The notes under the pieces: generated by a model
What the model was told of the DNA's origin: nothing
The model's input: the letters and a program-made list of their open reading frames with translations, nothing else
Database searches by the model: none
Assembly (NCBI RefSeq): GCF_000948975.2
Contig: NZ_CP059735.1
Location: 2,170,001 to 2,234,000, forward strand
Direction of reading: 5' to 3'
Source of the DNA: Thalassomonas actiniarum
GTDB lineage: Bacteria > Pseudomonadota > Gammaproteobacteria > Enterobacterales > Alteromonadaceae
DNA: 64,000 nucleotides
Translations under genes and position numbers: made by a program
Shown here: positions 1-64,000 of the stretch, piece by piece
Layout of the letters: every line of letters starts with the position of its first letter
How positions within the stretch are numbered: the first letter of the stretch is position 1

Positions 1-576
1 GTTGAAGTGCGGGTGGCGAATCAAATTGAAGCCAAGCGCAACCGCGACGAGCTGGAGCGCTTGAACCGCACCGATGCTTTAACCGGTATCGCCAACCGCC
101 GCCGTTTCGATGAATATATTATGTTGCAAAGGGAAAGCATAGTACGCTCTGAAGCCGCGCTTTCCATTATCATGATAGATATCGACCATTTTAAGCAATT
201 TAACGACTGTTACGGCCACGGCGCCGGTGATGATTGTTTAAAAAGGGTGGCTACGGCGCTGGCGAGCAAGCTCGATCGCACCACAGATTTTATTGCCCGT
301 TACGGCGGCGAGGAATTTGTGGTGATTTTACCGGCCACCGACAGCGAAGGGGCGGCGCAGTGCGCCGAGCGCTTATGTGAGGCGGTGGCAGAGCTGGAGA
401 TAGCGCATGATGAATCCGGTACCTGCGGCCATGTGACCGCAAGTTTTGGCGTGGCCACCTTGTTGCCGGAGCAGCGGGAAGTCTCGGTAGAAGATTTGCT
501 GGAATGGGCGGACCAGGCGCTTTACCAGGCCAAGACATCGGGGCGCAACCAGTTTCATATTGCCCGCGGGGGTTAG
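1..576 (+). CDS. GGDEF-domain diguanylate cyclase, C-terminal part
   Basis: The frame is open back to base 1, so the gene begins outside the window and only its last 191 codons are seen. They form a GGDEF domain, entered through a charged linker and the typical DALTGIANRRRF segment. The catalytic loop reads RYGGEEF. An RTTD (RxxD) pair lies five residues before it, the spacing of the inhibitory I-site. Enzymes of this family join two GTP into the second messenger cyclic di-GMP, and the I-site gives product inhibition. The active-site loop looks intact, so activity is likely. The sensory N-terminus and hence the signal are unknown. A PilZ protein and curli genes in the same window are possible downstream users of the messenger, but no direct link is visible. 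Confidence 0.93.
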   Translation, partial: VEVRVANQIEAKRNRDELERLNRTDALTGIANRRRFDEYIMLQRESIVRSEAALSIIMIDIDHFKQFNDCYGHGAGDDCLKRVATALASKLDRTTDFIARYGGEEFVVILPATDSEGAAQCAERLCEAVAELEIAHDESGTCGHVTASFGVATLLPEQREVSVEDLLEWADQALYQAKTSGRNQFHIARGG

Positions 577-612
577 CACAGCTTGGCAGCACTAAGCCGG
601 CAGCCATAAAAG

Positions 613-645
613 AAAAGCCCTTATGCCAATGCAAAGGGCTTTTTT
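613..645 (+). terminator. Intrinsic terminator after GGDEF gene
   Basis: An AAGCCCTT/AAGGGCTT stem (615-622 with 634-641) is followed by six T residues. It sits between the ends of the GGDEF gene and the oppositely oriented gene at 663-1442. The reverse strand also has a short T-rich tail, so it may act in both directions. Confidence 0.8.
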
Positions 646-662
646 GATCGTAACAGGTTCAG

Positions 663-1442
663 TTATTTGGTCAGCATATAAAGGTGGGTGTCTACACCGT
701 CAAACATCACAGACATGCTCGATGGATCGGTGTTTTCCGGCGCACCTTCAAGGGTTAGAATGCCTTCATAACCGTAGACATCATTTCCCTGATCATCTTT
801 ATGACCATAGCGGCCATGGTAAATTTCGCTATTGCTGCCCTGTTTGAAGGCATAATATACGTAAGCTTCAAGTGCCAGCTGATATTGGTTGCTGTCATAG
901 GTGATTGCCCAGCGGCCCCAGTCGGTATCTTGCGGAAAATCAATGATAGCAAACTTGGCGCGGGTAATGCCGTTGGCCTCTAATCTGTCGGTGCCTCTTT
1001 CCCAGATGAACTGGTGGATTTCCTGTTGGTTGTCAACTCCCTGCATATAAATGTGATAGTTGTTGGGCACGGGCAGGGCTTTACCGTTTACGCCGTTCAC
1101 CTCTTCAAAGTTAGGGGTACTCAGCATGGAGATAGTGCTGGTGTCTACCTGGTTGCGGATATCTTCCTTGGTGCCATTTTTGATATCGTCGACAATATAG
1201 GTAATGGTCAATTCCGGGATAGAAGCATCGTATCGGTAAACGCCGCCAAGATGCAAAAACTGGTAAACTTTATCATCGCTGCCTTTTTTGAAAAAATACA
1301 TCCGGCTTAATTTTCTGTCGTTGAGCATACCCCATCGCTGCCAGTCCGTATCGGCCGGTGCATCGAGGATCTCAATGGACTCACCCCCAAACCTGTAGAT
1401 ATTCTCTCCGAAAACTTTAGTTGCCTGATTAACCGAGGGCAT
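663..1442 (-). CDS. Hypothetical protein with an internal duplication
   Basis: I do not recognise this 259-residue protein. The ATG at 1442 is preferred over an upstream TTG because AAGGA lies 7 bases before it. There is no signal peptide or membrane segment. The protein contains two related halves, each opening with a DTDWxRW motif (DTDWQRW near the N-terminus, DTDWGRW near residue 170) and continuing with aromatic-rich beta-type segments (YFFKKGSDD and YYAFKQGSNS). This suggests a duplicated beta-sandwich or lectin-like module, which is inference. It is divergent from the beta-barrel gene at 1646, with about 200 bases between them, so the two may share a control region. No catalytic motif is evident. 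Confidence 0.75.
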   Translation of the reverse strand: MPSVNQATKVFGENIYRFGGESIEILDAPADTDWQRWGMLNDRKLSRMYFFKKGSDDKVYQFLHLGGVYRYDASIPELTITYIVDDIKNGTKEDIRNQVDTSTISMLSTPNFEEVNGVNGKALPVPNNYHIYMQGVDNQQEIHQFIWERGTDRLEANGITRAKFAIIDFPQDTDWGRWAITYDSNQYQLALEAYVYYAFKQGSNSEIYHGRYGHKDDQGNDVYGYEGILTLEGAPENTDPSSMSVMFDGVDTHLYMLTK

Positions 1443-1645
1443 AATTGTGTCCTTTTTCAAAAAGTTAGTGTTAATATTGTGCTTTAGCTTTTATAGTAGC
1501 CTGTAGAAGTTTCACGGGCAAGCTCGACATGGGGCAGTGCAGGGGCGGGCGGTCAAGCTGAGTGATTTAGCCGGTGGTTCAAGACTCTAACATGCTCTAT
1601 TATAAGATGGTTTACGGGCATAATAATAAATCAAAGGAATACATT

Positions 1646-2536
1646 ATGGCAACGCAAGAAAAAACTCCCTTATTTGGCCCTCTTGAAGGTTTGATCGGCA
1701 CCTGGGTCGGCGCTAAGGGCTGGAGTGTTATCGCGGTACCTGCTCCCGGCTCTACTCCTGACGGCAGCGCTGACTTTAAATTGATTGTGCAAAATTATAC
1801 CGAAACCTTAACCTTTAAGGCGGTTGACGATCCGGTGCGCAACCGCGGCGGTGCAGTGGAGCAAAACATCGGTGCGATAGAATATGAGCAGCGCATCCAT
1901 GATTTTGATACCAAAGCGTTAATTCATGTTGAAAATGGCATGTTGATGTATTTGGGGGATGTTGCCTCAGAGTCGGGGGAGCCGGGCCCTAAGCCTATGT
2001 TCTCTATTGCCCGCAGTGCTACCGTGCCCCATGGCGATTCTGCCATGATATTAGGGGATGCTGTCGTCAAAGAGGGGGCCCCCGAAGTGCCCGACATCAG
2101 TTCATTGCCGTCTGAGGCTGATCAAGCAGGTATGCCGGAAGGTTTTCTAAAACAATATGAAAATGAGCAGGAGCGGCTGACGGTTTACGATATTGTGACC
2201 AAGCAGAACTCGAAGATTTTTAATGTTGCCAACCCCAATGATAACCTGAAAAGGGACAACAATGGCTTGGAAGTGGTGAGCACCACCCATATCAGCATGG
2301 ATTCTGAAAACGGAGGCGGTATCAATAATATTCCGTTTATTGTCAAACATGCCAATGCCACCCGTTTCCAGTGCGACTTCTGGCTGCAAACCATTAAATT
2401 GCCGATGTCAGGGCAGACTTTTGAGGAGCTGCAATATTCGCAAAATGTTGATATTGAATTTCATAAAAGGTTCAGTGACAAATCCGGCTTGATCACCTGG
2501 CCGCATGTCACGGTGAATACCCTGACCAAGCAATAG
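1646..2536 (+). CDS. Nitrobindin/FABP-like beta-barrel protein
   Basis: This 296-residue cytoplasmic protein opens with PLEGLIGTWVGAKGW, which resembles the N-terminal GxWxGxG signature of nitrobindin-type heme-binding and fatty-acid-binding-like barrels. Alternating hydrophobic strands follow (YTETLTFK, ALIHVENGMLMYLG). The family usually covers about 160 residues, so this protein carries extra sequence in the middle and C-terminal parts. The ATG at 1646 follows AAAGGA by 7 bases; the frame extends upstream but without a ribosome site. It is divergent from the gene at 663-1442. Ligand and role are unknown. The assignment rests on a short motif, so the family call is tentative while the gene itself is secure. 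Confidence 0.7.
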   Translation: MATQEKTPLFGPLEGLIGTWVGAKGWSVIAVPAPGSTPDGSADFKLIVQNYTETLTFKAVDDPVRNRGGAVEQNIGAIEYEQRIHDFDTKALIHVENGMLMYLGDVASESGEPGPKPMFSIARSATVPHGDSAMILGDAVVKEGAPEVPDISSLPSEADQAGMPEGFLKQYENEQERLTVYDIVTKQNSKIFNVANPNDNLKRDNNGLEVVSTTHISMDSENGGGINNIPFIVKHANATRFQCDFWLQTIKLPMSGQTFEELQYSQNVDIEFHKRFSDKSGLITWPHVTVNTLTKQ

Positions 2537-2602
2537 TAAAACCTTGATAAAGGCACTGGCTTTTATGTCTCTATTTTCCGGGTGGTAAGTGGTGTCGCCC
2601 GG

Positions 2603-3280
2603 TTATCTTATCGATGCATAGATATTTGCCATCGCTTTATCGTCAATAAACGGGTTTCGGTTCCCTTGCAGGGCGTGTATTTTTTCATTACGCCACTTCT
2701 CTTCCATGCTAACCGGATATTGGTTCGCCCATTTTACCATCAAAGACAGCATGCCCTGATCCGGCAATCGGTACTTCCACAGCATATATAATATGCTGCG
2801 GGCTATTTCCCCCTTAGCATAATCTCTTGGCTCTATACCTGAGCCGTGAGCCGAAGCGCCGTTTGCCGCTTCATCGGCTAAGCGTTTTTCAAAATCACAT
2901 TTATCTTCGACAAAGAGCATGTTTTCACCGGGCAGTTCGACAAAAGGTAATTGCCCCCGCACCTGGTGATAACGGACCAGGGCTGGCCAGAGATTATGTA
3001 AGTCTGCCAAGGCATAGCGGTACTGGATCTGGTTGCAATGCTCATGCTTGTCGCATCCGTAAGCCTGTGCCAGCCAGCTGGCCGGATAGAGCCGGGTAAT
3101 GGTGACTTTATCTTGAGGAGGTTGGTTCACGGCGCAATACAGGGTGTGGTAGCTGCGGTTATATAATTGCGGCCAAAAAAGTTCGTTTACCCTCTTTTGT
3201 GGGTTGCTGTCGTTAGCGTTATTGGCAAGTAGCAATGCTGGTGTTGCCAGTAACACTATCAATAAAGTGAAGTATCTCAT
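2603..3280 (-). CDS. Secreted endonuclease I family protein, catalytic pair replaced
   Basis: The 225-residue product starts with a signal peptide (MRYFTLLIVLLATPALLLA) and has the endonuclease I (EndA/Vvn) layout: FWPQLYNRSYHTLYC near the N-terminus, DLHNLWP around residue 93, GEIARSILYM around 157, and a C-terminal GNRNPF. In the family an E-H pair precedes the first conserved segment and supplies the metal ligand and general base (WEHV in E. coli EndA). Here that position reads TRLYP, residues 62-65, so both E and H are lost, although N96 of DLHNL is kept. The broken paralogue at 15,948-16,526 still has VEHVYP. The protein may therefore bind rather than cut nucleic acid. The ATG at 3280 is chosen over an upstream TTG because it gives a clean signal peptide. 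Confidence 0.88.
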   Translation of the reverse strand: MRYFTLLIVLLATPALLLANNANDSNPQKRVNELFWPQLYNRSYHTLYCAVNQPPQDKVTITRLYPASWLAQAYGCDKHEHCNQIQYRYALADLHNLWPALVRYHQVRGQLPFVELPGENMLFVEDKCDFEKRLADEAANGASAHGSGIEPRDYAKGEIARSILYMLWKYRLPDQGMLSLMVKWANQYPVSMEEKWRNEKIHALQGNRNPFIDDKAMANIYASIR

Positions 3281-3793
3281 TAGGCTTCTATTGCAGTCGT
3301 TCAAAATCGGGAAAGGCTATCAGAAAAGAGATCTTAAGGAGTGAGGGTTAAAAAGGAAAGTCTTTGTTTAGCAAGATGGCGGCTATTGCCAGGGAGGAAC
3401 CCGGATATTTTTGTTTTGATGAAAAAATTTAACGCCCCGACAGTCGTTTTTTCGGGGGGCAGAGGGAGTGCTCGATAAAAAATAATCAATGTGGTTGTTT
3501 TTATTGCCAATAGTCGGACATTTTTTGATAGAAAAGCGACCGTTATTTAAGCAGTGTTTTTTAAGTTGTTGTTATTTAAGTGTAAATTTTACTTGTCGTA
3601 AATGTATCAAAAGTTAGTCGCTTATTTGCTAGATAGCGAGAATGAAAGCGCTATTATTTACTCAACTGAGCGTTAATGCCTGGTTAACTAAGAATAAAGT
3701 ACTTTAAAATCAAAAGCTAATAAGGTGTGTGTCCACCTTTATTAATAATATGCCTGATAAGGGCGTAAATAAAGACTATAAGGAAGTTCTAAG
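3281..3793. other. Intergenic region, AT-rich, divergent promoters
   Basis: These 513 bases separate the endonuclease homologue from the divergent protease. A GC stem (3434-3440 with 3452-3458) can form near the middle. Otherwise the stretch is AT-rich and must hold both promoters. I see no gene. Confidence 0.6.
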
Positions 3794-4909
3794 ATGAGTA
3801 ACTCTATTTTTCAGCCTAAAGTGCTGGCAGTTTGTTTAAGTGCACTGATTTCACAAGCGGCGATTGCAGCAGATGCTGCGGTAACGCAACCGACCAAACT
3901 GGGCGATTCGTCCATCCAGGTGATCGGCGGTGATGATACCTTTGCCCGTGACTGGATGGTATCTATCGGCTGGAGCTTTTATGATCACTGGTGTGGTGGC
4001 AGCCTGATTGATTCACAATGGGTCATGACCGCGGCGCACTGTGTTGACGGCGGAAAAACACCGGGTCAGTTCACCCTGCAAATCGGTGCCCGCGATACCA
4101 GCAACAGCAATGACGGTGTCACCGTAGGCGCTTCTGAAATTCATATTCACCCAAGCTGGAGCAGCAATGCCATAGTTAACGACATTGCCTTGATTAAGCT
4201 TGATACTCCGGTGAACAACAACACTATCGGCTTTACTACCGGCTCTACCGGCGATATTGCCACCTTAATCGGTTGGGGTGATACCAGCCATGGTAACGGC
4301 CAGTATCCGGATATTCTGCAAGCGGTTGAACTGCCTGTGATTTCACCTAGCACTTGTGACAGCATCTGGGGTCAGTACGGCGTAAATATTCCTTCTACCC
4401 AGCTTTGTGCCAGCACAAACACCGAAAGCTCATGTAGCGGCGACAGCGGCGGCCCGCTTTTTGTTAACGAAAACGGCCAGGACAAGCAAATTGGTGTAGT
4501 CAGTTACGGTTATACCGCTTCATGTACCAGCAGCGTAGCGCCCAGCGTATTTACCCGTGTTTCCAGCTATACCGACTGGATTGACAGTGTAATGAATGAC
4601 GGCGGCGTGGTTACGCCGGGTGATAGCCTGGAAGAAACCAATATTAATATCCGTCGCCGGGCAACCAATACTTATACCGTGGAAATCCCGGCAGGTACTT
4701 CAAGCTTAACGGTCAATACCAGTGGTGGTACCGGTGATGCCGACCTGTCTGTAGGTCATGCTTCATCCTCTTCGTTTGCCTGTACTTCTGAAGGAAGCAG
4801 CAACACGGAATCTTGTACCATATCCAACCCGGCAGCGGGTACCTGGAACATTGAAGTTTACGCTTACAGCCGGGTACGTGGTTTAACCTTAACCGCTAAC
4901 TGGAATTAA
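3794..4909 (+). CDS. Secreted chymotrypsin-fold serine protease with PPC domain
   Basis: The 371-residue product has a signal peptide of about 26 residues, a short propeptide ending before VIGG (an activation-type N-terminus at residue 43), an S1 peptidase domain to about residue 265, and a C-terminal pre-peptidase (PPC) beta domain from about 280. The triad is visible: H82 in TAAHC, D130 in NDIAL and S218 in GDSGGP. The residue six before the catalytic serine, which sets the S1 pocket, is serine (ESSCSGDSGG) rather than the aspartate of trypsin, which suggests chymotrypsin-like rather than Lys/Arg specificity. AAGGAAG lies before the ATG. The PPC domain is normally linked to secretion and often removed afterwards. 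It is probably an extracellular nutrient-scavenging enzyme. Confidence 0.93.
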   Translation: MSNSIFQPKVLAVCLSALISQAAIAADAAVTQPTKLGDSSIQVIGGDDTFARDWMVSIGWSFYDHWCGGSLIDSQWVMTAAHCVDGGKTPGQFTLQIGARDTSNSNDGVTVGASEIHIHPSWSSNAIVNDIALIKLDTPVNNNTIGFTTGSTGDIATLIGWGDTSHGNGQYPDILQAVELPVISPSTCDSIWGQYGVNIPSTQLCASTNTESSCSGDSGGPLFVNENGQDKQIGVVSYGYTASCTSSVAPSVFTRVSSYTDWIDSVMNDGGVVTPGDSLEETNINIRRRATNTYTVEIPAGTSSLTVNTSGGTGDADLSVGHASSSSFACTSEGSSNTESCTISNPAAGTWNIEVYAYSRVRGLTLTANWN

Positions 4910-5003
4910 GATAAGGTTAGTTGTACGAAAGCTAATGACTTTCTTTGTGGTTCCACCTTGGCGGAACCACACTGCGACTTTCTCCCTAGTTTAAGTCGCA
5001 GTC

Positions 5004-5031
5004 AGGCCGCCGTAACAGGCGGCCTTTTTTT
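5004..5031 (+). terminator. Intrinsic terminator of the S1 protease gene
   Basis: A perfect 8-bp stem AGGCCGCC/GGCGGCCT (5004-5011 with 5018-5025) with a 6-base loop is followed by a run of T. It lies about 95 bases past the protease stop. A second hairpin without a T tract (GTGGTTCC/GGAACCAC) precedes it near 4947-4970. Confidence 0.9.
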
Positions 5032-5124
5032 GCTAACGAGTTTTGGCTTTTAGCTGAGGATAAACCGAGGCAAGTGCCTGATAAGCGGAGCAGGGGAATC
5101 GACCCCCGCTTTGCCGATGTTAAG

Positions 5125-6024
5125 CTAAAGTTCGAGGTTGGCGATGATCTTGTCCAGACCTCGTTTCGACAGTTTTACCGCTTCCAGCGGCGTTAATCCG
5201 TCGGGGTATTCTTCCTGCTCGACGATAAACCACTGTGTGCCGCCATGGGCAATATCGGCTTTAATGACACTGGCCCAGTCGGTGACATCGTCGCCGATAA
5301 TGGCGCGCTTGCCTTTGATTTCCTGCTCCGGCAGTTTAGCTTTAAAATGTGTGGTTAAGGTACGGCCGGGGTAGCGTTTAATGTAGGTGAGCGGGTTGTG
5401 CTCGGCATAGGTTACCCAGCCGACATCCATTTGCAAAACAAAGTCTTGCGCTGTGGTGCGGGCGATATGATCCCAGAAGGTGGCATTGCCGTAGGCATTA
5501 AATTCTTCATCATGGTTGTGGTAGCCAAATTTAAAACCTTCGCGGGTCAGTTGTGCTGCCAGTTGATTCAGATCTGTCACCAGGGCCTGTATTTTATGCT
5601 TGTCCCAGGCCCGGTCATCCCAGGGCACAATCAGGGTGTCAATACCGGCATCGCGAAAAAAGGCCACCGAGCGATTGAAATTTTCTTCGTTAAAGTCTTT
5701 AAAGCGGATATGGGCGGCACTGCCGGTTAAGCCCAGGCTGTTTAAAAAGTTTTTCAGGCCTTTGCCGTTATTTTTATAAGGGCCGTAATCGCCGGCAAAC
5801 TCGACCCCTTTAAAGCCCATATTGGCAACCTGAGTTAAGGTGCCTTTAAAATCTTGTTTGACATCGTCTTTTATTGACCAAAGCTGGAGGCCTATTTTAG
5901 GCATGGTACCGGTTTCCTGTGTGTTTGCTTGCACCTTATTGTTTGCTGTAGCTGACGGGGTTAATGCGCAGGATGCCAGGCCGGTAGCCAGGGCAAACAG
6001 CATGATTATCTTGATTACTTTCAT
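5125..6024 (-). CDS. Sugar phosphate isomerase/epimerase-like lipoprotein (TIM barrel)
   Basis: This 299-residue protein begins with a lipoprotein signal (lipobox LASC near residue 18), so it should be anchored in the cell envelope. The rest matches xylose isomerase-like TIM barrels: IGLQLWSIKDD at strand 1, GFKGVEFAGDYG, then metal-site-type segments FGYHNHDEEF, QMDVGWV and a late FIVEQEE. The ATG at 6024 is preceded by AAGGA; the frame runs further upstream but overlaps the GMC gene and has no ribosome site. It is the third gene of an apparent operon with the GMC oxidoreductase and its Tat partner. In related clusters such proteins act on 3-keto sugars made by the dehydrogenase. That role is inferred from context. 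Confidence 0.85.
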   Translation of the reverse strand: MKVIKIIMLFALATGLASCALTPSATANNKVQANTQETGTMPKIGLQLWSIKDDVKQDFKGTLTQVANMGFKGVEFAGDYGPYKNNGKGLKNFLNSLGLTGSAAHIRFKDFNEENFNRSVAFFRDAGIDTLIVPWDDRAWDKHKIQALVTDLNQLAAQLTREGFKFGYHNHDEEFNAYGNATFWDHIARTTAQDFVLQMDVGWVTYAEHNPLTYIKRYPGRTLTTHFKAKLPEQEIKGKRAIIGDDVTDWASVIKADIAHGGTQWFIVEQEEYPDGLTPLEAVKLSKRGLDKIIANLEL

Positions 6025-6079
6025 TTTTTTCCTTGTTGTGCTTTGCTGCTTATTTGTTAAGAGAGGGCATAAAACCCCG

Positions 6080-7804
6080 TTAAATACGTTTGGCCTGCAG
6101 CTCTTTACTGGCGTAGTCAACGGCGCGTGCGGTTAATGCCATAAAGGTCAGGCTGGGGTTTTGTACGGCACTGGAGCAAAAACTGGCGCCGTCGGTTACA
6201 AACAGGTTGGGTATATCATGGCTTTGGTTATAACCATTAAGTACCGAGGTTTTCGGATCCCGTCCCATGCGCGCCGTGCCTAATTCATGAATGGCCAGCC
6301 CCGGCGGTTCATGGCTGACATAAGGTTTGATGTCGTAAACACCGGCGGCGGCCAGCATTTTTTCTGCCTGTTCGGCGGCATCAGACATCATGTCTTTTTC
6401 ATTTTGGGAAAAGCGGCAGTCGAACTCCAGCTGCGGCATGCCCCATTTGTCTTTTAAGGTCGGGTGTAAAGCCACCTGGTTTTCAAAGCGCGGCAGCATT
6501 TCGCCCTGGGCGTGCAGGCCAAACTTCCAGCGGCCGGCGTGTTGCAGCTTGTTTTTAAAATCAACCCCGATCCCGTTCTGGTGCTGCAAACTTTGCCAGT
6601 TTTCACGATAGGCACCGCCTGCCAGGGCATAACCCCTTAAAAACTTACGCTTATTATCCGGCCGGTAATAGAAGTTAGGCATAAGCAAGCCGGAGGGGCG
6701 CCTGCCGGAGTAATATTCGTCTTCAAAACCTTCGATAAAGCCGGTGGCCCCGGCATTATAGTTATGATCCATCAGGTAGTGGCCTACCATCCCCGAACTG
6801 TTGGCAATGCCGTTGGGGAATTTCTTTGATTTTGAATTTAACAGGATCTGGGTCGAGCCTAAGGTGGAAGCACAAACAAAGACGATGTTGGCAAAATATT
6901 CCCGCTCGCTTAAATCGTCGTTATCTATCACCCTAACGCCCTTGACCCGGTTGCTGGCTTCATCATAAATCAGGCTGTGTACCACGCTGTTGGGGGCGAT
7001 ATGTAAGTTACCGGTGGCCGCGGCCGCGGGCAGGGTAGAGCTTTGGCTTGAAAAATAGGCACCAAAAGAACAGCCTGCCTGGCATTCGTTGCGTGCCTGG
7101 CATTGCACCCGTCCCTGGGAGATATGCAGTTGGCTTGGCCGGGTCAGGTGTGCGGCCCTGCCCATGATCAAAGGCCGCTCGGGATAGGCTTTTGCCAGTT
7201 GCTGTTGGATGTGTTTTTCCGGCGCGGTCATTTCAAACGGCGGTAAAAATTCGCTGTCGGGTAAATTGGGCAAGTTTTCTTTTGAGCCGCTGATCCCGGC
7301 ATGCAGCTCGACATGGGAGTACCATTTGGCCAGGTCCTTATAGCGAATCGGCCAGTCGTTGCCGTAACCGTCCTGTTTGTTGGCGAGAAAGTCGTATTCG
7401 CCCCAGCGGTAAGACTGGCGGTGCCATAATAACGACTTGCCGCCTAACTGGTTTGCCCGGATCCAGCTAAATTCTGTGCCCGGCTTAGTGGTGTAGGGTA
7501 AGTCTTTGTCGTTGCCAAAAAAGTGCTTGGTGCGATCGTTAAAGGCATAACATTGCTGCTGTATTTTATATTGCTCCTGCACCAGCAGGTTGTCCACCCG
7601 GGTGCGGTGCTCGTATTCCCACGGCGCCTTGTTCTCACCCTGATAGTCTTTGCCGTGTTCAACAACGCGGCCACGTTCTATCATCAGGGTTTTATGGCCG
7701 CGCTCGCATAATTCTTTCGCGGCCCAGCCGCCACTGACTCCTGAGCCGATAACGATGGCATCAAAAACTTCACTCGACTGGTTTATATATAATTTATCGT
7801 TCAT
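6080..7804 (-). CDS. GMC-family FAD-dependent oxidoreductase
   Basis: The 574-residue flavoprotein has the N-terminal dinucleotide motif IVIGSGVSGGWAAKEL (residues 18-33), the substrate-domain signature LGGKSLLWHRQSYRW, and the GMC C-terminal block with ELGTARMGRDP followed by DGASFCSSAVQNPSLTFMALT. It has no signal peptide of its own and begins only 2 bases after the Tat-signal small subunit stops, so it is probably co-exported by hitchhiking. This pairing is typical of periplasmic sugar or glycoside dehydrogenases such as gluconate 2-dehydrogenase and glucoside 3-dehydrogenase. No cytochrome subunit is adjacent, so electrons must go to another acceptor. The substrate cannot be read from the sequence. 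Confidence 0.93.
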   Translation of the reverse strand: MNDKLYINQSSEVFDAIVIGSGVSGGWAAKELCERGHKTLMIERGRVVEHGKDYQGENKAPWEYEHRTRVDNLLVQEQYKIQQQCYAFNDRTKHFFGNDKDLPYTTKPGTEFSWIRANQLGGKSLLWHRQSYRWGEYDFLANKQDGYGNDWPIRYKDLAKWYSHVELHAGISGSKENLPNLPDSEFLPPFEMTAPEKHIQQQLAKAYPERPLIMGRAAHLTRPSQLHISQGRVQCQARNECQAGCSFGAYFSSQSSTLPAAAATGNLHIAPNSVVHSLIYDEASNRVKGVRVIDNDDLSEREYFANIVFVCASTLGSTQILLNSKSKKFPNGIANSSGMVGHYLMDHNYNAGATGFIEGFEDEYYSGRRPSGLLMPNFYYRPDNKRKFLRGYALAGGAYRENWQSLQHQNGIGVDFKNKLQHAGRWKFGLHAQGEMLPRFENQVALHPTLKDKWGMPQLEFDCRFSQNEKDMMSDAAEQAEKMLAAAGVYDIKPYVSHEPPGLAIHELGTARMGRDPKTSVLNGYNQSHDIPNLFVTDGASFCSSAVQNPSLTFMALTARAVDYASKELQAKRI

Positions 7805-7806
7805 TG

Positions 7807-8412
7807 TTAGTAACCTAGTCCTAATGAGCCCCAGCTTTTATCGCTCGGTTTATAAGGGATTGAGCCTTTAAAGCCGCCGGGAATGGCCTGATAACGCAGC
7901 TCCTGGCTTGCGCCTGCTTCTGAGGTATAAAAGCCAAAACAAATCAAGCTCTTGAGGCTTTTAAATTGTGTTTGTTGTGCTGTGGTAAATGCTTGTTGCG
8001 CCGAGTCGAGATCGGTTAAAAGCTGAAATTGCTGTGTTGGCGTAAGTTGCACAAATGTACCGGAGTAGCGCTTTATTGCCTGTTGCTCAATCAGGGCAAG
8101 GGTTGCCAAGGCTTCCTGCTGTTTTTCTTTTCCGTAACAATGATAGAGCTGATTATCAATAAAGCCGTGGGTGTCGACATCTGCTGCGCTCGGGGTTTGT
8201 GTTCTCGGGATTACGGTGGCGCAAACCTGCTTGAGGCAGTTTAGTTCGGCCCGGGTAAAGACTTTTCCGTCTTGGGTGATGTTCCCTGGCGCAGGAGAAT
8301 AAGCCATTGCCACAGAAATGGCATTAGGTGTCAGTAAGGATGTTGCGGCAGCGGTGCCGATTATTTTACTTAGATCGCTTAAAAACTCACGTCTGGATCT
8401 GGTTTTTTTCAT
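7807..8412 (-). CDS. Gluconate 2-dehydrogenase subunit 3-like Tat protein
   Basis: The 201-residue product starts with a twin-arginine signal (SRREFLSDL, then a hydrophobic stretch) and continues with the small-subunit pattern of sugar dehydrogenases: FTRAELNCLKQVCATVIPRT, then ADVDTHGFIDNQL. Subunit 3 proteins carry the GMC flavoprotein across the membrane through Tat and stabilise it. It is the first gene of the minus-strand operon and nearly touches the GMC gene. Two inverted-repeat sites lie upstream (8471-8482 and 8654-8672) and may control the operon. Family membership is fairly clear; the substrate of the complex is not. Confidence 0.88.
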   Translation of the reverse strand: MKKTRSRREFLSDLSKIIGTAAATSLLTPNAISVAMAYSPAPGNITQDGKVFTRAELNCLKQVCATVIPRTQTPSAADVDTHGFIDNQLYHCYGKEKQQEALATLALIEQQAIKRYSGTFVQLTPTQQFQLLTDLDSAQQAFTTAQQTQFKSLKSLICFGFYTSEAGASQELRYQAIPGGFKGSIPYKPSDKSWGSLGLGY

Positions 8413-8470
8413 TATCTACCTTCCTGTTAACTTAAATCGTTTCCATGCCTGTGTTGCCTGTCCAGCAAAA

Positions 8471-8482
8471 GCACTATAGTGC
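8471..8482. promoter_or_regulatory. Perfect 12-bp palindrome upstream of the GMC operon
   Basis: GCACTATAGTGC is self-complementary and starts 59 bases upstream of the first operon gene. It could be an operator for a dimeric repressor. This is inference from symmetry and position only. Confidence 0.4.
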
Positions 8483-8653
8483 ACCAGGAATTAACGGCCA
8501 CAGCCTGGTTTTCAAACTAACTTGCCTAATCCTAAATTGCCGGCAGGCCCCTGTGTTAGGACATAATCGGTTTGTTATAAGACAAAATCGGCGCTAAATT
8601 TCAGTTGTTTTTTTATCTTGTTGATTTTTAGCTATTATTTTTGTTTGAAATCG

Positions 8654-8672
8654 TTAGTATAAAGTATACTAA
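8654..8672. promoter_or_regulatory. Inverted repeat, candidate operator
   Basis: TTAGTATA-AAG-TATACTAA is a perfect 8-bp inverted repeat with a 3-base centre. This geometry is typical of TetR, GntR or MarR family operators. It lies in the region between the GMC operon and the small membrane protein gene at 8858. No regulator gene is adjacent. Confidence 0.45.
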
Positions 8673-8857
8673 ATTGTGGGCGAATAAATAAACGGCTAAA
8701 TCTGCCGATAACCAGCGTAAAGTTTCTGGGCTTGGTTTGAGCTTGCTGTGTTTATTTACCCGGGAAAGGACTGCTCTTTGACCGCTATCAAGGTTTGCAG
8801 GTGGCGAGTGGAATATAATGATGATTGAATAGTCGCTACGCTAAAGTATGGTCACAA

Positions 8858-9079
8858 ATGAAGAAGAAAAGTATATTGCAGAAGGTGTCAGTGTTTTTGG
8901 GGATCACCAGCTTTATCGGGGCCTTTGTCAGCCTGATTTGGCTGTTGCTGACGAAAGAGGGAGGCTCTCAGGAATATGTTGCCAGTATGGCCGCCTTATC
9001 TTTTGTTTGTTTTGCCGGCGGCGTGGTGTTTATGACCATGGGCACGGCGAATCTGCCTAATTTAACCCCGGGTGAGTAA
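8858..9079 (+). CDS. Small two-helix membrane protein
   Basis: The 73-residue product starts MKKKSILQK and has two hydrophobic segments (about residues 12-32 and 43-63) separated by a charged loop (KEGGSQEY). It ends with a short polar tail. I do not recognise the family. The ATG at 8858 lacks a clear ribosome site; an upstream TTG in the same frame would add 11 residues. An overlapping 70-codon frame starting at 8848 encodes no plausible protein. The hydrophobic pattern and lysine-rich N-terminus argue that this is a real gene, with moderate certainty. Confidence 0.5.
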   Translation: MKKKSILQKVSVFLGITSFIGAFVSLIWLLLTKEGGSQEYVASMAALSFVCFAGGVVFMTMGTANLPNLTPGE

Positions 9080-9629
9080 AGCTGTAACAGGGCAAAGAGA
9101 CTTGCTTGGTGCATTCTCCTTAACCGCTTGTTGATTATAAAAATGCAACCTGGTGTGGCAACAACCCGGGCAACACTTATGTGAGCAGTCCGGCTGCTCA
9201 AGACGGCTATTGCCGCTGGTCCAGCCCGGTCAGAACTAAACCTGCGGCCTATTGTTTCGTGTTAACCTGTGTCAATTCAGCAGGGTAGCAGCAGGGCAGG
9301 AAACCTCAGTGAGCATTTTTGGCTCAGCATACGAATAAACGACGATTTTATTAAAGGGGAATGTTTCTCCCTGGCAGTTAACTTGTTCAGCCCCCTTTCA
9401 TTGATATTCTACAGTAGAGGCTTCTTTGCAAGCTGTTGTGCTGTTTACTTCTTGCTGATTTATCACCTTTGCTATCTTTTGAATGGGCGGTCTTTACCCT
9501 CTGGCGGGTAGAGGCCGATAAAGGGGATTGCCAATATCTTGATTTATTTTATCATCTATATTTTATGAAACCTGTGGTGCTGTTGCTAAAACCTTTCATC
9601 AATCATTAAGTAAATTATGAGAGCGATAA
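9080..9629. other. Intergenic region, no gene seen
   Basis: About 550 bases hold only short frames with poor starts. The longest, 9269-9511, lacks a ribosome site and reads as low-quality sequence. The last 100 bases are AT-rich and probably carry the promoter for the gene at 9630. Confidence 0.5.
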
Positions 9630-10463
9630 GTGGATTTTTTAATACATAATGTGATTATTCCAATGTTCCTGATCGGCAGTGCCCTGTCAAAACTTGATGG
9701 TTTTATAGGAGATGCAGGCGCGAAAATAATCTATTCGGCAATAGAGAAAACGGTCGACAGTCCGGAAAAGTCAAAAATAGATAAGGTAGTAGGGGATTGT
9801 TTTGACAGCTGTTTTGGCAGCAATAAAGGCGCGTTTGGCTTTATCCTTCATGTTTTTCTTATTACGCAGGTATGTTTTCTCAGTTTGCTCTCTATTTATA
9901 CTTACAATAATAAAGGCTTATTCGAGCAGTTTGCTTCGGTGGGGTTTTTAAGGCAATTTCTTTTTCAGGGCTTTTTGGTTGTTTATATCATTAATTTTTT
10001 AATGTATTCGTATTATCCCCGTTTGAAAAACAAGCTCGATACCGCCAATGCAACAAGCACGGGCTATTTGTTATTTCAGATGTTTTTGCTAAATGCGGCA
10101 TTGTTTATTCTGCTGACGGTTTTTATCCATGTCGTTTTTTACTACCTGGGCTGGAGTGGCCATACCAGCCTGGTTTCAATCATTCACTCGGTGAGGAACG
10201 TGTTACTGCCGGCGATAAGTTTTAACAGTTTATCCGGGGTTTATTTATATTCCCTGATGGTGAGCATATTCCCGTTTTTCCTGATTATTTTTATCAGGTT
10301 ACTGATCTCCAGCGAAAGCTTTTCTGCAAGGGTAATGACATACCTTAACTGGCTGAATTTTAAAACGAACCCGGTAAGAGCCATTACGCTGCTTTTTACC
10401 GTGTTTGTTGGTATTTTTTGCCTGTTTTTGTCGTTAATGTTGTTGGTTTTTAATAGCAATTAA
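9630..10463 (+). CDS. Hypothetical multi-pass inner-membrane protein
   Basis: I do not recognise this 277-residue protein. It has about six hydrophobic segments, near residues 70-90, 105-125, 145-170, 186-200, 207-228 and 250-273. A soluble N-terminal part of about 60 residues contains DCFDSCFGSN, a possible paired-cysteine site. The start is GTG at 9630 with only a weak ribosome site; the first ATG lies 11 codons later. Codon use looks AT-rich with many TTT and TTA codons, unlike the housekeeping genes later in the window. It stands alone between intergenic stretches, so context gives no function. Confidence 0.72.
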   Translation: MDFLIHNVIIPMFLIGSALSKLDGFIGDAGAKIIYSAIEKTVDSPEKSKIDKVVGDCFDSCFGSNKGAFGFILHVFLITQVCFLSLLSIYTYNNKGLFEQFASVGFLRQFLFQGFLVVYIINFLMYSYYPRLKNKLDTANATSTGYLLFQMFLLNAALFILLTVFIHVVFYYLGWSGHTSLVSIIHSVRNVLLPAISFNSLSGVYLYSLMVSIFPFFLIIFIRLLISSESFSARVMTYLNWLNFKTNPVRAITLLFTVFVGIFCLFLSLMLLVFNSN

Positions 10464-10661
10464 ATAAACCGGTAGCTGATTTATCACTAAGTAACGTATA
10501 TTTTTCGGGAGGATTGCCATCCGTCGTATTTTTACGACTGTCCGGCTGAAAAGCACTTGCCGCCCTTGCCCTCTTTGTTCAACAATTTTTCACCACAAAT
10601 AAAGGCTAGTTAATAAATACGCTAAAAGTTTTAAAGCTAAGCATATCAACAGGGGACGAGC

Positions 10662-11543
10662 ATGTGCGATGAACTGACAGAAAAAGAGACCGAACAATTC
10701 CTTTTAAATGGTGGAAAAATAAACCGCCGCGATTTTAGTAAAATGACTGCAGCGGCGATAATGACGGCCATGTTACCTAAACTAGCCTTTGCCGAGACTG
10801 TGACAGAGTCCACTGTGGAAATTGCCACGCCGGATGGTGTTTCTGATTGCTATTTTGTCCGCCCCTCTCGTGGTAAACATCCGGGGGTTGTCATGTGGCC
10901 AGATATTAAGGGTTTGAGGCCTGTCTATAAAGCCATGGGCAAACGACTGGCCGAAGCCGGTTATTCAGTTTTGGTGATAAATCACTATTACCGGGATGCT
11001 AAAGCGCCGGTGGTGGCGCCGGATGCAAGTTTTGGTGATCCCGAGACCATGAAGTTTTTAAGGGGCCTGGCAAGTAAGCTTACCCCTGATGCCATTACCT
11101 CTGATGCCAAGGCCTATGTCAGCTTTCTTGATGCTCAGGCCAGCGTCGACCGGGAGCGAAAAATAGGCACTATGGGCTATTGCATGGGCGGTGGTGATAG
11201 CATGAGGACGGCGGCTGCCGTGCCAAATCGTATTGGGGCTGCGGCCTCATTTCATGGCGGGGAATTAGAGATTTCAGATGGCCCTGACAGCACACATCTG
11301 CTTATCCCCAAATCACCGGCACATGTGCTTCATGCCATTGCTGAAAATGATGATAAAAGATCGCCTGAAACCAAAAATATTTTAACCGCTGCTTATAAGG
11401 CCGCAGGTGTACCTGCCGAAATTGAGGTTTATGAAGGTACCCTGCATGGCTGGTGCACACTGGATTTTGCTGGCTATAACGAAAAACAAGCGGAAAAAGC
11501 CTGGGGCCGTCTTTTGCATTTGTTTAAAGTTGCCTTAGCTTAA
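10662..11543 (+). CDS. Tat-exported dienelactone hydrolase family protein
   Basis: The 293-residue product has an extended N-terminus with a twin-arginine motif (NRRDFSKM, residues 21-28) and a hydrophobic stretch ending LAFA, so export through Tat is likely. The mature part is an alpha/beta hydrolase of the dienelactone hydrolase type. The nucleophile is Cys174 in GYCMGG, with Asp230 or 231 in AENDD and His262 in LHGW. Members of the family hydrolyse lactones and esters. AGGGGA lies 5 bases before the ATG. Unlike classical catechol-pathway enzymes it has no chlorocatechol genes next to it, although a Tat-type intradiol dioxygenase is encoded at 25,399. A joint role is speculative. Confidence 0.9.
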   Translation: MCDELTEKETEQFLLNGGKINRRDFSKMTAAAIMTAMLPKLAFAETVTESTVEIATPDGVSDCYFVRPSRGKHPGVVMWPDIKGLRPVYKAMGKRLAEAGYSVLVINHYYRDAKAPVVAPDASFGDPETMKFLRGLASKLTPDAITSDAKAYVSFLDAQASVDRERKIGTMGYCMGGGDSMRTAAAVPNRIGAAASFHGGELEISDGPDSTHLLIPKSPAHVLHAIAENDDKRSPETKNILTAAYKAAGVPAEIEVYEGTLHGWCTLDFAGYNEKQAEKAWGRLLHLFKVALA

Positions 11544-11745
11544 TGCTTTGCAGAAGTGACGGATGGGGCTGAATTGGTTAAGGGAAAACCCTGTCATTTT
11601 GGGGGAACCGGTGGCTGTTTAATTTCCAGCTTTCAGTTAACAAAAAGCTGACCCTGATGGCTTCCTAGGTAACCGATAGAGGCAGCTCTTGTTTGCAATA
11701 ATTAACTGCTGCGCAAATAACAAGGCGCAGCAGCTGCTTTCTCCA

Positions 11746-12030
11746 CTAAGCTTTCGCTGCCGGTTCGGGGCTAGCCGGGGTTGGCGTTATCACCAGTTCA
11801 TCTTGGTTGGCGGTAACCGTGACTTTTTGCCCTACGGCAAAACCGGCCTGCGTGAGCCACTTGCCTCTTAAGACAATATAAGGCTCTAAGGTTACCGGCA
11901 CATAATTAAGGCCCACCCCGCGGGTTTTGGCGGCGTTCTCACAGATGGTTTCCAATACCGTAAGTTGGCGGCTTGCGGGATATTTTACTTTTGCCGGGCG
12001 AGGCTCTGACGTATGATTAGATTCAGCCAT
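11746..12030 (-). CDS. SymE-like type I toxin family protein
   Basis: The 94-residue protein matches the SymE pattern: a basic N-terminal part with RQLTV, then YVPVTLEPYIVLRGKWL, AGFAVGQKVTV and ELVITP. SymE of E. coli has an AbrB/SpoVT-like fold, is induced by SOS and acts as an RNA- or nucleoid-associated toxin restrained by the antisense RNA SymR. CAGGAG lies 6 bases before the ATG. A 10-bp hairpin lies in the leader (12,065-12,090). I could not identify a convincing antisense promoter or terminator, so control by a SymR-like RNA is only possible. The alanine/proline-rich C-terminal tail differs from E. coli SymE. Family call from recognised motif order. Confidence 0.75.
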   Translation of the reverse strand: MAESNHTSEPRPAKVKYPASRQLTVLETICENAAKTRGVGLNYVPVTLEPYIVLRGKWLTQAGFAVGQKVTVTANQDELVITPTPASPEPAAKA

Positions 12031-12351
12031 GGCGGACTCCTGTTTAGTTCGTTGTGGTTAGCAATCTCTGAGTGTTACAGCACTCAGGGGTTGCGGTTGT
12101 TGCTTCGCATAGTATTGCGGTGTGCTTTGAATATACTGGGGTGGGGCGCTCCTTTGTTGCTTAGAGGCATCTTTAAGGAAAGACTGATTTGCTGGATAAA
12201 GCAACAGTGGTTGGGGTGTTTATTAGATTAATAACTGCAATAAACGGGGGTTGATATTCTATTTGTTTGTTGATGGCTGAGCCTGTTAAGTACGGGATTT
12301 TAGGTTCCCCTCTACGTGTCAGCCAAGATCCGGACTTGTTCTTAACAATCA
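12031..12351. other. Intergenic region with hairpin in the symE-like leader
   Basis: The 321 bases between the symE-like gene and the end of the lipase gene carry a hairpin, CTGAGTG/CACTCAG (12,068-12,074 with 12,081-12,087), extended by one or two pairs. It falls in the untranslated leader of the symE-like gene. No gene is evident; a 72-codon plus-strand frame (12,013-12,231) antisense to the symE start looks non-coding. Confidence 0.5.
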
Positions 12352-13509
12352 TTAGTTCTGCTTCAAAGCCTGTCTGGCGGCTTTATTTAAGCGGCTTATA
12401 GTGACGGTAAAAACCCAGCGGATAAACTTTTCAGTAAACTCTATGGTGATATGGGCGCCTCGGCCTGCAAACACCAGCATATGTCCGAGTAAACCTTTGA
12501 CTTGCTCCTTAAGCTTGTCGGCCACTTTCACTATATCTACCAAGGTTCTGGCCATAATGTCGTATACCGTACCTATTGCCGTCCCGGCCACCTGTAAACT
12601 CGCGATAATCGCTGCAGCGCCGCCGTCTATCAGTACTGTCATTAAGGCTGCGGCAATTTTATCGGCCCAATGGGTTGAGTAAGTGGTTTGTATGCGATTT
12701 TGATAATTTAGTACCACCCGCTGGCTTAGGGATGTTGCCGCCTGCTGGTATAAATTTTCCCAGTCACTGTGATCTGCCGTATTGGTATAGCCTGGACCAG
12801 CTCTCAATGAGTGAGCGTTATGGTCCATGCCCTGGGCACGCGATAGCAAATACTCGTTGCCATTTAATGGGGCATGATAAAACGGCCAAACCGGCACTTT
12901 TGGCACAGGATCGGCACCATGAACACAACGGAACATTTTATCCACCCGGGCACTGGAACTATTGGCAAAGTCTTTTTTACCCACACGCGGTGCACCAAAG
13001 GTATATAAATAGACCGTTTTATCAAACTCTGTTTTGATCCAGTCGGCGGTTAGGGCTGCCAGGGCGCCGCCGAGACTATGGCCTACACAATGTATGATCC
13101 CTTGTTTTCTCCGGTTTTCGGTCTGATTTAGATAGGAGTATAATCCGGGACGCATTGAAGCAAAGCAGCTTTGAAAGCCGGTATGTACCGACTTTCCGGT
13201 GTCACTGTTGGTGCTGTGGCAGGTAACATCGGTAAGTGCATCGGCCAGAGTAGCGGTACCTCTGATGGCTATAACGTGATCTTGTGCATGCTGCTGGCTT
13301 TTTCCCTGACCAATCAAGGCAAAACCTGTTTCTTGCCGCCAAAAAAAGCCGCCGGAAGAACCTTTATATACGTGCTTGCTTAGATCAAAGGTGAAATGCT
13401 GCTTGGTTTCAGGTTCTAGCTTTAAGTTGTACGCTTTGGGCAGCGCTTCTCTTACTTCATATGAGACTAAGGCTAGGTTTGAAGCAACCCGTGGGGAGAT
13501 AGCAGACAT
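12352..13509 (-). CDS. Class 3 (fungal-type) lipase with C-terminal helical extension
   Basis: The 385-residue product has a lipase class 3 domain in its first 230 residues: the oxyanion segment VIAIRGT (79-85), the nucleophile elbow GHSLGG with Ser145, Asp200 in GADPVPKVP and His212 in FYHAPL. There is no signal peptide. The C-terminal 150 residues are alpha-helical, with a long alanine-rich hydrophobic stretch (near 270-305) that could insert into membranes. AAGGA precedes the ATG by 6 bases. Two tandem paralogous genes for membrane-anchored proteins lie immediately upstream on the same strand. A lipase without export signal next to duplicated envelope proteins recalls phospholipase effectors of type VI secretion with their immunity proteins. 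That reading is inference. Confidence 0.88.
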   Translation of the reverse strand: MSAISPRVASNLALVSYEVREALPKAYNLKLEPETKQHFTFDLSKHVYKGSSGGFFWRQETGFALIGQGKSQQHAQDHVIAIRGTATLADALTDVTCHSTNSDTGKSVHTGFQSCFASMRPGLYSYLNQTENRRKQGIIHCVGHSLGGALAALTADWIKTEFDKTVYLYTFGAPRVGKKDFANSSSARVDKMFRCVHGADPVPKVPVWPFYHAPLNGNEYLLSRAQGMDHNAHSLRAGPGYTNTADHSDWENLYQQAATSLSQRVVLNYQNRIQTTYSTHWADKIAAALMTVLIDGGAAAIIASLQVAGTAIGTVYDIMARTLVDIVKVADKLKEQVKGLLGHMLVFAGRGAHITIEFTEKFIRWVFTVTISRLNKAARQALKQN

Positions 13510-13546
13510 ATTTCATCCTTAAAATATTTGATTAATCCGTTAGTGG

Positions 13547-14215
13547 TTATTTTATTTCTTCGTAAGAAGAAATAGGCTCATTATTATAATAGGTCGTTAT
13601 CTTCTCCCCTTGCCAATGGCAAATTGAAATGACATTTTCCCGAGACATTCCACCATATTCCAGGGCATTAATGAGGTGCTGAACTTCTTTGTTCTGTAAA
13701 TCGCACTCAAGTTGTAATAACAAGTCAGAAAGAGGTTTAATAGAGTTCCAACCTTTACTGGTAGACCATAGGTGATAGAGCTTTTCACCACGTTCGACAT
13801 AAATAGCCTGCATCACTGGCATATTTTGCCCAAATATATCCCCTGGTTTGCGTGATTTAATCATCATGGGCTCGAATGAAAAACGACCATCATCATCTGT
13901 GGTTGTATACTCTAATTGTTCTTTTCCTTTTTTATAACCTTGATAAAGAAGACTACGTGCAACTTGCATTCCTACCACTGGTTCGCCGCCATCTGTTATA
14001 CGGCCACGCACCTCAGGAGACATCTCTACTTTATAACTTTTTAATATGCCAAACATGGCTTGCACCTCCTGTGGTTTAATAAACAGTGCGAGTAAAAATA
14101 TGGAAATAACACCGATAGCAATGCCTATACCCAGCGGAAATTTTCGGGAATTAAGCTTGTTTTTTGTTGAAGCCTCAGGCCTTTTAAATTTCATCATAAG
14201 AAGAAATAAGTTCAT
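13547..14215 (-). CDS. Membrane-anchored DUF6795-like protein, copy B
   Basis: The 222-residue product has one N-terminal transmembrane segment (about 28-46) and a soluble domain beginning MSPEVRGRITDGGEPVVGMQVARSL, a beta-sandwich-like opening seen in proteins I recall as DUF6795 (not verified). The domain goes on with DDDGRFSF, IFGQNMPV and ends ISICHWQGEKITTYYNN. It is a clear paralogue of the upstream gene (copy A) along the whole soluble domain and overlaps its end by 32 bases. In-frame ATGs at codons 7 and 8 are alternative starts; none has a good ribosome site, so coupled translation is likely. The lipase gene follows 37 bases later. A protective role against the lipase is a guess from context. 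Confidence 0.8.
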   Translation of the reverse strand: MNLFLLMMKFKRPEASTKNKLNSRKFPLGIGIAIGVISIFLLALFIKPQEVQAMFGILKSYKVEMSPEVRGRITDGGEPVVGMQVARSLLYQGYKKGKEQLEYTTTDDDGRFSFEPMMIKSRKPGDIFGQNMPVMQAIYVERGEKLYHLWSTSKGWNSIKPLSDLLLQLECDLQNKEVQHLINALEYGGMSRENVISICHWQGEKITTYYNNEPISSYEEIK

Positions 14216-14828
14216 TGTTATAGTAGGTTGAAATTAACTCTCCCTGCCAGTGGCAGATTGAGCTGACTACCTGGGCCGGTACTCCGCCATAGTCGGTCGT
14301 GTTTATTTGGTGCTTAACTTTTTTATTTTGTAAATCACAATCAAGCTGCAACATTAAATCGGATAAGGGCTGAATAGAGTTCCAGGATCTACTGGTAGAC
14401 CAAAGGGAGAATAGTTGTTCATCGCGTTCGACATAAACAGCTTGCAGAACCGGTATGTTTTGGCCAAATATGCCGCCTGGTTTTCGGGACTTCACCACCA
14501 TTGGTTTGAATGAAAAGCGGCCATCGGTATCTGTTGTGGTATGTTCTAATTGCTCTTTGCCATTTTGATAGCCCCCATAGAGTAGGGAGCGCGCAACTTG
14601 CATTCCAACTACTGGTTCACCGCCATCAGTGATTCTGCCACGCACCTCCGGCGACATTTCTACCTGATAACGTTTAAATATACCAAACATGCCTCGCACC
14701 TCTTGTGGCTGGAAGAAGATCACGTATAAAAAGCAAGCACCTATAGCCACAGCAAGCTGACATTTTCGGGAATGAATTAAAGCATTAATCAGAGAGGTAT
14801 GTTTTTTATGCTTAAAGAGTTTTAACAA
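14184..14828 (-). CDS. Membrane-anchored DUF6795-like protein, copy A
   Basis: This paralogue shares nearly all conserved blocks with copy B: SPEVRGRITDGGEPVVGMQ, DGRFSF, KSRKPG, IFGQN, SICHWQGE and the terminal TYYNNELISSY. A transmembrane segment lies near residues 24-40. I place the start at TTG 14,828 because GGAGG (14,836-14,840) precedes it by 7 bases; the frame extends to a TTG at 14,909 that has no ribosome site. The resulting 214-residue length matches copy B. As first gene of the A-B-lipase set it probably shares one promoter with them. Tandem duplication with divergence (about two thirds identity by eye) is what immunity genes often show, but no functional evidence is present. Confidence 0.78.
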   Translation of the reverse strand: MLKLFKHKKHTSLINALIHSRKCQLAVAIGACFLYVIFFQPQEVRGMFGIFKRYQVEMSPEVRGRITDGGEPVVGMQVARSLLYGGYQNGKEQLEHTTTDTDGRFSFKPMVVKSRKPGGIFGQNIPVLQAVYVERDEQLFSLWSTSRSWNSIQPLSDLMLQLDCDLQNKKVKHQINTTDYGGVPAQVVSSICHWQGELISTYYNNELISSYDEI

Positions 14829-15200
14829 AGAACATCCTCCATGATGCAGTTGTGTGTAAAACCATTGCTTATAAAGTAGACAGTTTATTGGTTTTATCAG
14901 TTTATTCAAGGTGTGGTTAAATGAACTAATTCAATGACTTTGTTAAAAGAGCTGAATAAGTAATAGGTATGGAAGGTATCTATATCATTTTGCTCGGATA
15001 TGCCTTTGGAACTTGTAGTGCAAAAAACAAGACCCCGGCGGCATGCGGGTAACTTGTCATCCGCGACAATTAACTAAAGTGGATGACTATGAACCTCAAA
15101 AAACTTAAATAACTTTGATTTTAATATATTTTTATTTAATGAAATAATAAGTATTATACCTCCACTTACCTATGAAATTTAATTTATTAAGGAGAGCTTT
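14829..15200. other. Intergenic region at the edge of the AT-rich island
   Basis: The 372 bases hold the first copy of a short dispersed repeat (15,017-15,037) and an inverted repeat GTCATCC/GGATGAC (15,056-15,062 with 15,081-15,087). Beyond 15,110 the DNA becomes strongly AT-rich. No gene is seen. Confidence 0.55.
15017..15037 (-). repeat. Short dispersed repeat, copy 1 (inverted)
   Basis: These 21 bases are the exact reverse complement of 16,530-16,550. The core TGCAAAAAACAAGACC also recurs inverted at 16,981-16,996. The pattern resembles REP-type elements mobilised by RAYT transposases, though no such transposase is in the window. Confidence 0.8.
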
Positions 15201-15890
15201 TTGGACTCGACAAAGGAAGTTGTTATTCAAACTGTGCAGCTATCAACTATCTCTGACGTATTGGCAATAATTTTATCTATAGTTGCCCTTATGATTACAT
15301 TTATTGGCTTTTTTGCTTCCCTTAAATTTTATAGGGAGGGTGTTCAGTTACAAAATGCTGCAAATGATGCTTTGGTAAAGTTACAAGAGAAAACTCAGAA
15401 TATACAAGATCAAGTAGTTGGTATGTTTGATAAAACATTGGATGCGGCGATATCCAAGACTGATGAAATTGATAGTTCATTTGATTCTTTAGATAAACGT
15501 TTGAAAGAAACAAAAGAGTCTATTGTGCAAGATGCACTGTCAGAACTTAAAAGTGCAGGGACACTTACAGAAGAAAATATTGAGAGAATTGTTTCAGAGC
15601 AACTAACAAGTCTTGAAAATAAAATCTCTTCAACAAGAGAACTGGCTGAAAATTTGGTATCCGAACGTAAGCCAATAAGTATGTCAAACCCTTCTAGTGC
15701 AATATTGCATATTCTCAAGGAATCAGATAAACCTTTGCAACTTATGCAGATATCACAAAGGTTGGGGATAACTAGATACCGAGCAAAGCATTATATGAAG
15801 GATCTCATTAATACAAAGGTTGTTTCTACTGAAGTTGTTAATGAAATTACTTTTTATTCATTAGTTACACATGCAAGGCCAGCGGCATAA
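15201..15890 (+). CDS. Membrane-anchored coiled-coil protein with C-terminal winged helix
   Basis: I do not recognise this 229-residue protein as a named family. It has one transmembrane helix (about residues 19-41), a long charged coiled coil (about 48-155) and a C-terminal domain (about 165-225) that looks like a winged helix: SAILHILKESDKPLQLMQIS, then RLGITRYRAKHYMKDL and a wing ending EITFYSL. The winged helix would face the cytoplasm if the N-terminus is outside. Translation starts at TTG 15,201, which AAGGAG precedes by 7 bases. The gene is AT-rich and lies between inverted copies of a short repeat (15,017 and 16,530), which suggests horizontal acquisition. A membrane-tethered regulator or a defence sensor are both conceivable. 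Confidence 0.75.
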   Translation: MDSTKEVVIQTVQLSTISDVLAIILSIVALMITFIGFFASLKFYREGVQLQNAANDALVKLQEKTQNIQDQVVGMFDKTLDAAISKTDEIDSSFDSLDKRLKETKESIVQDALSELKSAGTLTEENIERIVSEQLTSLENKISSTRELAENLVSERKPISMSNPSSAILHILKESDKPLQLMQISQRLGITRYRAKHYMKDLINTKVVSTEVVNEITFYSLVTHARPAA

Positions 15891-15947
15891 AACAGTTGTA
15901 TATCTTAGTCTTTAAATGAAAGTAAGGCTTTGAAATTATTTAACATT

Positions 15948-16526
15948 TTAAGTTTTGTTTTTTATAAAGCAGTTCTTGTTATTTTGAATTTGTTGTATTT
16001 GTTTATTGCGCCATTGTTCTTCTTTAGTTGTAGGGAATTTCTTATTCCACTTCAGCATTAAAGGTCTTAAGCCGTGATCTGGTAAATTATATTTCCATAT
16101 CATGTAAAGGATAGAGCGGGCGATTTTGCCTTTGGGGTAATCTCTTGGCCCTATTCCTTCAGTGTTTCCCTCAAAATCACATTTATCTTCCGGGAAGCGC
16201 ATTACTTCCCCTGGGATTTCAATAAACGGTAACTTGCCCCTGCTGCTGTTATAACGGGAAAGGGCTGGTCAAAGGTTATGCAGGTCAGAACTTGCCTTTT
16301 TATAGGCTTCTTTATCGCAATTTTCGCGACTTTCACACCTATTGGCTTGTGCTATCCAATGCGACGGGTAAACATGTTCAACAGTGACTTTTGGGCCCGC
16401 TTCTTTGCTTGCGGCACAATAGAGCGTGTGATAGCTCTGGCTATATAATTTTGGCCAGAAAACTTCATCCCGGACACGTTCATATTCACTACACACTGAC
16501 ACTGACACTGACACTGACACTGACAC
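15948..16526 (-). pseudogene. Broken endonuclease I gene (nonsense codon, lost signal peptide)
   Basis: Read as one frame, this is a paralogue of the protein at 2603-3280. Upstream lies EVFWPKLYSQSYHTLYC, VEHVYPSHW and SDLHNL; downstream PALSRY, LPFIEIPGE, EDKCDFE, GKIARSILYM and WRNKQ. Between DLHNL and PAL the conserved tryptophan TGG is TGA (16,269-16,271), with no change of frame, so the gene is split into two short frames. The N-terminal signal peptide is also missing: the frame enters from a hexamer repeat that encodes alternating serine and valine. The E-H catalytic pair is kept in VEHVYP, unlike the intact paralogue. The late GNRNP motif is altered to NNKNC. Two independent lesions indicate a dead gene. 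Confidence 0.88.
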
Positions 16527-16530
16527 TGAC
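16493..16530. repeat. Hexanucleotide microsatellite, about 6.3 copies
   Basis: ACACTG is repeated six times plus two bases without error. It lies at the 5' end of the endonuclease pseudogene, where it encodes a Ser-Val run in place of a signal peptide, and directly abuts repeat copy 2. Because the unit is a multiple of three, length changes would not shift the frame. Confidence 0.95.
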
Positions 16531-16550
16531 GGGGTCTTGTTTTTTGCACT
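16530..16550 (+). repeat. Short dispersed repeat, copy 2
   Basis: This copy is an exact inverted match of 15,017-15,037 over 21 bases and a direct match of copy 3 over its 16-base core (16,533-16,548). It begins at the end of the hexamer microsatellite. Confidence 0.85.
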
Positions 16551-16564
16551 GATGTTTACTCTTT

Positions 16565-16939
16565 TTATTCTTTATTTGCTTGAAAGAGTAAAAACTTATA
16601 ACGTTTATATGAATAAAATACCCAAAAAAAGTTGCAGAAAAACAAAATGATAAACAAAGGATAAATTTGAAGCCAGCCAATGGTTAACGCAATACCCATA
16701 GTTCCAAGATAGGTAATAAGAAACAAGCTCGCATATTGCTTATCATATCTAAGCATTTTTGATTCAACATTTAGAGTAAAAGTAAATATAGCAAAAATCA
16801 CTAATCCAATATTGACCCAGGGTTTGTCCAAAAACACTAACATACAACTGGCTTGAAAGGCGCTTATAGGTATTATAGCTAACTGTATAAAGTTATATGA
16901 ATCTGCAGGGGGCGCATTTTTAAAAGGAGAATTTTTCAT
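16565..16939 (-). CDS. Small hypothetical multi-pass membrane protein
   Basis: The 124-residue product is almost entirely hydrophobic, with about four membrane segments (near 20-38, 42-58, 73-90, 92-112) and a basic C-terminus (YSYKRYKFLLFQ). I do not recognise a family. The ATG at 16,939 has a weak upstream site; a TTG 8 codons earlier is the alternative. The gene sits neatly between two direct copies of the short repeat (16,530-16,550 and 16,981-16,996), so it resembles a small mobile cassette. AT-rich codon use matches the neighbouring island genes rather than the core genes beyond 18 kb. Confidence 0.62.
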   Translation of the reverse strand: MKNSPFKNAPPADSYNFIQLAIIPISAFQASCMLVFLDKPWVNIGLVIFAIFTFTLNVESKMLRYDKQYASLFLITYLGTMGIALTIGWLQIYPLFIILFFCNFFWVFYSYKRYKFLLFQANKE

Positions 16940-16980
16940 ATTAATTTCATTCTGTCCGGCCAATAGACTTGACGGGGCCA

Positions 16981-16996
16981 GGTCTTGTTTTTTGCA
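16981..16996 (+). repeat. Short dispersed repeat, copy 3
   Basis: GGTCTTGTTTTTTGCA matches 16,533-16,548 in direct orientation. Both copies are preceded by GACGGGG, here with three extra bases in between. Copies 2 and 3 bracket the small membrane protein gene. Confidence 0.75.
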
Positions 16997-17071
16997 TAAC
17001 TGAGGGCTATTAGTTGGTGGAATGTAATTGCTATAGAGGAGGCTAACCCCGGCAAGTAATACGCACTAAAT

Positions 17072-17968
17072 TTAACGAGGCCAACCATTCAGGCAATTAG
17101 TAGGCATACCTAAATCCTGGATTTCCAGCTTGATATCCTCAACATAATCAGGTTCTCCAGTGCTGGCTTTATTTAGCCAGTACAGGGCTTTAACATTATC
17201 TTTATTACATGAATAATAGGTACCGAGCCAGATTAACCCGTCAACATCCCCTAATTGCGCTGATTTCTCAAAATAATTAAAAGCCTGTGTTGGATTGCGC
17301 CATTGCATAAGCCTACCAAGGTCGTGATAAACTTCGGGATCTTCGGTTTGCTTGACCACAAAAAGTAGTAACTCTGTGGCTTGTCTTAGGTTTATCTGTA
17401 TTTTTCCTAATGAAGCCAAACTATATTGGTAATAGCCAATCTCAAGAGAGCGTGCAAGCTCTTTGATTTCTTCAATCGGTAGATGTTGGTAGTTCTGAAC
17501 CTTTTCTTTAGCGAATGCCTGGAGCTCCTTTTCTGATTTTTTGATATCGCCAAAAATGAAAATTTCCTGATAGCTTCTCAGTTTTGCTATTTCGTCGAGA
17601 TAAACCTTGTGGAGATCAGCATGAAAAAGTGCTAGCAGGCTGGGAATACAACCACCATTTTTTTCAATGAAGTCATTGGCAACCCCTTGGTTATTGAGGG
17701 TTAGCAGTTCTACATCACCAAATATGGTGACAAATTCGGTAAAGGTGATATTGGCTTGTTTTCTGAGGAGGAAGTCTATTTCGTTAACTTGCAGTTTGCT
17801 CAGGGCGTATTTTGTTTCGCATTTTTTATCTAATTGCTGGGTTATCTGTTGGTAAGTGTTTAAAGCCGCTATTGTTTCAGCGTAGGACTTTATTAAGGCA
17901 TCATTCGCCAAGGCGGGTAGTGACAGTAAAGGCAGAGCAAGGGAAAATATTGTGGCTGATATTTTCAT
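17072..17968 (-). CDS. Secreted Sel1/TPR-like repeat protein
   Basis: The 298-residue product begins MKISATIFSLALPLLSLPALA, a clear signal peptide. The C-terminal third carries Sel1-type helical repeats: DPEVYHDLGRLMQ, NPTQAFNYFEKSAQLGDVDGLIWLGTYY (a motif given here only in part by its key ends) and NVKALYWLNKAS. The middle part is helical with no recognised domain. GGGGAG precedes the ATG at 17,968; the upstream extension of the frame runs into the tmRNA terminator and is unlikely. Sel1 repeats mediate protein-protein contacts, often in envelope or signalling complexes. The partner is unknown. It lies immediately downstream of the tmRNA gene on the same strand, separated by that terminator. 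Confidence 0.8.
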   Translation of the reverse strand: MKISATIFSLALPLLSLPALANDALIKSYAETIAALNTYQQITQQLDKKCETKYALSKLQVNEIDFLLRKQANITFTEFVTIFGDVELLTLNNQGVANDFIEKNGGCIPSLLALFHADLHKVYLDEIAKLRSYQEIFIFGDIKKSEKELQAFAKEKVQNYQHLPIEEIKELARSLEIGYYQYSLASLGKIQINLRQATELLLFVVKQTEDPEVYHDLGRLMQWRNPTQAFNYFEKSAQLGDVDGLIWLGTYYSCNKDNVKALYWLNKASTGEPDYVEDIKLEIQDLGMPTNCLNGWPR

Positions 17969-18000
17969 TTTGACTCCCCAAAGCGGGTACTTTTCGGGTA

Positions 18001-18042
18001 CTAAAATCAAAAGCCCTTTATAACCTATTGATTATAAAGGGC
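18001..18042 (-). terminator. Intrinsic terminator of tmRNA
   Basis: A perfect 11-bp stem GCCCTTTATAA/TTATAAAGGGC (18,013-18,023 with 18,032-18,042) is followed on the minus strand by TTTTGATTTT. It starts 7 bases beyond the tmRNA CCA end. Confidence 0.93.
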
Positions 18043-18048
18043 ATTATT

Positions 18049-18399
18049 TGGTGGAGCGGGGGGGAGTCGAACCCCCGTCCGAAAAGCCTACATCCTCGGT
18101 ACTACATGCTTAGTCGATTATTTATTTAACCAATTAGACGCCAATCGACAGGCTTCGTCATGGTGAGCTCAATACTATTTCGCGGTTCAGCCTTGAGCAA
18201 GCTTCCCTCGCTAACCTACTTGGGGTGACCATCACATCTCAAAGCAATAGGTAAACTTACGAGAGGATGGCTAGCCTTAGGCGGCTAGTGCGAACGTTTC
18301 GTCGTTTGCAATTATAGTTTTGCGGCTTTTTACCAGGCCAACCGCCCCTGGGCATGCACCTTGGGTTTCGTGAATCTCGTCGAATCCTGAATCCGCCCC
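18049..18399 (-). ncRNA. ssrA: Transfer-messenger RNA (tmRNA)
   Basis: tmRNA rescues ribosomes stalled on broken mRNA and tags the unfinished protein for proteolysis. The 5' end reads GGGGCGGATTC and the 3' end forms the tRNA-like T arm with GGGTTCGACTCCCC and terminal CCA, encoded in the DNA at 18,049-18,051. The resume codon and tag frame lie at 18,277-18,309 and encode ANDETFALAA followed by TAA, close to ANDENYALAA of E. coli. Length is about 351 bases before processing. The gene for its partner SmpB lies 159 bases upstream on the same strand. The boundaries are read from conserved ends and could be off by one or two bases. Confidence 0.97.
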
Positions 18400-18557
18400 A
18401 AAGCATGGTAGTCGTTAAATGTTTGCTTTAAGAAAACCTTTAACTAAGACTATTTTAACTCTATTTTTAACGATTTACAACGCGAGTTAAAAATCGCCAA
18501 TTTATGTTTGTTTACTGAACGTTTTGCGCTTGTTCTATGCTTTAGCCGGTAATAACG

Positions 18558-19043
18558 TTAGCGTTTGTCGTGTTTCATTAAACGTTCTTTGCTGCGTGCC
18601 CAGTCTCTGTCTTTAATGTCGGCGCGCTTATCGTGCAGTTTTTTACCGCGGCCAACGCAGAATTCCAGTTTTACCCAGCAGGCTTTCCAGTACATGGCAG
18701 TGGCGATAAGCGACATACCGTCGCGTTCTACCAATCCGGCCAGTTTGTCCAGCTGCTTGCGGTTTAACAGCAGTTTGCGATCACGTACCGGGTCGCAAAC
18801 CACATGGGAAGAGGCGGCATTTAACGGCTGAATTTCTGCCCCCAGTAAATAGGCTTCGCCGTTTTTGATGAATACATAGCAGTCTGAGATATTGACCTTA
18901 CCGGTACGGATGCTTTTTACTTCCCAGCCCTGCAGGCTCATACCCGCTTCGAACTTTTCGCCCAGGGTATATTCGTGACGCGCTTTTTTGTTCAGCGCTA
19001 TGGTATTACTACCTTGTTTCGATGATTTTTTTTTCTTTGCCAT
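18558..19043 (-). CDS. smpB: SsrA-binding protein SmpB
   Basis: The 161-residue protein binds the tRNA-like part of tmRNA and delivers it to stalled ribosomes. It has the basic N-terminus MAKKKKSS, the conserved opening [27 protein letters not shown] (key parts HEY and GWEVKS), the central [10 protein letters not shown], and the basic C-terminal tail [15 protein letters not shown] that enters the decoding site. Usual length is about 160, so the ATG at 19,043 fits; the frame extends 32 codons further without homologous sequence. It is divergent from ratA and followed by ssrA, the arrangement also found in E. coli. Confidence 0.97.
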
Positions 19044-19195
19044 AATGGCGGTCATTATACGGAGAATTTTGTGCTTTACTACCTGTTTTCCAAGATGCAA
19101 AAGGGAAAATTTGTAAAATAATTGAAACTTTGATGTCAAAGGTGAGCTTTTCCGTCAGCTTTGCTATTATAGCGCCATTGAAACAAGGGGGTGAA

Positions 19196-19636
19196 ATGCC
19201 AGCAATAAGCCGTAGTGCCTTAGTGATGCACAGTGTTGAGGATATGTATAGCCTCATAAATGACGTTTTAGCGTACCCGGCATTTTTACCGGATTGCAGC
19301 GACAGTAAAATAATCTCGCAAGATGAGCATTCTATGACCGCTGCCTTACTGGTGTCCAAGGGCGGGATAAAGAAGTGGTTTACCACAAAAAATACCTTGG
19401 TAAATAACAAGCAGGTAGAATTAAACCTGGTGGACGGGCCTTTTAAAAAACTGGTGGGCAGCTGGCAGTTAACCGCGTTGTCGGATGAAGCCTGTAAGGT
19501 GAATTTAGAGCTTGAATATGAGTTTTCCAGTAAAATGTTTGATCTTGCTTTTGGCCGGGTGTTTAACCACCTGGTAAATAATATGGTGCAGGCGTTTACC
19601 AACCGGGCAAAAGAGGTGTACGGCAACAATGTCTGA
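19196..19636 (+). CDS. ratA: RatA/Coq10-type START-domain protein
   Basis: The 146-residue protein belongs to the Coq10/RatA group: [20 protein letters not shown] at the N-terminus, [13 protein letters not shown], then [13 protein letters not shown] and FEFSSK-type segment [18 protein letters not shown]. In E. coli, RatA was described as an inhibitor of 70S ribosome assembly, while the fold suggests ubiquinone binding. The start at 19,196 follows AAGGGGG; the 22 upstream codons overlap the smpB promoter and are unlikely. It overlaps rnfH by 8 bases, so the two are translationally coupled. Gene order smpB-ratA-rnfH matches other gammaproteobacteria. Confidence 0.93.
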
Positions 19637-20030
19637 TAAAGATGTAGCAGCAACGAAATCTGAGGCTGATGAAGCAGCCTATGTCGAACAAATCCAGATT
19701 GAAGTGGTTTACGGTTTATCCCACAAGCAGGAATTGATCACTGTGATGGTGGATGAAGGCACTACGGTTGAGCAGGCGATTATCGCCTCCGGTATAACCG
19801 AGCTGTTTGACGATATCGAGCTGGGGAAAAATAAAGTCGGTATCTGGAACCGGGCGGCGAAATATACCGATGTGCTGGCGGATTTAGATCGCATTGAAAT
19901 TTACCGTCCGCTGATTGCCGATCCGAAAGAGGTCCGCAAACGCCGCGCCGAAAAAGCGGTGGAAGAGGGGCGGGCCAATAAAATTACTGGTGGCAGACCG
20001 GTAAAACTTGGCGCTAAGGGCGACAAATAA
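19629..20030 (+). CDS. rnfH: RnfH/RatB family protein (UPF0125)
   Basis: The 133-residue product has the ubiquitin-like beta-grasp pattern of Rnf[24 protein letters not shown] (key parts VVYGL and TVEQAI), then [40 protein letters not shown]. The typical length is about 100; here both ends are somewhat extended. The conserved YRPLxxDPKExRRxRA block is intact. It starts inside the end of ratA and is followed by a terminator at 20,061. The molecular function of the family is not settled. Confidence 0.93.
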
Positions 20031-20060
20031 ACGCTAATGCTTTTTAACTAGCACGATGAA

Positions 20061-20087
20061 AGCGGGCCAGGTATGGTCCGCTTTTTT
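20061..20087 (+). terminator. Intrinsic terminator after rnfH
   Basis: AGCGGGCCA/TGGTCCGCT (20,061-20,069 with 20,074-20,082, one wobble pair) is followed by TTTTTT. The tandem array begins four bases later. Confidence 0.92.
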
Positions 20088-20090
20088 ATA

Positions 20091-20275
20091 TACAGGATGT
20101 ATGGTATGCCGCGATTATATGGATGTGAAAGAGCGGCGGTTACAGGATGTATGGTATGCCGCGGTCACAAGGATGTGAAAGAGCGGCGGTTACAGGATGT
20201 ATGGTATGCCGCGATCATATGGATGTGAAAGAGTGACGGTTACAGGATGTATGTCGCAGTCACAGGAATGTAATG
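20091..20275 (+). repeat. Intergenic tandem array 1: three 50-bp units plus a remnant
   Basis: Units start at 20,091, 20,141 and 20,191; a degenerate piece follows at 20,241-20,275. Each unit has a left box TACAGGATGTATGGTAT, a 5-base arm GCCGC, 8 bases, GGATG, 7 bases and, in units 1 and 2, the pairing arm GCGGC. In unit 3 the right arm is changed to GTGAC. There are no unique spacers, so it is not a CRISPR. The same architecture with different arms occurs at 37,253-37,411. Confidence 0.93.
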
Positions 20276-20457
20276 AAGTGCCTCTGCCGTCATTTAAGCT
20301 CAATATAAGCTTCAATAATATTTAACCCTTTCAGACCTCCTTCATTTTAAACCCCTGCTATCTTCATTTTGTCTGTCGAACCTTTGCTTATTTTGGCGGC
20401 TGTGGTGTACCTTTAGGCTATAAATTATTGTTTTGGCTTTAAAATGGGGGATATCAG

Positions 20458-21162
20458 ATGTATGAGCTTTTTATCAGTACCTTTGTGACTTTTTTTGTGG
20501 TGATCGACCCCTTAGGCATAGCCCCGGTATTTGCGGTGATGACCGACGGCGCCAGCAGTGCTTTTAAACGCAAAATGATCCTCAAGTCTGTGATCACCGG
20601 CACCATTATTCTGTTGCTCTTTGCTTTTGTCGGTAACGGCTTGTTAAAGGCCTTGGGTATTTCCATGATGGCGTTTAAAACCGCTGGCGGCATCTTGCTG
20701 TTTATGATCGCCCTGGAAATGGTGTTTGAAATGCGCACCGAACGCCGTGAGAAGAAAAGCGAGGCTTTCACCCATGAGCATGAGCAGGAAGCCGAGGCAG
20801 GGAAAACGGCAAAAACATCAGAGCCAGCGACCTTCCCGGATGAGGAATTTGACGATATTTCCATTTTTCCTATGGCCATTCCTTTTATTGCCGGGCCCGG
20901 CAGTATTGCCACGATTATGCTGTTAATGAGTCATTACCCCGGGCAGTTCGAGTTTCAGTCTGTGGTGATCGGCGCCATGCTGGTGGCCCTGATCTCTACT
21001 GTGGTGATTTTATTTGCCGCCAGTAAAATTATCGGCATGCTCGGGCAAACGGTGGCCAATGCCATTACCCGGATTTTAGGGGTATTGCTGGCGGCAATGG
21101 CTACCCAGTATATTTTTGATGGTATTCAGGGCACATTTTTCGCCGCCGGGCAGGTAAGTTAG
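20458..21162 (+). CDS. MarC family integral membrane protein
   Basis: The 234-residue protein has six hydrophobic segments in two groups of three, each opening with the family motif: FFVVIDPLGIAPVF near the N-terminus and FPMAIPFIAGPGSIATIM in the second half. Between the halves lies an unusually long acidic, glutamate-rich loop of about 45 residues (near 98-142). MarC-type proteins (UPF0056) are inner-membrane proteins of unknown transport role; the early link to multiple antibiotic resistance was not upheld. GGGGGA precedes the ATG. It is the first gene of a block inserted between rnfH and bamE relative to the usual order. Confidence 0.92.
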   Translation: MYELFISTFVTFFVVIDPLGIAPVFAVMTDGASSAFKRKMILKSVITGTIILLLFAFVGNGLLKALGISMMAFKTAGGILLFMIALEMVFEMRTERREKKSEAFTHEHEQEAEAGKTAKTSEPATFPDEEFDDISIFPMAIPFIAGPGSIATIMLLMSHYPGQFEFQSVVIGAMLVALISTVVILFAASKIIGMLGQTVANAITRILGVLLAAMATQYIFDGIQGTFFAAGQVS

Positions 21163-21352
21163 GGTGATAACCGAGCAAATGAGATAAGTAACCCGGCAGG
21201 TGCGGCCAGTCGGCTTGCATTGTCAGGCAAAATCAGGGAATCTTGAGGTCTTTTTTGAACCTGAACATTTTTAACCTGTATTCGGCATTATTAAGCCGCT
21301 ATATTTGCCGCTTTCCCGGTTCAGGTTAACGATTTTGCATGACAAGGTGGGT

Positions 21353-23164
21353 ATGGAAGTAAAATTTGCCAACTATCGATTTTTACCTGAACAGCAGCTT
21401 TTATATAAGCATGATCAGCTGATCGCGCTCAAGTCTAACCAGGCGCGGTTACTGGACTTCTTTTTGTCCGATCCCCTAAGCATTCATAGCAAAGACGCCA
21501 TTATGGATACCGTTTGGCAGGGGAAAGTAGTGTCCGAGCAGGTGGTTTTTCAAACCATCAGTCAGCTAAGGGCGATACTGGGAGATAAAGCCATTTTGAC
21601 CTTCTCAAAAAAGGGTTATCAATGGCAATTACCTATTCTGGACGACAGTATTGAAGAGGATGTTGCTGAGGTTGAAGATACCGGGCTAAAAGACAGGGGA
21701 AAAGGCCATAAATTGGCTTTATTCTCTCTGGCAATCAGTTTATGCCTGTTGGCGGTTTTATTCTTTATGAATCCCAGACAAAGCACTGAAAACATAGAGG
21801 TATCTTTTCATGTGCTTTACAGTGAGGATAATACCCAAGCTTCAAGGGCGCAGTTTTACGACATTGCCAGCAATGCACTTGAACAAAACGGTGGTTTTTT
21901 ATCTGAGCAAAGTGCATTGAATACTTCGGTCAGGCAGGCGTTTTCCGCACCTAAATTAATCTTGCAACAAGCGAACCTGGCCGCCGATAGTTGGCTGATT
22001 TGGGGAGATACTTACGCTTCGGAAAAAGGCATATTTGTTCACTTTGGTTTAGCCCGTGACAATACCCGTTGGCAGGGGTATCTGTTCGCCAGCGATCCCC
22101 GAGAGCTGACAGAAAAACTGGCACTTCGCCTGGAACAATTACAGGCGATGGGCTTGTTTTCTCAAGCTGATAACAAACTGGACATCACCAGCTTAATGTC
22201 GATGCAGCAAATAGCCCCCGATGATCCGGATTTACTGCTGTTGCTGGCCAGACACTATATTGGCGTGCAGCACCTGGATGTGGCGCTTACCTACCTGCAA
22301 AGGCTGACGGCACTGGACAGCTCGTATGCGTTTAGTCCCTACCGGGCAAATGCACAGTGGTTGACGGGGAAAATATATAAAATACGCAGCCAGCATCTGC
22401 AAGCGGCCAACAGTCTCGATACCATGTCGGCGATATTAGCCGAGACCCCGTTGTGGCCGCTGAATTTTCATAATATCCAAACCAAGGCCTGGCTCGCCTA
22501 TGAGCAAACAGATTATGATGCCATGTTTAACATCTTGGAGCAGGGCATTGCTCTTGGCCGTAAACAGGCTGATCCGTTAACCCTGTTTGAATTACACATC
22601 ATGTACTCTATCCTGGCGAAAAAGTCGGGTGATGATCATAAAAAATATCTCCACCTTAACGAGGCGCAGGCTTTATTGTTAAAGCACAAGCTTGATGATT
22701 CGAATTTAGCGGTGGTGTATTATCATTTCGCCTTGTTTACCGAAGATAATACCAAGGCCATTCCCTATCTGGAGCGGATATTAACCTTGCCTCGCAGCGC
22801 ACAAAATTATTGGGTGCAAGATCATGCCTTTGAGATGCTTGTTAACCATCATATTGAGCAGCAAGACTTTGCTGCTGCCCATTCGCTGTTTACCGACCAC
22901 GGCGAACGGCCTAAAACCTTAGTGTTAAAAGCCAAGGTTTTTCACGCACAGAAAAAGCCGGGTGAGGCAAAACCGATACTGGAGAAAGCCTTTGAATTGG
23001 CACGGTTAGCGTATGATATCGGCACCGGGATAGAGGCTGCGCTGATGTTATATCAAGCTTCCAGCGACCAGCCCAAACGACGTGCCGAATATCTGGCTTA
23101 TTTAGAAAGCAATGCCAAAGCTGACTGGCTAAAACAGCATAATGCTATTTTAGCCAGCGAATAA
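21353..23164 (+). CDS. CadC/ToxR-like membrane regulator with TPR-like periplasmic part
   Basis: The 603-residue protein has an N-terminal OmpR/CadC-type winged helix (about residues 1-95: FANYRFLPEQQLL, LKSNQARLLDFFL, SEQVVFQTISQLRAILGD, SKKGYQW), a charged linker, one transmembrane segment (about 120-140) and a periplasmic domain of over 450 residues with helical, TPR-like repeats. Such one-component regulators bind DNA while anchored in the membrane and sense signals outside. The ATG at 21,353 follows AAGGTGG; the ORF extends 16 codons more without support. It ends 4 bases from the convergent secreted FGE/CBM-like gene. Whether it controls that gene is unknown. Confidence 0.88.
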   Translation: MEVKFANYRFLPEQQLLYKHDQLIALKSNQARLLDFFLSDPLSIHSKDAIMDTVWQGKVVSEQVVFQTISQLRAILGDKAILTFSKKGYQWQLPILDDSIEEDVAEVEDTGLKDRGKGHKLALFSLAISLCLLAVLFFMNPRQSTENIEVSFHVLYSEDNTQASRAQFYDIASNALEQNGGFLSEQSALNTSVRQAFSAPKLILQQANLAADSWLIWGDTYASEKGIFVHFGLARDNTRWQGYLFASDPRELTEKLALRLEQLQAMGLFSQADNKLDITSLMSMQQIAPDDPDLLLLLARHYIGVQHLDVALTYLQRLTALDSSYAFSPYRANAQWLTGKIYKIRSQHLQAANSLDTMSAILAETPLWPLNFHNIQTKAWLAYEQTDYDAMFNILEQGIALGRKQADPLTLFELHIMYSILAKKSGDDHKKYLHLNEAQALLLKHKLDDSNLAVVYYHFALFTEDNTKAIPYLERILTLPRSAQNYWVQDHAFEMLVNHHIEQQDFAAAHSLFTDHGERPKTLVLKAKVFHAQKKPGEAKPILEKAFELARLAYDIGTGIEAALMLYQASSDQPKRRAEYLAYLESNAKADWLKQHNAILASE

Positions 23165-23168
23165 CACC

Positions 23169-24758
23169 TTAGAGGCTGAACTCGAACCAGTCGATCAGCA
23201 GCCAGCTTTGGTTGGCTGCGCGGATCTCAAGCGGTTGCTGTGAGGCAATCAGGGAGACATCGGCGGTGATTTCGCTAAAAGCATCGGATTTGCCGCCGGT
23301 TAACCGTGCCACTAAGTGATGACCCTGCCAGATCTCAAAGCTTGCACCGTCTTGGCTGCGCAGACGCATTTTTAACGTGCCTTGTCCGGTATAGTCACTG
23401 TTAAAATTGAACTTTAACCAGGCCGGAAGAAAGGGCTTTTGGCCAGTGGCATAATGATTTTCATTGTCGGACAAACCGACACTTTGTTCCTGTTTATTGT
23501 CGCGAACCCAGGTGTGGCGCTTGGCTTGATAATGCTCCGCCTGAATGCGCTCGCCGGGTTTAAATGCTTTATGAACCCCGGCAGAGGCCTCATTGCTTGC
23601 CATACTCTCGCCTGCGCTTGAATTGGCAAACACGGTATAACTTGCCGGGCCTTTACCTGTGAGCTGGTCTATAAAACTGGCCTGCTTCACCCCTTCGGCG
23701 ATTTTCTGCGGTTTCCGGCTGACTTTGCCTTCAGGGTCAAGGTAACTGCGATATATGGAGTAGCTGATGTCATTGCCTGTTACCGGCAACCAGTTCAATT
23801 CGACCTGGTTGTTCTTTAATAAATTCGCCGTCAGCCCGGTTGGACTTAGCGGCAGGGATTTAAGCCGTTGATGGGATTTTTGTGCCTTTTGCTGCGCCTT
23901 AGCCAGGTCTTTAATGAAAGATGCGGTACTGGCAGATTGTGCTTGCGTCTCTTTGCTGTCCAGCACCAGACGGAAGCCTTCGATGCTGCCGTAAAAATCT
24001 GCGGCTATCCAGTCCGGGTTATTTACCCCGCGAGCCTGCCAATGCCAGGCCTCACCGGCCACGGCATATTCTGCGCAGCCGCCCGGCGCTTTTTCATCGT
24101 TTTTAAGGCAGGTTTGCAGCAACTCTTTGACATTGCCCATCATGTCGTGCAAACCGAATTTATTGGCGCGGTACATGCCGACCACAGTATGGTAAACAGC
24201 ACCGTCGTTACAGTTGGCACTGCTGTCGTAGCGTACCTGATGATCACGTTTTAAGCCGGCAACATTGGCATAATCCTCGACATTCTCGTAGTCGCATATT
24301 TGTTTTTGGTGATAGTCTTCACCGAAGGCGAAGCGGCTTTTTTTGCCCTCGGAGGCGGCATAGCGCCATTCATTAAGCTCGGCCAGGCGGTAAGGCTTTC
24401 CGGTGGTTTTGGCCAGCCACTCGGTATAGGCCATAGCGCCGAGTGTACCGACGCAGACCACGGGGCGGTAGGGATCACTGATCAATTCAGGCTCGTCCCA
24501 TTTACCCGGATTTTCAGGGGAAGGCCATTTGCTTGAGCTAAATAACATACATTTTTGCGGTACCTGATAACCGGTTGCTTTAATGAAGCGGCTAAACTCG
24601 GCAACCGTAACTTCATATTTGCCCATCTGAATATCAATCTTGTCTGCAGCATTTTTCAGCGGCACTAATACCGGCTCTATTGGTGCGGTATCGGCGTTAA
24701 CTGCCGTACTGGCTAATAACAATAAAGGGGCGAATAGTTTTGGGGGTAATTGTTTCAT
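23169..24758 (-). CDS. Secreted FGE/SUMF1-like protein with C-terminal carbohydrate-binding-like domain
   Basis: The 529-residue product has a signal peptide (to about residue 22). Residues 40-270 match the formylglycine-generating enzyme/SUMF1 fold: IQMGKYEVTVAEFSRFI, YRLAELNEWRYAA, FGLHDMMGNVKELL and the closing GFRLVLD. Residues about 305-395 look like a fibronectin-type module, and the last 125 residues, opening RIQAEHYQ and ending IDWFEFSL, resemble a CBM6-type binding domain. The usual RGGSW motif is replaced, so enzymatic activity is uncertain and a binding role is as likely. AAGGAGA precedes the ATG. It is convergent with the CadC-like gene and absent from the conserved core order. 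Confidence 0.82.
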   Translation of the reverse strand: MKQLPPKLFAPLLLLASTAVNADTAPIEPVLVPLKNAADKIDIQMGKYEVTVAEFSRFIKATGYQVPQKCMLFSSSKWPSPENPGKWDEPELISDPYRPVVCVGTLGAMAYTEWLAKTTGKPYRLAELNEWRYAASEGKKSRFAFGEDYHQKQICDYENVEDYANVAGLKRDHQVRYDSSANCNDGAVYHTVVGMYRANKFGLHDMMGNVKELLQTCLKNDEKAPGGCAEYAVAGEAWHWQARGVNNPDWIAADFYGSIEGFRLVLDSKETQAQSASTASFIKDLAKAQQKAQKSHQRLKSLPLSPTGLTANLLKNNQVELNWLPVTGNDISYSIYRSYLDPEGKVSRKPQKIAEGVKQASFIDQLTGKGPASYTVFANSSAGESMASNEASAGVHKAFKPGERIQAEHYQAKRHTWVRDNKQEQSVGLSDNENHYATGQKPFLPAWLKFNFNSDYTGQGTLKMRLRSQDGASFEIWQGHHLVARLTGGKSDAFSEITADVSLIASQQPLEIRAANQSWLLIDWFEFSL

Positions 24759-24844
24759 TTTGTCTCCTTAGTAATCTGGTTGGGAGACTAGCGAACAGGA
24801 AGCCGTGATGTCTTAATCGTATTCTATTTTTTCAGGTATAGAAA

Positions 24845-25042
24845 ATGAATAGAAAAATTAACCTTTATAATCAGTTGTTTATGGTGCGTAATTATTTTAA
24901 AGAAAACGGACTCTACTGCCTGTTTCTGATTCGTTATCTGCTGGCAATAGCTGCAAAGTTCCGATTTGATTCAAATTTTAGCGAATGTGTCAGCTGGCTA
25001 AAGTCAGGTGTATATCAGCTTATCGGATTTAAGGATTGCTGA
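24845..25042 (+). pseudogene. Possible remnant of a glycosyltransferase C-terminus
   Basis: This 65-codon frame has no good ribosome site. Its sequence MVRNYFKENGLYCLFLIRYLL followed by a short helical end with GVYQLIGFKD resembles the C-terminal tail of family 2 glycosyltransferases (RN.Y.....G...R near the end). Nothing of the catalytic domain is found upstream, where only 86 bases separate it from the previous gene. It may be a decayed fragment or a chance frame. Confidence 0.25.
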
Positions 25043-25398
25043 TCGGTTGATATCAACAGAAGTTTACTCTGGTAAAGCGTTACTTTTCTCAAGTCATCAT
25101 CTAGTCAAGCCAATACTAGGTTTAAAAAACTCAGTTAAAAGCATAACTTTTGCTGTTGTCGTGTCATTCATTTATTGCCGGCTAAATTTTCGCATAATTG
25201 ATGTAGGGGTAAGTGTTTGTTTTAATTTATTTAAAAATCTATTATTTTTCTATTTGCTAAATAATAGCTTTTTGTTAAGACATTCCATCATGATATGGCT
25301 AGCTTGAGTACAAAATAAACCAACAGCTTAGTTATTAAGGTGTCACAGCACTTAAAAGGCACTAGGCTTATTAATATATGCTCAATCAGGAGGGCTCC
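25043..25398. other. Intergenic region, AT-rich, no gene seen
   Basis: About 350 AT-rich bases precede the dioxygenase gene. A 99-codon plus-strand frame (25,008-25,307) has a composition unlike a real protein. The promoter for the dioxygenase presumably lies in the last 100 bases. Confidence 0.5.
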
Positions 25399-26022
25399 AT
25401 GAAACGTCGTGCTTTTATCAAAACCAGTGTTTTAGGCACTGTCGCCGGTGTATTTACCGGCACTGTACAAGCCAAAATGACGACACCGAGTGAGGTTGAA
25501 GGGCCTTTTTATCCGATCACGCCACAAAAGGATCAAGATGCAGACCTTACCCGGGTGGCCGGTAAAGAGGGTATTGCCAAAGGTGAGATCATTGATGTCT
25601 TTGGTCAGGTGTTAGATACGGATTTAAAGCCGGTTGAAGGTGTGACTATAGATTTGTGGCAGGCGAATAGTTTTGGCAAGTACCATCACCCTCATGATAC
25701 CAACTCGGCTCCCGTAGATAAGCACTTTCAAGCCTGGGCGATTATGCAAAGCGGCGCTGAGGGGCAGTTTAAGTTTAAAACGGTTATTCCCGGCGCTTAT
25801 CCGTTAGGGCGCAATCAGCAAAGAACGCCTCATATTCATTTTAAAATCGCTAAAAATGGCTATGTGCCCCTGTTGACACAAATGTACTTTCCCAATCATC
25901 AGCTAAATGAGCAAGATGGCTTGTTTAGAAGAAAATCTGTTGCGGAACAAGCGATGATGACCGCTAAACTTGTCGGAAAAAACAATCAATATCAATATGA
26001 TATTATTCTGGAAAAGGTATAG
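25399..26022 (+). CDS. Exported intradiol ring-cleavage dioxygenase-like protein
   Basis: The 207-residue protein begins MKRRAFIKTSVLG, a Tat-like signal, and continues with the intradiol dioxygenase pattern TPSEVEGPFYP, DVFGQVLD and IDLWQAN. The four iron(III) ligands of the family are present: Tyr in GKYHHP, Tyr in GAYPLG and the two histidines of PHIHF. These enzymes split catechol-type rings between the two hydroxyls. CAGGAGG precedes the ATG at 25,399. Export is unusual for classical catechol or protocatechuate dioxygenases, which are cytoplasmic. No aromatic catabolism genes are adjacent, so the substrate may be an extracellular or periplasmic phenolic. Confidence 0.9.
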   Translation: MKRRAFIKTSVLGTVAGVFTGTVQAKMTTPSEVEGPFYPITPQKDQDADLTRVAGKEGIAKGEIIDVFGQVLDTDLKPVEGVTIDLWQANSFGKYHHPHDTNSAPVDKHFQAWAIMQSGAEGQFKFKTVIPGAYPLGRNQQRTPHIHFKIAKNGYVPLLTQMYFPNHQLNEQDGLFRRKSVAEQAMMTAKLVGKNNQYQYDIILEKV

Positions 26023-26130
26023 CGGATAAATGAGCTGGGGGCTGGCTCTGCTGTTCGAGATGATCACTTGCTATAGATCAGCTGTGATAAGTCAGAAGCA
26101 AAAGATGAATTGAGATGGGAAGGGGTTTAC

Positions 26131-26165
26131 CAGTCGCTCCTTGAAATTAGCAAAGGGAGCGACTG
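26131..26165. terminator. Strong hairpin between convergent genes
   Basis: A perfect 10-bp stem CAGTCGCTCC/GGAGCGACTG (26,131-26,140 with 26,156-26,165) lies between the convergent ends of the dioxygenase gene and bamE. No T tract follows on either strand, so it may serve as a 3' end stabiliser or a Rho-dependent end. Confidence 0.5.
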
Positions 26166-26182
26166 ACGATAAAAGCGAGTGC

Positions 26183-26530
26183 TTATTGTTCCATCGGGGT
26201 ATTAAAGTTTTCCGATAACTCAAAATCACCGCTGGCAGAGATGATTTTATCGTTCTCAAATTTGATAGTGAAATCTTTACGGCTGTTAAATTCTGCACTA
26301 CGGCCTGATTTGAACTGGTAAACATAATGCCAGGTATCGTCGTTGAAGGCGTCAACTATCACCGGGCTACCTAAGATGAATTTTACCTGTTCTTTGGTCA
26401 TACCTATTTGTAATTTATCTATGTTCTTTTGTTCAAGGTAGTTACCTTGCGGGATATCGTAGCGGAATACCCAACTTGAACAGCCGGAAAGTGAAAGTAT
26501 AAAAACGACAGTTAAAATTCGAAACAACAT
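26183..26530 (-). CDS. bamE: Outer membrane assembly lipoprotein BamE
   Basis: The 115-residue lipoprotein has the lipobox LSGC near residue 17 and the BamE/SmpA core: PQGNYLEQKNIDKLQIGMTKEQVKFILGSPV (key parts QGNY, GMTKEQV and LGSP), FNDDTWHYVY and a C-terminal beta strand. BamE is an accessory subunit of the BAM complex that folds outer membrane proteins. Length is normal. In many gammaproteobacteria bamE is convergent with rnfH; here the two are separated by about 6 kb of other genes. recN lies upstream on the same strand. Confidence 0.95.
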   Translation of the reverse strand: MLFRILTVVFILSLSGCSSWVFRYDIPQGNYLEQKNIDKLQIGMTKEQVKFILGSPVIVDAFNDDTWHYVYQFKSGRSAEFNSRKDFTIKFENDKIISASGDFELSENFNTPMEQ

Positions 26531-26692
26531 CTACTTAATTTCATCCTATAAAATGTGAATGAGGATAATAACCAAGCCCGCCGCTTTATACAAAATTAAT
26601 TTACGCTAATTGCGCGGCTTTGATTAAAATTCTCTTTTTGTTTATCTGCCGCGCTTGCCTGGCGAGTATTTCTTCGCCAACTATCCTGTCAC

Positions 26693-28357
26693 TTAACCTG
26701 CCAATAGCTCCTGTGCATTGGCCAGGCTATGTTCGGTAATTTTATCGCCGGCAAGCAAACGGGCAATTTCTTTGATGCGCGCCGGTTCGCTAAGTTCCGT
26801 AACTTTTGTTTCCGTGTGTTCGCCGTCGGTTAATTTCGCCACAAACAGCTGCTGATGGCCCTTGCTGGCGACTTGCGGCAAGTGGGTGACACAGATCACC
26901 TGGGTATTTTTCGCCAGTTGCTGCAGTTTAGAGCCGACCATGGAAGCGGTCGGACCGCTGATGCCGACATCCACTTCATCAAAAATCAGGCTCGGGGTGA
27001 CCACCTTATCCGCCAGGATAACCTGCATGGCTAAACTTATCCGGGAAAGTTCGCCGCCGGAGGCCACCTTGTTCATGGCTTCTAACGGCTGGCCGGGGTT
27101 GATGCTGACTACAAAGCTGACCTCATCTATGCCGTGTACGGAAAGCTGTTCGCCGGGGTTTTGTTCAACCCGGGCCTGGAATTCGCCGTGGGGCATATTC
27201 AGCTCCTGCATACTGGTACTGATCAGGGCGCCGAGTTTTTTCGCCTGCTTTTGCCTGGAATCCGATAATACCCGGGCAACGTCTAAATAGCTTTGCCGGG
27301 CTTTTTCTATTTCTTCTCCCATGGCACTTAACCTGGACTCGTCTGAGCTGATATTGGCGAGTTCCCGCGCTAATTCGCTGTGAAAGTCCGGCAGGTTTTC
27401 CGGCGCCAGCTGGTGTTTTTTCGCCAGCTGTATTGCCTGGGAATATCTTTCTTCGAGGAAGTGGAAAGTTTCCGGATCCAATTCCAGGCGATCGTAGTAC
27501 TGGCGCAGGTCGTTGCAGGCATCGTCAATCTGGATTTGCGCTTCTTCAAGCACCTTGGCAATGCCGCTTAAGCTGCTATCAACACTGGTTAAGGCGCTCA
27601 GGCTGTCGCAGCTGCGCCTGAGGGAGTCCAAGACATTAAATTCTTCGTTATCGCTGAGTTGCTGCAGCGACATCAGGGTTTCATTGAGCAAATGTTGGGA
27701 GTTGCTGTAACGCTTGTAATCCGTTTCCAGGGTTTCAAACTCTTCCGGCTGCAGGGCAAACTCGTCCAGTTCGCTGACCTGGTATTGCAGCAACTGCTGT
27801 TTGGCGTCGCGCTGTAATTTATTTTCCTGCAGCTGTTTCAGCTCAGCGGTGAGTTCACGCCATTTCTGGTGGTGATATTTGACATCGTCCATCAGGTGCT
27901 GGTGGCCGGCATAATCATCGAGCATGCGGCGCTGCTCGGCGGCTTTGACAATTTGCTGGTGGTCGTGCTGGCCGTGGATATTGATCAAGAGTTGTCCCAG
28001 CTCTTTTAACTGGGCAAGGGGGACCTGAGAGCCGTTGATATAAGCCCGGGATCTGCCTTCGGCGGAAACCACCCGGCGCAAAATACATTCATCGTCGCCG
28101 TTGAGATCGTGTTGTTCAAGCCATTTGCTTGCCGCCGGGTTGGCTAACACGCCGAACACCGCCGATAATTCGGCTTTTTTGCAGCCGGGGCGCACCACGT
28201 TAGTTAATGCCCGTTCACCTAAACATAATCCAAGGGCGTCGATGGCGATAGATTTACCGGCGCCGGTTTCACCCGTGATCGTGGTCATGCCGTGATTCCA
28301 GTCGATGTCCAGTGAACGGACAATGGCAAAATTTTGTATGTTTAAATGTAAAAGCAT
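26693..28357 (-). CDS. recN: DNA repair protein RecN
   Basis: The 554-residue protein is an SMC-like ATPase that acts early in double-strand break repair. It has the Walker A motif GETGAGKS (residues 30-37), a central pair of coiled coils around about 155-370, and the C-terminal half-site with the ABC signature SGGELSRISLAMQ, Walker B LIFDEVDVGISG and HLPQVAS. Length matches E. coli RecN. Synteny with nadK and bamE agrees. In E. coli recN is strongly LexA-controlled; I did not find a clear SOS box between recN and the nadK terminator. Confidence 0.97.
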   Translation of the reverse strand: MLLHLNIQNFAIVRSLDIDWNHGMTTITGETGAGKSIAIDALGLCLGERALTNVVRPGCKKAELSAVFGVLANPAASKWLEQHDLNGDDECILRRVVSAEGRSRAYINGSQVPLAQLKELGQLLINIHGQHDHQQIVKAAEQRRMLDDYAGHQHLMDDVKYHHQKWRELTAELKQLQENKLQRDAKQQLLQYQVSELDEFALQPEEFETLETDYKRYSNSQHLLNETLMSLQQLSDNEEFNVLDSLRRSCDSLSALTSVDSSLSGIAKVLEEAQIQIDDACNDLRQYYDRLELDPETFHFLEERYSQAIQLAKKHQLAPENLPDFHSELARELANISSDESRLSAMGEEIEKARQSYLDVARVLSDSRQKQAKKLGALISTSMQELNMPHGEFQARVEQNPGEQLSVHGIDEVSFVVSINPGQPLEAMNKVASGGELSRISLAMQVILADKVVTPSLIFDEVDVGISGPTASMVGSKLQQLAKNTQVICVTHLPQVASKGHQQLFVAKLTDGEHTETKVTELSEPARIKEIARLLAGDKITEHSLANAQELLAG

Positions 28358-28371
28358 CAGCTGTCTCTAAC

Positions 28372-28415
28372 GAAAAAACCAGTTACTGGTAATTTATACA
28401 GTAACTGGTTTTTTC
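28372..28415 (-). terminator. Intrinsic terminator after nadK
   Basis: GAAAAAACCAGTTACTG pairs with CAGTAACTGGTTTTTTC over 17 bases (28,372-28,388 with 28,399-28,415). It lies between nadK and recN; the T run is part of the stem on both strands. Confidence 0.9.
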
Positions 28416-28462
28416 GCAAGTTATTTTTTAGACGTTTTTATCGAAAGAGGGGATTAAAATGC

Positions 28463-29344
28463 TTAGTAAAGCTCGTTACCCCAGCTGAGTTTGCTTCGTA
28501 AAACATTAAAATAATCGTGGTCCAGCGGGTGGATCAGGCGCAGTGTATACTCACTTTTTTTGATGATGACTTCATCACCCGGCATCACCGCCAAAATGAC
28601 ATGGCCGTCGCAGCTGACCTGTAAATTCTCGTAATTCTCGTTTGCCAGGATCAGTTTTATTTCACTGCTGCCATCGACGACTATTGGTCTGCTGGTGAGG
28701 GTATGGGGGAACATAGGTACTAACGACAGCGCATTTAACCCCGGGGTTAAAATCGGCCCGCCTGCCGACATGGAATAGGCGGTAGAGCCGGTCGGGGTCG
28801 AGATAATCAAGCCGTCAGAGCGCTGGCTGAACATAAAGCTGCCGTCGATATAGACTTCAAATTCGATCATATTGGCAACTTTACCGGCGTGCACTACCGC
28901 TTCATTAACCGCGCTGTTGGAGCTTTTTAATTTGCCGTGGCGATAAACTTCCGCTTCGATCACAAAGCGTTGTTCGCTGCGGGACTCGCCACGTAAGATT
29001 GCTTCAAGCGGGGGAATAAGGTTATCCGGGGATAAATCCGTTAAAAAGCCGAGATTGCCGCGGTTAACACCGATGACACCGATTTTATAACCCGCCAATA
29101 CCCGGGCAGCGCCGAGCATATAACCGTCACCGCCTACGACTATCGCCAGCTCAGCCTGTTCGCCTATCTGCATCAGGCTGTGCTTGGGCAAGTTATCAAT
29201 ACGGATAAAGGGGGCTACCGAGCTTTCGACCAGAACGTTATAGTTATTTTCGATTAAATACTTATATAAGGTCTCTATGGTAGCACTGGTACCGTCATGA
29301 TGAGGTTTGCCGATTAACCCTATGGTTTTATATAGCTGGGTCAT
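28463..29344 (-). CDS. nadK: NAD kinase
   Basis: The 293-residue enzyme phosphorylates NAD to NADP and is the main source of cellular NADP. The GGDGYML motif (residues 72-78) supplies the catalytic Asp and the phosphate loop. The second conserved block, [20 protein letters not shown] (positions about 180-199), forms the NAD site. NLGFLTDL is also intact. The gene is divergent from grpE, with a sigma-32 type promoter for grpE between them, and is followed by its own terminator. This layout is that of E. coli. Confidence 0.97.
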
Positions 29345-29440
29345 ATAGTGTAAATGCTTTATTTTCTTCTCGTTATGGGCAGTGTCGCCGTATTTTCCCC
29401 TATTGTAAAGTTGACTTTTTACTAAATGATCGACTTTATG

Positions 29441-29469
29441 CTTGAATCATGAAAACTAATCCCCATAAT
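29441..29469 (+). promoter_or_regulatory. Sigma-32 type heat-shock promoter of grpE
   Basis: CTTGAAT (29,441-29,447) and CCCCATAAT (29,461-29,469) match the heat-shock -35 and -10 consensus with a 13-base spacer. The grpE start codon lies 32 bases further on. Confidence 0.88.
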
Positions 29470-29501
29470 TAGCACCATTGGAGTTTACCCGTGGAGTTTT
29501 T

Positions 29502-30128
29502 ATGACAACTGAGTCTACCGATAACCAAAAAACTGCAGAAGAGATCGCTGCAGAAGAAATCATTCAACAAGCCGAAGAGCAATTAGAAGAAACGTTAGGC
29601 GCTGCTGCCGCCACCATTAGCCCTGAGCAGGAAAAGATCAACGAGCTTGAATTAGCTTTAGCTGCCGCCCAGGCAACCGTTGCCGATCAAAAAGATTCTG
29701 TTGTGCGCGCTAAAGCCGAAGTGGACAATATCCGTCGCCGCGCCGCCCAGGATGTTGAAAAAGCACGTAAGTTTGCTTTAGAAAAGTTTGCCGCAGAATT
29801 GCTGCCGGTTATCGACAACATGGAGCGGGCTATTGCCAGCGTTAATGTTGAAGACGAAACGCAAAAAGCCATCGCCGAAGGTGTTGAACTGACCCTGCAA
29901 AGCCTGTTATCTGCCATCAACAAGTTCGGTGTTACCGCTGTTGACCCGCAAGACCAGCCGTTCAACCCTGAGTTGCACCAGGCAATGTCTATGCAGGAAG
30001 TTGAAGGTGTTGCGCCTAATACCGTAATTGCCGTGATGCAAAAAGGTTACGAGCTTAACGGCCGTTTAATTCGTCCTGCCATGGTCATGGTGTCTAAAGC
30101 GGCGCCGAGTGTTGATACTTCAGCCTAA
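29502..30128 (+). CDS. grpE: Nucleotide exchange factor GrpE
   Basis: The 208-residue protein releases ADP from DnaK in the chaperone cycle. It has an acidic, alanine-rich N-terminus, a long helix (about 45-105: [30 protein letters not shown]) and the C-terminal beta domain with [10 protein letters not shown] and [24 protein letters not shown] precedes the ATG at 29,502; the eight codons upstream in the ORF are not needed. It is preceded by a sigma-32 promoter and followed by a terminator, so it is a single-gene heat-shock unit separated from dnaK. Confidence 0.96.
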
Positions 30129-30152
30129 GCTGATACATTAACGATTTTCTTA

Positions 30153-30179
30153 AAAGCCAGCTTCCACTGGCTTTTTTTA
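30153..30179 (+). terminator. Intrinsic terminator after grpE
   Basis: AGCCAG/CTGGCT (30,155-30,160 with 30,167-30,172), extended by AA/TT pairs, is followed by seven T residues. It lies 25 bases past the grpE stop. Confidence 0.92.
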
Positions 30180-30344
30180 TGCCTGTTACTTTTTCTTCTG
30201 CTGTTTTCGGTATTGGCACACAAGCCAGGCAAAGCAGAATGACCTTCCCGGCACACTTTCAATTCAGGTATGAACTTAATCGTTCGATTCAGTGATGAGC
30301 AACTAGTATTAAAAGGGTGCAGGAGCAATTGATCGGGCCTTATC

Positions 30345-31238
30345 GTGATTTTTGACATTCAACTGGCTAATTTTAAAGTAAGCAAAATTGAAGGCGGTGT
30401 CTTTCGCCGCCACTGGAAAGCTTCGGCCGCTTTTTTGCATTTCAGCGCTTTATTCTTGTTCATGTTTTTATTGCTGCACCCCGCAACTTGCCAGGCGGAA
30501 AAGATCATCCCGATCTGGAGTTATCATCACTCACCTCCCTTTATTACCGGTGAAGGGCAGGGGCTTAGCTATGACTTTGTTGAACTGCTGAACCGGCAGT
30601 TATCGGGAAAGTACCGGTTGGAGCTCACCCTTATGCCCAGAAACCGGCTGGAGATGTATTTGGCTTCGCGGAAACAGGGAGCCGTGCTGTTTGTTAATGC
30701 GAAATGGATGGATGACAGAGCAGAGACTAAGTATTTCTGGGGGCCTGAGATTATCGCTGACAGCAATGCTGTTATTTCACCCAAAGAGCGTCCGGTAGTG
30801 TTTGACGGCACAGCAAAATCCCTTCGAGGTTTGGTTTTTGCCGGTGTCCGGGGACATTATTATCTTGGTTTGGAAGCGGATATGCGTGAAAATCGCATAC
30901 ATCGCATTGATACCAAGTCAGAAGTTGCCAGCATAAAAAGCATGTTGGCCGGGCGGGTAGATGTGACTTCCATGCCAGCCTCTACCTTGAAATACTTTAT
31001 GAAATCCATGTCACTTGCAGATCAGATCTATACTTCGCCAAGGCCCTTGATGACATATGGTCGTCATATTATGCTGACAAAACCCATGCTGGCTGAGCAC
31101 AAGCAACTCGAAAAGCAGGTTTTGGCTTTGGACAGTGACCCTAACTGGAAAGCGATTCTAATAAAATATGGCCTTTTAGCGGATCCAAATAAAAATTGGC
31201 ATGGGGAAACACAGTCCGGATTTTTCGATTGTTGGTAA
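30345..31238 (+). CDS. Periplasmic solute-binding protein, family 3-like
   Basis: The 297-residue product has a hydrophobic signal region (near residues 28-48, cleavage around CQA) after a long basic N-terminus, followed by a family 3 substrate-binding fold: YHHSPPFITGEGQGLSYDFVELLNR (key parts PPF, GLSYDFVELL), SLRGLVFAGVRG, and SMLAGRVDVTSMPAST. Proteins of this type bind amino acids or other small solutes; many lone members without transporter genes act in signalling. The GTG start at 30,345 is uncertain because no strong ribosome site is seen. It interrupts the common grpE-dnaK pairing and has no permease next to it. Ligand unknown. Confidence 0.82.
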   Translation: MIFDIQLANFKVSKIEGGVFRRHWKASAAFLHFSALFLFMFLLLHPATCQAEKIIPIWSYHHSPPFITGEGQGLSYDFVELLNRQLSGKYRLELTLMPRNRLEMYLASRKQGAVLFVNAKWMDDRAETKYFWGPEIIADSNAVISPKERPVVFDGTAKSLRGLVFAGVRGHYYLGLEADMRENRIHRIDTKSEVASIKSMLAGRVDVTSMPASTLKYFMKSMSLADQIYTSPRPLMTYGRHIMLTKPMLAEHKQLEKQVLALDSDPNWKAILIKYGLLADPNKNWHGETQSGFFDCW

Positions 31239-31340
31239 TCTATCTATTTGAAAAATAAGCTTTGTTTGTTTTTGTTAATTCCACAGGAAATGTGCGTAAA
31301 TAACTTTTAGCAAAAACTTGTGACATTTTTTTATTTTTTC

Positions 31341-31370
31341 TATTGAAAACGATTTTCCCGCCCCCACTAA
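31341..31370 (+). promoter_or_regulatory. Sigma-32 type heat-shock promoter of dnaK
   Basis: TATTGAAA (31,341-31,348) and CCCCACTAA (31,362-31,370) are separated by 13 bases, the same spacing as the grpE promoter. The dnaK start codon is 52 bases further. The -35 box lacks the leading C of CTTGAAA. Confidence 0.82.
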
Positions 31371-31422
31371 CTGTTCATCAACAGAATTAATCTTTATTTT
31401 ATATATTTCGGAGATCCTCAAG

Positions 31423-33357
31423 ATGGGCAAAATAATTGGTATTGACCTAGGGACCACAAACTCATGTGTTGCGGTACTTGACGGCGACAGTGCACGTGTA
31501 ATTGAAAACGCAGAAGGTGATCGTACAACCCCTTCTATCATCGCTTACACAGAAGAAGGTGAAACCTTAGTTGGCCAACCGGCTAAACGTCAGTCAGTTA
31601 CTAACCCTAAAAACACTTTATTCGCTATCAAGCGTTTAATCGGTCGTCGTTTCGAAGACAAAGAAGTTCAGCGTGATATCGATATCATGCCTTTTGGTAT
31701 CGTGAAAGCCGACAACGGTGATGCCTGGGTTAGCGCCAAAGACAACAATGTTGCGCCACCACAAGTTTCTGCAGAAGTTTTAAAGAAAATGAAAAAAACG
31801 GCTGAAGACTACTTAGGCGAAACAGTCACTGAAGCGGTAATTACCGTTCCTGCTTACTTCAACGATTCACAGCGTCAGGCGACTAAAGATGCCGGTCGTA
31901 TCGCGGGTCTTGAAGTTAAGCGTATCATCAACGAACCTACTGCTGCTGCCCTTGCCTACGGCATGGACAAGCAAAAAGGCGACAAAGTGGTTGCCGTATA
32001 TGACTTAGGTGGTGGTACTTTCGATATTTCAATCATCGAAATCGATGAAGTTGAAGGCGAGCACACCTTTGAAGTATTAGCGACTAACGGTGACACTCAC
32101 TTAGGTGGTGAAGATTTCGATAACCGTTTAATCAACTACCTTGTAGCTGAATTCAAGAAAGACCAGGGCATGGACTTAACCACTGACCCACTGGCGATGC
32201 AGCGTTTAAAAGAAGCTGCCGAAAAAGCCAAATGTGAGCTTTCTTCTGCACAACAAACCGATGTTAACCTGCCTTACATCACGGCCGACGCCAGTGGTCC
32301 TAAGCACATGAACATCAAAGTTACCCGTGCCAAGTTAGAGTCTTTAGTTGAAGACATGGTTCAGGCGACATTAGAGCCGCTGAAAATTGCGCTTAAAGAT
32401 TCAGACCTTTCAGTAAGTGACGTTGATGACGTTATCTTGGTTGGTGGTCAAACCCGTATGCCTATGGTACAAAAAGCGGTAACTGATTTCTTCGGCAAAG
32501 AGCCACGTAAAGACGTTAACCCTGATGAAGCGGTTGCTGCAGGTGCTGCGGTACAAGCCGGTGTACTTTCCGGTGATGTGACTGACGTATTACTACTTGA
32601 CGTTACGCCATTATCCTTAGGTATTGAAACTATGGGTGGTGTGATGACTAAGGTTATCGACAAGAACACCACTATCCCGACCAAGCAGTCTCAGACCTTC
32701 TCAACAGCTGATGACAACCAGGCGGCGGTAACGGTTCACGTGGTACAAGGTGAGCGTAAGCAAGCGGCTTCTAACAAATCTCTTGGTCAGTTCAACCTTG
32801 AAGGTATCGACCCGGCACCACGCGGTGTACCGCAAATCGAAGTAACCTTCGATATCGATGCCGACGGTATCTTGCACGTAACAGCAAAAGATAAGAACAC
32901 AGGTAAAGAGCAGAAGATCACCATTAAAGCCTCTTCAGGTTTATCCGATGAAGAAGTAGAACAAATGGTACGCGACGCGGAAGCGAATGCCGATGAAGAT
33001 GCCAAGTTCGAAGAGCTGGTTCAGTCTCGTAACCAGGCTGACGGTATGGTTCACGCTACTCGCAAGCAAATCGAAGAAGCCGGTGATGACTTACCAGCGG
33101 AAGACAAAGAGAAGCTTGAAGCTGCGTTAACTGAACTTGAAGAAGCGATCAAAGGCGACGACAAAGAAGCCATCGATGCCAAGTCTCAGGCAGTTATCGA
33201 AGCGTCACAGAAGTTAATGGAAATTGCTCAGGCGAAAGCCCAGGCACAAGGCGGCGCCGCTCCTGAAGGTGCCGCACCTGAAGCCGATGCCGGTAGCGCA
33301 CCAGCTGATGACGTAGTTGATGCTGAATTTGAAGAAGTTAAAGACGATAACAAGTAA
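31423..33357 (+). CDS. dnaK: Molecular chaperone DnaK (Hsp70)
   Basis: The 644-residue protein binds exposed hydrophobic peptides in an ATP-driven cycle with DnaJ and GrpE. The ATPase domain shows [15 protein letters not shown] at the N-terminus, [15 protein letters not shown], and [13 protein letters not shown]-type phosphate loops. The linker [16 protein letters not shown] leads to the peptide-binding domain, and the C-terminal lid ends in a glycine/alanine-rich tail closing [16 protein letters not shown] precedes the ATG. The codon use is strongly biased, as expected for a highly expressed gene. Confidence 0.99.
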
Positions 33358-33387
33358 TCGTTAGCTCCTTTAAATTACATTGATGCT

Positions 33388-33415
33388 AAAGCGCTGGTTT
33401 AATCCCCGGCGCTTT
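33388..33415 (+). terminator. Hairpin between dnaK and dnaJ
   Basis: AAAGCGCTGG/CCGGCGCTTT (33,388-33,397 with 33,406-33,415, one wobble pair) is followed by ATGCTTTAAAA, not by a true T run. It may reduce readthrough from dnaK to dnaJ and help set their ratio. Confidence 0.6.
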
Positions 33416-33465
33416 ATGCTTTAAAAAACAGCGAAATAAAAGTGAAGTAAACAAGAAGCCTATTT

Positions 33466-34602
33466 ATGTCAAAACGCGATTATTATGAAGTGCTTGGGGT
33501 CGGAAAAGATGCCGGTGAGCGCGATATCAAGAAGGCCTATAAGCGCCTGGCGATGAAGTTTCACCCGGACCGTACCAAGGGCGATAAATCCAAAGAAGAG
33601 CAGTTCAAAGAAGTAAAAGAAGCTTATGAAGTGCTGAACGATGATCAAAAACGTGCTGCTTATGATCAGTACGGCCATGCTGCCTTCCAGCAGGGCGGTC
33701 ACGGTGGTGGCGGCTTCGGCGGCGGTCAGGACTTTGGCGATATTTTCGGCGATGTTTTCGGCGATATCTTTGGTGGCGGTCGTCGTGGCGGCGGTCAGTC
33801 GCGTGCACGTCGCGGCTCTGATTTACGCTATAACCTGGAAATTACTCTTGAAGAAGCGGTGAAAGGTAAAACCGTTGAAATCAAAGTACCGACCTTTGTC
33901 AGCTGTGATCCTTGTGACGGCACCGGCGCGAAAAAAGGCACTAAACCGACTTCTTGTCCTACTTGTCATGGTCACGGCCAGGTACAGATGCGTCAGGGTC
34001 TGTTTGCGGTTCAGCAAACCTGTCCTACCTGTAGCGGTAAAGGCAAGATTATTTCTGACCCTTGTAAGTCTTGTCGCGGCCAGGGCCGTGTTGAGAAGAA
34101 CAAGACCCTTAGCGTGAAAATTCCACCGGGTGTCGATACCGGTGACAGAATCCGCTTATCCGGTGAAGGAGAAGCGGGCGAGCACGGCGCACCGGCCGGT
34201 GACTTATACGTACAAACCAATGTTAAAGATCACCCGATTTTTGTGCGTGAAGAAAACCACTTGTACTGTGAAGTGCCGATCAGCTTCAGCACCGCAGCAT
34301 TAGGCGGCGACATTGAAGTGCCGACCCTTGAAGGCAAAGTGAAACTGAAAATCCCTAAAGAAACGCAAACCGGTAAGATGTTCCGTCTGCGCGGCAAAGG
34401 GGTTAAGTCGGTACGCAGCCATTCAACCGGCGACCTGATGTGTAAAGTGGTTGTTGAAACCCCGGTGAACCTGTCTGCTGAGCAAATGTCTTTGCTTGAA
34501 CAGTTAGAAACCAATATCAACAAAAAAGCCGCCCATCACAGACCGAAAGAAACCGGTTTTTTTGACGGCGTGAAGAAATTTTTTGATGATCTGAAAAGCT
34601 AA
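33466..34602 (+). CDS. dnaJ: Co-chaperone DnaJ (Hsp40)
   Basis: The 378-residue protein stimulates DnaK ATPase and delivers substrates. It has the J domain with the HPD triad ([11 protein letters not shown]), a Gly/Phe-rich stretch (about 72-112), four CxxCxGxG zinc motifs ([32 protein letters not shown]) and the C-terminal client-binding domains. It lies 108 bases after dnaK, with a hairpin in the gap, and is followed by a strong terminator at 34,641. No separate promoter is obvious. Confidence 0.98.
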
Positions 34603-34640
34603 AGCTTAGCCCGATCAGATAAAAATTCTGTTAGTTATTT

Positions 34641-34669
34641 AAAAAACCAGTCGCCTGACTGGTTTTTTT
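34641..34669 (+). terminator. Intrinsic terminator after dnaJ
   Basis: AAAAACCAGTC/GACTGGTTTTT (34,642-34,652 with 34,657-34,667) with a 4-base loop and a T run closes the dnaK-dnaJ operon. Confidence 0.93.
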
Positions 34670-34995
34670 ATTTTTGAGATAAGAAAGGCCGGGCTGAGAT
34701 ATCCTCAAGGTGAAATTAAAGTTTAATGCCAAGTTGCTGATAATGGCGGGCGTTATTTTAGTAATAACTTTTCTTTGATCCCCCCAAGATTACCGCCTCT
34801 TTAGCCAAAGCTATCAAGCCCTGCCTGGCGCATACCAGCATCTATCCTGGAGCCAGGGAGCATATTGTAGAGTAAATTTCCGATTATCTTCATATAGTTA
34901 AATTATGAAATGAATTTTTATATTTAAAAAGTTTTTCTTGTGACATAATATGTCGCAGTGAATTTGATAAAACTTTTTAACCTATAAGGAGCCCT
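34670..34995 (+). promoter_or_regulatory. Leader of nhaA with a 13-bp palindrome
   Basis: These 326 bases contain no gene. Near the end lies the perfect palindrome GACATA-A-TATGTC (34,942-34,954), 42 bases before the nhaA start. It could be an operator, for instance for a LysR-type regulator such as NhaR, but no nhaR gene is adjacent. Confidence 0.4.
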
Positions 34996-36180
34996 ATGGC
35001 CATTTCAACGATTCAGTCTTTCTTAAAAAAAGAGGAGGCCAGCGGCATTATCTTAATGTTTGCTGCCGTGTTTGCCATGATATTGGCAAATTCCCCTTGG
35101 TCGGATTGGTATGATTTGTTACTCGAGATCCCCGTGGTGGTGGCCGTCGGCAGTTTTGAAATAGCCAAACCTTTGCTGCTTTGGATCAATGATGGCCTGA
35201 TGGCGTTATTCTTTTTCCTGGTGGGCTTAGAGCTTAAGCGGGAGTTTATCGAGGGAGATCTCTCTCAGCCGGGGCAGGTGGCCTTGCCGGCCATCGGTGC
35301 GGTCGGCGGCATGCTGGTGCCTGCCTTGTTTTACGTGGCATTAAACTATGACAATGCCGATGCGTTAGGCGGCTGGGCGATACCCACAGCCACAGATATC
35401 GCTTTTGCCCTGGGGATCCTGGCCATAGTCGGCTCTAAGGTTCCGCTGCAACTTAAGGTCTTCTTGACCTCGTTGGCTATCTTTGATGACCTGGGCGCGA
35501 TCATTATTATTGCGCTTTTCTATACCGATCAGCTTTCGATGCTGTCGCTGATTGTGGCAGCCGTTGTCATCAGTATTTTATTTGGCCTGAATAAGCGCGG
35601 GGTGACCACGACTTCTCCCTACATTTTCTTTGGTATCGTCCTATGGATCGCGGTATTAAAATCCGGGGTGCATGCCACTTTAGCCGGGGTGGTGCTGGCG
35701 TTTTTTATCCCGATTAAAGGTAAAGGCGATGAACCGTCACCGCTTAAATCATTAGAGCATAACCTGCATTCCATGGTGGCCTTTATTGTTTTGCCGATTT
35801 TTGCTTTTGCCAATGCCGGGATTGATTTTGCCGGCGTAGGTCTGCAGGAAGTCGCAGCGCCTGTGCCTTTAGGCATTATTTTAGGCCTGGTTGTCGGTAA
35901 ACAATTAGGCGTGTTTGGCCTTTGTTTTGTTGCCATTAAACTCGGCTTTGCCAAATTACCGGCCAATGTTAACTGGCAACTATTGTATGGCGCAGCCTTG
36001 TTATGTGGTGTCGGCTTTACCATGAGTTTATTTATCGGCTCTTTAGCCTTTGAGCAGGGCACGGGTAATTTGCTGTTCCAGGATAGATTGGGGATAGTGA
36101 TAGGCTCGCTGATTTCCGGCATTTTGGGTTTCCTTGTGATCAAACACGCGGTAGCCAGGTTAGCTCATGAGCCAAAATAA
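34996..36180 (+). CDS. nhaA: Na+/H+ antiporter NhaA
   Basis: The 394-residue inner-membrane protein exchanges two external protons for one internal sodium and protects against salt and alkaline pH. It has about twelve membrane segments. The ion site Asp-Asp pair appears as AIFDDLGAIIIIALFYT (residues 156-172), and the unwound helix 4 as PTATDIAFALGIL. The N-terminus with FLKKEEASGIILM and NDGLMALFFFLVGLELKREF is typical. TAAGGAGC precedes the ATG. The phosphotransferase gene follows after 31 bases and may be cotranscribed. Confidence 0.97.
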   Translation: MAISTIQSFLKKEEASGIILMFAAVFAMILANSPWSDWYDLLLEIPVVVAVGSFEIAKPLLLWINDGLMALFFFLVGLELKREFIEGDLSQPGQVALPAIGAVGGMLVPALFYVALNYDNADALGGWAIPTATDIAFALGILAIVGSKVPLQLKVFLTSLAIFDDLGAIIIIALFYTDQLSMLSLIVAAVVISILFGLNKRGVTTTSPYIFFGIVLWIAVLKSGVHATLAGVVLAFFIPIKGKGDEPSPLKSLEHNLHSMVAFIVLPIFAFANAGIDFAGVGLQEVAAPVPLGIILGLVVGKQLGVFGLCFVAIKLGFAKLPANVNWQLLYGAALLCGVGFTMSLFIGSLAFEQGTGNLLFQDRLGIVIGSLISGILGFLVIKHAVARLAHEPK

Positions 36181-36211
36181 CAGCAATAAGAAATAATAAG
36201 ATAACAACAAT

Positions 36212-37192
36212 ATGGATTTAATTTTTAAAACGCTACCGGCTAACCCTAGCTATGAGCAAAGCTGCAGTATCCTGGATGATAATCCGGATGAATTCTGGCA
36301 ACCGTTATTGCGCTTTATTCAGGAAAAACATGGTTTGGCTCAGGGGAGCTGGCAACGGATCCACGCCGGTGGCAATGCATTATTTGCGTTAAACGATGCG
36401 TTTATTGTCAAAGTGGTGCCACCGAATTGGGTCTATCAGGGACAGGCGGAAATTGATGCCTCGACATTATTGGGTCAGCAGCTATCAATAGCTATTCCTC
36501 AGGTATTGGCATCGGGTAGCGTCAATAACTGGCTTTATGTGGTGATGACGAAATTGCCGGGTGTATCGCTGGCAGATGTCTGGCAACAGCTAAATCAGAG
36601 TGAGAAATTGCTACTGGTGCAGCAATTGGGACTGTTTATCCGGGAATTACACAGCTTACCTTTAGCTGGCGACAATAAGATGAAGGTGAACTGGGCAGAT
36701 TATATCGATAAACTTAAGCAAGATTGTCTGCCCAGACATCAACGTAAAGGCGTGAGTGAAAACCTGATTGCACAGATTGAACCTTATCTGGCGCAGCAGG
36801 CTTTAGCGCAAGGGATGGCTTTTGATGACGGCATTGATATGTTTATTCATATGGATCTGCACCCGTGGAATTTGATGGTCGAGCAAAAAGACGGTCAATA
36901 TCGTTTATGCGGTGTGTTGGACTTTGGCGATGCCATCGTCGGCAGAAGCCGGTTGTTAGAGTTGCTGACGCCTATGTTGTTTATGTGCCAGGGGAATGAA
37001 GCCTTAGTGCGGGCATTACTGGAAAGTTACTCCCTGCTTGATATCGGTGATAAGGAAGAGTTACGACGGCAGCTGATGGCAATAGCTCTGCTCAGACCGG
37101 CATGTGATTTTAACTTTGTTTTATCCCAGGTACCGCAGACCGGGGAGCGAGAGAACTGGCAGCAGATATCAGAGCAGTTATTCCCCCTTTAA
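36212..37192 (+). CDS. APH-family phosphotransferase
   Basis: The 326-residue protein has the kinase fold of aminoglycoside phosphotransferase-like enzymes: the N-lobe IHAGGNALFALNDAFIVKVVPP (key Lys in IVKVV), the catalytic loop FIHMDLHPWNLM and the metal motif LDFGDAIVG. Many members phosphorylate small metabolites such as choline, homoserine or methylthioribose, or amino sugars, and few confer resistance. The substrate is not evident. It follows nhaA by 31 bases and is closed by a terminator at 37,221. There is no signal peptide. Confidence 0.87.
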   Translation: MDLIFKTLPANPSYEQSCSILDDNPDEFWQPLLRFIQEKHGLAQGSWQRIHAGGNALFALNDAFIVKVVPPNWVYQGQAEIDASTLLGQQLSIAIPQVLASGSVNNWLYVVMTKLPGVSLADVWQQLNQSEKLLLVQQLGLFIRELHSLPLAGDNKMKVNWADYIDKLKQDCLPRHQRKGVSENLIAQIEPYLAQQALAQGMAFDDGIDMFIHMDLHPWNLMVEQKDGQYRLCGVLDFGDAIVGRSRLLELLTPMLFMCQGNEALVRALLESYSLLDIGDKEELRRQLMAIALLRPACDFNFVLSQVPQTGERENWQQISEQLFPL

Positions 37193-37220
37193 GCGCTTGA
37201 AACAAAGCGGATGAAAGCAA

Positions 37221-37253
37221 ACAGCACAATGGCCTTGTCCTTGTGCTGTTATT
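37221..37253 (+). terminator. Hairpin terminator after the phosphotransferase gene
   Basis: ACAGCACAA/TTGTGCTGT (37,221-37,229 with 37,241-37,249) is followed by TATTT, a weak T tract. Tandem array 2 starts at its end. Confidence 0.65.
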
Positions 37254-37411
37254 TACAGGACGTAATGTATGTCATGGGTCCACGGATGGACGGGAATGAC
37301 GATTATTACAGGATGTAATGTATGTCATGGGTTCACGGATGGACAAGAATGACGATTATTACAGGACGTAATGTTTGTCATGGGTCTATGGATGGACAGC
37401 AAGGGCACTCT
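37253..37411 (+). repeat. Intergenic tandem array 2: three 53-bp units
   Basis: Units start at 37,253, 37,306 and 37,359. Each has a left box TTACAGGAYGTAATGTAT, an arm GTCAT, 8 bases, GGATG, 7 bases and, in units 1 and 2, the pairing arm ATGAC; unit 3 has lost the right arm. Inside the loop a second pairing GTCC/GGAC is possible in unit 1. The element spacing equals that of array 1 at 20,091, while the arm sequences differ. It lies between a terminator and the end of the lrp-like gene. Confidence 0.93.
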
Positions 37412-37416
37412 ATCAC

Positions 37417-37887
37417 TTATTCTTCGTCAAACTGGGGCAAGACGCCGCTGCGGCTGTGCTCGAAAACCAGTGATGTTTCTACCGTGGTCACTTCGTCCCG
37501 GGAAGTAATGGCGTTAAATACAAACTGACGTAAGTGTTCACTGTCTTTGACAGACATATGAATAAAGTAATCATAGCTGCCGCCCATATGATAGAGACTG
37601 ACGATTTCCGGCAGTTTTAGCAGGTCATCGCGCAGCTGATTGACGATTTCTTCGGAATAGGGCTGCAAACGGATGGCGGCGATGGCTTCGATATTGCCGC
37701 CGATGTTTTTAAAGTTGACATCGATAAAAGCATTTTTGATCACACCGCTGCTTTTCAGGCGTTTTACCCGCTCTAAACAGGTGGAGGGGGCGATACCAAT
37801 TTTCGCGGCGAGTTCTTTATTATTGATATCAGCATCGTTATACAAGATGGTTAATATGCGTAAATCGATATCATCAAGCTTTTTCAT
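37417..37887 (-). CDS. Lrp/AsnC family transcriptional regulator
   Basis: The 156-residue protein has the N-terminal Lrp helix-turn-helix (LDDIDLRILTILYNDADINNKELAAKIGIAPSTCLERVKRL, key parts DIDLRIL and SPSTCLERVKRL-like) and the C-terminal effector domain with VSLYHMGGSYDYFIHM. These regulators bind DNA as dimers or octamers and usually sense amino acids. The ATG at 37,887 follows AAGGT by 8 bases; the seven upstream codons in the ORF include that ribosome site. It stands alone, divergent from nothing close by, so its targets cannot be read from context. Confidence 0.93.
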   Translation of the reverse strand: MKKLDDIDLRILTILYNDADINNKELAAKIGIAPSTCLERVKRLKSSGVIKNAFIDVNFKNIGGNIEAIAAIRLQPYSEEIVNQLRDDLLKLPEIVSLYHMGGSYDYFIHMSVKDSEHLRQFVFNAITSRDEVTTVETSLVFEHSRSGVLPQFDEE

Positions 37888-38261
37888 TACCGGCGTTACC
37901 TTTAACAACTGTTTCTCAAAGAGTTCTAACTGGAAATACTACTATTATTACTCCCCGGGATGCCAGTGTTAATCGGCAAAAAGGTGAATTATTTTCGTTA
38001 AATTGTGATTTATCCGAATTTAAAGCGATATAGCAGAGGAGTTAGCTGGCAACAAATCGTTATTGCTTATTAATTTTTTTGTTGTCGGAAAGTTGCATAC
38101 TTATCCAGCAATCCAGGGAGAAGCCACCGCCTGATGCTAAGGTGACTAAAATAGATTCAAATATTTTCAGCGTGAATTAATTGTAATACTCGGGTGGATT
38201 ATTCTGCCCTTTGTCTTAAATGTTTGTTCTTGTCATTTTTGCCTTTTGTAAATGCATGACG
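37888..38261. other. Intergenic region upstream of the lrp-like gene
   Basis: About 370 bases hold the lrp-like promoter region and otherwise AT-rich sequence. I see no gene, RNA or repeat. Confidence 0.5.
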
Positions 38262-38295
38262 CAATAAAAAGCCGGGACAGGCCCGGCTTTGTTTT
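38262..38295 (-). terminator. Intrinsic terminator of the subtilase gene
   Basis: GCCGGG/CCCGGC (38,271-38,276 with 38,282-38,287), flanked by A and T runs, gives CCGGC followed by TTTTTATT on the minus strand. It lies about 50 bases past the protease stop. Confidence 0.9.
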
Positions 38296-38339
38296 ATGCT
38301 AGTGGTTAAATTTAGTTATCCGTCACCTTAAGGTGAAGA

Positions 38340-40841
38340 TTATTCAAATTCAACCACGACTTCGTTTGAACAGATGTCGGCATTTTCACAGATCTGGTAA
38401 ACAAAAGTATTACCGTCTACACGACGTTCGCGGTCGCGGTAGATACCGTTATTTTCCACTGTGGCCAGCATCACGCCGTTGCGGTAAACATCTACTGTTT
38501 CGGCGCTGCTGCCTTCCCAGGTGATATCAACACGCAGGTTGTTCAGGCTGGACTTATAAGCACGTTTCAATTTAGCTTCGATACTGACATCAGATACCAC
38601 TACTGTCATAGACTTAGTACCGGTGCGGCCGCCTTCATCGGTTACCGTTAAGGTCACATCATAACTGCCTGAGGCAGCAAAGGTGTGAACCGGGCTTTGC
38701 TCGGTTGAGCTGTTGCCGTCACCAAAGTCCCAAGCCCAGCTGGCGATATCATTGTTTCTATCGGTACTGGCATCGGTAAAGGTGACCATCAGGTTGGCAA
38801 TTTCAGCGGAGAAATCGGCGGCCGGCGCCGAAGGTCCAACTTCACCCAAACCGGTTAAGGTCATAGCCCAGTTGTTCAGCGTACCTGTATCGATAGCGGC
38901 GTTATCGGAGACGGTTAAGGTCCAGTCACCGGCTGCGGTTTCACCGTTAAAGGCGCCAGAGGCAAAGCTTTGGTCGATATTATCGGCGCTGCCGCCCGAC
39001 TGGCTGTGCAAGGTGGCGGTAGTACCGGCAGGTGAAGTCAGGTTTACAATTAAGTCGCCAATCCAGGTATGGGTGATGTTGACATAAGTGCTGCTGCCGA
39101 AGATGGTGATATCGTCGGTAATAGTGATCACTGAAGATAAACCACCGGCATCGTTATCCGGAATATCTTCATTCACGTCTTTATCAAAGGTGAAATCAGC
39201 CAGTCCCTGAGGATTCACGTATAACCCTAAGGTTTGGGTTTTCGTCAGCTCGCCGCTGGTGCCGGTGACGGTAAACTCATAATCACCCCAGGCAGTATCG
39301 GCCGCGGTAGGGACAGTTAATGAGAAGCTGCCGCCGGGTGTTACTGAAGTCGCTGATAAGCTGGCGGTGCCCAGAGAGTCGGTCATGGTCAGGTCGATTG
39401 TACCGTCCCAGTCGGCAACCGAAATCACGTCGAAGTTATAGGTTGCGGTTTCACCTGCGGTGATCACGGTATTAACCGGTGAGGCGGACATTCTGAAACC
39501 AGGTGCCGGATCGGCTTCTAACAGGGCGTTATACACGTTTAAGTGCTTGCCGGAAACGGTTTTACCTTCTGTGGCCGGATGCGGGTCGCCAGAGTTCATC
39601 AGCAGTTCTTTTAATTCAACCGCGCTCAGCTCAGGGTTAACCGACAGGACTAAGGCTGCAGCACCTGCTACATGTGGTGTTGCCATAGAGGTACCGGTGA
39701 AAGAAGAATATCCGCCGCCCGGTACGCTGGAAAGTACGTCTCTGGCCGGTGCGGCAATATCCACTGAAGTTAAGCCGTACTGGGAAGAGCTGTACATGCC
39801 GCCGCTGCGGTTACTACCGGCTACCGCAAAGACACTGTCGTGATCATAGCTGGCCGGGTAGCTTGGGCTGGCATCATTGTCATAACCGCCGTTACCGGCT
39901 GCGGCAACAAATAACATGTTGGCATCGCTCGATGCTGTGATGGAGTCATAAAGCGCCTGGCTGAAACCACCGCCGCCCCAGCTGTTGTTTAAGGTGCTGA
40001 TGTCGATATTGTGATCATTTTTCAAGGCCACCATGTAATCGATACATTTAAGCGCATCAGAGGTTGAGCCTGAGCCGGCAGAGTTAAGGAATTTACAGCC
40101 GACAATAGAGACATTGTGGTTAACACCCACAACGCCGACATCGTCATTACCCGAGGCGCCGATAGTACCGGCGACATGGGTCCCGTGGCCGTTGTCATCC
40201 ATAGGATCGCCGCTGTCGGTGATGGCGTTGATGCCGTGGATATCATCGATATAACCGTTGCCGTCGTTATCAATACCGTCGCCGGCAATTTCGCCCGGGT
40301 TGGTCCACATATTGGCAACTAAGTCAGGGTGGCTGTGATCAACACCGGTATCAATAACCCCGACAATCACGTCATGGCTACCGGTAGAGATATCCCAGGC
40401 TTCCGGTGCGTCAATATCGGCATCTTCAGTGCCGCCGGATTGACCTGTGTTATGCATGCCCCATAATTCATCGAAACGGGGATCATTTGGTATAGCTGTA
40501 GCGCTGACGATATAATCAGGCTCGGCATATAATACCGCCGGGTCGTTGCGCAGGGCTGCCAGGGCATCTTTGACCGTCATCTTGTCTAATTTGTAGTTTG
40601 CCATGCGGCCGTTGGCGATGTGGCGATATCTGTCGTCGAGCTCATCGCTGTTGAGATCGGAGATTTTTGCGGCGACCAGACCACGGGCTTTTTGACGATC
40701 GGCTTTTGTGGTGTTTTCTTTGTAAACCACAATCACGGAATCGGCCTGGTAGGCGCCCTTGTCGCTGGCCACGATATTTTCAGATGCGTTTACCAATACG
40801 GGTAATACGGCGAGTGTTAACGCTGATAATTTAAACTTCAT
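38340..40841 (-). CDS. Secreted subtilisin-like serine protease with P and PKD-like domains
   Basis: The 833-residue product has a signal peptide (about 19 residues), an inhibitor-like propeptide (about 30-112), and an S8 catalytic domain with Asp164 in VIDTGVD, His219 in NGHGTHVAG, the oxyanion Asn317 in AAAGNGG and Ser385 in GTSMATPH. After a beta-rich linker come a proprotein-convertase P domain (about 540-665, ITIFGSSTYVNITHTWIGDLIV in part) and a PKD domain (about 675-750, SWAWDFGDGNSS), then a short terminal beta module with a CENADIC disulfide loop. Such enzymes are secreted scavengers of marine bacteria, and the C-terminal parts aid secretion or bind substrate. It is divergent from the curli operon. 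Confidence 0.95.
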   Translation of the reverse strand: MKFKLSALTLAVLPVLVNASENIVASDKGAYQADSVIVVYKENTTKADRQKARGLVAAKISDLNSDELDDRYRHIANGRMANYKLDKMTVKDALAALRNDPAVLYAEPDYIVSATAIPNDPRFDELWGMHNTGQSGGTEDADIDAPEAWDISTGSHDVIVGVIDTGVDHSHPDLVANMWTNPGEIAGDGIDNDGNGYIDDIHGINAITDSGDPMDDNGHGTHVAGTIGASGNDDVGVVGVNHNVSIVGCKFLNSAGSGSTSDALKCIDYMVALKNDHNIDISTLNNSWGGGGFSQALYDSITASSDANMLFVAAAGNGGYDNDASPSYPASYDHDSVFAVAGSNRSGGMYSSSQYGLTSVDIAAPARDVLSSVPGGGYSSFTGTSMATPHVAGAAALVLSVNPELSAVELKELLMNSGDPHPATEGKTVSGKHLNVYNALLEADPAPGFRMSASPVNTVITAGETATYNFDVISVADWDGTIDLTMTDSLGTASLSATSVTPGGSFSLTVPTAADTAWGDYEFTVTGTSGELTKTQTLGLYVNPQGLADFTFDKDVNEDIPDNDAGGLSSVITITDDITIFGSSTYVNITHTWIGDLIVNLTSPAGTTATLHSQSGGSADNIDQSFASGAFNGETAAGDWTLTVSDNAAIDTGTLNNWAMTLTGLGEVGPSAPAADFSAEIANLMVTFTDASTDRNNDIASWAWDFGDGNSSTEQSPVHTFAASGSYDVTLTVTDEGGRTGTKSMTVVVSDVSIEAKLKRAYKSSLNNLRVDITWEGSSAETVDVYRNGVMLATVENNGIYRDRERRVDGNTFVYQICENADICSNEVVVEFE

Positions 40842-41281
40842 TGTTTTAATCCATATTTTTATGATTGTTATTGCCCGGTACCTGATACCGGACTCCCTGG
40901 TTGGTCCTTCCTTGTCTTTTTTCGTCAGTGTCAGTGTTCTTTAAATAACCGTACAAAATCTCAGCAACGTTATTACTTTAGCCACAAAAATTAGCAAAAG
41001 ACTAGCGAAATAATATAAACACGACTTTTTTAGTACTTCATTTCCTGTTGCCGGAGATTTCTCATACCTTTTTAGTATTTTTCTCAAATGGCCCCGGGTT
41101 GGCAATAACTCATACTTTTTTATGAGTTTTTCCGTTTGCTTTACTGGAGAAAGATTTTTTCATCGAATTAACTATTTGATAATAATTGTTTTTATTTAAA
41201 TACAACTTTTGGGTGATGTTTATTAAAAAAAGAAAGTAGTAGGGTTTTTAGTGCAATAAATGTGTTTTTAGGCGGATAAAA
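40842..41281 (+). promoter_or_regulatory. Upstream region of the curli operon with a hairpin
   Basis: The 440 AT-rich bases between the subtilase and csgB contain two similar stretches, CTCATACCTTTTTAGT (near 41,063) and ACTCATACTTTTTTATGAGT (41,108-41,127). The second forms a 7-bp stem followed by five T residues, like a terminator or attenuator about 150 bases before csgB. No gene is seen. The region should carry the CsgD-dependent promoter, which I cannot define by consensus. Confidence 0.5.
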
Positions 41282-41773
41282 GTGAAATTAAACAGACAAT
41301 ACCCAAATAAGCTAACCGGAGCCCCAAAGTTGAGGGTTTTCTCATGCGCTGTTTTATTGTCTGTGCTTAGCACCCCGGTAGTGTGTGCTTCACCTGATCT
41401 GCTTTCGGGCACAGATATGCAGGAATCTCCTTTGTCTTTAAGTTTGTCAACGTCAGTAGATATAACCTCGGCTGAGCAGCACCAGCAACTTGTTATCAGC
41501 CAGTACGGAATTCTCAACAAAGCAACAATCAAGCAAACGGCAAATGCGGCTAACCGTATCAGTGTTAGCCAGCATGGCAACAACAATGTTTTGGATATCG
41601 ATCAATATGGCTATGGCAATATTATTGCCCTTGAACAACAGGGGAATGACAACCAGGCCGATGTTATCCAGCAAGGTGATGCCAATATTGTCAACGTCAG
41701 CCAGTTTGGTGAACAAAGCATAGTAATCCACCAGATGGGCAATGAAATGGTCGTCAATATTAGCCAGTACTAG
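41282..41773 (+). CDS. csgB: Minor curlin, nucleator CsgB
   Basis: The 163-residue protein has a long signal region and five curlin-type repeats built on the pattern (I/V)xQxGxxN: ISQYGILNKA, VSQHGNNNV, IDQYGYGNI, LEQQGNDNQ and IQQGDANI, then SQFGEQS and HQMGNEM. CsgB stays at the cell surface and nucleates polymerisation of CsgA into amyloid. It starts at GTG 41,282, which AGGCGGA precedes. The order csgB then csgA, 56 bases apart, and its short repeat domain favour CsgB over CsgA. It is the first gene of the curli operon. Confidence 0.9.
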   Translation: MKLNRQYPNKLTGAPKLRVFSCAVLLSVLSTPVVCASPDLLSGTDMQESPLSLSLSTSVDITSAEQHQQLVISQYGILNKATIKQTANAANRISVSQHGNNNVLDIDQYGYGNIIALEQQGNDNQADVIQQGDANIVNVSQFGEQSIVIHQMGNEMVVNISQY

Positions 41774-41829
41774 CCGGACCTGCTAGCACAAATTAATAAT
41801 GACTTTTAGCTGAAGAATTGGAGAAGCAC

Positions 41830-43347
41830 GTGAAACTTAACAAATCATTAATTACCTGTGCCGTGATGATGGCACTGGGAGCAGGCCAGTCGGCTTTTGC
41901 ACAAGATACAAAGCACACTTCAAATGAAATCCAAAGTGATCTGATGATCAATGCCACGGGTAATGTGGTCGAATTATCGCAAGACTCAGGTCGTGGCGCG
42001 GTATTTGGCAATGAAGTGGTTATTTCCCAGGAAGGCGACATCAACGGCGCCGACATCAGTGTTGAAGGCGATGCTAATTTTACCGATATGAAACAGCTTG
42101 GTGAGGATAACCTGGTGATCTCCTCCGCAACAGGTGATGGCAATGAACAATTCATTACTCAGGATGGCGAGCAAAATAAAACTGAAAATACCGTGCGCGG
42201 TGATGATAACTTCCTTGAAGTAACCCAGGAAGGAGCGGATTACCTGGGGATAGGAAACCAGGTGATCAATGAGGTTGACGGTATCTCTAATACCGTGATG
42301 GTGGAGCAGGGAGACGGCGGCCACTGGTCATTTAACCGTAACTTGAAGGGAACGGATAACGAGATCAGTATTTCCCAGCAAGGCCAGTGGGGTGAAGTGC
42401 ACCTGAACAATGTTGTCGGCGATGGTAATGAAATAGAGATAGAGCAGGACGGTTACTGGAATGTCGCCGATATCGAAGCACTTGATGGCAATGACAATGA
42501 GTTGTCCATTGAACAGATAGGCGACCGTAATAAAACCAATATTGTTGAAATTACCGGTAGTGACAATGAGCTGTCAATTGAACAGCAGGGGGATAATAAC
42601 GAAGTTACTATTGCCGAAGTCATTTATGATGAAAATACGATTTCCATCGACCAGGAAGGTAATGAGAATACCGTTGAATCTAATATTTTCCTCGGCTTTG
42701 AAAATGATGTCAGCTATACCCAGATGGGAGATGAGAACGCCGCGACTTTTGATATCCTGGGTGATGAAAATGACTTTACCGTGATGCAGTCGGGCAATGC
42801 AAACAGCACTTATATCGGCGGTATCGGTAGCGGTAATGAATATACCGTTATGCAAAGCGGTGATTTAAACGAAGCCCATATGGTGAATTTTAACGGTAAT
42901 GACAATGACATCAACTTCACCCAGTCAGGTGATGAAAACGTCTTGGTTTTACAGGCATCGCATACCGGTGACAATTCATTGATCACTGACCGCAATGATA
43001 TTGATATTACCCAAAGGGGTAATGCCAACGATGCCGTGGTTAATATCAGTACGGTATTGGACAGCAATGATAATGACATGATCATTGCGCAAAACGGTGA
43101 TTTAAACATGCTTGATGTTCTGGTAGAAGGCAGCAACCACACCATTGATATCGCCCAGGAAGGTAATGAAAACCGGATCTCCGGCGATTATAACGGTGCT
43201 ATGCTTATTGGCGGCGACAGTGTGCAGTTTAACCTTGTTCAACAAGGTAATGGTAATATTGTCGACGGCTCTTATATCAGCGACGGCGGCAGCATCTCTA
43301 TTGCCCAGGTAGGTGATTATAATACTGCGACCATTAACCAGCAGTAA
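41830..43347 (+). CDS. csgA: Very large CsgA-like major curlin
   Basis: The 505-residue product begins with a signal peptide ending AFA and then consists almost entirely of curlin repeats. I count about 19 Q-G-N strands, such as ISQEGDING, ITQDGEQN, IEQQGDNN, IDQEGNEN, VMQSGDLN, ITQRGNAN, IAQEGNEN and IAQVGDYN, separated by second strands rich in D, E and N. E. coli CsgA has 151 residues and five repeats, so this one is more than three times longer and much more acidic. GGAG precedes the GTG at 41,830 by 6 bases; a TTG four codons earlier is the alternative. A two-strand-per-turn amyloid of about 19 rungs is expected. Confidence 0.92.
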   Translation: MKLNKSLITCAVMMALGAGQSAFAQDTKHTSNEIQSDLMINATGNVVELSQDSGRGAVFGNEVVISQEGDINGADISVEGDANFTDMKQLGEDNLVISSATGDGNEQFITQDGEQNKTENTVRGDDNFLEVTQEGADYLGIGNQVINEVDGISNTVMVEQGDGGHWSFNRNLKGTDNEISISQQGQWGEVHLNNVVGDGNEIEIEQDGYWNVADIEALDGNDNELSIEQIGDRNKTNIVEITGSDNELSIEQQGDNNEVTIAEVIYDENTISIDQEGNENTVESNIFLGFENDVSYTQMGDENAATFDILGDENDFTVMQSGNANSTYIGGIGSGNEYTVMQSGDLNEAHMVNFNGNDNDINFTQSGDENVLVLQASHTGDNSLITDRNDIDITQRGNANDAVVNISTVLDSNDNDMIIAQNGDLNMLDVLVEGSNHTIDIAQEGNENRISGDYNGAMLIGGDSVQFNLVQQGNGNIVDGSYISDGGSISIAQVGDYNTATINQQ

Positions 43348-43503
43348 AAACCTGATGTCTTGCTTGCCCGGTGATCACTTCATCTTAGGATCAAGCTGTG
43401 ATTACCGGCGCAAGTTAAGGTAGGGATAACCAGGAAAGTTGTGTGGTAAAACCCTGATAAAAAATGATAAAGTTCGATTTAAAAGGATGTATGATAAAAC
43501 CGG

Positions 43504-43896
43504 ATGTTCATTATGATGTTAAAACCCTTGCTGCTGCTTTGCCTGATCATGCCCCCGCTTTTGGCAGTAGCTGAGGATGTGGAAATAGACGGTTTATTTC
43601 TCGATAACAGCAAAAGCCGGCAAGGACATGAATTTGCCTATCAATTTAGCCGGTTATGGCAGGAAATGCCCAATACCCAGGGTATTAATGTACAGATCAC
43701 CGAACAAATCGTGCCGCGTGCCGGCACCAAACTAACCCTGTTGATGAACCATAAGATCATTTATGTCACCCATCTTGGCCGTCGGCGTTCGCCGATAAAG
43801 GATAAAGTAGAACAGGCGATTTTTATTTTGATTGATGCCATGGCCAAGGCACAGCTGAGTCAGCAGAATCCGGATATGGCGGAAAGCGGCTGGTAG
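43504..43896 (+). CDS. csgE: Curli assembly protein CsgE
   Basis: The 130-residue periplasmic protein has a signal peptide (to about residue 23) and the CsgE pattern: EIDGLFLDNSKSRQGHEFAYQFSRLW (key parts IDGL and GHEFAYQFSRLW), INVQITEQIVPRAGTKLTLLMN and a helix near the end. CsgE caps the CsgG channel and targets curlins to it. The start is uncertain: ATG 43,504, 43,513 and 43,516 are all in frame and lack a well-spaced ribosome site. It lies 156 bases after csgA, without an obvious terminator, and 60 bases before csgF. Confidence 0.92.
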   Translation: MFIMMLKPLLLLCLIMPPLLAVAEDVEIDGLFLDNSKSRQGHEFAYQFSRLWQEMPNTQGINVQITEQIVPRAGTKLTLLMNHKIIYVTHLGRRRSPIKDKVEQAIFILIDAMAKAQLSQQNPDMAESGW

Positions 43897-43956
43897 TTCA
43901 GCCGGTAAAAATATAACAAGAAATACCGGTAATAAAAAAATAAGGAGGTAATTAAT

Positions 43957-44439
43957 ATGCGAAGTAAGGAAGTCATTTTAATAAAGTCGGTGAAAAGCCG
44001 GTTCTTGATATTTTTGGTTAATCTCTTCCTGGTTTTACCTGTGCTGGCGACCGAGCTGGTGTATCAGCCGATCAACCCAAGCTTTGGCGGCAATCCCATG
44101 AACGGTAGTTTTTTACTGAATAAGGCCCAGGCGCAAAACAAACACAAAGCCTCGATGGATGACAAATCTTACGCCGATAAATTTCAGGAATCGCTGGAAC
44201 GCTCCTACATCAATCAAATGGTTAGGAAAATTACCGATGAAGCGTTTGGCGAAGGTGACGGTGGCTTAGATGAAGATACCATTTTTACCAGCGGTGATTA
44301 TGAGATTTTAGTGATGGGCAGCAATACCGATACCATTATCGTGCAAATATCCAATAGTGTGACTGGCGAAGTGACCATGATTGAAGTACCCCGCTATCCT
44401 GATGTTGGTAATATTGACGATGGAGTAGATCTGCCATGA
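43957..44439 (+). CDS. csgF: Curli assembly protein CsgF
   Basis: The 160-residue protein has a signal segment (about residues 15-32) and the conserved mature N-terminus [22 protein letters not shown], cited here by its key part [15 protein letters not shown], which in E. coli plugs into the CsgG pore to form a second constriction. The rest is a helix with [16 protein letters not shown] and a C-terminal beta domain. A perfect AAGGAGG precedes the ATG. Its last four bases overlap the csgG start, so translation is coupled. Confidence 0.94.
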
Positions 44440-45242
44440 ACGGGCTGATCAAGGCCTTGCTGTCGGTCGCTTTGATGGTTTTGCTTTCGGGCTGTGGCAG
44501 TGTTCGTAATCTTTATCCGCCGGATGAGAGTCAGGCGGTGACAGTGGTGCCGACGCAAACCTTTGAAGAGCTCAGGGCGCTGCCTAAACCCAGGGGCAGT
44601 ATTCCGGTGTCGGTTTATGCCTTTCGCGATCAAACCGGACAATATAAGCAACAGGCCAATGTCAGCTCCTTTTCTACCGCGGTTACCCAGGGCAGCACTT
44701 CTATTCTGATGCAGGCACTTAGCGACTCCCAGTGGTTTTTACCGGTAGAACGTGAAGGACTGCAAAATATTCTGACTGAGCGGAAAATTACCCGGGCGGC
44801 TTATCAAAACGAGCAAAAAGAAAACGGCCAGGCAAGTGCTAAAGAATTGCCGCCGCTGACCACGGCAAAAATCCTGCTCGAAGGGGGGATCATCAGTTAC
44901 GATACCAATATCCGCACCGGCGGTTTCGGCGCTGAATATTTTGGTATCAGTGCGTCTGAGTTATACCGGGAAGATCAAATTTCCGTGACTATGCGTGCGG
45001 TGGATGTGCGCACCGGACAGGTATTGGTGTCGGTTTCCACCACGAAAAATGTCTTAAGCAAAGAAGTACGCGCCGGTTTTTTCCGTTACATCAGCTTTAA
45101 ACGTCTGGCTGAAGCCGAGGCAGGCTATACCACCAATGAGCCTATGTTTATCTGCGTGAAAAAAACCATCGAAAAGGCGATCACCGAACTGGTGTTAAAA
45201 GGCATAGAAAAACGGGTGTGGAAAGCCCAGGATAATGTTTAA
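44436..45242 (+). CDS. csgG: Curli secretion channel CsgG
   Basis: The 268-residue outer-membrane lipoprotein has the lipobox LLSGCGS (Cys at residue 20) and the CsgG core: [50 protein letters not shown] (in key parts), [25 protein letters not shown] and the second membrane hairpin [18 protein letters not shown]. Nonameric CsgG forms the export pore for CsgA and CsgB. Length is close to the 277 residues of E. coli. It ends the operon csgB-csgA-csgE-csgF-csgG. No csgC is found. Confidence 0.97.
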
Positions 45243-45261
45243 GCCTTTGCTTGCAGGATAG

Positions 45262-45921
45262 CTAAAAATCCCGGCTGCCTTTTAAAATAATGCTTTGTAA
45301 CAGCTGTTGGATCATCTCTTTTGAGTTATCCTCAAAAGAGATGCCGATATAATCATAGTTTTTGACATTACGGTAGTTTTTTACCCTGCCAACAAGCTGG
45401 TATTGTTGTGATGTTTCCGATTCTTTCAGTAAAATCGTAACTCTGTCGCTTTTTAATTCTTGCGGCAGCAGCGGGCAACAAAAGCAGCAACCGTTGCAGG
45501 AGATGTCTTCAAGCCAGCCCTGAACCTTGCACGCCTGCCGGGCAACTTCTGCTGTCATCTCCAGTTTAAACCTGGGCTCATTGCGGATTAATTTAAGTTG
45601 TACTTTGTCCGGAATGGTGGTGGCGATCATGGCAAACGGCGGGCTGTAAAAGCGCAGTATGGTGGTATTAAATGCCAATATAGCCCCTTCGCCTTCCATA
45701 GAAACGGCTCTGACAGTGGCAATATGTCCTTCCTGCAATAAAGCCGCATGTTTTACCTTAGCCGGCATTTGAAACAGCAGTGCACTTTTGGGTTGTTTGC
45801 CAATATAGACAGACTTAAGTTTTTCATTTAGTGCGGCAGACAGGTGAATGTTTAACACAACATGGGCATTAACCGGCAGTAGCAAGAGGCCTTTTTCACC
45901 GGATAGGGTCGCAATATTCAT
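45262..45921 (-). CDS. PilZ-domain protein, YcgR-like
   Basis: The 219-residue protein has an N-terminal YcgR_2-type domain (about 1-105) and a C-terminal PilZ domain. The cyclic di-GMP motifs are intact: RNEPR (RxxxR, about residues 112-116) and DISCNG (D/NxSxxG, about 139-144). Unusual is a cysteine-rich stretch right there (CNGCCFCC). YcgR-type proteins slow the flagellar motor or act on matrix systems when cyclic di-GMP rises. It lies between csgG and csgD, convergent with the curli operon at a 19-base gap. A role in switching to curli-based adhesion is plausible from the location. Confidence 0.88.
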   Translation of the reverse strand: MNIATLSGEKGLLLLPVNAHVVLNIHLSAALNEKLKSVYIGKQPKSALLFQMPAKVKHAALLQEGHIATVRAVSMEGEGAILAFNTTILRFYSPPFAMIATTIPDKVQLKLIRNEPRFKLEMTAEVARQACKVQGWLEDISCNGCCFCCPLLPQELKSDRVTILLKESETSQQYQLVGRVKNYRNVKNYDYIGISFEDNSKEMIQQLLQSIILKGSRDF

Positions 45922-46190
45922 TTCAGGACTCGACCTTGCTGTAAAGTGCTCGTTGTCCCTAAAAAGCGATTGATAAAGGTGTTACTTGAGTCTAGTTAAT
46001 CCCTTTCAAAATGCTACGGATTTTAAGGTTGGCCGGCATTTATCAGGACTGCCGGAAAACGGTTTTTCCTGCCCCTTGGTGAAAGCTCGCCCGTACTAAG
46101 GTTGAGCCTGCGCCAACCTGTATATGTACGGGAAGTAAGGGATGCCGTAATGATATGGGGCAAGAAAACGGCGATGTCAGCGATAAGCCC

Positions 46191-46922
46191 TTAGTGGGGC
46201 AGGGATCTGAATTGCTGGGACCAGGTAATAAGCTCAATTCGGTTACGGGAGCTGGTTTTGCGAAACAGGCTGTAAATATGGGTTTTGACGGTATTGGTGC
46301 TGATATGCAGCTGGTCGGCAATTTCCTTGTTTTGTGCGCCGCTTGATACCAGGTTGATGATGGTTTTTTCCCGTTTGGTTAAGGCGGGGAAGTTGACTTC
46401 CGCCAGGCGGCTGTCCGCAGGTAACGGGTTTTCCTGCCGGGCTTTTAATAAATCCGCCAGGGCATTATTCATGGTATCGCGTTTAAACCAGCGTTCGTTC
46501 TGTTGTATCCGGGTCAGACCCCGTAAGATAATCTCCGGGCGGTCATTATGGTAAAAGACGCCTTCAATGCCCGATAATAAGGCTTGTTTGTCGCAAAGGG
46601 CATCTTCGCAGGCATTAAAGAGTACGGTTCTGACTTGGGCGGCGAGTTGTAAAACGTTCTCGGGTATTTGTTTTGTCCATAAACTCTTTTGTAAATCAAT
46701 AAAGTAGAGTTGATAATTTCGCCTGTCGCCAACTGCGGGTAACTCACTGCCTGTGGTTAATGTCATATTGCAGGTGCCGGCGAGTCCGATAAAGTGCTTT
46801 AAAGCCTCCTGATCTGTATCTTGAGTTAAGTTTGGGTTTACGTGAGCAGATGTATCACTGATGTTGTTCCCGGTAGTCGTTAGAACAAAAGCATTCAGTC
46901 TTCCCATGTCCATTGAGTTCAT
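46191..46922 (-). CDS. csgD: CsgD-like LuxR-family regulator
   Basis: The 243-residue protein has a C-terminal LuxR-type helix-turn-helix (FPALTKREKTIINLVSSGAQNKEIADQLHISTNTVKTHIYSLFRK, key parts LTKREKTI and NKEIADQLHIS) and an N-terminal receiver-like domain like CsgD, with FYHNDRPEIILRGLTRI near the junction. CsgD activates curli genes and cellulose synthesis. The ATG at 46,922 follows AGGAAGG by 7 bases; earlier in-frame ATGs lack this. It is on the opposite strand from the curli operon, after the PilZ gene. In E. coli csgD heads the csgDEFG operon; here it stands apart. Confidence 0.9.
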   Translation of the reverse strand: MNSMDMGRLNAFVLTTTGNNISDTSAHVNPNLTQDTDQEALKHFIGLAGTCNMTLTTGSELPAVGDRRNYQLYFIDLQKSLWTKQIPENVLQLAAQVRTVLFNACEDALCDKQALLSGIEGVFYHNDRPEIILRGLTRIQQNERWFKRDTMNNALADLLKARQENPLPADSRLAEVNFPALTKREKTIINLVSSGAQNKEIADQLHISTNTVKTHIYSLFRKTSSRNRIELITWSQQFRSLPH

Positions 46923-47351
46923 AAATAACCTTCCTTTATCACACTCATTTTTGTTATCCATAGTGTAAATTGATGGCGGCAAAAGGATTACCTTTTATAT
47001 TCTGGGTTATGTCGACTCATCACCTATCCCTGGTTTGTGAATCTTGTCATGCCTGATTAACGATGAAATAGCAATACTACTTAAGCTTACTCACCAAATC
47101 TTTACACATAATTTACATTTCCACCATACCGCTTTTGTTGATACCTGTCTAGAGCTGACTATTGTATAATTTTTTCTGCTTACCCCCTGGCAGGAAGACT
47201 TGCATGTTTATCGGCAAAAATTGCCCGCTTAGCGGCCTTGAAGGGGAAGTTATCCTGAAGGGGTGCGAGAAATTTGTTGAAATCAGCGGGTAATGTCTGC
47301 TGTTTTTCGATAGAATGCCGACACTGAAAAATGTCAATGTCTTAGTGAATT
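46923..47351. other. Intergenic region between csgD and epmC
   Basis: The 429 bases must hold the csgD promoter, which is long and complex in enterobacteria, and that of epmC. I see no gene and no strong repeat. Short minus-strand frames here lack ribosome sites. Confidence 0.5.
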
Positions 47352-47936
47352 ATGTTACATCGTTACCAGGATCTGATCAGCCTTTTTGATTCGGGCTTAG
47401 GTGCGCAGTTTAATACCCGTTTGGTTAAGGGAGGCGATGAGCCAGTCTATCTTCCTGCCGGCGAGAATTGTCCCTACCATCAAATTATTTTTGCCCGTGG
47501 CTATTATGCCAGCGCCTTGCATGAAGTTGCCCACTGGTGTATTGCCGGACAGGCGCGGCGTTTGCTGGAAGATTTCGGTTACTGGTATTTGCCCGATGGA
47601 CGCAGTGAACAGCAGCAACAGGCATTTGAGCAAGTGGAGATTAAACCCCAGGCGCTGGAGTGGGCGTTTTGTGTCGCCGCCAATAAGCGCTTTAATGTCT
47701 CCGCCGACAATCTTAACGGCGCCGGCGCCGATACCATGGCTTTTAAAGTGGCGGTGTACCGGCAGGTGCTTAACTACCTTGAAGTTGGCTTTCCTCCCCG
47801 GGGGCAACAATTTATTGATGCCCTGGCCAAGTTCTATAGTGTAAAGACACCGTTAACGGCAGAGGATTTTGAGCTTGATGCTCATTTGCAGGAAATGTAT
47901 CAGCAAAGCTGTGAAAAAGAGGACCAGACAGTATGA
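47352..47936 (+). CDS. epmC: Elongation factor P hydroxylase EpmC
   Basis: The 194-residue enzyme hydroxylates the beta-lysyl-lysine of elongation factor P, the last modification step. The signature is ALHEVAHWCIAG (around residue 56), with the HExxH metal site, together with DFGYWYLPDGR and ALEWAFC. It matches YfcM of E. coli in length. The stop overlaps the start of the next gene by 4 bases. yfcL and mnmC nearby match the E. coli neighbourhood. Confidence 0.95.
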   Translation: MLHRYQDLISLFDSGLGAQFNTRLVKGGDEPVYLPAGENCPYHQIIFARGYYASALHEVAHWCIAGQARRLLEDFGYWYLPDGRSEQQQQAFEQVEIKPQALEWAFCVAANKRFNVSADNLNGAGADTMAFKVAVYRQVLNYLEVGFPPRGQQFIDALAKFYSVKTPLTAEDFELDAHLQEMYQQSCEKEDQTV

Positions 47937-49066
47937 GCCGTTTTAAACTGGGATTTATCATCAACCCGATTGCCGGGATCGGCGGCAGTGTTGCCTTAAA
48001 AGGCAGTGATGGTCAGGGGACGCCTGAGCAGGCGTTGGCGCTGGGAGCAACGGCCAAGGCGAATTTTCGCGCCAGTCAGGCACTGGAGGTGTTATTGCCC
48101 TATAAAGAGCAACTGGTAATTTACACCGCCAATGATTTGATGGGGGCCGAATGTGCTGCTGCGCTGGGTTTTTGTGTCGAAACCTTATATCACAGCGAGG
48201 GGGAAATGACCTCCGCCCTGGATACGCAAAAGGCAGTCGATACCTTATTGGCCCGGGATATCGATATTTTATTGTTTGCCGGCGGTGACGGCACTGCCCG
48301 GGATATTTGCCAACAGGTGGGGGACAGTTTTCCGGTATTGGGCATTCCCGCCGGTTGTAAAATTCACTCCGGGGTTTATGCGGTTACACCAAAAGCCGCG
48401 GGACGGGTGATCGAATTAATGGTGACTAAGCAGCTGGTGACGTTAACCGAAGCCGATGTCATGGACATCGATGAAAGCCTGTTCCGAGACGGGATCGTCA
48501 AAGCGAAGCGTTTTGGTGAAATGCAAATCCCCAGTGAGCTGCGTTATATCCAGGCGGTTAAATCCGGCGGTAAAGAATCCGATGAGCTGGTATTGCAGGA
48601 TATTGCCGCCGATATCATAGAGCAGATGGACGATGAATTATTTATTATCGGCTCCGGCTCTACCACGGCATTTATCATGGAAGAGCTTGGCCTGGAAAAT
48701 ACCTTGCTGGGGGTTGATGTTTTGCACCAGCAAGAGGTGGTGGCCAATGATATGACCGAAAGTGACTTATGGTCACTGATCAGGGAGCGGCAACCGGGCC
48801 AGGTTAAGTTGGTGATCACCCTCATTGGCGGACAGGGGCATGTTTTTGGCCGCGGTAACCAGCAATTAAGCCCGAGGATCATTCAGGCGATAGGCAAAGA
48901 AAATATCATTATCGTGGCCACGAAAAGCAAACTGGCGGCGTTAGATAACCGGCCCCTGATTGCCGATACCGGCGATGCCGATTTAGATAAGGCGCTTAGC
49001 GGTTATTTTCCGGTAACCACAGGTTATAAAGACCAGGTGCTTTATCCGCTGTCGAGCCCGGAATAA
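47933..49066 (+). CDS. ATP-NAD kinase family protein (COG3199 type)
   Basis: The 377-residue protein has the diacylglycerol/NAD kinase fold: LGFIINPIAGIGGSVALKGSDG at the N-terminus, the phosphate loop AGGDGTARDI, and GIPAGCKIHSGVYA. COG3199 proteins are predicted to bind nucleotide and phosphorylate an unknown substrate; some lie next to acetoin catabolism genes. True NAD kinase is encoded separately at 28,463, so this is not a second nadK by default. It starts inside the last codons of epmC and is followed by yfcL. Its substrate cannot be assigned. Confidence 0.88.
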   Translation: MSRFKLGFIINPIAGIGGSVALKGSDGQGTPEQALALGATAKANFRASQALEVLLPYKEQLVIYTANDLMGAECAAALGFCVETLYHSEGEMTSALDTQKAVDTLLARDIDILLFAGGDGTARDICQQVGDSFPVLGIPAGCKIHSGVYAVTPKAAGRVIELMVTKQLVTLTEADVMDIDESLFRDGIVKAKRFGEMQIPSELRYIQAVKSGGKESDELVLQDIAADIIEQMDDELFIIGSGSTTAFIMEELGLENTLLGVDVLHQQEVVANDMTESDLWSLIRERQPGQVKLVITLIGGQGHVFGRGNQQLSPRIIQAIGKENIIIVATKSKLAALDNRPLIADTGDADLDKALSGYFPVTTGYKDQVLYPLSSPE

Positions 49067-49150
49067 TAAGTCAATTTAAACGCTTGCCTGAACCTTATTT
49101 TAGTTAGAGCAGCGCAGGCAAAAAGCAGAGTAAAAAATTTAGGAAAGAAA

Positions 49151-49423
49151 ATGCAGTTAACCAATTTAGCCTCCCTTTACCAGTATTTTGATGACATGGT
49201 GGCCTCAGATGCCGACAGCGATACCTTGTTTGCCAGCAGCTACCTCCGCGGTTTTATCAGCCTGGCCGCCAGCAGTTATGGTGATGAACAGCAAGCTTTA
49301 TCGGCGCAACTGGCGCAGGAGGTCAGTGAACAGTTACATCAGGCCCGAACCGAACTGGCGCCGCAGGACAGGCAACTGGTGAATAATTTCTGGCTGGAAT
49401 TACAGGGATATTTTTCTGCTTAG
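49151..49423 (+). CDS. yfcL: YfcL family protein
   Basis: The 90-residue protein matches YfcL of E. coli in length and in the motif FASSYLRGFISLA followed by a helical end with QDRQLVNNFW. The family is small and of unknown function. AGGAAAG precedes the ATG. It sits between the COG3199 gene and mnmC, as in related genomes where yfcL, epmC and mnmC cluster. A terminator follows at 49,437. Confidence 0.88.
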   Translation: MQLTNLASLYQYFDDMVASDADSDTLFASSYLRGFISLAASSYGDEQQALSAQLAQEVSEQLHQARTELAPQDRQLVNNFWLELQGYFSA

Positions 49424-49436
49424 ATGAAGCTAGTAT

Positions 49437-49474
49437 CGGGTTTATGTGATTAACGAACAGCATAAACCCGTTTT
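49437..49474 (+). terminator. Terminator after yfcL
   Basis: A perfect 10-bp stem CGGGTTTATG/CATAAACCCG (49,437-49,446 with 49,461-49,470) is followed by TTTT. It lies between the convergent ends of yfcL and mnmC. Confidence 0.85.
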
Positions 49475-49481
49475 AGGTCGT

Positions 49482-51482
49482 TTAGCACTTACCTTTGATA
49501 ATGTCCCGAATGATGAAACGGTTGGGGGCAAGGTTAAACAGCATTTTACTGTCTACCGGGTAGGGCGTACCGCAGATATCTGCGGCTAAAATGTCCGCCA
49601 ACAGCGGAGCCGAGCAAAGTCCCCGGGCCCCCAGCCCTGTCATCAGATAAAGGTTGTCTATCACCGGAGCCGCCTGGTTAAAGCGCCAGTTCTTATCTTT
49701 GGCCAGATGGGCATATATGGTTTTATGGGCCTGGATATCCGGCATAGGTCCTACCATGGGAATGTGATCCGGGGTCATGCAGCGTAATCTGGCCTTGCTG
49801 GCGATAACATCTTCTGCGTTCCATTGACTCATTCCGGGTAAACACTTCTCCAGCATAGCCAGATTATAGGCATCGTCTTCGGCTTTGGCCCGGGTATCAA
49901 AGCTGTTTTTCTCAAACGTGGCCCCGATACAGTGCAGTCCCTTATGCTCAGGCGTCAGGTAACCCTTATGGCACAATACCGTGCTTAACTTGTCTGTTTC
50001 CGGATTAGTTTGCATCGAGCTGACCTGGCCCCGCACCGAGCTTAGCGGTAGTTGATCTGCGATATTTAATTTTATCGACTCGGCGCCGCCGCAGATAATC
50101 AGCACTTTTTCGTTAAAGCTGGCATGTTCGCTGCGCAGTTGCCAGCTGAGATCTTCATTTTGCTGAATGTGATCGATTTTTATGTCTGCTTTGATTTTCA
50201 AGCGGTTTGTCGCCTGTGCGGCGCTAAACAGTGTTTTCACCAGCTCGCCGGGGGCAATCCAGCCGGCGCCCGGCATAAACAAACCGCCAAAATCGAGCTT
50301 GAGTCCGGCAAGTTCACTGGCCTGCTCGGCGTTAACGCCGTGTATCAAGGTTTTTGGCCAGCTCTTTAATTGCTCAAACAACTGCTGGCGTTTTTCCAGG
50401 CTTTCCTTATAGGAGACTTCCAGCAAACCACACCACTGGTGGGGAAAGTGATGGCCTTCATCGCTCACTTGCTGGTAAAGGCTTTTGGCCCGGTTAAAGG
50501 CTTGTTGGTAAAACAAACTGATATCATCGGCTTGCTGATGCAGCAGCGGATATAAAGCGCCGATGGCATTGCTTGAAGCCCCCTGGGCCACTGTACTGTC
50601 CTGGCAATATAAGTTCACTTTAACGCCAAGCCGGGTTAAGGCGTATGCCGCGCAGGCGGAGGCAATGCCGCCGCCGATAATCCCCACCTGGTGGGGTTTG
50701 TTGATGCTCGGCCTTAACCGGTAACCTTTACCGGAATTTTTACCCTGCTGGAAAATGCCGGTTAACATCTGTTTTTTCTTGCCGCCGGTGGCCTTTTTCT
50801 CCAGGCGAAAACCTATCTCGGCCAACTGCCGCCGGACCAGGCCGGCCACGGTAAAGGTGGCGACACTGGCTTGTTCTTTTGATAACCGGGCGATTTGCTC
50901 AAATAAAGGGGCATGCCACATGTCCGGATTTTTTCTCGGGGAAAAGCCGTCCAGGTACCAGGCATCGATCAAGCCGCTTTTTTTGGTTTTAAGGGCCGAA
51001 AAGGCTTGGGCGGCATCATCAAAATAAAGTTGTAGGGTCACTTTGCCGCCGAAGAATTTTCCCTGCCACATTTGTTCGCACTTATCCGGATATTGCTCAA
51101 CCAGGGATTGTGCATACTCTGCCAGCTCGGGCAAAATGGCTAATGATTTTTCGAGTTGCTCTTTGGTTAGCGGATATTTCTCAACACTGATAAAGGTCAG
51201 GGGTAATAGGGGACTTTCCCCGTTTTTTTGTAAAGCCAGTTGTTGCTGTACTTTTTGATACACCTGTAAGGTGAGTAGAAAATTTAACCCGCTGCCAAAG
51301 CCGGTTTCGGCGATGGTTAACGGTGATTTACCCTGCAACAGGCGATTATAGATATCATTGCCCTGGATAAAGACGGCACTGCTTTGTTGGCAGCCTGAGT
51401 CTGAATCGAAGTAAATATCTTGGAACTGTTCTGAAAAAGGGGCGCCGTCGGCGCCGAAAGAAATTGGGTTATCGCTGTTCAC
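49482..51482 (-). CDS. mnmC: Bifunctional tRNA wobble-uridine enzyme MnmC
   Basis: The 666-residue protein completes 5-methylaminomethyl-2-thiouridine at tRNA position 34. Residues 1 to about 240 form the methyltransferase part ([30 protein letters not shown]). From about 267 follows the FAD-dependent oxidase part, opening [16 protein letters not shown] and ending with [18 protein letters not shown]. Length is that of E. coli MnmC. The start is GTG at 51,482. It is divergent from fabB, as in E. coli. Confidence 0.96.
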
Positions 51483-51657
51483 AGGGTTATAAATTGCTGT
51501 TAGTTTATATATATACGGTGTATTTTACCTGTACTTTAGCTGCTGTGTCATATAAATTAATAAGTCAGTGTACAGGTGTACGCTGGACAGACCAGTATCA
51601 GGGGCAAAAGTCGGTATGATATGCCCGAATTTTAAATATTAATATGGTTATATATAA

Positions 51658-52869
51658 ATGAAACGTGTAGTGATCACCGGATTAGGTATTGTCTCTAGCA
51701 TAGGTAACAATGCAGAAGAAGTTTTAGCTTCGTTAAAATCAGGACGTTCAGGGATTTCCCGCTCAGAAAGCTTTGCCGAAAAAGGCCTGCGCAGCCAGGT
51801 ATGGGGCAAGCCGGATATTGAAACTAAAGATCATATCGACCGTAAAGCGCTGCGCTTTATGGGGGATGCTGCAGGTTACGCGCATATTGCCATGCAACAG
51901 GCCATTGAAGATGCCAAGTTGACCCCGGAGCAAGTCTCTAACTTTCGCACCGGTATTGTTGCCGGCTCAGGCGGCGCTTCCTCGTTGAATGTTGTTAATT
52001 CAGCCGATACCTTAAGAGAGCGTGGCGTTAAACGCGTAGGGGCTTATGCGGTGCCTAAAACCATGTCCAGTACTTGTTCAGCCTGTCTGGCAACCCCTTT
52101 TAAAATCAAAGGGGTGAATTATTCTATCAGCTCGGCTTGTGCTACCAGTGCCCATTGTATCGGTAATGCCATGGAGCTGATCCAGCTGGGTAAACAAGAT
52201 ATCGTTTTTGCCGGCGGCGGGGAAGAAGTGGACTGGTCACTGGCAATGATGTTTGACGGCATGGGCGCCTTGTCTTCTCAATATAACGATAGCCCGGAAA
52301 CGGCTTCGCGCACCTATGATGCCGACCGTGACGGTTTTGTTATTTCCGGCGGCGGCGGTATGGTCGTGGTTGAAGAACTTGAACACGCCCTGGCCCGTGG
52401 TGCTCATATCTATGCCGAACTGGTTGGCTATGGCGCAACTTCAGACGGTTATGACATGGTAGCACCAAGCGGTGAAGGTGCGGTGCGTTGTATGCAGCAG
52501 GCGATGGAAGGGGTAGAAGGCAAGGTCGATTATCTTAATACCCACGGCACTTCAACCCCAGTTGGCGATGTTAAAGAGTTAGGCGCTATCCAGGAAGTGT
52601 TCGGTCAGGAATCTCCTGCTATCAGCGCGACTAAAGCCATGACCGGCCATGCCTTAGGTGCTGCCGGTGTTCATGAAGCGATTTATTCTATGCTGATGAT
52701 GGAGCATAACTTTGTTGCCCCGTCGGTGAATATCACGAATTTAGATGAACAGGCCGAGGGTCTGGATATCGTCACTGAAAAACGTGATACCGAGTTAAAC
52801 CTGGTGATGTCGAACAGTTTTGGTTTCGGTGGCACTAACGCTACTTTGGTAATGAAAAAATACAAATAA
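51658..52869 (+). CDS. fabB: 3-oxoacyl-[acyl-carrier-protein] synthase I
   Basis: The 403-residue enzyme condenses malonyl-ACP with acyl-ACP and is needed for unsaturated fatty acid synthesis. The Cys-His-His triad is visible: Cys in [10 protein letters not shown] (about 162), His in [11 protein letters not shown] (about 297) and His in [10 protein letters not shown] (about 332). The C-terminus has [13 protein letters not shown]. It resembles FabB rather than FabF in length and in the [11 protein letters not shown] region. A terminator follows at 52,895. Confidence 0.97.
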
Positions 52870-52894
52870 CAAGGAGTTACTTGTTGTTTTGAAG

Positions 52895-52916
52895 GGCGCC
52901 GGTTGGCGCCTTTTTT
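52895..52916 (+). terminator. Intrinsic terminator of fabB
   Basis: GGCGCC/GGCGCC (52,895-52,900 with 52,905-52,910) with a 4-base loop and six T residues. A single TACATGGATGTA stretch directly after it recalls the boxes of the two tandem arrays. Confidence 0.94.
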
Positions 52917-53076
52917 ATACATGGATGTATTTATCCTGCAGTGCCATAGAGGGCAAGGAGCAGGATTTATGTGTCGGTTAAAAAAGATATAGCGTTAATA
53001 TTGAGGTGAAAGAAAGGTATTAGCGACTACACTCATGGTAAGTGAAGAGCGTTTTATTAATGCTGGGGAAACTTTT

Positions 53077-54288
53077 ATGTCCCGGTCACTTTCATTAGAT
53101 TATTCTGCGTTGCTAATTGAGCAATGGTCACAAACCTTGAACCTGCTGGCAGATATCTTGGACATGCCTGCGGTATTGATCATGAAGCTTGATGGCGAAC
53201 ATATTAAAGTGTTTGCCAAAAGTGAGGGGCAACAAAACCCCTATCGGGTGGGAGAGGCAGAAGTTTTTGACGGTTCGGGGCTTTATTGTGAACATGTCAT
53301 CAAAAACCGGGAGATGTTAGAGGTCAATAATGCCCTTAAAGACCCGCACTGGGATGCTAATCCGGATATTAAGCTTAACATGATCTATTATCTGGGTTTG
53401 CCGCTCAATTATAGTGATGGCCAGCCATTCGGTACCATTTGTGCGCTTGATAACCATGAACGTCCGACAGAAAAAAAATTCCAAAAGTTATTGCTGCATA
53501 TTAAAAATACCCTTGAAGATCAGTTAAAGGCCTATGATATTCAGCAACAGGTGATCGAGCACAAGAGTCAGAGCCATGTTGAAAACCTGATCCGCGGCAT
53601 GGCCCATGAACTTAATACGCCAGCAGGGATTGCTATCACTTCTGCTACCACTTTAAGCAGCATGCTTGACGTGTTGACTCAGAAGTTTCACCAGCAAACC
53701 CTGTCTAAACATCAATTTCTCGATTTTGAAGAAAAAGCTTCACCTTGCCTGGCGTTAATCAGCACAAACTTGGAGAAAATCTCCAAGCTGGTTGAGCGTT
53801 TTAAAGATCTTTCCATGCAATTTTCCATGGATGTCAGCAATATCCGTCTTGAACGTTTTTTGAAAGCCTTATGCGAGGGGTTTAACCATATCTATGGCAA
53901 ACAGCAGGTGAACTTTCGGTTAAATGCCCCTGATAAGCTCACTTTGCACAGTATTCCTGTGTTGCTGCAAACCGTTATTACCGAATTAGTGGAAAATGCG
54001 GTGGAGCATGCCTTTGAAAACACAAAGGTAAGACGCATCGATATTGATGCTGAGCGCTTTCATCACAGGATCTTACTTAGGGTTAGTGATAATGGTATCG
54101 GCATAAAACACAATATTTCCGGAGATGTTTTTTCTCCCTGTTTTGCCCGTAAACAAGCAGGGCGTTTTGGTTTGGGGCTTTGCGTGGTCAACAAAATTGT
54201 GCAGATGCAACTTAAAGGCAATATCAAGCTGGCAGCACAGAGGCAGGAGGGGACTGTGTTTGAAATGGTGTTGCCGGATTTGGCTTAA
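53077..54288 (+). CDS. Cytoplasmic GAF-domain sensor histidine kinase
   Basis: The 403-residue protein has a GAF domain (about 15-155, with YLGLPLNYSDGQPFGTICALD), a short coiled linker, a histidine phosphoacceptor box GMAHELNTPAG (His about 187), and a HATPase domain with ELVENAVEHAF, DNGIGI and GRFGLGLCVVN. There is no membrane segment, so the signal is internal. No response regulator gene is adjacent, so it is an orphan kinase. I prefer ATG 53,077, which GGGGA precedes by 7 bases; an in-frame ATG at 53,035 would add 14 residues. It lies between fabB and a PEP-CTERM gene. Confidence 0.87.
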   Translation: MSRSLSLDYSALLIEQWSQTLNLLADILDMPAVLIMKLDGEHIKVFAKSEGQQNPYRVGEAEVFDGSGLYCEHVIKNREMLEVNNALKDPHWDANPDIKLNMIYYLGLPLNYSDGQPFGTICALDNHERPTEKKFQKLLLHIKNTLEDQLKAYDIQQQVIEHKSQSHVENLIRGMAHELNTPAGIAITSATTLSSMLDVLTQKFHQQTLSKHQFLDFEEKASPCLALISTNLEKISKLVERFKDLSMQFSMDVSNIRLERFLKALCEGFNHIYGKQQVNFRLNAPDKLTLHSIPVLLQTVITELVENAVEHAFENTKVRRIDIDAERFHHRILLRVSDNGIGIKHNISGDVFSPCFARKQAGRFGLGLCVVNKIVQMQLKGNIKLAAQRQEGTVFEMVLPDLA

Positions 54289-54357
54289 AGAGATAGTAGG
54301 CGCTCGATAAATATCAGCAATAAACGTGTGTTTCTACAAGAGTAAGGAAGATTTCGT

Positions 54358-54380
54358 AGCCGGGCCAAGTTAGCCCGGCT
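54358..54380. terminator. Hairpin between convergent genes
   Basis: AGCCGGGC/GCCCGGCT (54,358-54,365 with 54,373-54,380) with a 7-base loop lies between the histidine kinase and the PEP-CTERM gene. T tracts are weak on both strands; it may serve both genes. Confidence 0.65.
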
Positions 54381-54394
54381 GTAATCTTTAGCCG

Positions 54395-55279
54395 TTAAGC
54401 ACGTTTGCGTTTGGCAAAACCCAGGGCGGCGATGCCCAAACCGAATAACGCCAGAGAGCCGGGTGCCGGTACGCTACAAGGGGGCTGGTCGGCGCCGCCA
54501 CAGGTACCAAAGGTAAGGCTGCCCATGGTTGACGAGACGGCGGCATAATTCCAGGCATCGAGATTGGAGCCATGATAGGCAACCGGGGTCAACATCTGGC
54601 CGTTGGCCTGTAAGCCGGTGGCGACAAAACCTGTGCTTGAGTTGTCGTTGATACAACCGCTGCTGCTATCTGAGCGGCAGGTATCCAGCGAGTCGAGGTA
54701 TAGGGGAGAGTTAACATCCACTACAGCTTGTGAACTCGGATATGAACCATAGCTGCCATAGAAGTCGCTGACCCCTATGGCGTTGTTGATACTGTTAATG
54801 CCGGAAGCGAAAACATTGTGATCTGTGCCCAGCACCAGGCCGCCGCCACGCAGATCCAGCTGATGGGCATAATTTTGCATCCAGGCATCTTCCGGCGACA
54901 TACCGTTGGCATTGGTCCAGCTAGCGTAAGAAGAAATCATCCGGCCATCTAAAATCAAATTCTGCTCGGTAAGGTTGTTATACCAGTCGCCGATATTGGC
55001 ATAGTTGGCATTTTGAATGGCGGAATTGTCGGTGCCGACCGATAAGTCATAAACGAAAATCTGGTCAAAGCTGCTGTAGTCGTCATAAACGGCATCATTG
55101 AGAAATCTTGTGGTTACATCATGACCGGCAGCGCTAAGCATAGCTGCCAGGCCGTTACCGTCAGCGACATAGTTGCCGGTGTTGACATGGGCAAATAAAA
55201 TTTGTGAAGCGTTGGCAGACAAAGCAGTAGAAAGTACCAGGCCGGAAACCAGGCCTTTTAAGAGGTTTTTGTACATCAT
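54395..55279 (-). CDS. PEP-CTERM sorting-domain protein
   Basis: The 294-residue product has a signal peptide (to about residue 24) and a C-terminal sorting signal: VPAPGS, a hydrophobic helix and the basic end FAKRKRA. Proteins with this tail are processed by an exosortase (EpsH) and placed in the envelope or matrix, often together with exopolysaccharide. The middle domain (residues 25-260) opens with QILFAHVNTGNY, which looks like a glutamine amidotransferase/ThuA-type or flavodoxin-like start, and then has no known motif. No exosortase gene is in the window. Its physical role is unknown. Confidence 0.85.
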   Translation of the reverse strand: MMYKNLLKGLVSGLVLSTALSANASQILFAHVNTGNYVADGNGLAAMLSAAGHDVTTRFLNDAVYDDYSSFDQIFVYDLSVGTDNSAIQNANYANIGDWYNNLTEQNLILDGRMISSYASWTNANGMSPEDAWMQNYAHQLDLRGGGLVLGTDHNVFASGINSINNAIGVSDFYGSYGSYPSSQAVVDVNSPLYLDSLDTCRSDSSSGCINDNSSTGFVATGLQANGQMLTPVAYHGSNLDAWNYAAVSSTMGSLTFGTCGGADQPPCSVPAPGSLALFGLGIAALGFAKRKRA

Positions 55280-55545
55280 CGAAAATCCTGTTCAATAGTA
55301 TTGTTATCTTATGTTTTTTTGACGTTAAAAATTTGTCACGGAATAATTAGCAGTAACTATGCCAATCATTTTTTAGCGCTTATTTGTCGCTATGGGAATA
55401 AAATCTCTCTATGAATAGGCGGGCCGATGATCTTTTCTTGTCTTTTCAGTGATAAATCTTTTGTTGTCCGTTTTTTTCTGTTTGAAAATCCCTGATAATA
55501 GCGCCACCCTTTCTTCCCTTAATAAGGCGCAGCTTCAGATCCGCC

Positions 55546-56667
55546 ATGAAAATTTATTACGATGAGAATATGCCGTTCGCCCGGGAGTTTTTTGCCGGGC
55601 TTGGTGAGTTAATTCCCTTTGCCGGCCGGGAGCTTACCCCGCAAATAGCGGCAGATGCCGATGTATTGCTGGTGCGCTCCATTACCCGGGTGAATGCAGC
55701 CTTACTCAGTGACAATAAGGGGCTGCAGTTTGTCGGGACCGCCACTATAGGAGTGGATCATATCGATCTGGGCTATTTAAACAGCCGTAATATCGCCTTT
55801 AGCGCCGCTCCTGGCTGTAATGCAGTCTCGGTCGCCGAATATGTGCTCAGCGCCCTGGTCGTTTTGGCAGAGCGTTATTTACTGGATTTATCGGCGTTAA
55901 CTGTGGGTATCGTCGGTGCAGGCAATACCGGTACCCGGTTAAGTGAAAAACTTGATGCTTTAGGCATTAACTACTGTCTGTGCGACCCCTTGCTGGAGCA
56001 GCAGGGAGATGAGCGGGAGTTTAGCTCCCTTGAGCAGGTACTTAATTGCGATGTTATTTCCTTACATGTGCCATTAACCACCACAGGAGAATATCCCAGC
56101 CATCATTTGCTTAACCGGGATAACCTGGCGCGGCTGACGGACAGGCAGATTCTTATCAATGCCTGCCGGGGAGAAGTGGTGGATAATCAAGCGCTGCTGG
56201 CCCTGAAACAGCAGGGACACGGGCTAAAATTGGTGTGGGATGTCTGGGAAAATGAGCCGGATGTTTTACAGCCCCTGATTGAACATACCGAAATTGCCAC
56301 CGCCCACATTGCCGGCTACAGCCTGGAAGGAAAAGCGCGCGGCACTGAAATGCTGTATTTGGCTTTATGTAAGCAGCTGAAAATTAAGCCTAATTTATCG
56401 CTTGAACAGTTTCTGCCACAAGCGGCTATAAGTTATGTAGAAATAAAACAACATTTTGATGAAATTATACTAAACCAGCTGGTAAAAATGGTTTACGATG
56501 TCAGGCGTGACGATGGTATTTTTCGTCAGCAACTAACTAGTCAAGGTTTTGACATGCTTCGTAAAAACTATCCGGTGCGCCGGGAGTTTTCCGCGGTAAC
56601 CGTCGCCTTGGAAGAACAGGCCAGCAGTGATGTGCCCCATCAGCTGGGTTTTAATTTCCCCCGATAA
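55546..56667 (+). CDS. pdxB: 4-phosphoerythronate dehydrogenase
   Basis: The 373-residue NAD-dependent dehydrogenase carries out the second step of pyridoxal phosphate synthesis. It opens MKIYYDENMPFAREFF and has the dinucleotide motif VGIVGAGNTGTRL (about residue 121) and the catalytic region INACRGEVVD. VWDVWENEPDV and HIAGYSLEGKARGTEML complete the D-2-hydroxyacid dehydrogenase pattern, and the PdxB-specific C-terminal dimerisation domain is present. It is followed after 24 bases by asd, with which it may be cotranscribed. Confidence 0.96.
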   Translation: MKIYYDENMPFAREFFAGLGELIPFAGRELTPQIAADADVLLVRSITRVNAALLSDNKGLQFVGTATIGVDHIDLGYLNSRNIAFSAAPGCNAVSVAEYVLSALVVLAERYLLDLSALTVGIVGAGNTGTRLSEKLDALGINYCLCDPLLEQQGDEREFSSLEQVLNCDVISLHVPLTTTGEYPSHHLLNRDNLARLTDRQILINACRGEVVDNQALLALKQQGHGLKLVWDVWENEPDVLQPLIEHTEIATAHIAGYSLEGKARGTEMLYLALCKQLKIKPNLSLEQFLPQAAISYVEIKQHFDEIILNQLVKMVYDVRRDDGIFRQQLTSQGFDMLRKNYPVRREFSAVTVALEEQASSDVPHQLGFNFPR

Positions 56668-56691
56668 GAGTAAGAGAAGAGAGAGAGGAGC

Positions 56692-57711
56692 ATGGCACAG
56701 AAATTTGATGTTTGCGTACTTGGTGCAACCGGTTTGGTAGGCAAAACCATTATTGAAATTCTTGAACAAAGAGATTTTCCCATCAATAAACTTTACCCCC
56801 TGGCAAGCGCACGCTCTGCCGGTGAATTCGTTGAATTTAACGGGGAAAGTATTGAAGTTTTAGACGCCGATAATTTTGACTGGAGCCAGGCCCAGATCGG
56901 TTTCTTTTCTGCCGGCGGCGCCGTGTCTGCAAAATATGCTCCTATTGCCGGTGATGAAGGCTGTATTGTCATTGATAATACTTCTGAGTTCCGCTACGAC
57001 GCCGATATTCCATTGGTGGTGCCGGAAGTGAATCCCCAGGCACTGGCCGAGTACCGTAACCGTAATATTATTGCCAATCCTAACTGTTCAACCATCCAAA
57101 TGATGGTGGCGTTAAAGCCTATTTATGATGCCGTAGGACTTGAGCGCATCAATGTCAGCACTTACCAGTCGGTTTCCGGCGCCGGCAAAGAGGCTATGGA
57201 TGAATTGGCCAAGCAGTGTGCGGACTTGCTCAGCGGTAAGCCGATCGACCCTAAAGTATTCTCTCGCCAGATTGCCTTTAATGTTATTCCGCAAATCGAC
57301 AGCTTTGAAGACAATGGTTATACCCGTGAAGAAATGAAAATGGTCTGGGAAACGAAAAAGATCCTCGGCGATGAAAATGTGCTAGTGAACCCGACCGCGG
57401 TACGGGTTCCGGTATTTTTCGGTCACGGCGAAGCCCTGCATATCGAAACCGGCTCACCGATTTCTGCCGAAGAGGTCAAAGACCTGTTAAGCCAGGCTCC
57501 GGGTTTGGTGGTTTGTGAACAGGATGAGGATTTTCCGACCCAGATAGGCAATGCCAGCGGTCAGGATGATACCTATGTTGGCCGTATCCGCGAAGATATC
57601 AGCCATAACAATGGTATCAATATGTGGATAGTGGCGGATAATACGCGCAAGGGCGCGGCGACCAACAGTATTCAGATTGCCGAGCTGTTGATTAAAGAAT
57701 ATTTATCCTAA
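56692..57711 (+). CDS. asd: Aspartate-semialdehyde dehydrogenase
   Basis: The 339-residue NADPH enzyme reduces aspartyl phosphate to the semialdehyde for lysine, methionine, threonine and cell-wall synthesis. The active-site cysteine is in NPNCSTIQ (about 131), the catalytic histidine in FFGHGEALH (about 245), and the NADP loop is VLGATGLVGKTI. Because Cys and His are both present it should be a true enzyme rather than the Usg paralogue seen in this position in E. coli. GAGAGGAG precedes the ATG. pdxB lies upstream and fimV downstream. Confidence 0.95.
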   Translation: MAQKFDVCVLGATGLVGKTIIEILEQRDFPINKLYPLASARSAGEFVEFNGESIEVLDADNFDWSQAQIGFFSAGGAVSAKYAPIAGDEGCIVIDNTSEFRYDADIPLVVPEVNPQALAEYRNRNIIANPNCSTIQMMVALKPIYDAVGLERINVSTYQSVSGAGKEAMDELAKQCADLLSGKPIDPKVFSRQIAFNVIPQIDSFEDNGYTREEMKMVWETKKILGDENVLVNPTAVRVPVFFGHGEALHIETGSPISAEEVKDLLSQAPGLVVCEQDEDFPTQIGNASGQDDTYVGRIREDISHNNGINMWIVADNTRKGAATNSIQIAELLIKEYLS

Positions 57712-57897
57712 ATCATGCTTCACAGCTAAAAGAGAGAATTTCCTAAAGTAAATCAGAAACTAGCCGTTATAGATCATGGTTGGTTTCTGGTTTATATTAA
57801 TAGTTATTAGTACTTGGAACAAACTTTGCTTTATTATATTGGTCTAAGAAGTGCCAATCTATTGGCGATAAAAATGATTATAACTAGGAAATTCTAG

Positions 57898-60800
57898 ATG
57901 CAACGATGGTTAAGCCTGTGCCTGTGGCAGGTTCTTTTTGTTGGTATGGTGAGTATGCCGGTATTTGCTTTTCAGGAAGCCGGGATACAAATTCGAGGTC
58001 CTAAAAACACCGACCCTTTTCCTTATGGCCGTTACGGGCCTATCTCAGGGCAAGATACCTTGTGGGGCATCGCCACCCAGGTACGTCCAGACCCCGGTTT
58101 ATCTATTTATCAGGTTATGCAGGCCCTGTATCGGGCCAATCCCCAGGCTTTTGCCGATAACAATATCAATCATCTGGTTGAAGGTCAGTTAATGGCGGTA
58201 CCTGCCTATGATGAAATGGTGCGTATCAATAAATCCGCTGCCCAACAATTAGTCGAACAAGCGGTGCAGGCCTGGAGTAAAGGCGGCAGGCAACCCGAAG
58301 AGCAGTCGGTTCAGAAAAAAGATCTGGAAGCGGCCAAATCTGAAATCAATGATCAGTTGCAAAATTATGGCAATTCCCAGCAACAGAAACTTAAAGTGAT
58401 CCAAAGGGATGTTGCCGACTCCATTGACGGCTTGCAGGCGATTTTAAAAGAAAATGCAGAATTAAGGGCCAAGCTGGCGGTCTTTACTGAGCAGCTGGCG
58501 GTGATGCAGCAAGAAGTGGCCAAAAGCGAAGAAATCAAACCTCAGATGGATGACATCCTTAAACTGCAACAGGAAATGTATACCCTGGCGGCAGAGCGGG
58601 ATCGTCTGGCGCAGGCAGAAGCTGAGCGGAAAAACTCTCTGAATAATTATTTGCTGATAGGGCTGGGGTCCACCGTGCCGGCACTCTTGCTGGCTGGCGG
58701 GGGGTATTTGCTCTGGAATCGCCGTAAAACAGCAACTGCCGATGCCGCAGAGAAACCTGTTGCCAAGAAGAAATCGAAAGCAGCTAAAACTGAAGAGCCT
58801 GAGCCGGAAGTTGCGGCAGTTGAAGAGCCGGAGCCGGCGGAGGAATTAACCTTAGATAATGAATTGTCTCTGGATGATGAACTGTCCATAGATCTGGCGG
58901 AAAGTGACGATGATTTGTTCTCTGATGATTTGGATGATCTGGGCAGCGATGAATTACTCGATGATGATGTGATTCACCTGGATGATGAGCTTGATGATTT
59001 AGACGATCTGGATGATTTAGAAGATATTTCCCTGGATCTTGATGCGGATGAAGAAGGGGAATTACTCGAAGGCGGTGAGCTTGGACAAGGGGATCTGGAC
59101 GATTTATTATCCGGCTTGGACGAAGATGAAACACCTGAAGAGGAAACCTCTGAAGCACTGCCAGGCGGTGAGTTGGGTCAGGGGGATCTGGATGATTTAT
59201 TATCCGGTCTGGATGAAGATGAAACATCTGAAGAAGAGACATCAGAAGAGCTGCCCGGCGGTGAACTGGGGCAAGGTGATTTGGATGCCTTATTATCTGG
59301 CCTGGATGAGGATGAAACGGCAACAGAAGCAGCAGAAGTAGCTGAGGCTGATTCTGCTGAAGGCTCTGCAGAAATTACCGATCCCGATGATATCGATGCC
59401 TTATTAGAAGCTGCCGATAAGGATACTGTGGTGTCGGATCCCGATGATATTGATGCCTTGTTGGAAGCGTCGGCATCGCCTGAACCAGAGGCAGCGAAAG
59501 AAATTCCCGAAGGGGCAGATGTTACTGACCCCGATGATATTGATGCCTTGTTGGCAGCATCGGCAGCACCTGAGGCCGCGAAAGAAATTCCTGAAGGGGC
59601 TGATGTCACCGACCCTGATGATATTGATGCCTTGTTGGCAGCATCGGCATCGCCTGAGCCAGAGGCCGCGGAGGAAATTCCCGAAGGGGCAGATGTTACC
59701 GACCCTGATGATATTGATGCCTTGTTGGCAGCATCGGCAGCACCGGCACCTGAGCCGGCGAAAGAAATTCCCGAAGGAGCGGATGTCACCGACCCCGATG
59801 ATATTGATGCCTTGTTGGCAGCATCGGCAGCACCGGCGCCTGAACCGGCGAAAGAAATTCCTGAAGGGGCAGATGTTACCGATCCCGATGATATTGATGC
59901 CTTGTTGGCAGCATCGGCAGCACCGGCGCCTGAACCGGCGAAAGAAATTCCGGAAGGGGCAGATGTTACCGATCCCGATGATATTGATGCCTTGTTGGCA
60001 GCATCGGCAGCACCGGCACCAGAAGCCGCTAAAGAAATTCCGGAAGGGGCGGATGTTACTGACCCTGACGATATTGACGCCTTGTTGGCGGCGGTAGCAC
60101 CTGAGCCTGAACCAGCGAAAGAAATCCCGGAAGGAGCGGATGTTACCGATCCCGATGATATCGACGCCTTACTGGCGGCGGCAGCGCCAGAAGCTGAGGC
60201 AGCACCTGAGTCTGGAGTGGCTGCTGATGTCAATGCCGAGGTGACAGATCCCGACGATATTGATGCTCTCTTGGGGGATATCCAAAACCTGGCCAATGAC
60301 GAGGTCAGTATTGATGATGTCTTACAGGATGTCGCGGCGGAGCAAAGCAGTGAGCAACCGGCTGATGCCGAGGTTTCAAAGCAAGATGCCGATAGCGTTA
60401 CAGATGCAGAGACTCGCGCAAAAATAGAAAGTTTTACCGAAGAATATGTTGCTCCCTTCCTGGCGATGGACTTTAGCGATATCACGGGGAAAGACAGCGG
60501 CAAAGAAAGTGAGCAAGCAAGTACTGGGGAAATTGACCAGGAAAGTGTCGAAGCCGCCGATAGTGAAAGTGTCCCGGAAAGAGAAGCGGTTAGTGAAGAC
60601 AGCAAGCAAGATATTGATAAGCTGGATGAGCCTGCTGTTCAGGAAGATGACCTAAACAGTGAACTTGATCTTGATGCCATTTTACAGGATGTGGAAAGTG
60701 AAGCGCCATCAGCAGAGGATGAACTCGATATTGGTGACGATATCCTGGATGAAGGTATTCCGGATGAGCTGTTGGATGAGATTGCTCAAAGTGAAGGGGG

Positions 60801-61578
60801 AGATGAACTTACCGACGCTTTTGAACATGAGCTTGATGAAGCTGCTTTATCCCAGCTATTAACGGAAGACGACGTGGCTGAAGGTGAGCAAGCCGAAGTT
60901 GGGGAAGTGGCTAATGAGATCACGCCTGATTTTACCGATGAGAATATTTTGGCTGATTTGCTTACCGATGAGTCGAGCACGAAAAAACAGATAGCAGAAG
61001 CATCAGAAATAGATGATATTAAAGAGCTGAATAACTTAGATTTTGATGAATTGCTGGCCAACATTGAAGAAGAGTCGTCACTGACACCAGATGTTCCTGA
61101 TCTGGCAGAGGAATTAATAGCTGAGTCGAGCGATGAGGCAAGTGAAGCGGTTATCGCTGATGTTCTGGATGATGAGTTCGATATCGGTGATGACCTTGAT
61201 ATCGGCGATGAGCTTGAATTACCGCCAGAAAGTCAGCAAGAGGAGGTTCCTCAGGAACAGGGTTCAGCTGCCGATGAAGATTATGTCTCGGTGGACAGTT
61301 TATTATCCGAGACTCAGGAACAGGCCTCCGATGAGGAGCCCTATGAAAAGACCAATATTGATGTCGGTTTTGATGAATTTCCTGAATTTGCCGCCGAAGG
61401 CGATGATATCGACGTTGATGATGACAGTAATGCCATCACGGCGAAACTGGATTTAGCCAAGGTCTATATTGAAATCGGCGATGTGGAAAATGCCCAGGTT
61501 ATTTTACAGGATGTGCTCAGCGACGGTGATGATCAGCAAAAACAAACGGCTGAGGAGTTGTTAAAGGATTTAGGTTGA
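57898..61578 (+). CDS. fimV: FimV/HubP polar landmark protein with long acidic repeats
   Basis: The 1226-residue protein organises the cell pole: homologues recruit chromosome, chemotaxis and pilus or flagellar components. It has a signal peptide (about 1-25), a periplasmic LysM-like domain (about 38-105, with DTLWGIATQVRP), a coiled coil (about 135-245), one membrane helix (about 250-272) and a very acidic cytoplasmic part of over 900 residues. That part holds three 31-residue repeats around GELGQGDLDDLLSGLDEDET and eleven DPDDIDALL units. The C-terminus ends with the conserved FimV domain AKLDLAKVYIEIGDVENAQ. It lies between asd and truA, the usual place. Confidence 0.96.
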   Translation: MQRWLSLCLWQVLFVGMVSMPVFAFQEAGIQIRGPKNTDPFPYGRYGPISGQDTLWGIATQVRPDPGLSIYQVMQALYRANPQAFADNNINHLVEGQLMAVPAYDEMVRINKSAAQQLVEQAVQAWSKGGRQPEEQSVQKKDLEAAKSEINDQLQNYGNSQQQKLKVIQRDVADSIDGLQAILKENAELRAKLAVFTEQLAVMQQEVAKSEEIKPQMDDILKLQQEMYTLAAERDRLAQAEAERKNSLNNYLLIGLGSTVPALLLAGGGYLLWNRRKTATADAAEKPVAKKKSKAAKTEEPEPEVAAVEEPEPAEELTLDNELSLDDELSIDLAESDDDLFSDDLDDLGSDELLDDDVIHLDDELDDLDDLDDLEDISLDLDADEEGELLEGGELGQGDLDDLLSGLDEDETPEEETSEALPGGELGQGDLDDLLSGLDEDETSEEETSEELPGGELGQGDLDALLSGLDEDETATEAAEVAEADSAEGSAEITDPDDIDALLEAADKDTVVSDPDDIDALLEASASPEPEAAKEIPEGADVTDPDDIDALLAASAAPEAAKEIPEGADVTDPDDIDALLAASASPEPEAAEEIPEGADVTDPDDIDALLAASAAPAPEPAKEIPEGADVTDPDDIDALLAASAAPAPEPAKEIPEGADVTDPDDIDALLAASAAPAPEPAKEIPEGADVTDPDDIDALLAASAAPAPEAAKEIPEGADVTDPDDIDALLAAVAPEPEPAKEIPEGADVTDPDDIDALLAAAAPEAEAAPESGVAADVNAEVTDPDDIDALLGDIQNLANDEVSIDDVLQDVAAEQSSEQPADAEVSKQDADSVTDAETRAKIESFTEEYVAPFLAMDFSDITGKDSGKESEQASTGEIDQESVEAADSESVPEREAVSEDSKQDIDKLDEPAVQEDDLNSELDLDAILQDVESEAPSAEDELDIGDDILDEGIPDELLDEIAQSEGGDELTDAFEHELDEAALSQLLTEDDVAEGEQAEVGEVANEITPDFTDENILADLLTDESSTKKQIAEASEIDDIKELNNLDFDELLANIEEESSLTPDVPDLAEELIAESSDEASEAVIADVLDDEFDIGDDLDIGDELELPPESQQEEVPQEQGSAADEDYVSVDSLLSETQEQASDEEPYEKTNIDVGFDEFPEFAAEGDDIDVDDDSNAITAKLDLAKVYIEIGDVENAQVILQDVLSDGDDQQKQTAEELLKDLG
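59071..59318 (+). repeat. Three 93-bp coding repeats in fimV
   Basis: Units begin at 59,071, 59,164 and 59,257 and encode GGELGQGDLDxLLSGLDEDE followed by a Glu/Thr-rich spacer. The 31-codon period is exact. DNA copies are similar but not identical. Confidence 0.92.
59374..60274 (+). repeat. Eleven-copy acidic coding repeat in fimV
   Basis: DPDDIDALL recurs eleven times, mostly in a unit of about 30 codons with an Ala/Pro/Glu spacer and EIPEGADVT. Several central units are nearly identical in DNA, which suggests recent expansion by slippage or unequal crossing-over. Confidence 0.95.
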
Positions 61579-61606
61579 TAGTTTATCATTCGTTGATCTA
61601 ACCCTG

Positions 61607-61634
61607 AAAAATCCGCACCTTGTGCGGATTTTTT
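61607..61634 (+). terminator. Intrinsic terminator of fimV
   Basis: AAATCCGCAC/GTGCGGATTT (61,609-61,618 with 61,622-61,631) with a short loop and a T run lies 30 bases past the fimV stop. Confidence 0.93.
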
Positions 61635-61798
61635 ATTTCCTGGATAAAAGCGGCTCGGATATGGACGCCGGGCAGTAAAGCGCTTTATTGGCTGCCTGGA
61701 TAAGCACAGGGGATTTTTCGGGACAAATAGCGCGAATGAGTCTTGGCATCACAGCGTAAAATAATGGATAATGCGCCCCCGCAGTAGTGGAGGTTAAT

Positions 61799-62581
61799 AT
61801 GCGATATGCTTTAGGGGTTGAATATGACGGTAAAAATTATTACGGCTGGCAACGCCAGAATGATTTTGTCAGTGTTCAACAATCATTAGAAACCGCGTTA
61901 TCTAAAATCGCGGATGAGCCGATAGAAGTCATTTGTGCCGGTCGTACCGATACCGGAGTGAATGCCACCAACCAGGTGGTGCACTTTGATACCGATAAGA
62001 TCAGAAAAGATGTCGCCTGGACATTAGGTACCAATACTCATTTGCCTAAAGATATTGCCGTTAGCTGGGTCAAAGTAGTCAGTGATGAATTTCACGCGCG
62101 TTTTAGCGCCACAGCCCGCCGTTATCGCTATATTATTCACAATAATAATCTGCGTTCGGCCATTCTCAGCAGCGGCTTGAGCTTTTGTCATTATCCGTTA
62201 GACGAAAAGCTGATGCATGAAGCGGCGCAGTATCTGATCGGCCGGCATGATTTTGACTCTTTCCGTACCGTACATTGCCAGTCACATTCGCCGATCAGAA
62301 CTTTGATGCATTGTAATGTCAGCCGCCAGGGGCACTATGTCATTATTGATATTAAGGCCAATGCCTTTTTACATCATATGGTCAGAAATATCGCCGGCAG
62401 TTTGATGAGAGTAGGGCAAGGGTTAGAGCCGGTGACCTGGATCAAAGAAGTGCTTGAAGCTAAAAACCGGTGTGTTGCCGGTATCACTGCACCCTCGGGC
62501 GGTTTGTACTTTGTTGACGTGGATTACCCCGAAGCGTTTGATATCCCGAAAAGAGATCTTGGTCCTTTGTTTTTAAAATAA
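61799..62581 (+). CDS. truA: tRNA pseudouridine synthase A
   Basis: The 260-residue enzyme makes pseudouridine at tRNA positions 38-40. It opens [20 protein letters not shown] (the key part is YDGxxYxGWQ), and the catalytic aspartate lies in [11 protein letters not shown] (about 51). [15 protein letters not shown] and the final [13 protein letters not shown] are typical. GGAGG precedes the ATG at 61,799 by 5 bases, so the ORF's four earlier codons are dropped. It lies between the fimV terminator and accD. Confidence 0.97.
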
Positions 62582-62769
62582 TGTTTTTAGGATGATGTTT
62601 ATTTGCGCATAAAAACACAAAACAGACCAGTTTTTTGTAGGTAACATACGCTAAACTATGGTTTAATTCTCGGTTATATTTGTTTTTATTAATTAAAAGA
62701 CGTTTGTTGATTGTTATTTCAGCAAAACGTCGACACTTTTTCTCGTTGCAACAGGCAAAAAATTAAATT

Positions 62770-63627
62770 ATGAGCTGGATAGAAAAAATTCTCCCGAAAG
62801 CGAAAGCGACACAAAAGCGCAATATTCCCGAAGGTGTTTGGAGCAAATGTGGCTCCTGTAACGCCGTGCTGTATAAAGTTGAATTAGACCGTCAAATGTC
62901 GGTATGTCCTAAGTGCGATCACCATATGCGCATCAGCGCCCGAAACCGTATTGACGGTTTCCTGGATCAGGGAGAGCGCCTTGAGCTTGGTGAAGAGTTT
63001 GAAGCACAGGATATCTTAAAGTTTAAAGACTCCAAGCGTTATAAAGACAGATTAAGCTCGGCACAAAAAAATACCGGGGAAAAAGATGCTTTAGTGGTGA
63101 TGAAAGGCGAATTGCACGGCATGCCGATAGTTGCTGCTGCTTTTGAATTTTCTTTCTTAGGCGGCTCTATGGCTTCTGTGGTCGGTGCGCGTTTTGTTAA
63201 AGGCGTGGAATACTGCCTGGAGCATAACTTACCGTTTGTGTGTTTTTCTGCCAGTGGCGGCGCCCGTATGCAGGAAGCCCTGTTTTCCTTGATGCAAATG
63301 GCGAAAACCAGTGCCGCTTTGGCAAAAATGAGCGAAAAAGGCCTGCCGTATATTTCGGTATTAACCGATCCGACCATGGGCGGTGTATCTGCCAGTTTAG
63401 CCATGTTAGGTGATGTTAATGTTGCCGAGCCTAAAGCCCTGATTGGTTTTGCCGGTCCGCGGGTTATCGAGCAAACGGTACGGGAAAAACTGCCGGAAGG
63501 TTTCCAGCGCAGCGAATTCCTGTTGGAAAAAGGTGCAATTGATTTAATTGTTGACCGCCGTGAAATGCGTGGTACCTTAGCCCGCCTGTTAGGTAAGTTT
63601 ATGGGGCACACCAGCCCGGTCCAATAA
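62770..63627 (+). CDS. accD: Acetyl-CoA carboxylase carboxyltransferase subunit beta
   Basis: The 285-residue subunit, with AccA, moves the carboxyl group from biotin to acetyl-CoA to form malonyl-CoA. The N-terminal zinc ribbon has four cysteines in the pattern CGSC (residues about 27-30) and CPKC (about 46-49). The carboxylase fold follows with [33 protein letters not shown] and [12 protein letters not shown]. Length is normal. The ribosome site is weak. folC begins 6 bases after the stop, the common gammaproteobacterial pair. Confidence 0.98.
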
Positions 63628-63632
63628 TTTTT

Positions 63633-64000
63633 ATGTCACAACAAACTCCAAGCCACTCTTTGCAAAGCAGCCTTCAAGAGTGGCTTTGTTATTTAGAACA
63701 CCTCCATAGCCAGGAAATTGAACTTGGCTTATCCCGTATCGGCCAGGTCGCCTCGCATCTTAATATCGATTTCAGCTTTGCCAAAGTGATCACTGTTGCC
63801 GGTACTAATGGTAAAGGCACCAGTTGTGCCTTTCTTGAGCATGCCCTGCTCGGGCAGGGTAAATCCGTTGCTGTCTATTCTTCTCCCCATATTGAGCGTT
63901 TTAATGAGCGTTTGAGAATTAATAAACAGGACTGCGACGATCAGGCTTTTATCCGCGCCTTTGTTGAAATAGAACAGGCCAGGGGAGATATTTCCCTCAG
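63633..64000 (+). CDS. folC: Folylpolyglutamate/dihydrofolate synthase, N-terminal part
   Basis: The frame starts at ATG 63,633 and runs off the window end, giving about 122 codons. The nucleotide loop VAGTNGKGTSCAFLEHAL (about residues 55-72) and the following SSPHIERFNERLRIN are the FolC signature. The enzyme adds glutamate to dihydropteroate and to folates, and it resembles MurC-F ligases. It lies 6 bases after accD, consistent with an accD-folC operon. The start lacks a strong ribosome site, so coupling to accD is likely. Only the N-terminal third can be judged. Confidence 0.95.
   Translation, partial: MSQQTPSHSLQSSLQEWLCYLEHLHSQEIELGLSRIGQVASHLNIDFSFAKVITVAGTNGKGTSCAFLEHALLGQGKSVAVYSSPHIERFNERLRINKQDCDDQAFIRAFVEIEQARGDISL

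What the first reader, a model, noticed from the sequence alone, without database searches (positions are those of the whole stretch)
20091..20275. Tandem array 1 shares a structural plan with array 2, and its stem arms covary
Array 1 (50-bp units) and array 2 at 37,253-37,411 (53-bp units) have the same plan: an ACAGGAYGTA box, a 5-base arm, 8 bases, GGATG, 7 bases and a 5-base return arm. The arms are GCCGC/GCGGC in array 1 and GTCAT/ATGAC in array 2. Each pairs perfectly although the sequences differ, with identical spacing. Two independent arm pairs that both pair suggest selection on a cruciform or RNA structure. Both arrays lie straight after a terminator. I know no named family for this element.
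Basis: seen in the sequence. Interest (0 to 1): 0.72.

Follow-up and report, generated by a model that had tools for sequence, protein, structure and literature searches.

The report
Post-terminator repeats resembling CsrA decoys
Short repeats that sit right behind gene terminators all over this bacterium's main chromosome would fold, as RNA, into pairs of hairpins shaped like binding sites of the global regulator CsrA, so they may act as a scattered sponge for it, an arrangement we did not find described.

Summary
Both arrays belong to one family: at least 145 units (E<=1) in 70 arrays on the main chromosome of this 7.5-Mb genome, 90-105 units in each of three congeners, and copies scattered through Gammaproteobacteria. 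Each unit has two hairpins: H1 (4-bp stem, A(N)GGAN loop) and H2 (5-bp outer, 4-bp inner stem, ANGGAN hexaloop). On 34 units, one per array, 12 of 13 pairs change on both sides (136 such cells; 40 in shuffles) while both loops keep GGA. ANGGAX on a stem is the published high-affinity CsrA/RsmE site. The genome has one csrA and CsrB-like RNAs. In 51 of 70 arrays a terminator on the same strand ends 0-3 nt before the first unit; mirror control 1 of 70. Congeners have terminators without arrays. Best reading: a dispersed, terminator-associated, CsrB-like CsrA decoy made by read-through. CsrA binding, transcription and the means of spread are inferred. By Rfam's cut-off it is not a CsrB member.

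The parts
20060..20087 (+). Terminator hairpin plus T6 behind the upstream gene (19629-20030, RnfH-family ubiquitin-like protein, PF03658)
   Evidence: Read; accepted by the test; not called by the scan; gene named
20090..20237 (+). Array 1: three full 50-bp units, each with hairpin H1 (first unit 20090-20102) and nested hairpin H2 (first unit 20108-20137)
   Evidence: structure
20241..20282 (+). Decayed fourth unit of array 1 (box kept, second half altered)
   Evidence: (E 0.08)
37220..37253 (+). Strong hairpin with weak T tail (terminator-like) behind the upstream gene (36212-37192, APH phosphotransferase domain PF01636)
   Evidence: Read; accepted; not called; gene named
37253..37353 (+). 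Array 2: two full 53-bp units of the same family
37360..37406 (+). Partly decayed third unit of array 2
   Evidence: (E 6.7e-6)

Best explanation
The arrays are clusters of CsrA-binding-type RNA hairpins: a dispersed, CsrB-like decoy. Each unit supplies two GGA hairpins about 25 nt apart, a spacing that a CsrA dimer could bridge (recalled, not tested). Most arrays start directly behind the terminator of the upstream gene and on its strand, so they would be transcribed when RNA polymerase reads through. Many operons would then each add a few CsrA sites in proportion to leakage and lower free CsrA. Arrays are gained, lost, multiplied and homogenised at standing terminators. Shown: the family, its covarying structure, the kept GGA loops, terminator adjacency and orientation, terminators without arrays in congeners, one csrA gene. 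Inferred: transcription, CsrA binding, titration, and how the arrays spread.
For: Structure: 12 of 13 pairs changed on both sides, covariation score 0.821 against 0.249 in shuffles, same structure from RNAalifold; outermost H1 pair formed in 52 of 53 first units, 28.2 expected. Loops: GGA in 77 of 77 distinct 47-nt units, first loop base A in 70 of 77, second base free; high-affinity CsrA/RsmE consensus is a hexaloop ANGGAX on a stem (PMC4005645, passages). H1 loops AGGAN are the type seen in this genome's CsrB candidate. Strand: 233 strict GGA hairpins on the array strand, 9 on the other, 0.12 per kb in background; 63 of 70 arrays lie 3' of a same-strand ORF. Position: 51 of 70 against 1 of 70; other genomes 84 of 116 against 1 of 110. 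csrA present, product of ordinary sequence. CsrB model responds weakly to four array loci. Precedent: E. coli RrA/RrB/RrF behind a first terminator bind CsrA (PMC8144298, passages).
Against: No RNA or CsrA binding data. The CsrB matches on arrays are 13-24 bits, far below the cut-off of 71, and the same search also rings below cut-off in control genomes as distant as Haloferax and Sulfolobus. csrA was not found in 5 of 40 element-bearing genomes (four of them 55-77% complete, one 95%), and element and csrA do not co-occur beyond the base rate (35 of 40 against 313 of 369). 19 of 70 arrays fail the strict terminator test, and copies in another class (L362, L363) are not behind T runs. Single units fold only modestly better than shuffles, z from +0.50 to -2.61, and in whole arrays neighbouring units can pair with each other. 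A decoy does not need exact phase to the T run. Units were found with a GGA-rich model, so loop counts are partly circular.
Confidence: 0.55

Rival explanations
1. A selfish or passive mobile repeat that inserts behind terminators as a harmless site. The hairpins are recognised as single-stranded DNA or RNA by an unidentified mobilising enzyme, and the likeness to CsrA sites is incidental or secondary.
For: Nearly fixed phase to the T tract; terminators without a recognisable unit in congeners at 8 of 21 orthologous places; patchy spread across Gammaproteobacteria; 57 of 70 arrays on the leading strand against 169 of 284 ORFs sampled; group IIC introns also insert just behind terminators (PMC8919778, passages).
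Against: No Y1 transposase PF01797 in the genome; the group II introns inspected are not behind T runs (by eye); no match to array 1 in plasmids or phages; loops keep exactly GGA with a free second base, and module swap in L040 keeps fold and loop, which a mere DNA substrate need not explain.
Confidence: 0.27
2. A DNA-level element behind operons, like REP/BIME repeats (recalled: bound by gyrase and other proteins), where hairpins or tandem phase rather than RNA matter.
For: Tandem arrays in intergenic space behind genes; 38 of 70 have a same-strand upstream and an opposite-strand downstream ORF.
Against: Loops are kept as GGA while stems vary with compensation; G-U exceeds A-C in outer and inner stems on the array strand (38 against 12), which points to one folded strand, though mutation bias could add to it; no RAYT.
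Confidence: 0.08
3. A cis-acting 3' element that tunes termination, 3'-end decay or convergent interference of the upstream gene.
For: Position and strand behind the gene.
Against: Arrays are gained and lost at the same genes among congeners, and the two upstream genes in the window are unrelated.
Confidence: 0.07

Closest known systems
CsrB/CsrC/RsmZ-type CsrA-sequestering sRNAs (Rfam RF00018, clan CL00106)
   Same: Many GGA hairpins in one RNA; the H1 type (C-AGGAN-G) is the type in this genome's CsrB candidate
   Different: Scattered behind many terminators instead of one sRNA gene; rigid 47-nt two-hairpin unit in tandem; far below RF00018's cut-off
E. coli RrA/RrB/RrF (PMC8144298, passages)
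   Same: GGA-bearing RNA behind a first terminator, made by read-through, binds CsrA in vitro
   Different: Three copies in rRNA operons between two terminators; array 1 has no match in E. coli genomes at E 0.001
TwoAYGGAY RF01731 and reverse strand of Bacillaceae-1 RF01690 (proposed CsrA-binding RNAs, PMC4333381, passages)
   Same: Two hairpins with GGA loops; both give sub-threshold matches on the array strand sense
   Different: 18.0 bits against cut-off 43, and 15.0 and 16.6 against 35: chance-level E-values
Group IIC introns (PMC8919778, passages)
   Same: Lie immediately behind intrinsic terminators
   Different: No intron match in Rfam scans of the window or of 8 array loci
REP/BIME repeats with RAYT (recalled)
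   Same: Dispersed intergenic hairpin repeats
   Different: No Y1 transposase in the genome; conserved GGA loops

Membership tests
CsrB (RF00018) | Covariance model score at or above gathering score 71 | tested here: not met
   Best array match 24.1 bits; none at gathering score in the window
CsrB-type decoy (function) | Several GGA motifs in hairpin loops of one RNA | tested here: met
   233 strict GGA hairpins in 8586 bp of arrays; sequence only
CsrB-type decoy (function) | csrA in the same genome | tested here: met
   One csrA, 91.4 bits
CsrB-type decoy (function) | Binds and sequesters CsrA | not testable with these tools
   Needs gel shift, CLIP or reporter
CsrB-type decoy (function) | Own promoter and discrete transcript | tested here: inconclusive
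   First unit abuts a terminator in 51 of 70; no sense-strand promoter-like site near either array beyond shuffles; no expression data
TwoAYGGAY (RF01731) | Score at or above gathering score 43 | tested here: not met
   18.0 bits at array 2; not listed at array 1
REP/RAYT or IS200/IS605-derived repeat | Y1 transposase in the genome | tested here: not met
   0 matches of PF01797 in own genome; control genomes ring
REP/RAYT or IS200/IS605-derived repeat | REP tetranucleotide at the hairpin foot (recalled) | not tested
   -
Group IIC intron | Position immediately behind an intrinsic terminator | tested here: met
   51 of 70, 84 of 116 elsewhere
Group IIC intron | Group II intron RNA at the site | tested here: not met
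   No Rfam intron match in the window or in 8 array loci

The most novel reading that the evidence does not exclude
A mobile, terminator-targeted repeat that carries CsrA-binding hairpins and has turned dozens of unrelated operons into a distributed CsrA sponge whose dose reports genome-wide terminator leakage, coupling transcription termination to the Csr network in many Gammaproteobacteria.
Probability: 0.3. Interest if true: 0.9.

Novelty: new variant of a known kind. Interest (0 to 1): 0.72.

Why it matters
CsrA activity is thought to be set mainly by a few sRNA genes. Hundreds of high-affinity-type sites behind terminators would add a distributed input tied to read-through, and would show how a repeat can spread while supplying regulatory RNA. 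It also gives a strongly covarying element that has no match at gathering score in Rfam 15 and a simple rule, look just behind terminators, for finding more. The tests (CsrA CLIP, 3'-end RNA-seq, gel shift) are standard.

Tried and rejected
Rfam membership: window at gathering score, both arrays relaxed, and 8 array-bearing loci up to E 0.5: only sub-threshold matches, the best being CsrB at L138, 23.3 bits, E 0.0095. RAYT/REP: no Y1 transposase. Group II intron as mobiliser: two kinds present; the 5' sides of three of four copies, read by eye without exact mapping, are not behind T runs. Plasmid or phage origin: array 1 has no match; 2 viral contigs match the pattern, not followed. E. coli: no match at E 0.001. 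csrA co-occurrence: uninformative, 35 of 40 against 313 of 369.

Papers: ten searches listed no paper that I could recognise as describing such arrays; these cover open-licence PMC papers only and I saw listings. Passages were read in PMC2864571, PMC4333381, PMC4679880, PMC8144298, PMC4005645 and PMC8919778; none was read whole.

Limits and dropped rows: 145 units is a lower bound, as 150 candidates were scored, and it includes matches up to E 1. Searches over many genomes scored 104, 16 or 15 candidates per genome, so counts there are lower bounds. A1 used 19 of the 32 box-selected units. A2 used 34 of 70 arrays; dropped were 20 whose first unit is not 47 nt, 10 with a 6-nt H1 loop and 6 without GGA in the box. 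Loop counts use 95 of 145 matches that are 47 nt long, 77 distinct. H1 counts use 108 of 145 units, 53 of them first units. The background leaves out the window and 400 bp around arrays. Ten of 70 arrays overlapped a called ORF in the crude ORF count. A first leading-strand count (60 of 70) assumed a wrong origin side for the last part of C1 and was redone after seeing GC skew (57 of 70).

Full report
What was checked. The window lies at C1:2170001-2234000 of a 7.49-Mb genome in two contigs. No call names the organism; named Thalassomonas records carry the element.

One family, many copies. The box ACAGGAYGTA occurs 70 times in the genome, against 22 for the reversed control. A covariance model R1 built from 19 units finds 145 units at E<=1, a lower bound, in 70 arrays, all listed on C1 and none on C2, which is one eighth of the genome (chance 9e-5 counted by arrays). 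Three congeners hold 105, 90 and 95 units at E<=0.001; 18 of 59 genomes, this one included, are positive. In a class-wide draw 40 of 369 are positive at 1e-4; in a phylum-wide draw 15 of 398 at 1e-5, seven of them from one family outside the class.

Structure. The unit is two hairpins. H1 is a 4-bp stem with a loop AGGAN or ANGGAN. After a linker with invariant GTA comes H2: 5-bp outer stem, 2 nt, 4-bp inner stem, hexaloop ANGGAN, 4 nt. On 34 units, one per array, 95.7% of cells pair (66.2% in shuffles), 12 of 13 pairs have changes on both sides, 136 cells are doubly changed (40.3 in shuffles), and sliding the partner by 1-3 columns destroys the signal. RNAalifold gives the same structure without being told it. 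The outermost H1 pair uses the base just before the box; it pairs in 52 of 53 first units, 28.2 expected. In one array (L040) the two hairpins have swapped sequence while keeping fold and loop. In 89 distinct foreign units, where the pattern left the arms free, the three free inner pairs form in 96% of cells against 51% in shuffles; the outer pairs form in 90% against 83%, a weaker contrast because many share GCCGC/GCGGC.

The loops. Among 77 distinct 47-nt units GGA is in 77, the first loop base is A in 70, and the second base is free. The published high-affinity CsrA/RsmE consensus is a hexaloop ANGGAX directly on a stem (PMC4005645, passages). H1 mostly has the shorter AGGAN form that this genome's CsrB candidate also shows. 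That candidate scores 66.2 bits with RF00018, just under the cut-off of 71; a second lies on C2 (57 bits) and a third on C1 (31.7 bits). The other five of eight matches fall on four array loci at 13-24 bits; the same search rings below cut-off in unrelated control genomes too, so these weak matches count for little. The genome has one csrA with a 65-aa product of ordinary sequence. Strict GGA hairpins number 233 on the array strand, 9 on the other, and 0.12 per kb in background.

Position. In 51 of 70 arrays a terminator (hairpin at most -6 kcal/mol and T-rich tract) ends 0-3 nt before the first unit on the same strand; the mirror test gives 1 of 70. In other genomes it is 84 of 116 against 1 of 110. 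Of the 19 own exceptions several begin with a related longer module or have a weak tail (by eye). 63 of 70 arrays lie 3' of a same-strand ORF and 38 of these face an opposite-strand ORF (simple ORF calling). Copies in another class (L362, L363) are not behind T runs. The tool's own terminator scan calls neither window terminator.

Dynamics. The locus of array 1 has 4 units here and 1, 6 and 1 in G002, G003 and G001; the second hairpin has lost GGA in the two single-unit cases, and G003 has lost the terminator hairpin. At seven further loci in three congeners (21 places, read by eye): 9 carry recognisable units or fragments, 3 decayed units, 8 a terminator without a recognisable unit (two with possible remnants), 1 neither. 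Arrays are thus gained and lost at standing terminators. 57 of 70 arrays lie on the leading strand, against 169 of 284 sampled ORFs (p 0.0005) and 39 of 60 ORFs in loci without arrays (p 0.045).

Interpretation. The facts fit RNA hairpins under selection for a CsrA-type binder. The best mechanism is a distributed decoy made by read-through, with E. coli RrA/RrB/RrF as precedent for CsrA-binding RNA behind a first terminator (PMC8144298, passages). The near-fixed phase to the T tract also suggests insertion behind terminators; the agent is unknown, since there is no Y1 transposase, the group II introns inspected do not sit behind T runs, and plasmid and phage collections hold no match to array 1. 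Both may be true: spread by insertion, kept because it feeds the Csr network. Binding, transcription and effect remain untested.

Against. No CsrA or RNA data; CsrB score far below cut-off; csrA not found in 5 of 40 element-bearing genomes and no co-occurrence beyond base rate; single units fold only modestly better than shuffles; in whole arrays neighbouring units can pair with each other (z -3.54 and -4.36 with the terminator hairpin included); units were found with a GGA-rich model, so some counts are partly circular.

Verdict. A real, strongly covarying family without a match at gathering score in Rfam 15. It probably works like a CsrB-type decoy; by Rfam's definition it is not a member of CsrB.

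Noticed in passing
L063, L068, L344; e.g. C1:734688-734881 and C1:1607701-1607991: A longer composite unit: an ordinary unit split at GGT|ATG by about 46 nt that add two more hairpins, one with a TCC loop (GGA on the other strand).
   Followed up: partly
L056, L058, L059, L061, L070, L071: A second, related repeat (ACAGGATGTAAGTACTTAGCTT...GGGAGC...) that is mixed with these arrays and also carries GGA or TCC hairpin loops.
   Followed up: no
G000 C2 (0.94 Mb): No unit on the second replicon against 70 arrays on the first (chance 9e-5); congener G001 has a few on its C2.
   Followed up: partly
C1:4532410-4532744, C2:402479-402827, C1:4757320-4757558: Three CsrB-like sRNA candidates just or well below the RF00018 cut-off.
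   Followed up: partly
window 20101-20229, - strand: A weak promoter-like match (9 of 12) recurs in each of the three units of array 1, antisense; 3 found against 2.0 in shuffles.
   Followed up: no
C1:5694081-5694462: A long divergent tandem array (TTCAGGATGAATGGTAGGTCACGCCTTATTTATAAGG...), of which R1 finds only one unit.
   Followed up: no
window 59437-60170: 90/180/270-bp tandem repeat inside a large ORF (57898-61578).
   Followed up: no
window 16493-16530: ACACTG hexamer repeated 6.3 times, without mismatch.
   Followed up: no
C1:3031365, C1:4433857, C2:322865: Three near-identical group II intron copies; two were matched to Rfam D1D4-6.
   Followed up: partly
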